Source of the DNA: Mugil cephalus
Taxonomy: Eukaryota; Chordata; Actinopteri; Mugiliformes; Mugilidae
Assembly (NCBI RefSeq): GCF_022458985.1
Contig: NC_061790.1
Coordinates: 15,108,397-15,172,396 of the forward strand
DNA length: 64,000 bases
Direction of reading: 5' to 3'
Below the pieces are notes generated by a model, which saw nothing but the letters and a program-made list of their open reading frames with translations, did no database searches and was not told where the DNA came from. Each line of letters opens with the position of its first letter. Within the stretch, counting starts at the first letter, position 1. Below, piece after piece: positions 1-64,000 of the stretch. Made by a program: the position numbers and the translations under genes.

Positions 1-1544
1 ATTTTCTTTAAGTACAGTTTCCATTGTTTAATACTCTCCCCAAAAACAGCCCTGCATTGCTCACAGCATTTGAACTCCTTTTGCCTCGCTGCTTTCTTCA
101 CTGTCTGTTGTTTTTTTACTGTCAGCAGCCCACTTAAAGAGCAAAGTAATAAAGGATAAGAATTTAAATCAGGCTTTTAAACCATCCTCTGTTATTTACC
201 CTCCAAGGAAGGTTTTTAGACCTCCATGTGTCCCCCTCCATGCCCCTCCATCATTCTTTCCTCCAGCCCACCTCCCTGCTCTTGTTGAACGCACTCATGC
301 ATGATGGTCTGAACTTGATAGGCGTTCAGAGGGCATTGGCAACAGAGCTGTTAGCGTGTGCATGTATGCATGTGATGGATAAAGTATGTGTGGTCTCACT
401 GATTTGATTTCATATGTGTTTTTTAACTCTTTCTTTTACATATTGCGTTCCTGCACACACACACACACACACTCAAACTCACACAAATATATATATATCT
501 CGATCTAAGTCTCAGATCTTGCTCACTTTCATCTCTAGCTTTCGTTTTATTCTCATCTACTGCAAGGAATGTGTTAGTTTTATGTGAAGTCAGAACATAT
601 GCCAACAGGCCTGTGATGTTGATGCCAAAGTATGATGTGTCCGTTCAGGCTAGCTGTCAGACATTAGCCCGTGATGGATTTGAATGAGTAATCGTGAGGT
701 AGTAGAGCGCTGTGCTGAGAGATGGGGAGTTTGGGTGTCTGCGCTTGTCATTGCCTAATAAAATTTTTCATGCTTATCCTGGGAATGGGGGATGGAAGAC
801 AGAGAGACAGGGAAGGCAGGGGCTGAGCGTGGGGTGTGTAATTTAGGCAGAGGGATTTTTAATGAGGGGAGATCTCTGCAGGTAACTTCCTCTGCTCTCT
901 CTCCACCATCGTACCCCAGCGCGGGGGGAGAAACCCATCTGGTTGGACTAAACAGCAGATTAGCACATTAGCACTGGAAGACGGGCAGGCAGGCACCACG
1001 GGAAAGACCCGAGCTTACATATGACACTGGCGCACATGGTGTACGACTCATTAAAGGCAGACATAAAAGTTGCACTAAATTAAAGGCAAGCTCCATCCGC
1101 CTTCATTAACACATGGTAAAAGTTTGACTCACGATCGCAGATTTATACTTAGTACACAACGATCCTAATGCTGCACACATCTAAAGGGAGTGCCTTTTTT
1201 TTCACCAAATGAGGTGAGATTTTTGTATACGATTTAATTTTGAGGGGCACATTAAAAACGATCACAATGAGGGAACATCATTGGTTGAGTGGTTAACTAC
1301 ATGGGCTAAAATCCTCTTAGCCCCAAACCCTATCAAACAAAAGCAAAACCTTTCAAAAATGATCAGAATTACCTTATTCTGACCTTGCTCAGTCTTAAAC
1401 TGAATCACTCAGTGATTGTGTGTGTGTGTGTGTCACATCTGGGCTGTCCTGGCTAATATCAAAAGTTAAATCCTACAACTGTACAGATATTACAGATTAC
1501 GTCAGTACTTTCACAACATGCACTGAGAGAAATTGGTCTATAAC

Positions 1545-2165
1545 AGGGGTCTTTTTTTTTCAAGATCAAGGACCCCAAACTGATGGAGAGATTAAGTAGC
1601 GACCCCCTACCTACTATATTTGGCCTAGTGCTATCAGAATCAGAATCAGAAAAAAAATTATTTATCCCCAAAGGGCAATTAGACGGGCTTAGAGCAGTTT
1701 TTAAAATAAGAGCAAGAGAATAAAATCACAAAAAGAATAAAATCAATCATCAAAAGTGGGTGTGCAAAAATTATTATTATCATGTACAATGTACAATGAC
1801 AGGCCTGCTGCCAATAACAGAGAGTGAGATGAATTGTGGAAAATAATATAAAGGGCAATGAGTAAAAAAAAAAAAAAAAAGTAAAACAGATAAAGAGATA
1901 AAGATAAAGTATGGCAAATATTTCTATTTCTGAATAGACATTATTATTATTAACATTTTGCATTCAATATTAAGCTATCCCTTATCCCTTTAAAAAAATA
2001 TGTTGGATCTATGTTAATGTGTATTTAAATAAATTTAAATTTGTGGGGGAAATTAAATATATATATATATATATAAAGTGTCTAATCAACCAAAGATTTT
2101 GCCCCCTCTCCCGCAGTACCTCCACGAAACCCGCTGGACCCGCTGTTGAAGACCTATGGTCTACA
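1545..2165. mobile_element. Non-autonomous DNA transposon relic with degenerate terminal inverted repeats
   Basis: The left end begins caggggtctt and continues into a GGACCCC-rich stretch. The right end carries a GGACCC stretch followed by gttgaagacc, a degenerate inverted counterpart of the left end. The segment around 2085-2130 (tgtctaatcaaccaaagatt, then a C-rich run and gcagtacctcc) recurs at 17520-17570, so this is a dispersed family. A LINE-tail-like scrap sits inside at about 1634-1680. A hAT-type assignment is a guess from the general look of the ends. Confidence 0.5.
1634..1682. repeat. LINE 3'-tail-like scrap
   Basis: The segment repeats atcaga and then reads tttatccccaaagggcaatt. 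Related text (tttattcatccctcgaaggg) occurs at 3474-3493, and this resembles the common teleost retroelement tail read on the opposite strand. It is only about 50 bases long, and the family was not verified. Confidence 0.35.
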
Positions 2166-3462
2166 GGGACACAGCGCTTAGGTAATTTGATTAAGGTAAT
2201 ATTCTAACCATGCATTGTGCAAGTTTGCAACCTGATTTAAAAACCATTTTGAGTTTAAAAAAAGGCTTCATGCACACAAAAGGTACATTTCCTCTCTTTA
2301 ATCTCTTTTATCTAGTTAGAAAAACACATTTCCAGTCAAGAATGGGGATGTGGGACAATTCTGCAAATCTTTGGAACGTGTTTAAATTCTTTTCTCCCTG
2401 TCTTGTACAAAATCTGTGCGTAGCAGCTACACTGTTGAGGTTAGGGAAAGGTTGTGGTTGCAGTTAAAACAAAACATACAAAAAGCAAACATTTAGCACT
2501 GGGTTGTGATGAGATTCAAACTCTGGTCTGGCTCAACACAGGCCAGATGTGTTTGCATTGGAAATAAATTATGGGATGCGGCATTGTCCAACATGAATGT
2601 TATTCTTAAGGATAGTGGGCTGCAGAAACACTGGTAAGTAGGACGTTTTATATATACTTTCTATATATATTATAATGCTCCTGGCCATGCTGCTGAAGCC
2701 ACTGAAGCTACTTATTATATATTTTTGACTTTCTGTGAACTGCCTCCATCTGCCTCACAGGTGAATTTCTTAGGTAAACAGTACCTGCTAAACTGTGAGT
2801 TGGTGAGGGTGAGAAACAGCTGGCCTTGGTTCCTGGTCAGACTTTGTCCCATTTTGTCTATTCTCAAATGAAGTTGCACTTGGACTTGACTCCAGATTGG
2901 TCCGATTGAAGCGATAAAGAAGATTTTAAATGTGTAGCGGTTGAAGTTACTCGTTAAAGAGCACTGAATTAGTTAAGTGTAATATACACTCTTTTTTCCA
3001 CCTCGCCATCTAAGTGTGAAGAGTGATTTAAGCATTTCACAGGTTTGATTTTTTTTTTCTTCTTCTTCTTCTTGCCCTCACTTTTAATGATTCCAGCACC
3101 GAGCTGTGAGAAACTACAAAGTTGCCAGGCATGACTGGAAGGGGTGCTGTGTGTGTGCGCGTTGTAATAAAGTGTATCCCGTTGCGAAGGTGTGGAGTTA
3201 GAAGCTGCTAAAACAGCCACATGTGAAATTGCAGCTGTGTGAACACAACATCATGTGTGCTCCTGGTGATAGGTGGGCTGTAGGGGAAACTAGCCCCGCC
3301 TTCCGCATGGCTTCTAGCACAGGCTCCGCTGGTACATGTCAGTCAAAGTTAAAGCTGCTCTGTTTTTGGATCGACAAAGGGTAAGGTGAACCTGAGTAAT
3401 GCAAAGGTGGTTGCTTATAGTGAAATCCACAGAGATTTTGTTTTAAGCTTAATGTTTAGATA

Positions 3463-3505
3463 GTTGGTAGATTACTTTATTCATCCCTCGAAGGGAAATT
3501 AGGTT
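3463..3505. repeat. LINE 3'-tail-like scrap
   Basis: The stretch reads gattactttattcatccctcgaagggaaatt, with the same core as the scrap near 1634. It resembles the conserved end of a common teleost non-LTR element. No coding part is visible beside it. Confidence 0.35.
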
Positions 3506-6500
3506 TAATTACTCCACAGTGTTGTTTCCAGATATAAAGAGCAACTGTTGGAAAAGTTTAGGGAATTCAGTATGCTGCATGATAGCACTTGATTCTAATA
3601 ACATACTATACTCAATACTTAACCTTGATCTGGAAATCCATCAGATACTGGCCCATGACATAGTCTTAGCCAATCAGAATATGTTACCATGGCAACTTTA
3701 ATTGAGGTGCACGAGGACCTCTTTAACCGAGCTGCCAACCCATCGTGCTATCGTCTCACATGTTAACATAACTGTATGAAAGTGGAACAGTACTCACATA
3801 CACACTTTTACATTCACAAACATAGGCCTGTCTTTGTTAAGTGTGAGTACACAAGCTCAGTTGTACTCCAGTTTAACGACCTCATTTTGCCTGGCCAACG
3901 AGGTGTGCTATTAACAGCGTAACACATGCTTAATGAATGCAGACTTACGCACAAGCTCTCCAGCGCATGTTGTCACAACACTCGAAAAGTTACCTAGTTA
4001 ACAAAGACACAGTTCAACTCGCCTAAACGCACAAACGCAAACTAGGTTTGCCAGGCCGTTTTACCGCACGCTAATGAAAGGGAACCAGCTTTATTAGCCC
4101 TCTTTAACAGCCAACGCCCAACCTAATCATGTTCGCACAAACAGGAACACATGCACATTTTCCGACACCAGTCAAAACAACGGCATTAAAGACGTGTAAG
4201 TTGAGATTTGAAGCTCAGATTGCTGTGAATAATCGCCCCATAATTCCATTTCCTGTTGGTTGAGGAGAAGGAACTCAGTGCCATCCGAGTATCCATCTGG
4301 TTTCCGTTTGAGCCCCAGGAATCGGCGCTGCACCACCGGCCCCAGTCAGTGCTACCATTATTAACACTGCACCCTGCAAATATTTAAAAATGATGTATGA
4401 CCAGCATTTTTTAGACCCTGGAAATCAAATTAAAAGTAAAGCATGATGAAGGGAAACATCCTGCTTCCATAATCTTGAGCTGGCAAAAAAGAGTGCACTG
4501 TGCGCATTTATACTGATGACTAAAAAATCAGTAATAAAATTAGTAATAAAAATCTGTAATAAATTCAATAAAAGTGGACTTAACTTGTCTCTATTTCTGC
4601 AATTCTAATTGTGTTGTGATGCTTGCTTAAGCCTGTTCTGGTTGTTTTTTTCTTTCAGATGCAACCGCACAGTTTTCCTTCAAGAATTGTTTTACTTCCA
4701 TCCAATCATGTTTTAGCTTATCTCATCCTCAGGCAGAGTCAGAGGTGCTAGTAGCCAGCTGTCAGCTGGGACGGCCGGAGGGAGGGAAGGAGGGAGAGGG
4801 AGCTAGAAAAGTACTTATTGAATTTAAGTCCTCACAGAACAGAGGCCAGATGAACATAAATCTCAAGTGATCGAAATACGAGTGTGCAGATGATGAGGGG
4901 AGAAGCACAGGAATGCACAAATAAAACGGGCCTGACTGCTAATTCGCAGGGTAAGAACTCATCAAAATGGAAAATTAATAAAATTAAAAAAAACTGAATG
5001 AGCTCTGACATGGATAAAGTTATTCATGCTTCCATTTGTTTCCAGAATCAATTCCTGTGACTATCTGTTTACCTGATTGAGTGGCAAAGCCTGCTCACAT
5101 CACAAAGAGACGTCACACAAACCACAATTTCTTGGGCATCCACACAATTTTAAAATCTGTTCTGAACTTTGATCTGTTGCCTTCAAAGCATTCAGTAGTC
5201 TGGCTTCAGCTGTAGGCTCAGGTATTGTGTTGTACACATGCCCACTCTCAACTTCAGATCATTATTTAGCATTCCCCTTGTCTATTAACTCAAAACTAAG
5301 ATTGTGTATTTTCTGTGAGGGCCTGCAACCTCTGGAACAGAAGTAAGTTTTAAACATTCACATCTCTAATGTATTATCTAATTTAGTTCTGGTATTTTTT
5401 TTATTTTTTTTTTTTACATTTGCATTGCATTTTTTTGAGCCTTGTCTGTTTCTGTCATTTTGTGGCTCCAGCTTCCTATTTGCATTGTCTGTGCACTAAA
5501 GGGTTTAAAAAGAATTCTCTTAACATCGCTACACATTAGGAAATTTGTGGTCGGCCCTACTGCGCCTCCATTTTGTTGCTTTATTGTTCGTATGTGTCCT
5601 TCTGTTGCCAGTTTCCTTGCGTTTCAAAAAAGCCACGCTGCAGAACCAGAGAAGAAGCAGGGTGCCGGGTTTTACTTTACAATGCTTTGAAAAACACTTT
5701 GAGTAATTTTCTGCACATTATTCACACCCTTTAAACAAAGACTCCTCACTCATGACACATCACGATTTTTGGAAAACAAATTATGAGCCTTGCTTTTATG
5801 GACGCGGGGCGTTAAACAAAGTGTGTGTCTCGGGCAGTTTGTGCTCATGGGAACAGAGTTAATATAAAGTGGTCACGGCATCACGGCTGGCAGCGCCTTT
5901 ACTGTCCAAATTAAAACAGCAGAAATCACCACAACAATTGAGAACAGATTTTCACCAAGGTGCCTTAATGGCACTGTCAACTCCTTACCATACAAACACG
6001 CAGACCGAGAGGCAACACATGCTAACGCTAATGATCCACTAGCTTTGAGCTTCAGGGCTATCTCATCAGTGAACAGGTTGTAATTCACAACAAATTGACT
6101 CGTTTCTGTGCGTGTGTGTGTTTAGGCATAGCCCATATAGGGATGTATCCGTGTATGTAACGTGTGTGTGTGTCGTAGGCATCAGAAAACACACACCCGC
6201 TGTTCCAGTCTGTTTCCTCCCCATAAAAAGCAACACTTAGCACTTCATTCTCGAGCAGTTCTGACAACATTATACAGGTTAGTTTAAGAGAAGAGAGGAA
6301 AAAAAAAAAACAAAGCCAGAGAAACCGGAAAAAAGAAAAGGAATGAAGCGGGGGGAAAAAAACGGAAGCTTGGTCACTCAGCTGGGAATATTCAGAGAAT
6401 TGTTTTTAACGAGTTAAATAAATTCTCCCACAAATGAGGTGAGGGAAAGCGAGAGGGGCACAGCAAGGTGGAGGGAGCTAGAGTGTGCGTGAGCGAGAGA

Positions 6501-8099
6501 GAGAGGTGAAACTGGAGTGAGTGTTTGGCGTGGTGTTGGGAATATTTTACAAGCTGCATTAATGGCTGTGCTTAAAACACGGCTATTAAGGAACGGCCAT
6601 AATGCTATATATCGCGGGTGATTATGTTCGCGTACACAGGCTTACACAGCTAAACACTCATTACAAAAACACATTCACAGGAATGCACAAGCCAAAGTAC
6701 TGCAGCTCGTGCTGGTCCAACACCTTTTGTGTAAATAGCAGCTTCCACCGACCCAAACAATCTGCTCAACTCCACTGAATGCACAATGTGGCTATTCACA
6801 CTGTCCTGCTACAGCTACAGCTACAGCTAAACACATATCTTGAATTAAAAAAAATGAAGATAGCAGTTTGATGACACAGGCTGACCCATATTGTGCTTGT
6901 CGTGTTTAATGTCAAGGCTAAATGTTAGCAGTGTGCGGCCAGTGCACATGTATGACCGTCAGATTCAGCTAGGTGTGGCTGTGAATTGCCAATTTGTGCT
7001 AACACTTCAAGTGACAAAGTTACGAAATGGCCAAGCCTGGCCGGCTGCGTACTTGTCAAGTCATCAGTGAGGTGTTGCTCAAAGAGCTCATTGTTTAGTT
7101 GACCTTTCACTGTGTTATTGGAGCACTGACCAAATTTAAAGGCAGTTCATCTTTGATTTGTTGCGCATCACATCCGTCCAGCAGCTAAATTTCAGTCAGC
7201 TTCCTTTTACATTACCTGTAGCATGTTGCTTTTTCACTAGAGGCTTGAACACGCTATGAGCGGCAGCATGACAAAATGGCCGGGCTTCGAGCTGTTAGTA
7301 AAGTACTGCTCAAACGCTAGTTGCAGTTGTTACATCTCCATCCCTTTGAAGTTTTGCCGGTGAAACAAACACGCGTGATTGATTGACACTTCTTCGCATA
7401 ATCGGATTGCTGAAAAAAAAGTTTAATTGAAAACAACTGCTTCTCAGTTGCATTTTCACCTGTAGTCGCACATAAGGTGGCTAGGCTCAAACCAGAGGGT
7501 TAGCGGTGCGATGAATGGTGGACATGCTGAAGTGTATTTCTCTAACTGGAGTTGATCCTCACCTGTGTTTGCGTGAACAAATGGGTAGATGTTTCATTGC
7601 GATGATAATGTTTTTTGAATACAAATAAGTAGAAATTCATATTATGATTATACAAGACCATTTTAGCTTTGTTCAGCATTAATCAAGCTAGCTTTGGTTC
7701 ATGTCAGCTCCTAGACTTGACCAAACTACATGTTTAGGTTACCTGGTAGTAGTAGACCATTTTATTGTATTATCCAACAATTGTAAAGTCAGTGTCATGG
7801 CTTACCATTAATTACAGAACTAGAAAGTTATTACCCTACCTTAGCATGCTTAGCTTAGCTTATGAAGACTGTATAGGTTAAGTCCAAATTACCTCTACAA
7901 TGTAAATTTAACAACGTTTTCCTGTCCATCTTGCACATGGCCGTGTTGGGTCTTGTTGGGTACAAACAGTCGGTTCACCCTGTTTTGCCCATTATTTTTG
8001 TACATTTGCTCATAAAATAATTCTGTACATTTTTTTTTTTTTTTTTTTTTTTGCTTACAATATTTTCTATTTTATCTTTCTTTTTTACTAGTTTTCTGT

Positions 8100-8182
8100 G
8101 TTTTCTACTTTTATGTGCAACTAAGCTATTGTGACCAAGTCATTTCCCTTGTGGGTCATTAAAGTCTGTCTACAGTCTAAGT
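8100..8182. repeat. LINE-tail-like scrap next to a T run
   Basis: A T run at 8031-8052 is followed by a segment ending ttgtgggtcattaaagtctg and tctacagtctaagtc. This resembles a non-LTR retroelement 3' end with a short tandem tail. The call rests on general appearance only. Confidence 0.3.
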
Positions 8183-10461
8183 CTTTTAACTTTTACTGCA
8201 GACATTACTGTGTACCAATATAAAATGCACTAATTGTGCATTTTGTACACTTGTGTATTTTTTGTCTTACTAAGAAATTAACAGTGACATAGCTTTCCCC
8301 TTCCCTTCCTCTTGCTAAGCTACACTGGTTCGGTGTCAGTCATTTACACACGATAGTCAACGCAGTTCTGTCATGCCATAAATAAGGACAACGGTGGATT
8401 CTCTGCCTTCCCAGCTATAACAGTATTCTGGCCTTAGAAGAACCTGCAACACCCCTGCATTATTTTACCCAGCAGTTACTCCTCAAACAGTTTTATTGAA
8501 CTGGCAGAAGGATGACTGGAAAATGATCTGATTGTATTTCTAAGTTATAATCCATGAATCATGCGTATATGAGAACAGAAGGGTTGGAAATATTAAGACA
8601 TCAGACATTATGGAGCAGTGAATATTTTCTTTGTTATTGTAGGCGCCAGGGCTTGCTCCTCGAGGAAGTGGTGGGCATTGTGGTCAGCAGCTGAGTACAG
8701 TATGGAACTGACCCAGTGTGCATGTGTGCGTGTTTGTATGTGTGTCCTGAGTGGTGATTGGAGGTGTGGCCATCAGTGTGTCAGGCTTCTCTCGCTCTTT
8801 CCTCTAGCTCCTGCTCACTTTCCTTCACTCTCTGCCATGTTGCAAACTCAATAAAAAAAAAAAAAAATCAATTAGAGTAATAAACCACACATTGCATCCA
8901 CCCCTAAAACACACACATGCACATTTCCTGAGCAAAAAAAAACAGCACACAGACACACATATTTGTGCACTCAGGTAAGCACACATGCGCAAAAACACAC
9001 AACCTCAGTTCCTGCCCCCTCCTGTCTTCCCGCCTCCCCTGGTTAAATATCCTGGTTATTAAGCAGAAATGTGCTGCAGATTTCTGAGGCTCTGTGTGCG
9101 ACACATCTGGCCTGGGCCTTCAGGAAACGACTGGTTCACTTCACTCTTGTCATCACCTTCCAACACGTTTCTTTCACATTTCAATTTGGGAGCGGCACAG
9201 CAGGCAGCGAGCAGCACGCACGCATCCGCACGTACACACACACATTGTGTAGCCGCACGAAGACACACATCTGGGCGCACGCACTCAGGCGCAGACACGC
9301 ACACACATACGGTCCACATTAGCGACAGTGGGAGTGAACTTTTTGCTGCTCCATTTTCAGCCTCTCAGCTCAAAGGGGTGGGCTCTTGTTCATCCCTTTC
9401 TTTCTGTATTTTTTTTTTATCAGACTCTTTTTTTTTCTCCCCTTTTCTTTCTGTTCCCTCTCTCCGTCAGTGTTTTGTTGACAGTAGAAAACCTCTAAAC
9501 CACCCGTGACACAAACTCCCATTTCAGGCTTGGTCAGGATTGTGTGGGATTAGCACAGTGTGATGGATTGAAGCTCTGGGAAACACATTTATATGGATAT
9601 GTATTGTGTTAGTGTGTTTGATCCACGACACTAAGGCAGGACAAGTGATTTTACAGTCAGTCGAAACTATAAAAAAGAAAAAAAAACAAGCAACAGAAGG
9701 AGCTTGATAAGATAGACAATTATCACCTACAGTTACAGATAAATTACACAGTTGTGTTATTTGTTAGCATCTGTGACTATAATAAGGAAAACAACTCATT
9801 TAAATTGAACTCAGATGAAGTGACTCAGTGTTCCCTTGACAAATATTTACACAATATATAGTAATTGAACAGTAAAATGAATAAATGTCTTGCTAAGCTA
9901 AGATTTTGTGGTGTCTAGTCAAACATTAATAGGCAGGTTAAGGGCATTAAGGGAACTGATACAGTAGCAAAATATGTTGACTTCAATAACCGCAGCTCTT
10001 TTGCATATGAAGTGATGCTCCAGACAAGACTGCATCATGTTTAAATGCTTTAGTATCTCCTTGTTCCTTGTCCTGACTTCTGCAGCCTTAAATCAAACCA
10101 GTGTTATTTAATTTTTTTTGCCCTTTCTTCATTTCAGTTTTTCTTGGCACGCAATGCTTTCAACAAACACACTTCCCCTAACTGTTTAGAGGGGTAATTC
10201 AGTACGCTTTCTGGTTGAATTCATGGCTGCAGCAACCCGATCTCGCTGAAATGTTTCTGTGGGCAGCAACGGTTCGGTCTGCAAGTCTGCTGTCACAATA
10301 TGTGGGAGACGCTCAGCTTAAAGTCTTAGAGCCCCGGCTCGTCGGTGCAGAAGCCGTGGAGGGCCAGTTCTAATCGGCATCGCTGGGGAAGAGACCGCAG
10401 AACACGAGAGGTTCAGACCACGGCAACATGCAGGCGCTGACTGATGACACGTCTGCTGCCC

Positions 10462-10524
10462 CGCCACTGACGGATGATGACACGGTGAACCGATGGCAGA
10501 GCGCCACTGACGGATGATGACACG
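10462..10524. repeat. Direct repeat pair, 23 bp, 40-bp period
   Basis: The 23-base string at 10462-10484 (starting cgccactgacggatgatgac) is repeated exactly at 10502-10524, with unrelated sequence between. A shorter relative (ctgatgacac) lies just upstream at 10441. This looks like the remnant of a small GC-rich tandem array. No coding frame explains it. Confidence 0.7.
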
Positions 10525-10728
10525 CCGAGGAGGCCGCTGCCGTTGAGGAACTCATCAGGGGTTGACAGGCAGCCGCCGCCGAATGACAAAACTGGATGAG
10601 TGATAATTCACGAGAAGGCAGTGACATTATCAAAATAAGCTCCAATCCTATAGTGACGTTTCTAATAACAGTTAATTGAAAGCATACGCCTGAGCAGTGC
10701 ACTTATTTTGTCCGCTGCTCCTAATAAG

Positions 10729-10761
10729 CTAACCCTAACCCTCCCCCTAACCCTAACCCTA
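10729..10761. repeat. Short interstitial telomere-like repeat
   Basis: Two blocks of CTAACC-type repeats are separated by a C-rich interruption, giving about four imperfect copies of the vertebrate telomere hexamer in the C-rich orientation. Such short interstitial runs are common in vertebrate genomes. Confidence 0.6.
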
Positions 10762-13700
10762 TCACTGTCATTTGTTTTTGTCTTTCTATCACTCCCTTGT
10801 GAGTCCATTTCTTAGTGTAACACCATGTTTACTCCTCTGCAAGCTGCATTGCTGACTTCATTCAGTTATTTCATCAAATCCCTACTGACATCAAACCCAT
10901 CACAATAAGCGTGTAAACACTCGTTTCTCTTAGCTCCAGGGCTGGATTTGCAGGTGTTCAACAGGTGTGAAAACTTGTAAAGTGAGTGAGGGAGGCCTGA
11001 CAGTAAGCTCTGCTTTTCTTTTGTGGGACAGATCCTCTGACTGAACACGGTGTGTAATGCATTGCCTCAGATTTAACTAATGATTCCAAGTCATCCTGAG
11101 GCACAAAAAGGGAGACGGTGGGAAGATCGGAGAATGATCTTCAGCAGTTTGATTTGCAAGCAGTGACCTTGCATCAGTGTGTTGGGGCCACAAGAGGGCA
11201 GACAGGGACAGCTGCTCTGGAAAAGAACTAAGAGGTGGATACCGGAGCAGAGAGAACGTCTCTCTCTCTCTCTCTCTAGGCTGTAAGTCAGTGGTCTGTA
11301 GGGCAGAGGAAGCCCACAAAACACACATAATGACTCTAAAACATATCATACCAAGGAATAGATATGTTTCATATCATCACAATGTATAGCATAATTTGCT
11401 CAACCTCTACTTGTATACATGTGAACAACAACTGATTTTATGTTGTATTTTAAACTCCAGATCAAAAAAATAATAATAATCTAGTAACCCTAACATGCTT
11501 TTATGCAGATATTTGTTACCTGATCAACAGCTTATAATTTATTAATTAAGGTACAGTTTAACGTCTTTTTAGCCATGTATGTCAAGTGTATAGCTCTGTC
11601 TTTTTCTGATATTTGTGCACACATGTTTTAGCTGCATGGGTTGCAGTAGTTCTTTTAGCATAGTCATCTGATTACGTTGCAGCAACATGTGCCCTGGGGT
11701 CCTCATCCAATTGGAACGTGGGAATGTTCCTTTCGCCATTTTTCACTCATAATCAGTATTTCATGGACACACGCCCGTTTTGAAACAGAATATTTGCATA
11801 TTTTGTTGCAAAAACACAACTCAAATGTCTGCAGTGGAATGAAAGAAAAAAGGTGAAAGAAAAGTACGGTTTTAGAGTCAGTGGCTCTCATTCGCTGACA
11901 CAGTTGACTTTCATTAAATGCTCTTACCCTGTACATACTATGACTGTAAAGTACATCATGCTGTGGCACCAAAAGGATCTTATTTTAACATTTAGCTCCC
12001 TTTTTTGCGTGAAAGTGACACGGTAATAGAAGAAATGAAAGAAGAGGATAGAGAACAGAGAGAGTGAGTGAGATGGTGGGAGGGTGGGGGTCGACTCTGT
12101 CCGTTCTAGTGTGGTTTGAGGGAGTTATTTGGTGTTAAAATATGCCTTAATGGTTGCTGGGGATCCATTTATTACAGGCAGGAAGCAGAAGGGGGTTTCT
12201 CTTCTCATTTAATGTGACCGCCGAGAAGCTCGCCAAGTTCTACAGGCAAGCCAGCATTCCTCTGCACCAACGCTACGCACACACACGCACACACACACAG
12301 GACTATGTATACGCTGTTAATTATACTGTAAGGCATGTAAATGAAGTTTATGCATGCATGTGTGTACTGTAGATGCAAACACACAAAATCTCAAAAATAT
12401 ACACCGTTTGCAGCACTTTTAGAAACGGCTAACAAATATGTGTGCGCTCATAAAAGCACACACAAATAGACTGTGGTCTCTGGCAGTGAGAATGACCTTT
12501 TCTGAACCATGGAAACACACACATTAACACACATACACATACGCGGAGTGAAGCCTCTGCAGAACATTTAAGCATGGCAGTGCCGGGGTTATATAAAAAG
12601 TCTCTCGAGGGCTTATTAATTCACATTTGTTTTGCAGTTGTGAAGCTCGGTTTCTCTCCTTCTCACTCATCCTGTCTCCTGCTACAGTCGCCGAGTTTCA
12701 CCCACTTCCGGACCCTCAGCCCTCACTTTCTCAGACTTGGATGGAGCTCGCAGCTTCTTCCCCTCTGCCACCCTTTCTCCCCTTCTTTTTTTTTTCATGC
12801 CTTTCTTCTTCTATGCCCATACAGCACAGAGCCAGATACAGCTTGACACCCTTCCTCGACATTAGGGACGGTGTGTTAACACCTCCGACTGCACACATGC
12901 CAGGGTCTTAAGACCCGTTTATGAAGTGTATGGCCCCTGGCATTCATACACACGCGAAGAAGAAGAGAGATTTAGACGTACGATCTGACTTGGATTGGGA
13001 AAGATTTTTTTTTTTTGGAAGGGATGCGGTGAGTCATTTCACAGCATTTTGAATTCAACCGATGTGAAACCATTAATGGCCACTTCTGTGTTTTATGACT
13101 CAGAATATTCAGGAAAAACACTTTTGACACCAGCGCAAATTGGACCACATTTGGTCTGTGATACTGATGGTATCTCAGAGAGTTTTTACAAATTTGTTGG
13201 CATGGTCACCTGAAGGGAGAAAAAAAATGGTTGACAAAGTGTTTTGATTGTGATTATACTAAACTTAACAAATCCCGAGTGCACATAAGATCATCATAAC
13301 TGCTACACTTGTGTATTTGGCCGCCTGAGGGCCAAATCAGATTATACAGTATCAACGTGTTTAGGACAAGGTAACTCTAGAGGCTTCAATCGGTTACTAC
13401 GGTCACTCACTTAAAGCTTGCGTAAGGTTGTGTGTGTGTTTCAGGGTGAGTGGATTGAGTTACATGGCGGATATAAGGCTCTATCCCCCCTTTCATCAGC
13501 TGAGTGAGGGAGAATTGAGTGCAATCTGACCCTGACGCGCACAGAGACGTGCGCTTTAATCCGCACAGAAGCGGAAAAGCAGACTTGCTTCTGATCATGG
13601 CTCATCAACTTGAAGGTGACCATAGCCATCATATGTGCCCCACGGTAGTAATGGTGATATTACATCATCAATTCATGATATTCACTCAGCACACACTGTA

Positions 13701-13877
13701 TGTCACCTGATTAAGAAATGTTGAGATAAAGGTATTTGGCGTGAAAGACACCGGACCTCTGAGCACCTGATTTATTGTTGATCTGGATATCTCCTGGTAC
13801 ACCAAAGCAATTCAAAGTGCAGTTCGGAGCTGGTGCCCAACCTTGAATCAACTGCTTCTGTGCACCAGACAAAAGCA

Positions 13878-13902
13878 AGTCCCTAAGCACTGCTTAGGGA
13901 CT
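13878..13902. repeat. Perfect 11-bp inverted repeat with 3-base loop
   Basis: The arms agtccctaagc (13878-13888) and gcttagggact (13892-13902) are exact reverse complements around the loop act. No further pairing extends beyond the arms. No transposon ends or coding sequence were recognised beside it. Confidence 0.6.
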
Positions 13903-15469
13903 GGATTGTCTTGGGCCAACAGCACAACCTGAAACTTTCATCAATACATTCCCAACAATACGGGATAGTTGTCTAGATGTTGGTCAGCAAATACTGCCCA
14001 AACATGCATAGTTACATCACTTACAATGTTCAGCCCATACAATAAAGTTTGTCGTAGTGCCAGTAATGTAGGAAATTTATTGCCAGAATACTCAATTAAT
14101 GTTAATTTCCCTGTAGCTAACTAGCTAGCAGGTTAGCAGCAGTACCTTGGGTAACAACAGTTAGCAAGAAGTTTCTGAGAGGAGTATGCATGTTTTCCAT
14201 GTTCCTGTAAGGGATTTGTCCAGGTACTCCTTATAGTAAATTGACTGTAGGTACCGGTGCCAGCGATTTGTCTCTCTGTCTCAGCCCTGTGACCAGTAGT
14301 TACCAGTCCAGGGTATATTCTAAACACTCTCCCAAAACCAGGTAGTAGTTACATATAATGAATAGGTGGATGCTACTTTCTGACCCTGCCATTGCTTTGT
14401 TTCTGTTGCTTGAAAAGGGAAGACATTTTCAAATACATACAGTGACACTGTGTTGTTCTGCAAAAGCATACTGTTTCAAGTAAAGCTATTGTTTTCAGTT
14501 CATACAAAAGCGTCAAAACACTCTATAGTAAGGGACACTTCATATTTGGCAAAGAAATATGAAATAGGTTTTAATATAATTTACAGGATGAAAGCTACTA
14601 AAGATTAATCCAAAAGTTTATCAAAAGATGAAGACGAAGAACAGCAAACAAACACATTTACTGGTGATCCACCATTAGGACACACAACCACAATTTACTC
14701 TTTCTGGAGGGATGGCCTGCCCTGGCCCCCAGCGTCAGTCATTGGTATAGCATACTGAATGGATTAAAGAACTTTTGTCCGCTTGCACCTTTTGCGTGTA
14801 ATATGTTGCAAAATGACTGGAAACCAACAAGTTAAGTTAATTGAGCTCTTTTAAATATATATGCACTTCTTTTTTTCTTTTGTTTATGCTTTAACTGTGT
14901 CATTTCGTAACTGTGTGTTTAAACTCCTTGTTATTCTGAGTATGACACTGAAATGGATAGACGAAGAAAATAAAACTTCCAAGGGGAATCAAGGAAGTGA
15001 GGTAAGACCATTCTAAGTGGTTACTGTGTAACTGTGTGTACCTTTACTAGGTAGGGAGGGGGGTGATTGCAGTGTAGAATGTCCTCCTCATCACTTGAGC
15101 TGACCTGAGAACACAACGGTTAATCATCCACTAACCGGCAGAGAGAGACAGAGTGAGAAAACCAGCGAGGAGCCAGCTGAAAGAGAAACACTTTGAGGCA
15201 CTTCTGTAGGTTAATAGCAAAAAGGAAAAGGAAAGCGAGAGGAGTCCTTCATCAGACGGTGTGGAATAAGGGATGTACTTTCCTGAGTGTGGATAATAGA
15301 CATCTGCAGCCGAGGAGCTCCTCTCGAAGAAGGATTTGGATCATACCTCAGTTTTAAGCAGCGGCCCACCTCCGTGTCTGTTTGCGTGCACCTGTGTGCG
15401 TTGGCATGCGTGTTCTGCAAAGACTGTTCTGTTTTTGGGTTTAACTGTGCGCGTGTGAGAGGCGGCCGC

Positions 15470-15492
15470 ATGGGACCCGGGCCTTGTCCGGG

Positions 15493-15511
<19 letters not shown>
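15470..15511 (+). promoter_or_regulatory. Upstream ORF overlapping the kinase start codon
   Basis: An ATG at 15470 opens a 13-codon frame (MGPGPCPGCQQPQ) that stops at TGA 15509-15511. It overlaps the proposed kinase ATG at 15493 in a different frame. If the transcript starts upstream of 15470, scanning ribosomes meet this ATG first (+4 is G, -3 is C). That could lower translation of the kinase, but the transcript start is unknown. Confidence 0.45.
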
Positions 15512-26154
<10,643 letters not shown>

Positions 26155-29100
26155 CACACTGATGATATGATGAGTGGCAGGAAGAGGGAAATGAGGAGGT
26201 CAGTGACACATTTGACACTGGCCTAACAGCACAAACAGCTGTAAATGGCAAAAATATACGTACTTTTTAGTCACTAACAAGACTCCCCGTCATCACACAA
26301 CATGTATCATTTGTGCTGAAGTGCCAAAATACAAACAAAACAAAAAACAATCACCTTTAAGCTCATGAAACAATACATAAAGTCTTTAGCACCTACAGCA
26401 GGCTTTGGTCTAACTCATATCAGCTATTTCCAGCGTGTTAACCTCCACTCATCACAGTGTGAAGTGCAGACTGCACGCCGAATTTTGGTTCCATTTGCAT
26501 TCTTAAATACATTTTTGTACCAACACTGAAAGTCAAAGTAAAATTCAAAATCCCAGTTCCATGTGTCTTTTACTTATTTTTTGTTATTGTTCAGTTCAGT
26601 TCATATGAATTCAGGGTGCTTTGGGAACTAGTTTGTTGCTCCAAAACCACGACCTTTCATCGCCAGGTCTGCTTTCATCACAGGCTGCTGTGAACACTGA
26701 GCTGAGACCAGGTCGAGAGGGTGGTCCCAGCCTGTTTGCAATGACTCCCATAAGCAGTTTGTATGTAGTTTGGATACCTTTCCCACAGACTGATAGAACT
26801 ACAATTTCTAAGATTGAAATTCTTTAACCATGCCCTGTGCCTGTACGTGTCTTTGGAGAAGCTGCCTCCAGAATGTCTCTTTGTCTTTAGAGGTGTTTGG
26901 CTTGATTCATTTATTTCCTCATTTCCTGAAATCCATATCATGACCATTCCACATGTCAGAAATTTGTCGATGGCCCTGTGGACAAGACAAATAAAACAAA
27001 GAAATCAAGCATAGCTCAGGCAGGGAATAGAGGCAAGCTGAGCTCACAAGCCCACATACATTACAATAGATCACCTTTAAGCCCACCCAGATCACCTGAC
27101 AGCTTAAACGCGGTCTAGCCTAACTACCTTTGCTGTGTCCTCTGCATGTTGCTCTGTAACCTGCCTCCATCCCAGTTCCTCCATTAATTCTGTCCTCTGC
27201 ATATCCAGGCTACTTTGTTGGCGTTCTGTGAAACTTCTTTGATAGAGATTTGTTGCATCACGTACTTAACCTTAGCAGTTGAATTTGACCTAGTCAGTGC
27301 TACCATACCTTCCTGTTTTGTAAACTGATGATCTGACTCTTCTTAAGTTACAATAGATAGTGTTTTGAGGTGTTTCATGTTGGCAGCAATATCATAGCAT
27401 GTAACAATTTAGATATTTTGTACACCACCAATCTATGACTACACAACTTTGAATCTTTTTTAATTTTTTTTTTTAATTTAAGTTGACTCTTTCATAAATT
27501 CAGCAGCCAGCACACAACTAATGTTTTACTTTGACCACTGCAAGGTCATCAGAGGCTTGCCAAATGATGAGGTACAATTGTGAAGCTAATTCATGTTTTG
27601 TCCCAAATCTCCGGCGAGTGTCTTCTTCCTCTTTCTATTCACTATTCTTTCCTCAAGTCAAGGTCTTTGGATCATTAATATTCAGATGCAAAGATGTGGA
27701 AGAATCTGGTTGCTGCTTGGTGGTACTCATCGTGGCTACTAAATTATTGACACGACGTTACCCGATATTCTGTTTGCAAGCATGCGTGTGTGTATTGGTA
27801 GCGTGGATGTTCTGCGTGTGCCCAATGAGGACAGATTGAACCCACTGAATTGGACACATCCCCCCACTCCAGTTACCTCTCTGTCTACTTAACAGTGATA
27901 TGAACCAGTAAGCTCTGATACTGTATCGGACGGACACACACGTTAACGCTGCACAATGGCAACACACTAAACAAGAACAGCAGGGTAACAGCAAGCTCGC
28001 CAATTCATTTCAGTTTGGAATGAGTGACATAAGCTCTTTAAATCCACATTAGCCATACACTATAAAGTTGGTTTACATTACTGGAGATGGTGGCGTATCA
28101 AAATAAGCATTCATCTTCTTCTCCCAGTGAGAACCAATAATGAACTGGAACAGGATGTAAGAAATTGAACTAACAAAGTATGGAAATTTGATTAATAATG
28201 CATGGTGCTCATAAAGATGTATCCAAGGCTACTGGAACATTGCCTTCATGCTACAGTGAACATTGTTAAGACTGACGAGCATGTGCCCTTAACAATGACT
28301 GTCAAAGGCGATTGAAATAATGGCTTATCAGTGATACAAGTTCATCTGTACTCTTAAGCGTAATTACCCACTAAGTCTGCTTTGACAAAACACGACAAGT
28401 GATTGAGAGTAGTCTTCACTGAGTTGAGATTTGTCATCCACGATCCCTTAACTCTGAGGTGTGACTTTAACACACCTTTCCTTTGTGATGTACAGTTCGA
28501 CTTCTTTGGCTTCACAAAACATATCACAGTGTCATTCTTCTGCATCGGCTTGGACTACACAGCCGCACTTGAACGTCTCCAGAACTGTAACTGCACATCC
28601 TGGTGCACATCCCAATAGTTGTGTTCTGTCCACAGTCTGTTTCCTCCTCCATGTTTCTCCAAAGTTCTTTAACTTTTCTAATATTAGCTCCTGCATGAAA
28701 CATTCAGTTTCAATTGGCATAGTTTGAAGTACACGGAGAAACTAAACAAGTTGTCAACTGCACTCAAGTATCACTGCTTACAAGCTGTATAAACACAGTT
28801 GCACATGCATTCCCGATTCTGTGAACTTTCCCAAACATGACTTAGGAGTTATTCACCTATGCGCTTCTGTAAACAATCATGTAACAACACATTTGATTTG
28901 TTTAATTGAAAAAATGGTCAAAAATCTAATACCTTCAGAGATCGGTCTCTTATGGGAGTAGACCAAAACTTTGCTCTGTTTTTGAGCTGCTCACAGCCCT
29001 GGAGCTTCTACTATGACACAGTGTAACAGGCTGTCCAGTGACAAAATCAAATTAACATGTGAACGCGGCATTCCTGTTCACATCGAAGCTAAGCCCAGCT

Positions 29101-32100
29101 GATAAAATCCCAGGTCGATTGCCGAGTCGAAAACCCGGGGCGACCCTTCACATCGGAGTGAAAAACTGGGTCGAGCCACGTTGACCCAGGTCTTTCGTTC
29201 GATGTGAAAGGGACTTGACATAGGGTTTGTGCAGATCTGTTGCAGAAGAACCAAGCATTATGGGGAATGTGAGATGTTGTGGTTTCAACTGATGATTATT
29301 CAAGAACGGAGACATATGAACTTGGTTCTGCTCGAATCTCCCAGAATGGGAGTACTGAATGTAGGTACAGTTGTGTAGGTACTATAGAGATGGGTGCAGT
29401 TGTTGACACTGATGGTTAGTCATCTGTGTGTTCACTTAAAACACCAAACGTGCCCAGGCCTGTCTGCCTGCTTCTTTGTTATTTTTAACTTCAGATAGTT
29501 ACTGATTAATGAAGCTTTAGAACAAAGAACCTAATTTGCTGCTGGAATCCAAACAATGGGATTTATATTTATGCACGTTTTATCCCTGTCGTGCTTCTTC
29601 AACTTCATAGGGGGTCTGTTGGTTTAGGAAATTGAGTTAGGACTGTGACACACCAAGCCGAGAGTCAGCTGATGGCCAATGCTGTGCTATCAGTGAATGT
29701 CTGTGACACAAGGTTTTGTGGTGTGTCAGCAGCTTTTTGGCCAGTTGAGCATGTTGAATCAGTACCCAACCTGTCAATGAGAGAGGTCACTGTGTCTGGC
29801 TTTTCAGCTTTGGAGATTATGAGAAGAAAAGTCAAAGTCAAAAAAAAGTCGAAGTCACTATGAGTCATCTATGAGAATATTTTTGTTGGGGGCTATCTGT
29901 TATGTCACTAAAGAAATTAAAGACCGACTGATCTTCAGTCTTGGTGATTCAAGAGAGACCCACTATGTATGATGACGGGTTCTGTTTTTGAATGGTGCAG
30001 GATTGTCAGCTGGACGTTGGCTGCAGTCTTAATGATGTGTTCAAGTACAAGCTTTTGGCCCAGACAAAACAAAAAAGATTATACCTAGCCTTGATAGCTG
30101 CAAGTCCTTGGATGTTGGTTTAGTGTGTGTCTTAATTGTGTGGGTTTCTAAAGAGCAGAGAAGCTCATGTTGTCAACAACAAAGGACAACATGAACTCAT
30201 CAAATTAATTAGTAGTAGCTAGATGGTAGTAGTTGTGGTGGTTTGTTTCTGAATAATTTCAAAGCTGCATTGTTTTTTATGAAAGACTACTCTACTGTAG
30301 GCAATCTGGTAGGTCAAAGTACTACACTAAATATCAGTTTTATATTGTGGGCAGTTTTGTTTGCGTTTTGGTGGGTTTTGAATAGCCTTGGGTGGGAGAC
30401 TATCAGCCATATCAGGAAACACAGAGTACAGCGAGCTTGGAGTGTCCAAACTAAGAACTTTGACTTACATTTCTTTTCTCCAGTGTCTCTGTTATTTACA
30501 CTTTGCCTCAGTACATTTGTAGAAACAGATCAACTGTATATTTTTTTGTTAATGTTAATCTGCACGCTACCAGTGGTGAATTTGTTTGTACTGACTTCTG
30601 TTCACTCACAGCGTTTAGAAATCTTGCTTCATGGTCTATTTAAGCACACAGTAGTCTACAGCCTTGCTAGGTGCTTTGATCTAATTTCAAACAGAATGTG
30701 CAGATAGTTACAAAACTACCAAACTGATGTACAGCTGATGCATAACAGCTTTACCATGTTAACTTTTTAACTTAATGGATTAGTTTGCCAACGTTTGACA
30801 ATTAACAGAAAGCACAAATCTCTACAAGTTCTACAAGTATCTGGTGATATACCAGAGTATAGGACACATTGAGTATGGACCTAAGTGGTGAAACAACCAA
30901 CAGTGCCACCGGTAAAGCCAAGAAAGTGAATAGAGATGATGATGGAGTGGCAGAAATGGAGCACACTGATAACTGACATACCCGGATTTCAGTCTGTAAG
31001 CTGAGACCATATGGTTGGTGAAGCCATCATTTAATGCGCTTCAGCTCAATCCCCGCCTTAATGACCGACGAGAGATGTCCTTTGGTTCCGCTCCTACCTA
31101 GAACAAAGGCAGGATTAAGAGCTGACACAATAGGACTCATATAGAGGTGAACCTAATGTCAACTTACGGATACAATGGATAAGAAACTCACATTGCACAG
31201 GTTCTGTATAAGTTATTAGTTCTTAATCTGATTTTAATTTGCTAAAAATGACACTGATACGGATACAGGTGGTTACCTGGAGGCCACAGGGGTTACAGGT
31301 GCAGTGGTTATGGAATGAAATGGATGGCGTCACTCCATTAGCACTTCAATAGTCTTGGGTGTCTCTGAGAATAATCGCCGTGCCCATCACAGTGTTTATG
31401 TGTGTGTGTGTGTGTGTGTTTCAGTGTGGGCAAGCTTGTGTTGTGCCGTGTCTGGTTTCTAATGATGGTCATCCATAATTGAGTGTCGCCTCGCAGTGGG
31501 AGCGGTCCGGAGCTGCGTGGTAGTTAACTGGGCTCCAGCTGCTTGCCATGATTGTGTGCGAGTGAGTCACGGGGGTCAGCAGCACACAAAACGTCCAGCG
31601 CCACGGGGCGGCAACCCGAGCCCCAACGCTGTTTAATAGATGCTACGTCTGATTAACTGTCAGTTCGGGATCAACACCAGCTAATTCACTAAAAGACGCA
31701 CTGACCAGAGGGACACTGTGTTACTCAAATACTTAGGAGCTCAACCATTACAGGAGGCTGGCATGCAGAAAGAGCTTGGGCTTTCAGAAAACACATTTAT
31801 CTCTGTAGCAAAAGTATTTTTTTTTCTATTAAGCATTAGTTTTCAACAAAGTTTTGAACTATAGATGTGTTAGGGTTAGTAATGAAGCTTATATCACCAT
31901 TACTGAAGGAATTATTTTAACATCCTGACCTAAAGTCACTGTGGAGAACTGAGTAGCACACTTTAATACTGCAGTGTGTATAATACAGACATTTAATGTA
32001 CGGGTTATTTATATATTTGAATTATTTGTGGGATATTTTCAGAGGAAAAAAAAATTATTTTTAGAAGGTGCAGCTGTTAGATAATGACCTCCTTCCTTCC

Positions 32101-33825
32101 GTCTCTTAACATGGTGTACGCTGCATAAAAATCACATCACAGTTGCCCACAGAATGAGGGCCAAAGGGGCAAAATATAGAAGTCTGACTGCTGACCCTAG
32201 CTAATTTTTCCACCCCACGTTTTTAATCACACAAGTAATCACACGATTTAAGCCATTCATTAGAACTACAGTATTGTTTTTGATGATTTAACTTTATGTT
32301 GTGAAACATGTCTTTTGCTGACGATCAGTGATAGATGTTAATGTCCTAAATGAATGGTATTAGTTAAATCCATAATACAAGTTTATTCATGTTCAGCAGT
32401 CATATATTTTTAAATGTACATAAATCAACTAATGATTTTTTTTCAGCTTTTGCCCCGCAGATGTTAGAACGATTAGATAGCACCATTAAACTGTGAAAAT
32501 GGTGAAAAGGTCTTCATAAATGTGGACTTATTACGACGTGGTGCTAGATTCCTAGGAACTGATCACTTAGAAATATAAATTTTCACAAACTTTCTTGCTT
32601 TTTTGAAAGGGTTTGAAAGACTCTGAACATATTGGTCAGCAGAGGGAGGAGACCAACACGCCGCATGAAAAATGTAAATGTTTTTTTTCTCAGTAATTAT
32701 ATTCTTTCGCAGACTTCTTGGCTCTTTGAATGCGCCCTAACTGTAACGAAAAAAGCTCTATTGTCATCAGTGAAGTAGAAAGCTATGAACATTAAGAAAG
32801 CCTGAAGAACGGACGTTAGTTTTATTCTAAAAAGGATTTTGTTGATCTATTCCTTTAACATTTAAAAAAAAAACTGAGGCTCAAAATCTCAACACTTCAA
32901 AATTGTTTATGTTTAATACTTAAATATCTGCATTGTGTGTGTTTTAATTGTGTGTCTATGGCAGATTGGCCTTAGGTCAGACAGCCTTACAGAAACACCG
33001 GGAGCTGCTGCATTAGGCTGTTCCCAGACAGTCGAGTGGATCACACACTTAATGGAGCAGCAGTCCCCTGGCTTGCTCTCAGCTCATTGTTTGGATGAAT
33101 CATTACTTGATGAGGCTTACATTTCTAGATGAAAAAGATCTTGAGCGGCCGCCAGCTGTTTTGACTGGCCGAACTCAACACCTACACACGGACAACAGAG
33201 GCTGATGTGAGACAGACGCGCTTGGGCCTCCACGTTCAGATATGCTGACCGTAGGACGTGCAAGCATTTATTAACAGCAAACTCGCCACTTCTAGTTTAC
33301 ACTATTAATGCGCACTCCATTTAAATATTTTAAAGAGACCTGTGCGTGTAAAGATGACAAAAACTCATAACCCTTTGCTGCCAGACAAAGATGTGCACCG
33401 GGAGACATTAATTACTAACGAAGTCTGTAACAGAGAGCAGGGCCACATGAGTCCGAGGTGTTAAGTTCAACACACACATTGCTCGTACGGTGGAGAAGAC
33501 TTTAAAAATGCCAACTGTTACCCATGAAACTCATTTTGGTGTGGACTGTTAGATAAAATTAAAACGTTTATGATTCTCAAGTCCTCAACTATGGCAACTA
33601 GAAAACACAAGGCAGTAAACCATGTTGGGTACACCATCCATTGATCTACACCTCCATCTGCTGGAGGCTCTATGTAGTGCAGGTCATTACTTGCTTTTAT
33701 TGAAAGCTTTGCATACTTGATACTTCAACATCTAAGATTCTTTACATCTTTTGGAAAATTTGTGAAGCTTATTCCACCAAGCTTTTGTTTATTTCATTTT
33801 TAAAAGTCATTTAATCTATTAAATA
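26155..33825. other. 3' flank of the kinase and intergenic DNA
   Basis: The first part is probably the 3' UTR of the kinase. An AATAAA lies at 26990-26995, but I cannot show it is used. Beyond that I see no coding exon on either strand. There is a GT microsatellite near 31398-31419 and a GTCGA/GACCC-rich foldback segment at 29077-29208. Confidence 0.6.
29077..29208. mobile_element. Small MITE-like foldback, rich in GGGTCGA/CGACCC motifs
   Basis: The ends ttcacatcga (29077-29086) and tcgatgtgaa (29199-29208) are exact reverse complements. Between them lie repeated GGTCGA, GTCGA and GACCC motifs and a third ttcacatcgg. The GC-richer composition stands out from its AT-rich surroundings. It looks like a miniature transposon, but the family is unknown. 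Confidence 0.5.
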
Positions 33826-33922
33826 TACACAACCAGACAAATGTTTAGACACACCTTCTCATTCAAATCAATTCAATGAGAAGGTGTGAGAAGATGTATC
33901 CAAATTTTTGACTGGTAGTGTA
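33826..33922. mobile_element. Tc1-type TIR-to-TIR foldback relic
   Basis: The left arm reads tacacaaccagacaaatg, then tttagacacaccttctcatt. The right arm reads caatgagaaggtgtg and later ccaaatttttgactggtagtgta. They are imperfect reverse complements joined with almost no internal sequence. The CAGTCAAAA/TTTGGACACACC pattern is that of a well-known fish Tc1-like terminal repeat, so this is a solo-TIR or MITE derivative. Confidence 0.65.
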
Positions 33923-36418
33923 GGTAGAGTCTGAAAATGGTCAAGTATTTAGTATTTTAAATACTTGACGTTGTAAATATATTATAAACTCTGAGACACG
34001 GCTAGTATAATTCTGCAATGATGACATTATATTGTTAGTATAGCTCACTACATCACCCGCATAGAGGTCAGTTCCTGATATAATACTGTATATCGTACAT
34101 ATTAAAATGTGTTTTATGTGAACCAGCTTGTGATCCAACTTGCAAAACCCCTTCTAGAGGCTATCAGGGACATTTTTACCAGGAGCAAGGTAGCCAGCTA
34201 CAAGGAGGTTAGTTGGTTTGCCAAGGTTACTCTGGTATGAAATAGAAGAACTACTGACTACTTTATTGTACTACTACTCATTGATCCTGAGTAGTTATTT
34301 TCTCCAAGACATAAGAGACAAGGAGTAAGGACTACAGGGTTTTACAACCCTGTGCAGAACTGTAAGAAACCAGAGCACAGGTGATATTGACAGGGAAGAA
34401 AAAAAAAATGTAAGTGTAATTGTGCTGTAATTGTTTACCAGTTGAAGTGTATCAGAAGGTCCGATGCTGCCCTCTGGTGGCCCCAAGGAGACAAACGGCA
34501 GGCTTTAATACACACTCTTCAATGAAGTTCACGCTTCTGGCAACACACTGCAAAACTGTTAAAGAAAACGGACTTTTATTTATTTCTGGGAAGTCCTTTC
34601 TTTCAATGGTTAAGTACAACATCACAAGTAGCCACGTCGAAGCCCTGGAGCGTTTGCCAGGGCAGTATTACATACAACAGCTTAGTCCATTGATCCAGAT
34701 GGGGGTGGGGGGGCTTTTAAGACTGTTATCCTCTGAAAGTGATGAGTGAAGCTGACGAACACGGGACGAAGAATGTCCAGAAAATGAGCATTAAAATATA
34801 AAGAAATCCATCTTCAAGCTGAATCACGGTTTGTGAATGGCACAATGTTTCTCTGCCAGCGCTCTTTGACATGAACTCCGTTGTTGCGTTTAGTTTGTAG
34901 TGTTTGTCATTTCCCAAAGGAAAAAAAAAACCCACAAAACATGACAAAGCATAGACGAATGAGCCAGTAAAGCAGAAATAAAATTTAAAATACCCACCAA
35001 AAAAACAAAAACAACAACAACAAAAAAGAAAACAACTACATTAACGGACTGCTAATATAGACAGCTTTGTAGTTTTCACTGCTGTTTGGAATCGCATCCC
35101 AGTCAGGATTTACCAACCAGACAATGACCACATTTGTAGTTTTAAAAAACAACATAAAAATGAGGAAATAACATATTTACACAAATATTCATACATATAT
35201 AAGCAGACATGTACACGTGGAGCTGTACATAACCTTGACAGTGCATAAACACACCACAGTTCACCGTTACGGTGGCGAAATCTCAGTCACAGTTGTTGCC
35301 ATGTCAATACAATCTACCGTCTCGAAAAGTCACAAATCGTGGGGCATCATTATTAAAGGGAAAAAAAAAAAGCCTCATGAAATCAACTACTATAATGTGC
35401 TAATGACTGCATTCAAGACTTCCCTACGTCCAGGCTGGAGGTACTGCAAACCACACCGGGCCCTTCAGCTGGGAATCGTGGCAGTTACAGATCGTTTTGT
35501 TCCTCCCAGAAATACAGGGACATTACAGTTATAATCTAAATGTTCAGTGCTGCATAAAATCTGCTATGTACAAAACTTCAGGTAACAAACAAACAAAAAC
35601 TTAAGCAAAGTCAAAATGCAAGTAGGTTGTTCGTGCCCAGTCGACTGATTGTTCCCTGTGTACCCTTTATTAACAATGATCTAGTGTATTTGAGATGATT
35701 ATCACTGACTAGACACTTGTGTTTACCTGGATAACAGGCAGACATCATAACTCCCAGATTAATTTGCCATTCCAAAGACAGGCACAGTGTGTTTTAGCAT
35801 TGTTCCTTCATTTTCACAGAGACCTGTTTGTGTACAGCAGACCGGGTCAACCTATCAGACATAACTGAGGCATTTAATACATACCAGAACCCTGTCCCAT
35901 CACAATCTAGACGATTTTTCCCAGGGTTGGTTTCAGTGTGGAGAAAAAAAAAAAAAAAAAAAAAGTCAAATAGAGGTGTCAAACAAGACATCCCATAGTT
36001 GTGACAATCTCTGGAATACGAGCCCCCACATAACTGTTTGAATTCTAACAACAAGGATCAAGTTAGGCTCCAAATAAGTCCCCTCCTCCAAACAGTCCAT
36101 GTTGTTTAGTTACTGACTTGTGAAATAAGAGGTTACACAGTACACCGCTGGTAAATAAGGCCCAAGTCACCTTGTTTGGCCTTGCTTTGAATACCAGGTT
36201 GATGAAAAGTCAAGTACAGCAGCCGTTACTGAATGTTCTTCACTGAGGAGAAGTTTGAATCACACACAGGAAGAGTGTTTAACCGACTGGAAAAAATAAA
36301 ATAAAAATCAACAAGACAAGTCATACAACAAGACAGTATAAAGAGTGTGATTATATCTGTTGGAGCAGGAGAGTGTGATGCCAGGCAGTGTTGTAGCGTT
36401 TGTGGTGTCCCGTGCGAC
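33923..36418 (-). other. Probable distal 3' UTR or 3' flank of selenoi
   Basis: No coding exon is seen. Because the SECIS at 36419-36482 must be transcribed, the selenoi mRNA has to extend below 36419. Candidate minus-strand AATAAA signals occur, for example opposite tttattt at about 34577-34584, but which one is used is unknown. The segment has A-rich runs near 34920-35035 and a homopolymer at 35944-35963. Confidence 0.45.
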
Positions 36419-36482
36419 GGCTTGTTCCCTCAGAGTGAGTCCGCTCCGCTAACGGCTTTTGGAGTCACTCTTCATTCAAGCC
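36419..36482 (-). promoter_or_regulatory. SECIS element for selenoi (form 2)
   Basis: On the minus strand helix I is GGCUUG/CAAGCC. The internal loop carries AUGA on the 5' side and GA on the 3' side, for the SECIS quartet. Helix II pairs AGAGUGACUCC with GGACUCACUCU, 10 of 11 positions, with one C-C mismatch. Directly after helix II comes AAAAG, the expected unpaired A motif 11 nt from the quartet. A mini-stem CCG/CGG with loop UUAG caps it. Order and spacing fit a form 2 SECIS. It lies about 1.35 kb downstream of the Sec codon of selenoi, in the same orientation, and would recruit SECISBP2 and the Sec-specific elongation factor. Confidence 0.88.
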
Positions 36483-37791
36483 CTGCGCAACTTTACCATA
36501 CATCATTGCCATGGCAGCAGACAGACAAACCAAACCAAACAAACCCAAAACAAATACGTCTGTATAAAAAGAAATCTACAGTAAAAAAAAAAGAAAAGAA
36601 AAAAAGAACGAATCAGCATGAAGACACGACACCTCAGAGGGAAAAAAGAACCGAGAGGCAAGTGCTCACACAGAGGTTAAAGTGGAAGGTTAGCCCAGGT
36701 CACCCTGGTCAATTCTTGCCCTGGTTAGTCAACGTTCAGCTCTGTTCATGGCAACGTCCCAACAGATCATTAGAGGGAGATTTATACAATGTTTTACAGG
36801 AGAAAATTCTTTCTTAAAGTTTCATTTCAGTTTAGAATAAAAAGTCCCAAACCCCTTAACATATATAGTGTATTAGTGCGTGTGTTTATACATATATATA
36901 TGTATGTATAGGCACACACAAACACAAACACACATAGCTATTAACATTTATCACGTTGCCGACTACAAAATCAAAATGCTGGACACAGATGTGTGAGCCA
37001 CATGTGGCCAGAGTTCTCGAGGTTTGGTCAAGTTTGCCATGATACCACTTGACGCGGTCTTGTTAATATAGAAAAACTGAAATGGTGATTCCCCAAGGCA
37101 TATTATACATTCATAATACTATGTGAGTATATCTGTGTGAGTTTGTGTCTGTGTTAATACACCTGACACCAATTAGAAATTATCTGCATTAAAGCAAAAC
37201 TCTGTTCGGGGGTGTGTGTGTGTCTGTGTGTGTGTGCAACCGTAAGTGTGTACGTCTATCTTTGTGAGGACCAAAGTGAATTTTTGACTTTAGGGACATT
37301 CTGGCCTGTCATCATTTTGGCTTATGACCATACAGGCAGTTTGGGGATTAAAATTTGGTTTTAGGGATTACTTAAATGTTAGGCTAAGGAATAAGGGAAC
37401 CATTTAGTAAATGAAGTCCTCACAAATATATAAGTACAAACGTTTGTTTTTAAATAGCTTGTCTGGGCTCCCGTTCTCATGACTGAAGCACATTTCCGTA
37501 GGAAACAATTGCACCTCATTGGCTCAAACAAACTAGCCAATCACCAATGACGGAAGCCAGAGCCCCTGCACCAACCCCATCATTGAGACCAGTATGGTGG
37601 CAGGTTGGGAAATGTGTGTGTATGTGTGTGTGTGTGTGTGACAGAGTGTGAATGTTGCATGTTTGTTGGGAGAAGATGGAAATGAGGGCCATAGTCCATT
37701 CCACTTGCAGAGTCCTCATGGATGGAGAAGAGGGGATGCGGTTTCCGTGGTGATGAAAGTGAAGTGTCGTTAAGTCGCACAGGGGAGAGGC
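36483..37791 (-). other. 3' UTR of selenoi between stop codon and SECIS
   Basis: This stretch is noncoding. It contains a GT microsatellite near 37211-37236, a GT tract near 37614-37640 and a MITE-like insert at 37261-37426. It is inferred to be transcribed because it separates the selenoi stop from the SECIS, unless a 3' UTR intron exists. Confidence 0.6.
37261..37426. mobile_element. MITE-like repeat inside the selenoi 3' UTR
   Basis: The ends tttgtgaggac (37261-37271) and gtcctcacaaa (37416-37426) are exact reverse complements, and the interior is noncoding. The sequence resembles a common teleost repeat that starts with ttgtgaggacc and ends with gtcctcacaaa. It separates the Sec codon from the SECIS. 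Confidence 0.6.
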
Positions 37792-40700
37792 CTAAACCTC
37801 AGCCCCTTTCAAGCCGATTCGCTCCTCCTCATGTCAGTCGGTGTTGGGCTTCTTGAGGGAGAAGGCGAAGATATTGAAGTGGTTGCTGAGTTGTTGTACC
37901 TAACAATGAAAAGGCAAAAATATATTAAACCTCAAAATATCATTTTCATTTCTGCAAAAGAGCATTTACTGGGGTGTGACCAAAATTTATGTTTACTTTG
38001 CCTTGATCACTATGCTTTTTGTCTGTTTAGTGTGGTGTGATTTGCTTCTTTTTGCTGCCAGATCTCCCTGGTAGCAGACACACCATCTCTCAACAGGGCA
38101 TTCCTTCCAATATTAAAGATAAATAAACAAAACTCCTTGTTGCTTGAGTGTATCACCATGATTCTATCTATGACTCCGAATACATAGTCCCACAGGGTTC
38201 AATTCTTGGACCATTGCTATTCAACCTGTACATGCTTCTTTCATGTTAGACCTGACATGTCATGGCTAATCACAGTTAAGCACTCAGATTTACTTTGTTC
38301 TCTCACTGAGTGACGATGGCCTAGTAGACAGTATTTCTCAGTCAAGGTAAATAAATGAAACTGCATCCTCCTCTGGCGGTCTTTACTGCACATTTCATTT
38401 CCTTAAAATGTGCAACTTATGACAAAACTGTAATAACGCCATCCTTTTATTTCAGATTCAGTGGATTTTGCCAAATAACACATCATATCATCACACTTTC
38501 ATTGCCTTCATGAGCTGCGTGTGACTGCAAGGACATGAATGCTGATACAGCTGATATCCGTCTGCACTGTCATTTTGACTTTCCTGCCTGCATAAGGTCA
38601 CCTAATAGATTCAAAAGTTTGTATGAAAGGAAAACCACAATGTTTGTGTGTGTTCTTACCACTGATACGCCGTAATGTATGTGTGCTAGTATGACGGCAG
38701 CTGTCCAGAAATAAAGCAGCAGAGTCTCATTGGTGACGACCCCCGTCAATACCGACAGTACCACCGCCGTCATGGGCAGCAATAACCAGGTCAGTGCCTG
38801 GCAACGTGTGTTACTCATCTGACACACAATTAGCTTACACTGAAAGACAAAAATGTGCAAAAACAAACAAAAAAAAAAAAAAGATTAAACATGCTACTCT
38901 ACAACACAGTGCAGAAACTGAATGTTAGACGGGAGTCGAAAAGTGCAGAAGAGAAAGAGAGACTCACCGTGACATTGGCGAAGGCTGTCCCCACCATGAG
39001 GTAGAAGATCCTGGGCTGGAGCTCAAGGATGTTTGAGGGAGAGAAGACAACCCACGTGGTGGACAAGATAAAGAGGAGGGCGGGGGAAAGGAAAGGCAGG
39101 AATGCTTCGTACAAGCTACTGTGCTTGAGAGTATTACTCCGGTGAGCCCTGAAAACCAGACCCAGAAGGTGACAAGTTCAGAAGACTGGGATAAAAACAA
39201 TTAACACATGACATAAAATGCTGATGCAAGCTACACTTACTTGAAGACATTGTAGAGGCTCATAGGCAAGGTCACAGTGAAGGAGCAGGCTGGAATTTAG
39301 CAAATAATAATGTTAGTAGCTGCTTCTCCAAATGAACTAAAGTATTTAGAGTGACCAAACAACTCACCTATGATCATAAAAGTGAAAAGGTCTCTATAGA
39401 GAAAGCGCCACAGGACTGGCTGGTACCAGGTTTCCACACCCACCACAGCAGTGACCAAGTAAACAAGGGAGATTGTCTGGAGATGGGGAATAAAACATTA
39501 CGTAGTTAGAAGGTTAGTATCTTAAGATTGCAACCATTCATCCATATCTTATCTTATAACCAGAGACAGCAGGTCAGCACAGCTTTTTATTTCTCCACAT
39601 TTTGATAGGCAGCAAGTGGCTGTAGCAAAGATTTGTGTTAAATGTGTTTATAAGCTCTTACCATTAGCAGTTAAAATAAGCTATATAATAAGCCAATGTT
39701 TAAAACATACATTACACCACTGGAAATAACTACCTCTACACAGCATTACAGAGAACAACGATATTCCTTTGTATCCATGTCTTCTGTAAGATCAACTGGC
39801 CTGAAAAAAAGTGGCAAGAGGTGAGTTGTGCGTGCTCTTACCACTTGGCTGATGTCGTATCCCCAGGGCAGAAACAAGATGCCAGTGTTATATTTCTCCC
39901 AATGAGACAGGATGAAGGAGAACAGCACCACCCACAATATGTAATAGAGTGTGCCCACACTCACGCCGCTCTCCCCACGGCCAAATATAGAATATACGGA
40001 GGCCACAAAGAAGATGCAGGCCCAGCTGTCCAGGCCGTGGTCAAAAAGCTCCCCTAGTGGTGTGGAGGAGTTGGTGCGCCGTGCCTGTTTACCGTCAACA
40101 CCGTCTGGGCAAAACACAGACACAGACACGGATCATTAGACACAGTGCATGTTTAAAAATACTTTTTAACATGTCTCACAACTCCACTGAGCTGAAGTTG
40201 GTGCCCACACTCACATAACTATTCAAAGTCAGTAACTTTCCTTCTTCCCACCACTGATCTGAACTATGCGCTTTTTATCCTCACATGGAAGTATTCTGGA
40301 AGCACATCCCGACAAGAAGCATGAGCACATTGTTCCATTTTAATGACTCACAAGGTACATGTCCACACAAGAGCACACAGTGAAACTGACAGTATATTAA
40401 ATCTGCATTTTCGGACTGTAGTGAAGATTAACAGCCCATGGCTAAATATGAGGTGATGTGACTAAGTGGCTCATAAAATGTAGTTCCTGTGTGTGGAAGG
40501 TGAAGTTCGTAATTGTGACGTTATTCTACACACGGCTGTGTACCAAGTGATGAGCAGCTTTGCTCAGGGGCTTGTGCAAACATTTCACCTTAACATTACA
40601 CCCTATTGTGCAAGTATGACTCTGTTGACAAGACTAATCCTACTTGAGACACTCAGGTGGATAGTGTTGAGGGTGTGGCACAATCAAAGATGGAACTTAT

Positions 40701-43700
40701 AGGTTACACACACCCTCAGATATATCAGGCGATCAAATGGTAAATATTAAACTGACTGCGTACAGTGTGTCAAAAGTCAACTGAAGGCGTTTCAGAATGT
40801 CACAGTGATCAACAGCCCATATTAATAGATAAATACAGAAGCAAATAAATACCAACATTTATTTTTAAAAAGGTGCTCAGATCAACCTAAACAGTTTGAC
40901 CTGCAACCTCCATGAAGGCTGATCAGATGACACAAGAATGGCATGACAACTTCCCGACGCACACAAAAAATGGCCTCAAGCTCCAGATACGTGGTCTGCT
41001 TTGTGATGTCCTGGACGCTGGACCAGAGCAGCAGGAAGCAGGAACCATGGACTGGCTCCTTGCAGGCTGTGTACACTGGCATCAGCAGCCAAGCATCATC
41101 ACAGATGAACATCTACCTATGAGAGCAGGTCATCCATCAAAGTGGACATTTTTTTTTTTTTTGCTTGCTTTTTGACAGGACAACAAAAGCTGCAATTCTG
41201 CCTTGGCCCAAGCGGATAAAGAGTGATGTTTCTGCATGGTGGGTCATACTATGGACGAAAAGACGACTTTTTTCTGTTCTTTCTATCAGCCAACAGGGAT
41301 TTAATGGAGTAGCTAAATAAGACTGTTGTAATTACTCTTCTAGCCTACTGGAATTTATTGTTGTGGCATCAGTATCATTTTTAAATGTAGCTTTCTGTGC
41401 ATATTTACTTTTTAGTTTATGTTACTGCACTAGTTCCCTTCCGTTATACTTATTCTACACTTACACTTGCTTACACATACTCTCTCTCTTACCAGGCCTA
41501 GCTTAAAACTATTTTCTATCAGATATCTAGGTTTAGTATTCCTGAGAAATTATTAACAAACAATCATCTTTCAGTCCTTATGTAAGTGAGTGAAACCTGC
41601 TTGAATAGTATTAGACTTGTTCTTAAAAATCGCCTTCATACACATTCAACAAAGACCGGCTTCAAACATATGATGACAGCCGAGACAGATCTCTGCAGTA
41701 CACACCTTCAACTCAGATTTAAGCCAACAAACAATCCAACTTAAGCGGGAAGAATTTAAAAGCAGGTTGTCTCATTCAAAAACTGAAGAATACATCCTTC
41801 TGTACAGTTAATATCCAAGAAAAGTATCAACGATCAAATGGGAACTTTTAGAGGAAAGGAATCATGCTTCCCCCACTGCCCTTCAACAAGTCAGAGAACA
41901 AACAACAGACAGGGGTCACTGAGGTTAGAACTCACCGAGTGTATAGGCTAAGAAGTTGAAGATCCCTGCAGCTACCCAGACCCAACTAGGCACGTGATCA
42001 TGTCCTGCAGCTGTGACAAAAATAAATAGCACAACATAAGGACACGGTGGAAAACTGAAAGGCATACATTAAGCAAACAGGCTTCCTACTTGATTTAATT
42101 CATATGAATCCAATATAAAATGGAAAAGGAATCAACTAATAATAATATTTTAGGTGAACCATTAACATGCGTGTTCAGTCTTGCAAGGACTCTTGTGGGG
42201 TTAGTCTGACTGGCCTTGATAGGGACTGCAGAGCTTACAGCTGCTTTAATGTACTTCATGTACCAGTGTGTAACTAACTATCTGGTTAGATGAGACAACA
42301 GACATGATAGAGAACAGTATCTTAACACAGGTGTGGACAGTCAATATTTGTTTATATTCCAAAAGATCATGTGGTTAGTGTACATGTTAACAGTGAGACT
42401 GTGTGCTGGTGTGTGCGCAAAGGACATAATGGGTAGTGATTAGCCTGCGCAACCATGGAAACATATCAGATTTCAGCAAGTGATGGACTTTGTCTTTCAT
42501 AAATAAAGTTACACGTGTCTGGTTCCTTCAACCTTTTCTAAAGCACAATGGTGAACACAACCAGCCTATAACATGTTTTAGCACAAGATAAACACAGGAT
42601 GGATGATGAGAAAGACCTACCAGAGGCAGAGAAGTCAAAGTCAAAGAAGGCCAACATAACAAAGTTCAACACGAGGAACATAAAGCCTGTAAATGTAATG
42701 AGGTTTGGAGCCAACCATGTTGGTAGAAACTGTAGACAGAGGGAAAACAGACAGTGAATAATAATTCATTAACATGTCACTCATCCATTACACAGACTAT
42801 CCTCATTCAGGTTTGAACAAGACAAATTTAAGACTTTTCTAGACATTTTAAGACCCTTACAGGTTCAATTTAAGACCTACATGAAGAGTAAAAAATACGG
42901 ACAATCAGAGACCTAGAATTACTTTACAGAAACATTCAGGGTAATGTCAGGAAGACACTAACTTGAAAAACAAGCCTTGATACAGATAAGTAGATAAATA
43001 TATCAGTGGCTATTGCATAAGAGAGGAACTGTCTGTCCATTTTACCAGGGATATGAATGCGTTCAAAACAATAACATTTGTCTAAAGTTGATAACAGACT
43101 AGTGCAGTCAGAGACTGAGGTGGTCTGACAGAGATAGAGAAAGTAGTGGTGGTGTGTATGGACGTCTGGTTACTGTATCACAGCAGACGGCTGGAAACCT
43201 CATTAATGATGTAGCGCGCACAGACACAGAGCTGAAAAGGTCTTTCTCACCTTCACCACAGAGTTCCAGAAAGGATGCATGACATACACAGACAGGGGAT
43301 TCGAGTCCACTGCGCTGTACTGCAAAAAGACACAGAATTTCACCTGTGAGGATGTAATTACACCACACACACATTTGATTCATTTCATCGCACTGCAAGT
43401 AAACCAATCCCATATGGCCTAATATGCAGCACATTGACTGGATAATATGGAGTTCCTTGTCAACACACAGATCACACAGATCAAAACAAACCTGATTCCA
43501 GTGTCCAAGTCTGTAACTTCACCCAGGTATGATGGACATGTATGCCCGATCCAGCATAATGTACTATGCTATCACTACTATCACTATGGTCTTCAAACTA
43601 TTCTAGAAGATTTTCCTATGAAGAGTACATGCTGCCACTAAGATGTGGCAGTTATAGATTTTCTTTTATTCTTTCTCTTAGTTCAACAGGAAAAGGGTCA

Positions 43701-45449
43701 AGGTTTTCATTTTCTAGTGACTACGAAAGGCTCGGCTATTGATTTTTAACTGTACTGTTCTCAGAGTTCAATTTAACCAGTGCAGTGTTTACTCTGGATA
43801 TAATGTAGCAGGCTAACCAAGGCGCCACATTAATACGACATAGCACTCTTTCAAATACTTAATTTAGAATTCTCACTTTGGATGATGGTCATTGTATTTT
43901 GTAATAAATAAATAACATAGGATGTTCCCCAAATAAAGAAGAATAACAAAGCAATGTGACTAATCATCACTACATTATGCAAAAATACACTAGAATTTAC
44001 ATCATCTTCCTGCACAAACAGGAACTGAGACAAACACACACTTGACCACCAAATAGGGGTGGCAGCAGAGCAAAGTGTGACAAAAAAATGTGACAATGAC
44101 AACAAGCCACTCTGTAGAGCAGTCTTCACGCTGCGTTCTACTGTTAAGTGCACTTTAGTCCACATTCTGAGAAACCAACCACTGTGTCACAGGGAGCAAC
44201 AATCCTTTCCTTCACTGTCATTTGTCCTTCAGACACCAATGCTAAAGGCACAGTGGCTTAGACACAGAGGGTGTCACTTAATAGGCAATTGTTGGGAAAT
44301 AGGTCTCTCACGATAAACAGAGCAGGGGAGTCGTTTCATGCAATAATGAAAGTGGAAGTTTTTAAACACGTAGCCTGAAATGTCTTCGCTTGAGATTATT
44401 AAAGTTATAGGACGTTACTAAAAGTTAAATTCTGGCCTCTTGTGGAAACTGATTATCACACTGATGCTCATCTTCAAGGGAATTAGCTGAACACTGACAG
44501 ATTCCAATGACATGCAGATTATGTAAATCTGTTTTAAAGCCTTTAACAACACATCTTCATGGTGGCTGGAAGGCCTTTGACAGTGATTACACATGACACT
44601 CCCATTTTTTTTTTTTTTTTGTTGGCGTTTCCCATCGCTGCACTGGTTCAAACTGAGTGGTCCCCTCCTCAGTTATTCATTACAGCAGCTCCTCGGCTGC
44701 CTTTCTTTCTGTATTTGCGAGATCAAGAAATAAGAACACAAATATCGAACTGGTTATTCGTATAAACTAAAAACATGATACGGGGGATCTGAAATGTGTG
44801 AAAATAATGGGCAAAGCACCATTATTTCAAAGCAAACGCTGGCAAATAAAGAGTGATGAGCTAGCTCATGTGCGCCATCGTAAAGCACCGCATAATAAAT
44901 AATGACACTTCCGACGAGACCTTTCAAAACAATAGTATTCAACATTATATATATGTATGAATCTATATAGTTTAAATAGAACCATTCGTTTCGTGTGTTA
45001 TAAATAACAAGTCCGTAGGGCTTGTTGTTACCGACGAGTTACTGAAGTAGCTCCAATGTTGTTTTTCTTCAGACAATGACCATGACTCGCGCTCGGGCCA
45101 AACAATTGTTGGTTCCTACAACTCAATGTTTAAACGCAACAGCATAAACAATAAATAAGAAGTAGTAACGTTACTAATGTTTAGAGCGTACAGTGGTAAT
45201 GAGTGACTGATTTTATTTTAAGAAAAAAGATGGTCAACATCCGTTAAGACTGTAGCTAAGTCTGGTTCCCTTCACACATTCTGACTACCAGGGAAGCACC
45301 CTGCAGATCGTGACAGCTAGCTGACACACACACACACACTGTGGGTTCAGAGGCTAGCTGCTAGCACGGTATTACGCTCTTTTAATCATTACCTTATACT
45401 TGTCGAAACCCGCAAGCTGCTCCTGAGTGACATACTCGTAAAGAGCCAT
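37792..45449 (-). CDS. selenoi: Selenoprotein I / ethanolaminephosphotransferase 1, 10 coding exons
   Basis: This enzyme transfers phosphoethanolamine from CDP-ethanolamine to diacylglycerol, the last step of the Kennedy pathway to phosphatidylethanolamine. It is a multi-pass membrane protein of the ER/Golgi. The exons, in transcript order, are 45393-45449, 43251-43319, 42621-42729, 41936-42010, 39842-40104, 39368-39476, 39241-39289, 38968-39148, 38660-38839 and 37792-37899. All junctions keep frame. The protein is 399 aa and starts [20 protein letters not shown]. The CDP-alcohol phosphotransferase motif DGx2ARx8Gx3Dx3D is complete at residues 107-129 (D107, A111, R112, G121, D125, D129). An in-frame TGA at 37834-37836 is read as Sec386 in [12 protein letters not shown], with the true stop TAG at 37792-37794. 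Reading the TGA as stop would give 385 aa. The gene is head-to-head with ost4. The close relatives cept1 and chpt1 lack the Sec tail. Confidence 0.95.
37834..37836 (-). other. UGA selenocysteine codon (Sec386)
   Basis: The TGA follows codons for KKPNTD and is followed by [13 protein letters not shown] and TAG. Known vertebrate SELENOI carries Sec about ten residues from its C-terminus in a similar context. The frame stays open beyond the TGA, and a matching SECIS lies downstream. Confidence 0.92.
37900..38659 (-). other. Intron 9 of selenoi, carrying a LINE scrap
   Basis: Donor is gtaaga and acceptor is ttgttag on the minus strand, in phase 0. It contains a plus-oriented LINE reverse-transcriptase fragment near 38150-38250. 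I see no other feature. Confidence 0.7.
38150..38250 (+). mobile_element. Non-LTR retrotransposon fragment (reverse transcriptase motif)
   Basis: Reading from 38184 gives [18 protein letters not shown]. This is the strongly conserved QGSxLGPxLFxLY motif of LINE reverse transcriptases. Similarity fades on both sides, so only a short dead piece remains. It is antisense to selenoi, in its last intron. Confidence 0.8.
40105..41935 (-). other. Intron 4 of selenoi
   Basis: The phase 1 intron ends in the acceptor ttgcccag, just before the codons for the catalytic motif. Apart from a T run at 41149-41162 I see no exon or recognised repeat. Confidence 0.65.
42011..42620 (-). other. Intron 3 of selenoi
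   Basis: Donor is gtaggt and acceptor is gtcacag on the minus strand, phase 1. Nothing further was recognised. Confidence 0.65.
42730..43250 (-). other. Intron 2 of selenoi
   Basis: Donor is gtgaga and acceptor is gtctacag on the minus strand, phase 0. No further feature was recognised. Confidence 0.65.
43320..45392 (-). other. Intron 1 of selenoi
   Basis: Donor is gtaatg after the KYK codons and acceptor is ttttgcag, phase 0. The short open frames inside show no family signature. A T run lies near 44607-44620. Confidence 0.65.
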
Positions 45450-45960
45450 GGTGGTGCGGCCTGGCTCAGCGACGAGATAAACGAATATCCCTTTCCTTTG
45501 AAAATGCAAATCCCCAACGTTAGCTGCCGAGTCGAAGCACCATCTAGCTTAGCCACCGCGTTCACGCCGGGTGAGGTGATGTCGAACCACTGAGGCCACG
45601 CCTACTCCCGCAGAGTGAAACTCCCTCAGATAACTTCAACCAGGGCTCACTACCGCCACTCAGGCCTGGAGGACAGCCCATAGACACATCTTTAAATTAT
45701 GTTTGTTTAAGCCACCTTATCGGGTATGGTGTCATCTGTGAAAATAGCTATAACGGCTACTGTCAAATACTTAACAGTCCCGTATAGTGATTAAGAGTAA
45801 TAATGATTTAATAGCAATGATAATTGATGACCGTGGTGGGATCTATCGTCTCTATCTCTAGAATGGTCTCTGTAACTTGACGTGGCTTTCCGCTTCAACC
45901 GGAACCAGCGTTCTTTTTCCTGTTCGTTGATGAGAGCTGGAGTACCACTCGAACCGACAC
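45450..45960. promoter_or_regulatory. Head-to-head promoter region of selenoi (minus) and ost4 (plus)
   Basis: The selenoi ATG is at 45447-45449 on the minus strand. The putative ost4 first noncoding exon ends with a clear donor (acat|gtaagt) at 45984. The roughly 0.5 kb between must carry both promoters. Visible elements are a CRE-like tgacgtgg (45879-45886) and ETS-like sites, tttccgct (45887-45894) and accggaa (45898-45904). No TATA box was placed with confidence. Transcription start sites are not known. Confidence 0.6.
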
Positions 45961-46521
45961 TAAAAGCCCAATTTAAAGAAACATGTAAGTATAAGCAGTA
46001 GTTGAAACGTATTGAAATGTGGTTAATGTTGTGATTTTAAGGGTTGTGATTGTTTTTAGGGGAATCATATGTGCGTTTCTTAAAGTGTCGGGTTTAACTG
46101 GCTAGCTATGCTAGGCTAACGTTGCACAGATTGGTGGTCTTAAATGAAAAATTGAAATAAAAAAATAACCGTCTGGTGGTGTATATTGTTACTATTACTA
46201 TAAGTATTTCCTACTAAAATATTAAAATGGCACATCTGCCGGCGTGTTAATGTGGTCAGAAGGTCGGTTTTGTCTGCATATTGGTTAGGTGCGTCAGCAT
46301 AGCTTCAACTGCACAGAAAATTTCATAAACTATTTCATAAATTATTTGTGGAATGCTTTTTAACACCTCGTATGTAGCTTTTGAAATCAAATGGCATTCA
46401 GACACGTGTATCACTATAGATACAAAGCTTGAAATAGTTATTTTATTTAGTGTACAATGTATTTTTGAGATTGTATGCATGTTTAAGGCTTACTGTCGTG
46501 GCATACCTGACTAAAGCATGT

Positions 46522-46522
<1 letters not shown>

Positions 46523-46572
<50 letters not shown>
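46523..46572 (+). repeat. AGAT tetranucleotide microsatellite
   Basis: There are twelve and a half uninterrupted AGAT units in the 5' UTR intron of ost4. The perfection of the run suggests it is polymorphic. Confidence 0.95.
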
Positions 46573-46573
<1 letters not shown>

Positions 46574-46654
46574 AAATGGACAAAGGTCTTGCAACATAAC
46601 GTAATGATTAAGTCCAAAACAAACAAATCCGTGCTCCCATCATCCATTGACTAA

Positions 46655-46822
<168 letters not shown>

Positions 46823-47280
46823 TATGCGAGTATGACTGGCGGGGTGAGTGCATTTTTCAGTTAACTTCAGCCACTATCTTATCGTTTTCTTTGTCAGTCA
46901 TGCTCCATTGTACCCTCTGGCAAATCAGGTTTGACTCAATGCTACAGTGCTACATTACTGAAGCATATTAATGGGAGGAAGCAGCAGGTGAATTATTTTG
47001 ATGGAGTGAAGAGTTAAAGGACTTTGAGTTGATACATCATCACTGAGCATGAGAAGAAAATGTGTGGAAAAACTGTATTTAAATGTGTAGTGACATCCCA
47101 CTTACATATTTTTCATCTATGCAAACAGCATAGACCCGTCTAACCTGTGAACCCACTTTAAGAACTTTTTTCGTCTCCACACAGGTGAGATGGGAGTGTA
47201 AGCCATCAACTGGAAACAACATTCCCCCCATCAAGTCCCCTTTCCAGAAGATGAATTTCTGTTTGCACAATGTTTTTTCT

Positions 47281-47286
47281 AATAAA
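47281..47286 (+). terminator. Poly(A) signal of ost4
   Basis: AATAAA lies about 100 bases into the putative last, noncoding exon, which follows the acceptor cacacag at 47178-47184. It is followed by a T/G-rich stretch, as expected for mRNA 3' end formation. Confidence 0.75.
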
Positions 47287-47305
47287 AATGTTTGACTTCC
47301 ATGGA

Positions 47306-48459
47306 CACTGATGTTTCAGTGAATTTCTTCAACTGTTCAAATGCATTCGAAAACACCCAAACATAAAACCCTAGCTTATGGAACTGGACACTGTAAAAGC
47401 GTTGTATCTTATGCTGCTGTGTCACCCTTTCTTTATTGGGCAGTAAAATGTGCATGTTCTGTGGTTAAATAAATGTCTTAAGTCAAAGTAAGTTTTACAG
47501 GTCTTCAGTGCCTTAGTGGGTGTAAATTCCTTCTTTAATTTCAGCGTCTACTTCCAGAAGCCCCTCATGGCCAACTACAGAGGAGCATCTTTATAACCTG
47601 ATGTTGCTGTTCATTCTTTTTAAAGGTTGTAGGCAGACAGGTGTGTAACCTTTTTTTTTTGTCATTTTTATGAACCTATGTTTAATACCTACTCTGAGTT
47701 GGACCTTCTGCACACAATCCTAAAACCACAAAGGTGATCACTAAGTAGTATGAGAGCTCTGCAACAGCCTACAACTGGGATTATTTAGCAACATAATTTT
47801 CATACAGCATAAAGCATCACTTTTCTGTTTAATCTGAGCTGTATTTCTTCTCTGGTAATGATCAGTGTCACAAAAACAAAGAGAAAGTCCTCTGGGATGA
47901 AAACATTTTTATAAAGCATTATATGCAAAGCACACAGAATCTGGAATAATAGCACACGTAACTCAAACATTTTTTTTTTGAGGTTATAAAGGTGATGTGC
48001 TCATCAACAACAATAAAAAAAAAACAGCCCTTTGCTGTAATATTACAAGTGGCTGACTGAAAATATTTACAGTACATAAAAGGATTGGTCAGAGTGTGGA
48101 ACATATATGTGTTAGGAGGGGACAGCAGAAAGAAGGGAGTAAAAACAATTCACAAAGAGAAATGTAGCTGAAATGTTAAAGGATATTTCAAGTATAGGTT
48201 CTTGCTCAACTGGAAAATTTCAAGGGGGTTTATTTTGTGCTACTCCTCCACTCCACTGTTGTAGCATCATGGAGCAAGGCACTTAACCCTGAGCTGTTTC
48301 TGGAAAAAATAAGTTACTCAGTGTTTGTAAAGACAAGCTCTTCATTCTGAATGTTGAACAGCGTGGCTGAAACAACATACCTGTCCACGAACAATAAAAT
48401 TGTTCTATTGCACATTATCAAGCCCCATATAATCCTTCTGTAACTACAAAGTCTACTAC
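47306..48459. other. Gap between ost4 and the minus-strand exon chain
   Basis: I see no gene here. The stretch holds T and A runs (for example 47650-47660 and 47969-47979) and AT-rich unique-looking sequence. The two flanking transcripts converge on it. Confidence 0.6.
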
Positions 48460-48465
48460 TTTATT
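48460..48465 (-). terminator. Poly(A) signal for the minus-strand exon chain
   Basis: On the minus strand AATAAA lies 60 bases after the TAG at 48525-48527, inside ctaaaataaagtag. This close spacing supports the view that the upstream open frame is the real end of a transcript. Confidence 0.6.
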
Positions 48466-48524
48466 TTAGGATAATTTTGAATTCACTTCACACAAAGTTA
48501 AAATAGTAGCCTTCTTTGCAGTTC

Positions 48525-50837
48525 CTAGGCTTCTCCACACAGGGTCACTGTATCACACATATTTACAGCCTCAGGTGCAGGTACCACTGGAGTCTCCTCC
48601 ACCTTCAAGAAGAACATTAAAGCCTGGTCAAGCTTCAGTCATGCCAATCTTTCATGTCGAGAATTCATTTCCATCTGAATATGCATTAATGGGATCTCAT
48701 ATCTGTTTTCACCTGTTGTGTTCCCTCTGTTTCTGCTGCAGATTCTAAGATAGCATTTCCTGTGTGGTGGAAACTCTTGTCCATGCTCTTGATCATTAGA
48801 GCTTTAGAGGCCAGCTGTATGGCACCGTCTTTCTCTGATACACCTGTAGAGTGAAGTAAAACAGTGATGTTATGAATATGTGAGGTTCACATTCTGGGAA
48901 AAGAAACGTCACGCAGACTTTAATAATGGTAGGGCTCATTTCTGGGAATTAATAGTAAAGTTGAGTGAGCACTGTGTAGCCATGAGGACTAGTAGTTAAG
49001 ACCTAAATATATGCACAGTGTATTCATGAAATGTCACAGCCAGGGGTGAGAATAAAGAAAAAAAACAAAAAAACAACAACAACCTTAGGTTTAAGTGTCA
49101 GGATGTTAACATTTGCTAATTAGATGATAAAGTTCAGGGACCTCCAAAGCAAGTACAGGTGGGACATACACCAAACTACGTCAACAGCTATCAAGTGACT
49201 TACTTCTAACTGTCCACCTACACTCTACGCCTGAAGGACAAGGGACACTCTGGACATCGACATTTTAGCCAGAGAAGATGGATGAACAAAGGATGGGTTA
49301 ATTGGACTGAGATATAGTTTGCCATGTGTTTACAACACAGCCCTAATGCCTGTCCCCAAAAGGAAAGGGAACACAATCAAAAGAGGTTGCCCCAATTAAA
49401 AGTGAGAATGTGGTTGTTACAGACACGACTCAGGTGAGTCTCAGGTCAGCACCAAAAACATATAACCCCACTTTCCCACCGCTCAGTTAGAACTGAAAAA
49501 GCTACAAATATGAGAGGTGGAACATCAAGTTCTCAAGTTTGTTTCAGCTTAGATTTTTTTAGATTTTGCTTAAACTAAAAAGTCCATACCTTAAGTGGGG
49601 ATCACTTGTACAACTTGGGCAATCCACCCAAGAGTTTTTAGATATTTCAACCAACATATTCAGCTACAGTACTTTTTGCCATAATGGTTCATACATTATG
49701 GGGCATCAAAGCTGTAGTCATGTGTGGTCATAAGTTGCATGTTGCACAAATCTCCCTTTATACTATGTACCAGCTAACCTTTTATTAGTGACCGGTCAGG
49801 CCAAAAAGGCCATAACAACATGTGGGTGTACATGCCTGACAGTGACTGCCGTTTGTGGAGACTGGGTCTGAGCAGCTTCCAGACCTTCATGGTGGCTGAC
49901 ACCTCTTTATCTGCAGGTGGAGCTGGGTTAGTGCTGGTGGGAGATGTTTTACTGTTGTGTGTGGGAGGAGTGTCTGTTGACTCCGCCCTCCGGATGGGGA
50001 TGCGGCTCATATGAGGCTGCAGCTCACACCTGGGAAAGCGTCAGAGAGGTTAATATTTTCATCACAGTAAAAGAAAAAAATAAATAATAATAATAAACAG
50101 ACACACAGAGGATTGGCTGTGTTGAGGGGAGGGGTCTCTGTGGATCAGGCTTGTTCCAGTGCATCCCACAGGTACTTGATCAGTTGGGCATCTAGTGAAT
50201 TTGGAGGACAGTTCAACACGTGCTGTTCTTCATGTTTTTTTGTTTTGTTTTTTTAATTGTTCCTAAAGTGTTTTTTTGTGTGTGTCTGCGTCAGGCTACA
50301 TCCTGCTGGGGCTGCTGCCGTCAAGGCGGGTGGTATGTCCAACATCCACACGAATGCCAGGTCCAAACGTTACCAGTACAACATTGAATTGTCACAGTGC
50401 ACATGTTTTATCTAAATTTTCCTTTTTCCCCCCTTTTGTTCAGTAACTTTGTTGATTAATTCCATTTTTGAGATGCCAACCCTTAGCATGAGAACACTCC
50501 AGATACACAGGTAAGACTGGACTTACTTGCTACATTTCATGGAGGTAAGGATGTGCTCAGGTCCAGAGTCTTTAGTAGTCTGTGACAGATGGAGACATTA
50601 CAGCGAGACATCATAAAGCAAGTGTACCAAGTGTATACTGCATCTGCTGAAAGCCAGGAAAATAGTTAATTCAAGAAATGAGGAGAAATTGCTCTGTTAA
50701 TGACCCAGCAAGCTAACCTCTCTAACGGCCTCTGTGGGGCGATGAGTGATTGAAAGAGTCCGACACCCTCTCCCTCCACGCCCAGGACGCGTGGGAAAAG
50801 GCAATCTGGACCAGCCTGCAGAACTGGTGCCACCAGC
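48525..50837 (-). CDS. Five frame-consistent exons: probable alternative 3' coding exons of agbl5, or a separate gene
   Basis: The exons, in transcript order, are 50718-50837, 50527-50579, 49836-50029, 48713-48843 and 48525-48602 (120, 53, 194, 131 and 78 nt). They join into one open frame of 192 codons ending in TAG, with an AATAAA 60 bases on. Text includes RIPIRRAESTDTPPTHNS, VWKLLRPSLHKRQSLSG, VSEKDGAIQLASKALMIKSM and VEETPVVPAPEAVNM, ending in LCGEA. Four introns are read between five coherent exons. The third has a GC donor (CAG|GCATGT). No start codon or domain is recognised, so this is a C-terminal piece. The neighbour upstream in the same orientation is agbl5, whose mammalian C-terminus is variably spliced, so a long agbl5 isoform is the likeliest owner. 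A clean connecting donor was not found. One phase-compatible route is ATGACAG|GTCTGT in the last agbl5 exon to a cryptic acceptor inside the first exon here. Confidence 0.62.
50120..50400 (-). mobile_element. Internal fragment of the Tc1-like family, reversed
   Basis: The segment around 50197-50219 (gaatttggaggacagttcaa) is the reverse complement, with a few changes, of the transposase-coding stretch at 21254-21277. Nearly the whole 280 bases is paralleled by 62190-62495. It lies in the intron between exons 50527-50579 and 49836-50029 of the minus-strand chain. Confidence 0.65.
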
Positions 50838-53800
50838 CTGTAAGTCTGGACAGCTGAGGCCTGTCGACCAGATGCAAATACAGGGAATAGAGAGAGGAAA
50901 GGACGAAGGGTGGGTGGAAGAAGGAATATTAGGGATGGAAAAAATTCTAAAACTTTAAATGTAACCCATGTACTGTTGGCTGAAAGGTTATACGTCAGTG
51001 GTGAGAAGAACTCGTCCCAAGCCGCACGAGTCAACCAGTAATTTAACAAACTCTTAACCAATCTGTTAGATTAGAAGCTATAAAAAAAATTGATTCACGC
51101 GTAGTTCAAGGAGAGCAGAGGACCCACACACAGTACTTGCTTCACAAAGGGATAGTTTTTATTCCAGAGGTTAACAGAAAGGTAAAAGACAGAAGCACAT
51201 ACAAGAAAGGTGATAATAACTGTAAAGACATTACAGTGACAAACACATGACTGTAGTCTGGCATAGAAGGTTAGCACCACACTGAAGGAAACTGCACAAT
51301 TCTCATAAGGGGTATAAAGCCGAAACACCTAGTGAGAATGTGACTATGCATACAGTGTTTCCACCTAAAGCAGATTATGATAGATAGATGAATAATCTCT
51401 AAGACTGAAACAACTGGGACACAGGACATCAAAGTTCACAGTGAGACAGCTGAATACTAGAGTACAGCATACTCTCCATTTTGCAGAACGTTGATATAAA
51501 ATGAGAGCTCATAATACATCCACGTACGCCCACTGTGCTGAGCTCAGTAGGCAGAAGCTACATGCAAATCATCATGGTGATTTTAAAGAGCATGAAGATT
51601 TCACTCACAGTAACTTCATATGCTGCGATTTCCCACTTTTCTCAACTTGTCCATTTACGTGAGAAGGGATGTTTCTGCTAGCCTAGCAAAGACAGACTCA
51701 GTTCTTAGCAGAATATGAGTCTGTTAAGACGTCATTTGGATTTCATTATGGGGCTTGTTTCAGGTGACAAAGAAGAGAATAAATACCTCTGAACACAAAC
51801 GGAAAGCCCTACAGCCAATCAGAGCTACCGTGGTGCACACAGATTCGACTTGACACTGGGGGTCGGGGAAGTTTGGGCGTACTTCCAAGCTATGGTTCTG
51901 CACAGATTAGCAAGATCTGTACTTTTTTTTTTTTTTTTACAAAAGAAAGAAACATGCCCTTTCAAGTTTTTATGTTTTGTTTAAACATACAGTGTTTCTG
52001 ATAAAGTTTCCCATTTCCAGTGCAAGTTTCTCCAGATCAACAGCACATGAGAAGGCAAGATGGACACGCTACGAGATCACAACATGACCAGAGGCATGAA
52101 AACCTACTGATTACGACAAAGCAAGGCACACTATAACTACAATGTGTCACAGCACTGGTTCAGACGGTAGCTACAGCGAGGCAAGGTCAGATTTTCTCAG
52201 AGCTATTTGGATCCAATTAATGAGCTAATTTATTTGCTTTTCATGAACCGTTACCAGGTCAAAGATAATCTACCTCTGCATCTAACAGGGCCGGTCCTAC
52301 AACGCAGGCCGTCATCAAGTACTTGGATGAAAGCACACAAAACTGAATTACAGACAATAGTACAATAATTCCACAACCTATCACTGAGGTTTATATATAA
52401 ACCAAGACAACATGGTTATTTCTCATGTCGGCTAATCACGAAACCTACTGTACTAGCTTTCACCAGTCTACTACATATCTGCCAATTGCACAAGAATAAA
52501 CATCTGTCCGCCTTAATAAATAATGATCAACGTGTTCTTCACCAGGTTCATGAAACATGTAATAAAATAAGATAAAAAACTACACTTTATTTTCACCAAA
52601 ACCAATATGGAATCTTATTAGAAATGTATAAACAATTAGACATTAGTTTGACTAAGTCAAACGGTTGGAACATTGAGCCGTACAAACTGTATTTTTATCA
52701 TATTGCTCGTTGGCCAACAGCTCCATAAAGAAACCCTTGATGCAACTCTAAGATTCCACCGCTCATGAGGATTCAATGATCCACACGAGGTGTCTGGCAG
52801 TAGGCTACTCTGTGAACATAATAACGTCCCGACCAAAGCTGGTCTGACACTGGAATGGTACAGTTTTCATAGCTATTACAGGATGAATCACTGATGCACA
52901 TACAAAGATGAAAACAACTTTAAATGTGGTCTAGTCAGTCTAACTCTGAATCGTCTTCGAAGAACTATGATGGAACGGTGCGATCAGTCTGCAACTTGCA
53001 ATGTTTTACATTGAAATAGCAGCGTGAAATAGACACACAATATAAAGGAACAAAAGATGGTGCTTTGAGTGATTTTACAGAAACGGACTAATTCTGCAAA
53101 ACCCTCTTTCTCATATATAAAAATAAAACCAATAAATAATTCAAAATGAAAAGTGCAATACTGCAAAGGAATCTAATTTCTACACCAATAATAAAACTAT
53201 AAGAACAAAAAGAAAATTTAAAAATGTATAATTCTGGCTACTTTCAAAAGGTCAGCACAGTAATATGGTGAGGTGTCTTAGCTTATTACTTGAATACAGA
53301 GTGAAAAAGAAGCTTGCTCTGGATGTAATCCATATTATAATATATCCAACATTCATACGTACTGTTAACACTTAGTATATATTCTGCAAGTACTAGGGAA
53401 CAGTACAGGTTAGATAAATTAGCAATCCCTCTTCACTAGACATATTGACACACTAACCACTCTTCTTAAGTGAAGAATTTTCACAAGAACTACACGAGAG
53501 GACAGTGTGATAACCAGTACTTCAAAGTTGGTGGTAAAACCAACATGTTTCAGTCATAGTTACAATTTGAGAAACATTTGCATTCTCTATTGTACTAATG
53601 AACTTAGGGCATATTTTGGTTACTTTGAAGTAGGGTTGAGGCGAGGTTACAAGCAAAATGTATTTTATCCAGCTAAATCAGGGTCAATCTAAAGAAATTT
53701 TACAGCGCTCACTTTAAAGCCACCGTGGCATCATTTTTTCTCGAACAACAGGAGAGCCTACCGCTGCCGTGATATGTGAGTTTGTGCTATTGTGTGATTT

Positions 53801-54594
53801 ACACACATCAGTTTGGATCACAGTTAATGTATTAAAACACCAAAGCTACACAGCATTAGAACAGCAACTCCTGCGTTCTAAATTTACACATTTTTTTAAT
53901 GGAGTCTGGTGGCTTGGATGAAAACATACTAGATAGTGGACCTTGTTTCATTTTGTTGCTGATCCTGTTCATTTATTGGCTTTTTGATAGTACTGTAGGA
54001 GGCTGACTACAGATATGTATATACAACCCCACTTGAAAGAAATCAACCTATACCTTTAGAGGTAAAGAAAGCCATTTAATCCAATACACGTTTGCCAAAT
54101 TCAATGAATACCAAACCATTCTGTGTGTGATGAAAAAAAAAGTTGTACACAACCATGTTTCTGTAATTGGGGAAATAAAGTGAAAATAATAACAATAAAG
54201 TAAAACTTTTCAAGCCAACCAGCAACAGGGATCATCCACGCTTATGCATAGGAAAGAGGGACAGGGGCCAGTGTGAGTGAGAGGAATGCAACAGAAGAAA
54301 AAGGCTTCAGTCTTTCTTGGGAATGGCTTCCTCAGCCTTAAATGTGCTAATACTGTAGGTACACGTGATAACACAAAGTAGAACAGAAATGTTTGAGGGA
54401 AAGTAAGGACTAGCACCAATGATGTTTGAGTCGCCCACGCACGCACACATACATCTTGACCTACATGGACTGCCAGGCAGTTGCAAGACAGCGTAACTCA
54501 ACATAACTTTTGAGGATAGCTTGAATTATTTCAGGACTTACTCTATCTACTCTCTCACACACACATACCCAAGGTCTCACAGCTTAGGTTAGAT
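50838..54594 (-). other. Long gap between the annotated agbl5 stop and the downstream exons
   Basis: No exon could be supported. The region may be agbl5 3' UTR, intron of a long agbl5 isoform, or intergenic DNA. The sequence is AT-rich and mostly looks unique. It has a T run at 51923-51938 and several minus-strand AATAAA candidates, for example opposite tttatt near 53971. Confidence 0.5.
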
Positions 54595-57500
54595 TCAGTC
54601 CGGGGTGGGCCCAGTTGGGGTGTTGGTGGCTGGTGGCAGGCTCTGAAGGAGCAGGGGACTCAGTTTGGAGAGCAGACCAGGGCGGGGCAGAGCCTGCAGG
54701 GAGGGAAGCAGGGTGGAGAGGCTGGGGGGCTGGAGGGAGTACAGACCTGTCATACTGACGGAGGCTGGGAGTGGACAGGAGCCGGCTGCACACACAGAGG
54801 AAGACGAGGAGGAAGAGGAGGAGGGGGGTGATTGTGGGGGACGGGTGGATGTGTGGCTGTTGCTGGGAGACCGTAGGATGGAGCGGTGGTGAGGGGGGCG
54901 TCTCTTCTCCTGAGGCTTAGTGTCTACAGAGAGGGAGACACACACGCACACCGGCTCAGAGACGTGAGGGAGTGTGTGCTCACACAAACATAGAGTGGTG
55001 ATGGATCTCCTCTTCAACGAGTTAAAAATGAGACAGTTGGTGGGAGAAGTTAAAAAATGGATCTGAATGTTTTAAGATTTTTTTAACCCAAGCAATAACT
55101 GGGTCTAGGTGCTCTAGAAGAAAACTAAAAAGTCATGAGTTTCTTTAGGAAACCATGATGGTGAGGTGACAAAAGACATGCACAGCCAGCAGCAGCAGCA
55201 GGTGGGGATGAGGTCATGCAGGAGTCATGCTGGGATCTTGCAAAAATCTAACTAATACCAAGTCTGAGACCTGCTTTAATCTAACCATCGCAGTAAACCT
55301 GAAGCTTACTGTCACACAGACAATGCCACATCCACCAGCCATGAGCCTTTCTTAGCTCCAACAGCAGAAAGAGAGAGAACACAAGACATAATATGTTATG
55401 CTGAAAGAGAAAGATCAGAGGGCCACCCAGGCAGAGGCGATAGAACAGGCCAGCCAGCAAAACAGGCAGATGGTTTAGAGATCAACTTACCCCTGACTGG
55501 TCCCAGTGTCTTGTTGCCTCCACGCCCGCTGCTGTGCGTGCCGTTGTGCGTGCTGTTGTGCGTGCTGTTGTGCTGTATGTGAGTCCGCGGTGGTGGGCAG
55601 CCGAAGGTAAAGCTCGGGGAGCTATGCATCTTTGGAGAGGGTGTCTGGCTGCTGCTGTAGCTGTGGCTGTTGCAGCGAACGCGGCTGAGGGTGTTCTCTG
55701 ATGCTGATCCTGACAGACAGCTGTTCCACAAATCAAAGACAAAGACAGAATCCCATGTACCAACAGTTATCCGTTTTAAAGTTATTGACGATAAGTGAGC
55801 TCTCTTGGGTTTAATAAATAGGTGTGTTTGAACTCACTTGTTGAAGCTCTTTGGTGGTGACACCTTGCTGCCATTGTGGTGTATTCTTGGGGTTGGGTGA
55901 GCATTGATGTGTGTGTTCAGACCTTTGGTGTTGCGCACATGCTTGAGGATCCAGGCTCGGAGATTTGCCAGGCAGGTGTGCTCAGACAGCACCAGTCGTG
56001 GCCAGGGGTTACACTCCGCCATATCCAGGGCGGCGATAGCCACAGCACGTCCCACCTGGTGCAAAACATCACTTTACTTAAACTAAACTGAGACCTTCGA
56101 AGGTCTTGCAGTTGTCAAGTGTCAAAGAAATATGAAATATAAAAAGCTTGTGCAACAAATTATAGTTTTGAATTGCATCTTCATACCTGCTCAAATATTT
56201 CTGGAGTGTATTTTGGAGGGAATGATGGAGGTGGAGGGGGGGTTGCCCGTCCGTTGTCATGGCAGGCAGGCGGAATAGTGTTCATGGATTTTCCTGTGTT
56301 ATAGTTGCACTCCAATGTGTAACTGGTTAGTACCCAATAGAAACATGACAAAAAAACACATTTATTGACATTCCAGGTAATAAAAAGAGAGAGAAATAAT
56401 AGTTAAAACACAAAATTCTTGTTTTTGCAAATTCATTTGTAATGGATCCACATGAAGTTGGACTTCAGGGCCATTATACAACTGAGTAAAATCACTTTGA
56501 ATCCCACTTTTGATCCTGACAAAAACTGATTTGATGATGTCTGACCTGTGAAGCAGCCCTATTGCCTTGTGAACGGCGACCCGACCGCTGCCCTCTTTGG
56601 ACTGGCCATCTCTCTTGTCTCGCGCATACATGTTTTTTTCCGAGAAGTTACAGCCCAAGAAATCAAAGTGGGCAGAGTTCACGGCTATCAGCCTTGGATA
56701 CAGCATGTTCTCCACCTTTAAAGAGACAAAGACCGTTTTAATGACACAGCCCAAAAAAAAAAAATTGTGCTGTACTGATGCAAAAACCAATGAATTGAAC
56801 AAACTTATTTGTATCATATTTTCCAAAACCAGCACAGAAAGGAGACAATTAAAATGCAATATTAATAGCTAATATTTCACCTGCTGGCTCTCATCAGTAA
56901 GGCTATTTCCATACATGAAGCATCCACGTTTTGAGGCATGTCCATGTAAGTCCACATAATATGCAACGCCCCCCTCATGGGGTGGCACTAATTCTTGTTC
57001 CTCCACCTCTGGTACAGCTACCTCTTCTGTAACAGGAGCAACAGGAGCAACAGGAGCTACAGGAGCTACCGACTCTGGTGAGCTCGATGAAATATTCTGG
57101 TCTCCTTTCCCAATCTCTGTGGTGGCCCAGGAGTTTTCCTCCATCGCCATGGGAACATCCGGTTGCGCAGGATCTGCATCTTTCTCTGCATTTCGTTGGT
57201 TCAAGCTGACTTCAAGGGCAGAGAGGGGAGGAGTTTGATGCTGATTTGGGGCTTTAATGTTGAAAGGTGTAGTATGTGAGTGTGGAGGGCCGGTGTGGTG
57301 AGTGCTGGACTGTGTATTGTACAATCGGTTGTGTGTGTGATGGTAGAGCAACAGCGCTTTGGCTGCATAAATGGAAGGGTGCAGTTCAGGGCTGGGGTTC
57401 AAGTATTGTCGGTTCAGGTTCACACCCCTGGAATCGGTTCTTCAAAAAAAAAAAAGAGAAAGATGACAACATTAAAAACCTTTACCTTTTATCATGTCGA

Positions 57501-59687
57501 CTACAACTGCAACAGATGCACAGATGGTGCACTTAGTACAATGAAAGTAAGTAAGTATCATTATTGTTCATTTATACCCCTTATACATCATTATCCTACA
57601 CACAGCAACACATGCTTAATCTGCCTAGGCTAAAAGGGCCAAAACGTGTCATCTGACCTGACTCTTACAATCTCCTTGTGGCCATTATGTTGAACTTAAG
57701 TCATGAAACTGCAGTCAGCTTTCTGTAGTAACTTATTTTCCTAAGGTTTCTACAATAGGCTTGTACAACTTGATCTCACCTCAGCTTGATATTGCCTGAA
57801 AAGTTATCCTTAGTTTATTGAAATTATTATTGGCTATCTATACAGCTGCATGGGTTTCTTATATGCTTTTAAATGTATAATATGAAAGACTTCAGAAAGC
57901 TAAAATGTAACAATACTAGATGGAACATAATTCCACCTAAATTTCCCAATGAAGTCCTGAGTTCAATTCTACAATATTTACAATGTAGCATGTCATATCC
58001 TGCCTTATCACTACATACTGCATATGTGTCTCCTGTGACTCAGGCATAAAGCAGCCAGCCATGCTCACAGCCATGCTTATTTTGAGGATCGGGAGATTTT
58101 TTTTACCTGTAGTGTCCGCGGACAACCCCATCTGGGTTGAGCATGGGAATGAGCTTGAACACAAACATGTTTCGCAGCACATGTGCACGTGGGTCATCTT
58201 TTCTTAGAATGAAGTTGAGGAAACCGTTAAACACAAAAGATGAGGGGGTTTCTCCAGGATGCACTCTACTGCTTAGGAAAAACACCTGTGAAAACAAGCA
58301 GAGTCACAAGTGGCAAGGGTTAGCATCACACTTTTGCCCATTATTAAGCGACTCCGCCACAGATGGAGCCTTATACACTGTCATTACAGGGGAATGACTG
58401 TCTGTTTATATATGACTGAGGGATTACCCTTTTGCAGGGGAAGCGATGTGGTCTTGGAGTGGTTGTGTCAGGAAAAAGCTTAGGCAGACGGGCTTCTCTT
58501 TCATCCTGCATCCCGTTGCAGTTGGTCACAGTGAGCAGGTCCACCCTATTTCCATCTAGTGAGTGGCACAGCAACTCCCTATGGTAATACACAGTGCCTG
58601 GTGCACTAGTAGGAGAAGTAAGTAAAAGAGATTGGTAGAAAAGAATAATGCTGCCAAATACAGTGTTCTGACTAACAAAAAATTCAAACTGTGGGTTTGT
58701 TTGGGTGAGGCATTTATGTATCTTTAAACATTTTACCTGCTCGGATTAAGTTGAGCAGCATTGGGATGGTTCTCATCTAACTGCTGCAGCATGTCCTGGC
58801 ACTCACTGTAAGAGAATGGGTAGCAAAAGGAGAAGTAGGTGGTTGCTCCCCGCACTTCCAACATCCGGTGAGTGAATGAAAGGATGAACTGGTTATCCAC
58901 AATCTGGAAAGCAGCAGATGACCGGAAGAGGAAACACATTATTAGAGAGATAATAATAGCCTGACTGAAAGTACTCTGCCTCATCGCCCCCTGACGTCTG
59001 TATCCTCTCCTTGACAGACTAAGTGCATGTGCATCTGTATCTACCTCAGATGTGGGTCTGTCCCGAATCCTCTCCCATCGGTTTTTGCCAGGTAAAGTGC
59101 GTACAAGCGGAGCCATGCCCTGGCTGTAAAGCTTCCTCTGGTTGTTCATGTTCATCACATTGATTTTCAGCAATTTTCCAGGTGCTGCTCCCCGCACACT
59201 GAAGTAAAACCATGATCTAAAACCAAAAACATGACAGGGGAGACAGTGAGGATGCAGCAAACAATCACATATTCTAAAAAAAAAAAAAAAAAGCATTTTT
59301 CATGACACATGTATTTCCCATATTTCTGTAAGTCATGGTGCTCCCTTTCTTAGCCAGCACATCTTGAAAATTATTTTTTTTCCTGATTCTATAATGATTT
59401 TTTAAAAGTACCTGCTACAAAAGGAGATTTCCTTTCTCTCTGTCTTTTATTTAACTTTTTTATTTTTTTTACCTGTTTCCATTCTCATGCGCCGTGCCCG
59501 CGCAGTCTGGCTGTGTCCATACATTGAACTCATAGTCAGGGGTAAGGTTTGACCCTGAGGGGGAACTTCCACTAGAAGCTGTATCAGAGGGAGGGCTGGA
59601 GTTGCCTTTGTCCACCTTTTCCACACGTGCCAGGTTCCCCGAGTCAAACTTGGAGCTAAACACAATATTACCAAAGCGAGCCTCCAT
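54595..59687 (-). CDS. agbl5: Cytosolic carboxypeptidase 5 (tubulin deglutamylase), 11 coding exons
   Basis: CCP5 is an M14-family metallocarboxypeptidase that removes the branch-point glutamate from polyglutamylated tubulin in cilia and the cytoplasm. The exons, in transcript order, are 59473-59687, 59045-59216, 58737-58903, 58428-58605, 58107-58285, 56881-57439, 56546-56715, 56187-56322, 55838-56055, 55491-55720 and 54595-54923. All junctions keep frame, giving 850 aa. It starts [19 protein letters not shown]. The N-terminal CCP domain shows [13 protein letters not shown]. Zinc ligands are in HPGE (H253, E256) and in DLHGH (467-471). The catalytic Glu is in SYTLECNYN (E551). Residues about 340-450 form an acidic, Ala/Pro/Val-rich insert within the catalytic domain. 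The C-terminal 200 residues are Ser/Pro-rich with a nine-serine run and are probably disordered. The terminal exon may have alternatives (see 48525-50837). Its order beside ost4 recalls human 2p23. Confidence 0.94.
57440..58106 (-). other. Intron 5 of agbl5
   Basis: Donor is gtaaaa and acceptor is tttgaag on the minus strand, phase 2. I see no recognisable element inside. Confidence 0.65.
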
Positions 59688-59746
59688 GGCTCTTGACTCT
59701 GGCCTCTCTCAGTTTTCTGACCTCAGGCTGTTTGGGAAGTTCCAAC
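59688..59746 (-). promoter_or_regulatory. 5' UTR part of the agbl5 start exon
   Basis: An acceptor (ccatgacag, minus strand) ends at 59747. The 59 bases up to the ATG at 59685-59687 are open to splicing from an upstream noncoding exon. The context of the ATG is agagccATGG, with purine at -3 and G at +4. Confidence 0.55.
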
Positions 59747-59747
59747 C

Positions 59748-60943
59748 TGTCATGGAATCAGGAAAAACAACACCTTAGTACTCTGAAAAGTAAATGTGTG
59801 TCTATGGACGTGCATCTCATAAACAGGTATTTTTAAGCTGCAAGAAAAACTATCTTCAGTCATACTATTTATAAGTCATCTGGAAATTAGGGTACACACT
59901 CATTTGCCAATTTATTAGGGACATTAGTGAAAACCAATGCATTGTACTATGAGTAACTTGAGTATCTGTGAGTGTCTTCTCTTACATCTCTTGATCGCTC
60001 CAATGTTTAGTTTACATGGAAATGGTATCAGAAAGGTGTCAATTCAACTGTATGCTCGTTTTGAATGATGCCATTAGTGGTACTGTTAAACTGGACTGAA
60101 TTAAAAAGAAAAGTGTCTAAAAATAGAAAACACTGACTAAAATGGGGTTGTTAAAATAAAAGAATAATGCGTCAGTACAGCACAATGCAGTTCAATAGCA
60201 GCACGAATGAAAGCATTGGTCAATCCCTCGGTTATTTTAAATAAATGCTGAATACCATAACCTTAACGAAGCACGGTTTAGAGCAGGACTGTTACATTAG
60301 AATGTATTTGGTTATCATTAATGTACCTAATGAAGTGGCAAATCCTTGCCTGTAGACTGCCCATGACAATGCAAATCAACACATAACAGCGACACCCCCT
60401 GGGCCGTAAAAGAAACTACAACCATGGCCACAACCAACAACATACATTTTCTATACTTGACAACCCAATGTTAGCTTGGTCCGTGTACACCGTTATCACT
60501 GCTGCATGACTGCCAGGTTATCATTTAGAGTCAAAAATGGCCTTGTTTCTAGATTTAGACCAGTAACACAATAACAACCCCAGCTGACCGGAAAAAACGA
60601 GCCCAGAGTGAAAGGGGGAGTGAAAGGGGAGTGAACTAATGGCAACACTCGCTATAATAAATGCGTTTCGTTTCACATTACTTAAGCTAAATTAGACTGC
60701 GCTGGCTATTATTTACTAATTCGCCAGTCTGCGTGGTCAATGCCACACTGTAAATGTTACACACAGCTAATGACGCTAGCTTACGTCTCTAAGCTACTGA
60801 GGCCAACTTAGCAACCGAACGAGCAGTCGTTGCTCGAAACGGACAGACTTTTTGACGAATGCACGGTTTTTTGGCCTTTAAATCACCGCTACATGCAATA
60901 TACTGCAACGCCTTTGCGAAAAAATAGGTATTAAAAGTCTTAC
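59748..60943 (-). other. Putative first intron of agbl5
   Basis: It is inferred from a strong donor (CCCC|GTAAGA) at 60942-60943 and the acceptor at 59747-59748, both on the minus strand. I see no other feature in it. Confidence 0.5.
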
Positions 60944-61030
60944 GGGGCTATTTTCGAGAGATGTCCATTTTGTTTTCATCGTCCTTCTCAACCCTCAATT
61001 CATCAGTGCTGCGTTCAGGTTTCTCTGGAG
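60944..61030 (-). promoter_or_regulatory. Putative noncoding first exon of agbl5 with upstream ORFs
   Basis: The donor CCCC|GTAAGA at 60943 marks an exon end. The right boundary is a guess. Inside is a complete six-codon uORF, MDISRK, at 60948-60968, with A at -3 and G at +4. A second ATG a few bases upstream opens a frame that would end in the next exon, before the main ATG, if the splice is as proposed. Confidence 0.45.
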
Positions 61031-61809
61031 AAATGACGCTGCCTGGAAATTTCTATGTCGCTATGTTAAAGTAACAAGAGACAGGATGTTTACTTCAGAC
61101 CTGGCGACAATTGTGCTATTGAAAAAAAAGCTGTAAAACTAATAATGTGTTTTAGTCTCATTTCCTACAGTTGGCCGCCAAAGATAGTGAAAAAGTAAAT
61201 TGTAAATGCATAATAGCGCCGTAATTAAGTGACCAAATTAGTCGTTAGAAGCGACTCAAGTAGATTTGAGCGTATTTATGTGGCTATGCAAAATACATCA
61301 ACCCGATAGCAACTGCAATAAAACAAGAACTAAAACAACTTATTGTAGAAAACGTAGAATAGGAAAAATATAAAGCAGATTGGAAAACTCTAACCCCAAG
61401 GTAAAGACACGATGAAAATGAGACCTACTTTCTGACACCGAAGTAAGCAACATCTCTGTCTCCAGTAGTTGACTACGATTATGACAGCAGCAACATGATG
61501 CCTAAACAGAAAACACTGAAAAGTCTGACCTACACGGAAGTCCTGCATCCTCATCAAAACCCACAGTCAAAGATCACTTCCTCTGGGCACTGTTCACGAA
61601 AACCATTAACAATTTTGAAAATCAGTACTTTCGGTGCTTGCAAAGATGATTAAAATTAGTGCATGTCTCATCAATTTCAAAACCACACAAGTGCGTCATC
61701 TCTTTGACACTTTATTTAAAGAAATAACAGTGTTGTTCTATTGAAATTACATTTTTATTTTTTTATTATTATTTTTATATATATATATAAAAGAACAAAC
61801 TGAAACAAC

Positions 61810-61885
61810 AGCGATTGGGCTTGTTTGGTGTTTTGTAGACATTTCACTACTCGTTTAAGGATCTTCTTCTTCAAAATAAAACTAG
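61810..61885 (-). repeat. Possible Penelope-like (Poseidon) element tail
   Basis: The plus strand reads gcgattgggcttgtttggtg and then gtagacatttcactactcgt, with ggatcttcttcttca. This resembles the reverse complement of a frequent teleost retroelement end (gaagaag..gatgag..gtgaaa..gtc). It is recognised by eye only. Confidence 0.35.
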
Positions 61886-62189
61886 ATGTTAAACTCAAGC
61901 AAACACTCTTAAAACCCACTAGCTAAAAGTATATAAGATAGTTAAAATATATATTTTAAATAAAATATACACAATAAAATAAAATGAATAATGAAATAAT
62001 AATAATTAAATGTATAAAATACAATAGAAAAAAAATAGAAGATTTGTACAAATCTACAAGAAATGAACTACAAGTAAATACAACAATAAGGCATAACGCC
62101 TTCATGAATGGACATGGGCCTTTTGAGGGTGTCCTGTGGTGTCTGGCAAAAGGATGTTGTTAGTGGGACCTTTAGGTCCTAAGGGTTGA

Positions 62190-62495
62190 GGGGAGGGGCT
62201 GGATCAGACTTGTTCCAGTGCATTCCACGAATGTTTGATCAGTTGGGATCTTGTGAATTTGGAGGCCAGGTCAACACCTTGCTGTTTTTCATGTTTTTTA
62301 AGTTGTTCCTAAAACGTTTTGTGTGTTTCTGTGTCAGGCTGCATCCTGCTGGGGATGACTGCTGCCATCAAGGAGTGTCATTGCTGTGGGGTGGAGGTGC
62401 TTGGTCTGGTCTAGGTGGGTGCTACATGTCTAAGTAACATCCACATGAATGCCAGGCGCAAAAGTTTCCCAGCAGAACATTGTATTGTCACAAGA
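62190..62495 (-). mobile_element. Internal fragment of the Tc1-like family, reversed
   Basis: Positions 62255-62278 are the reverse complement of 21254-21277 with two changes. The whole segment parallels 50120-50400 (gttccagtgcat, tgatcagttggg, ggctacatcctgctgggg and similar phrases). It encodes, in decayed form, part of a Tc1/mariner transposase on the minus strand. Confidence 0.65.
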
Positions 62496-62534
62496 TGGTC
62501 AATGTTATTTTATTCTCCTGCCAGTGGTTTTGGA

Positions 62535-62815
62535 TGGCACAGTGGTTCTGTGGTTAGCACTGATGGCTCCCAGCTTTCCAGGTTTGAATCCAGCTTGGGC
62601 CTTTCTGGGTGGAGTTTGCATGTTCTCGCTACGTCTGCATGAGTTTTCTCCGGGTACTCCAGTTTCCTCCCACCTCCAAAGACATGGTCATTAGTGGGAG
62701 TCTGAGTGCAAATGGTTGTTTTTCTTTTAGCCTCTCATCCAATGACAGTTGTGAGAGGCTCCAGCAACCCTAGTGAGGATAAGCAGTAGTAGAAGATGAG
62801 AAGATGAGATGACAT
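62535..62815 (+). mobile_element. SINE-like retroposon, copy 1
   Basis: The head has an A-box-like tggttctgtggttagcac and a B-box-like ggtttgaatcc at 62581-62591, typical of a tRNA-derived promoter. The body reads gtggagtttgcatgttctc and ctccgggtactccagtttcc. The 3' end is agtgaggataagcagtagta followed by GATGA-type repeats. This is a very common teleost repeat. Confidence 0.75.
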
Positions 62816-63108
62816 GTCAGTGTTTGTGACTGATCAATGTGTACACTATACACAGAGGAAGAATGACTGATAATGTGCAATAAAATGAATGGAAAAGCAT
62901 TGACATGAATAAGATTGTTACAGAGAGGTATGTTTTTGTACAGCTGGACTGAGTATGGTATGAATTTATGTTCACTGTGGGAGCAGAGCTGGATGAGTCT
63001 GTTGGAGAATGGACTCCAGTGCCCCTCTATAGTCCTGTCCATTGTGGAGGAGGGTTTGTCCAGTGTCCTCCAGTGTCCCTCAATGACACAAACGTCTCCA
63101 ACTTACTG

Positions 63109-63380
63109 ACAGTAGCGTGGCCTGGTTCTCCCTGTGTCTACATGGGTTTTCTCCCAACCCCAAAGACATGCTGATTAGACTAATTGACCATTGACCCTAA
63201 ATTGACTCTAGGTGTGAGTGTGAATGGTTGTTTGTCTCTGTGTTAGCCCTGCGATAGACTGGCGACCCATCCAGGGTTTACCCCGCCTCTCGCCCGATAA
63301 CAACTGGGACAGACTCCAGCAACCCCTGCGACCCTAGTGACGATAAGAAGTAGTGAGACAGTGAGATGAGATGAGATGAC
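63109..63380 (+). mobile_element. SINE-like retroposon, copy 2 (5'-truncated)
   Basis: It shares the body and tail of copy 1: tgtgtctacatgggttttct, ccccaaagacatg, ggtgtgagtgtgaatggttg, agccctgcgatagactggcg and ctagtgacgataagaagtag, ending in GATGA repeats. The promoter-like head is missing. Confidence 0.75.
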
Positions 63381-63471
63381 TGTATTTCCCCTGAGCTCTA
63401 CAAAGCATTTCATCTCATCTCATCTCATTTCATCTCAGTCAACTAAAAAAAAAAAAAAAAAAAAAAAAAAC
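63363..63471. repeat. Inverted GATGA/TCATC runs followed by a poly-A run
   Basis: A GAGATGA run at 63363-63379 faces its exact reverse complement at 63410-63426 across 30 bases. An A run of about 26 follows at 63446-63471. This fits two retroposon tails meeting, or slippage at a tail. Confidence 0.7.
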
Positions 63472-64000
63472 ATTTATGATTGTGGTCATACTGACAGTGT
63501 CTCACCTAAGGTACTGAAACACTGGTGCAACTGCTTCCTACTTTGTCTTGTAGAGGTGCAGTGATCCACATGTTTTCATAAAATAACCTCCTCAGTTTGT
63601 CAGATCGTTCTAAATCAATTTAATTTGGAATACAAGTTTATTACTAGCAGAAATATTTCACCCTATGGGACCCAGATATGTTGAGCCAGGTTTATTAGTG
63701 TCTGTGAGTGGATTTCTGTTTGTATTAACTGCCTCAGTGGCAAATGAGTTAATAAAGCCATTTTTATGAGAAAACTATTCTGTTGGGTAATAATTTTGGT
63801 AAAGGAAACGGCGATAATAGGAAATTAAATATTGTGAATTATTTATTTATGCTGTTAAACTGAGGACTGAGCCCTTGGAACTCTGCACCAGGGCCCACTG
63901 TGATGTCACCGTTGTCGCCGGGATTCGAACTGACGTTACAACGAGGGCGCCCGTTCCAAATTCGGACAGTTCTCATCTTTCCCCGCAAAGTGTGTGAACT

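Follow-up and report, generated by a model that had tools for sequence, protein, structure and literature searches.

The window analysed here, a 64,000-nt stretch of Mugil cephalus DNA, carries on its minus strand a putative SELENOI/EPT1 coding region of ten exons (37792..45449), whose gene model was built by eye and checked by script. Exons 1-5 lie at 45449-45393, 43319-43251, 42729-42621, 42010-41936 and 40104-39842, and exons 6-10 at 39476-39368, 39289-39241, 39148-38968, 38839-38660 and 37899-37792; the introns have GT-AG boundaries throughout (9/9). When joined, the exons encode 399 residues; the only internal TGA falls at residue 386, and the frame closes with a TAG stop (37792..37794, minus strand). 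In the spliced reading frame this in-frame TGA, the predicted selenocysteine (Sec) codon 386, occupies 37834..37836 of the minus strand and is followed by 13 sense codons, and the tail that these encode is one that we take to resemble the tail of SELENOI.

The encoded protein contains a CDP-alcohol phosphatidyltransferase domain (PF01066, 42.1 bits against a cut-off of 22), with residues 47-168 matched. Five solved structures matched the protein, all of them named cholinephosphotransferase 1 (CHPT1) or choline/ethanolaminephosphotransferase 1 (CEPT1), at E 2e-36 for the CHPT1 chain and E 7.3e-35 for the CEPT1 chain. In each of the five chains the best-scoring stretch stopped before the TGA at 386, its end falling somewhere from residue 253 to residue 382, and the Sec-containing C-terminal extension was absent from these alignments. 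A Sec-bearing C-terminal extension distinguishes SelI from homologous enzymes (PMC3316567), and the predicted tail past the TGA fits that description. The same paper lists cysteines at human positions 133, 229 and 310 as conserved in SelI and missing from its homologs; the five cysteines of the present protein are at 133, 229, 305, 310 and 317, matching all three SelI-specific positions. From the reading frame, the domain, the relatives and the three cysteines, the gene is taken to be SELENOI/EPT1 (ethanolaminephosphotransferase 1).

Other reading frames of the window also gave domain matches, in a scan that covered 19 of the 104 stop-to-stop frames. An intact OST4 gene, encoding an oligosaccharyltransferase subunit of 37 residues (46709-46822, plus strand; PF10215, 59.2 bits, cut-off 25), lies on the strand opposite SELENOI, with some 1.3 kb between it and the SELENOI start codon. 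Farther along, a minus-strand frame at 58736-59299 weakly matched the N-terminal domain of cytosolic carboxypeptidases (PF18027, 22.0 bits, cut-off 23.2) and is perhaps AGBL5, a gene that lies near OST4 in human. A plus-strand frame at 17916-18290 matched part of PF00069, the protein kinase domain, at 55.1 bits (cut-off 31.7).

Downstream of the SELENOI stop codon, sequence, fold, alignment to the SECIS_1 and SECIS_5 models and a strict motif pattern identified a form 2 SECIS element at 36419..36482 of the minus strand. Read from 36482 to 36419, it runs GGCUUG A AUGA AGAGUGACUCC AAAAG CCG UUAG CGG AGC GGACUCACUCU GA GGGAA CAAGCC. Helix I comprises 6 bp (GGCUUG/CAAGCC), and the core consists of AUGA, beginning at 36475, and of GA on the 3' side immediately past helix II. 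Helix II, formed by AGAGUGACUCC and GGACUCACUCU, spans 11 positions with one C-C mismatch, and the unpaired AA is supplied by AAAAG, which starts above helix II, 11 nt past AUGA. With the AUGA/GA core excluded, the internal loop consists of a single A on the 5' strand and of the five nucleotides GGGAA on the 3' strand, and the corresponding loop between the two helices of eukaryotic SECIS elements measures 4-18 nt (PMC3328465). All three SECIS helices appeared in the minimum free energy fold, in which the 64 nt reached -24.1 kcal/mol and CCG-UUAG-CGG formed the mini-helix of form 2. Folding of 121 nt including the flanks gave z = -1.68, with 13 of 200 shuffles equally or more stable, so folding energy by itself is weak evidence for a SECIS. 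A complete form 2 SECIS at this position, about 1.35 kb from its Sec codon, had been claimed from the letters alone; every part named in that claim was recovered from the minus strand, and the computed distance from TGA to AUGA was 1361 nt. These results support the hairpin as a form 2 SECIS whose position suits it to decoding of the in-frame TGA at 37836-37834.

The human SELENOI (SelI, EPT1) SECIS is likewise of form 2, a likeness of form class, and its apparent Kd for SBP2 is 12.2 nM according to Table 1 of PMC3328465. It also shares with the present element a location in the 3' UTR, the GA/GA core and the AA motif, features that PMC3316567 describes as general to vertebrate SECIS elements.

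The element lies within an inferred single-exon 3' UTR of 3224 nt (34568..37791, minus strand), delimited by scans for poly(A) signals and splice donors; the end at 34568 is putative and was chosen by us near the signal at 34584. The poly(A) signal scan found no AATAAA or ATTAAA between the stop codon and the SECIS, and the first of these signals downstream of the element were at 35878, 35671 and 34584. No GTRAGW donor, the one donor consensus scanned for, was present on the sense strand of the 3224-nt UTR. Since the SECIS is preceded by no such poly(A) signal and the UTR has no GTRAGW donor, a 3' UTR intron is unnecessary, and we set it aside as unneeded. The sequence-only reading had called for either a long 3' UTR or a 3' UTR intron to link the TGA to the SECIS: a plain long 3' UTR suffices, and an intron is neither required nor suggested by these scans. 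That reading also gave the distance more weight than it merits. From the stop codon to AUGA there are 1319 nt, and the 1361 nt from the TGA fall within the range of 207-5207 nt (mean 872) that PMC3316567 gives for the UGA-SECIS distance of mammalian selenoproteins. According to the same section of that paper, the SECIS of most selenoprotein genes shares an exon with the stop codon, and SelI is not named there among the genes with a split 3' UTR. The literature searched gave no UGA-to-SECIS distance specific to SelI.

A search with SECIS models, as had been proposed from the sequence alone, recovered this element alone from the window, although below the curated cut-off. Rfam SECIS_1 (RF00031) matched 36417-36484 at 25.3 bits against a gathering score of 35, which is a score threshold and not a biological feature, with E-values of 0.0027, 0.079 and 1.4 when 121 nt, 3.5 kb and the whole window were searched. 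SECIS_5 matched the same positions at 18.5 bits (cut-off 50) in the two smaller searches only, with E-values of 0.26 (121 nt) and 7.5 (3.5 kb), whereas SECIS_1 did so in all three. Both models aligned here over their full length, independently of our custom patterns. SECIS_1 aligned from 1 to 64, keeping register through the core, helix II and the mini-stem, and the element differs from this model in extra bases past the mini-stem and within the lower loop. The Rfam search gave no further SECIS match at other sites of the window up to E 10, and at curated thresholds it gave no match of any kind in the whole window. The sub-cut-off scores count against the SECIS reading. Within the SELENOI 3' UTR, 36856-36944 is a TG/TA-rich palindromic repeat that matched several miRNA families, some of them on both strands. 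These matches reached E-values down to 3.3e-05, better than that of SECIS_1, and were far under their own cut-offs; we rejected them as low-complexity, given the sub-cut-off scores, the hits on both strands and the palindromic TG/TA repeat.

The low Rfam score and the modest folding z of -1.68 both speak for a chance look-alike, the true SECIS then lying elsewhere in the 3' UTR or outside the window. How often chance yields such a hairpin depended on the stringency of the pattern. The strict pattern called for AUGA followed after 10-11 nt by AA, for no more than one mismatch in helix II, for GA, and for a helix I of at least 6 bp. It had a single match on both strands of the 64-kb window, at 36475, and occurred in 4 of 200 whole-window shuffles and in just 1 of 3000 sense-strand shuffles of the 3224-nt 3' UTR. 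A relaxed version (helix I of 4 bp, 9-12 nt to AA) matched in 10 of 3000 UTR shuffles, and a still looser one, which accepted AA or CC on both strands, found one site in the window and matched in 7 of 40 whole-window shuffles; the two latter rates also speak for a coincidence. The patterns were composed with the element already known, and because of this they favour it. The motif combination, unlike fold stability, sets the SECIS apart from shuffles. With all core parts present, the strict pattern unique in the window and a second SECIS match lacking there at E ≤10, we regard a coincidental hairpin as very improbable.

Termination at the TGA was weighed alongside chance. If the TGA were a genuine stop and the hairpin a relic, the protein would end at residue 385, and the matched Pfam part (residues 47-168) does finish well ahead of that point. 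The frame nevertheless stays open for 13 codons beyond the TGA, through a tail that resembles that of SELENOI, and the SECIS core is intact. SelI is, moreover, a selenoprotein in all vertebrates surveyed in PMC3316567, and we give termination at residue 385 hardly any credence. A different possibility, which we consider very unlikely, is that the SELENOI SECIS has drifted in this lineage, as the low Rfam score and the C-C mismatch might indicate, so that recoding would be unusually weak or regulated and the enzyme truncated at residue 385 would be a regular second product.

With the gene, the codon and the hairpin each read from the DNA, the element is almost certainly the SECIS of a vertebrate SELENOI, serving UGA 386; the compact introns and the gene content of the window give the impression of a fish. 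SBP2 (SECISBP2) bound to a SECIS core acts with eEFSec and Sec-tRNA so that the ribosome decodes UGA as selenocysteine. In the SELENOI mRNA of this fish, the hairpin would fold as a kink-turn and be bound by SBP2, which would recruit eEFSec and its Sec-tRNA to the ribosome. Decoding of the UGA, 1361 nt upstream of the element, would then insert selenocysteine 386 and allow translation to run on through the 13-residue tail. We infer SBP2 binding and recoding in this organism from established knowledge of the family.

The element is thus a known one in a known gene, real yet ordinary, and the finding raises no new question. Automatic gene callers tend to stop such proteins at the TGA, and a complete, correctly placed SECIS for SELENOI helps annotation.
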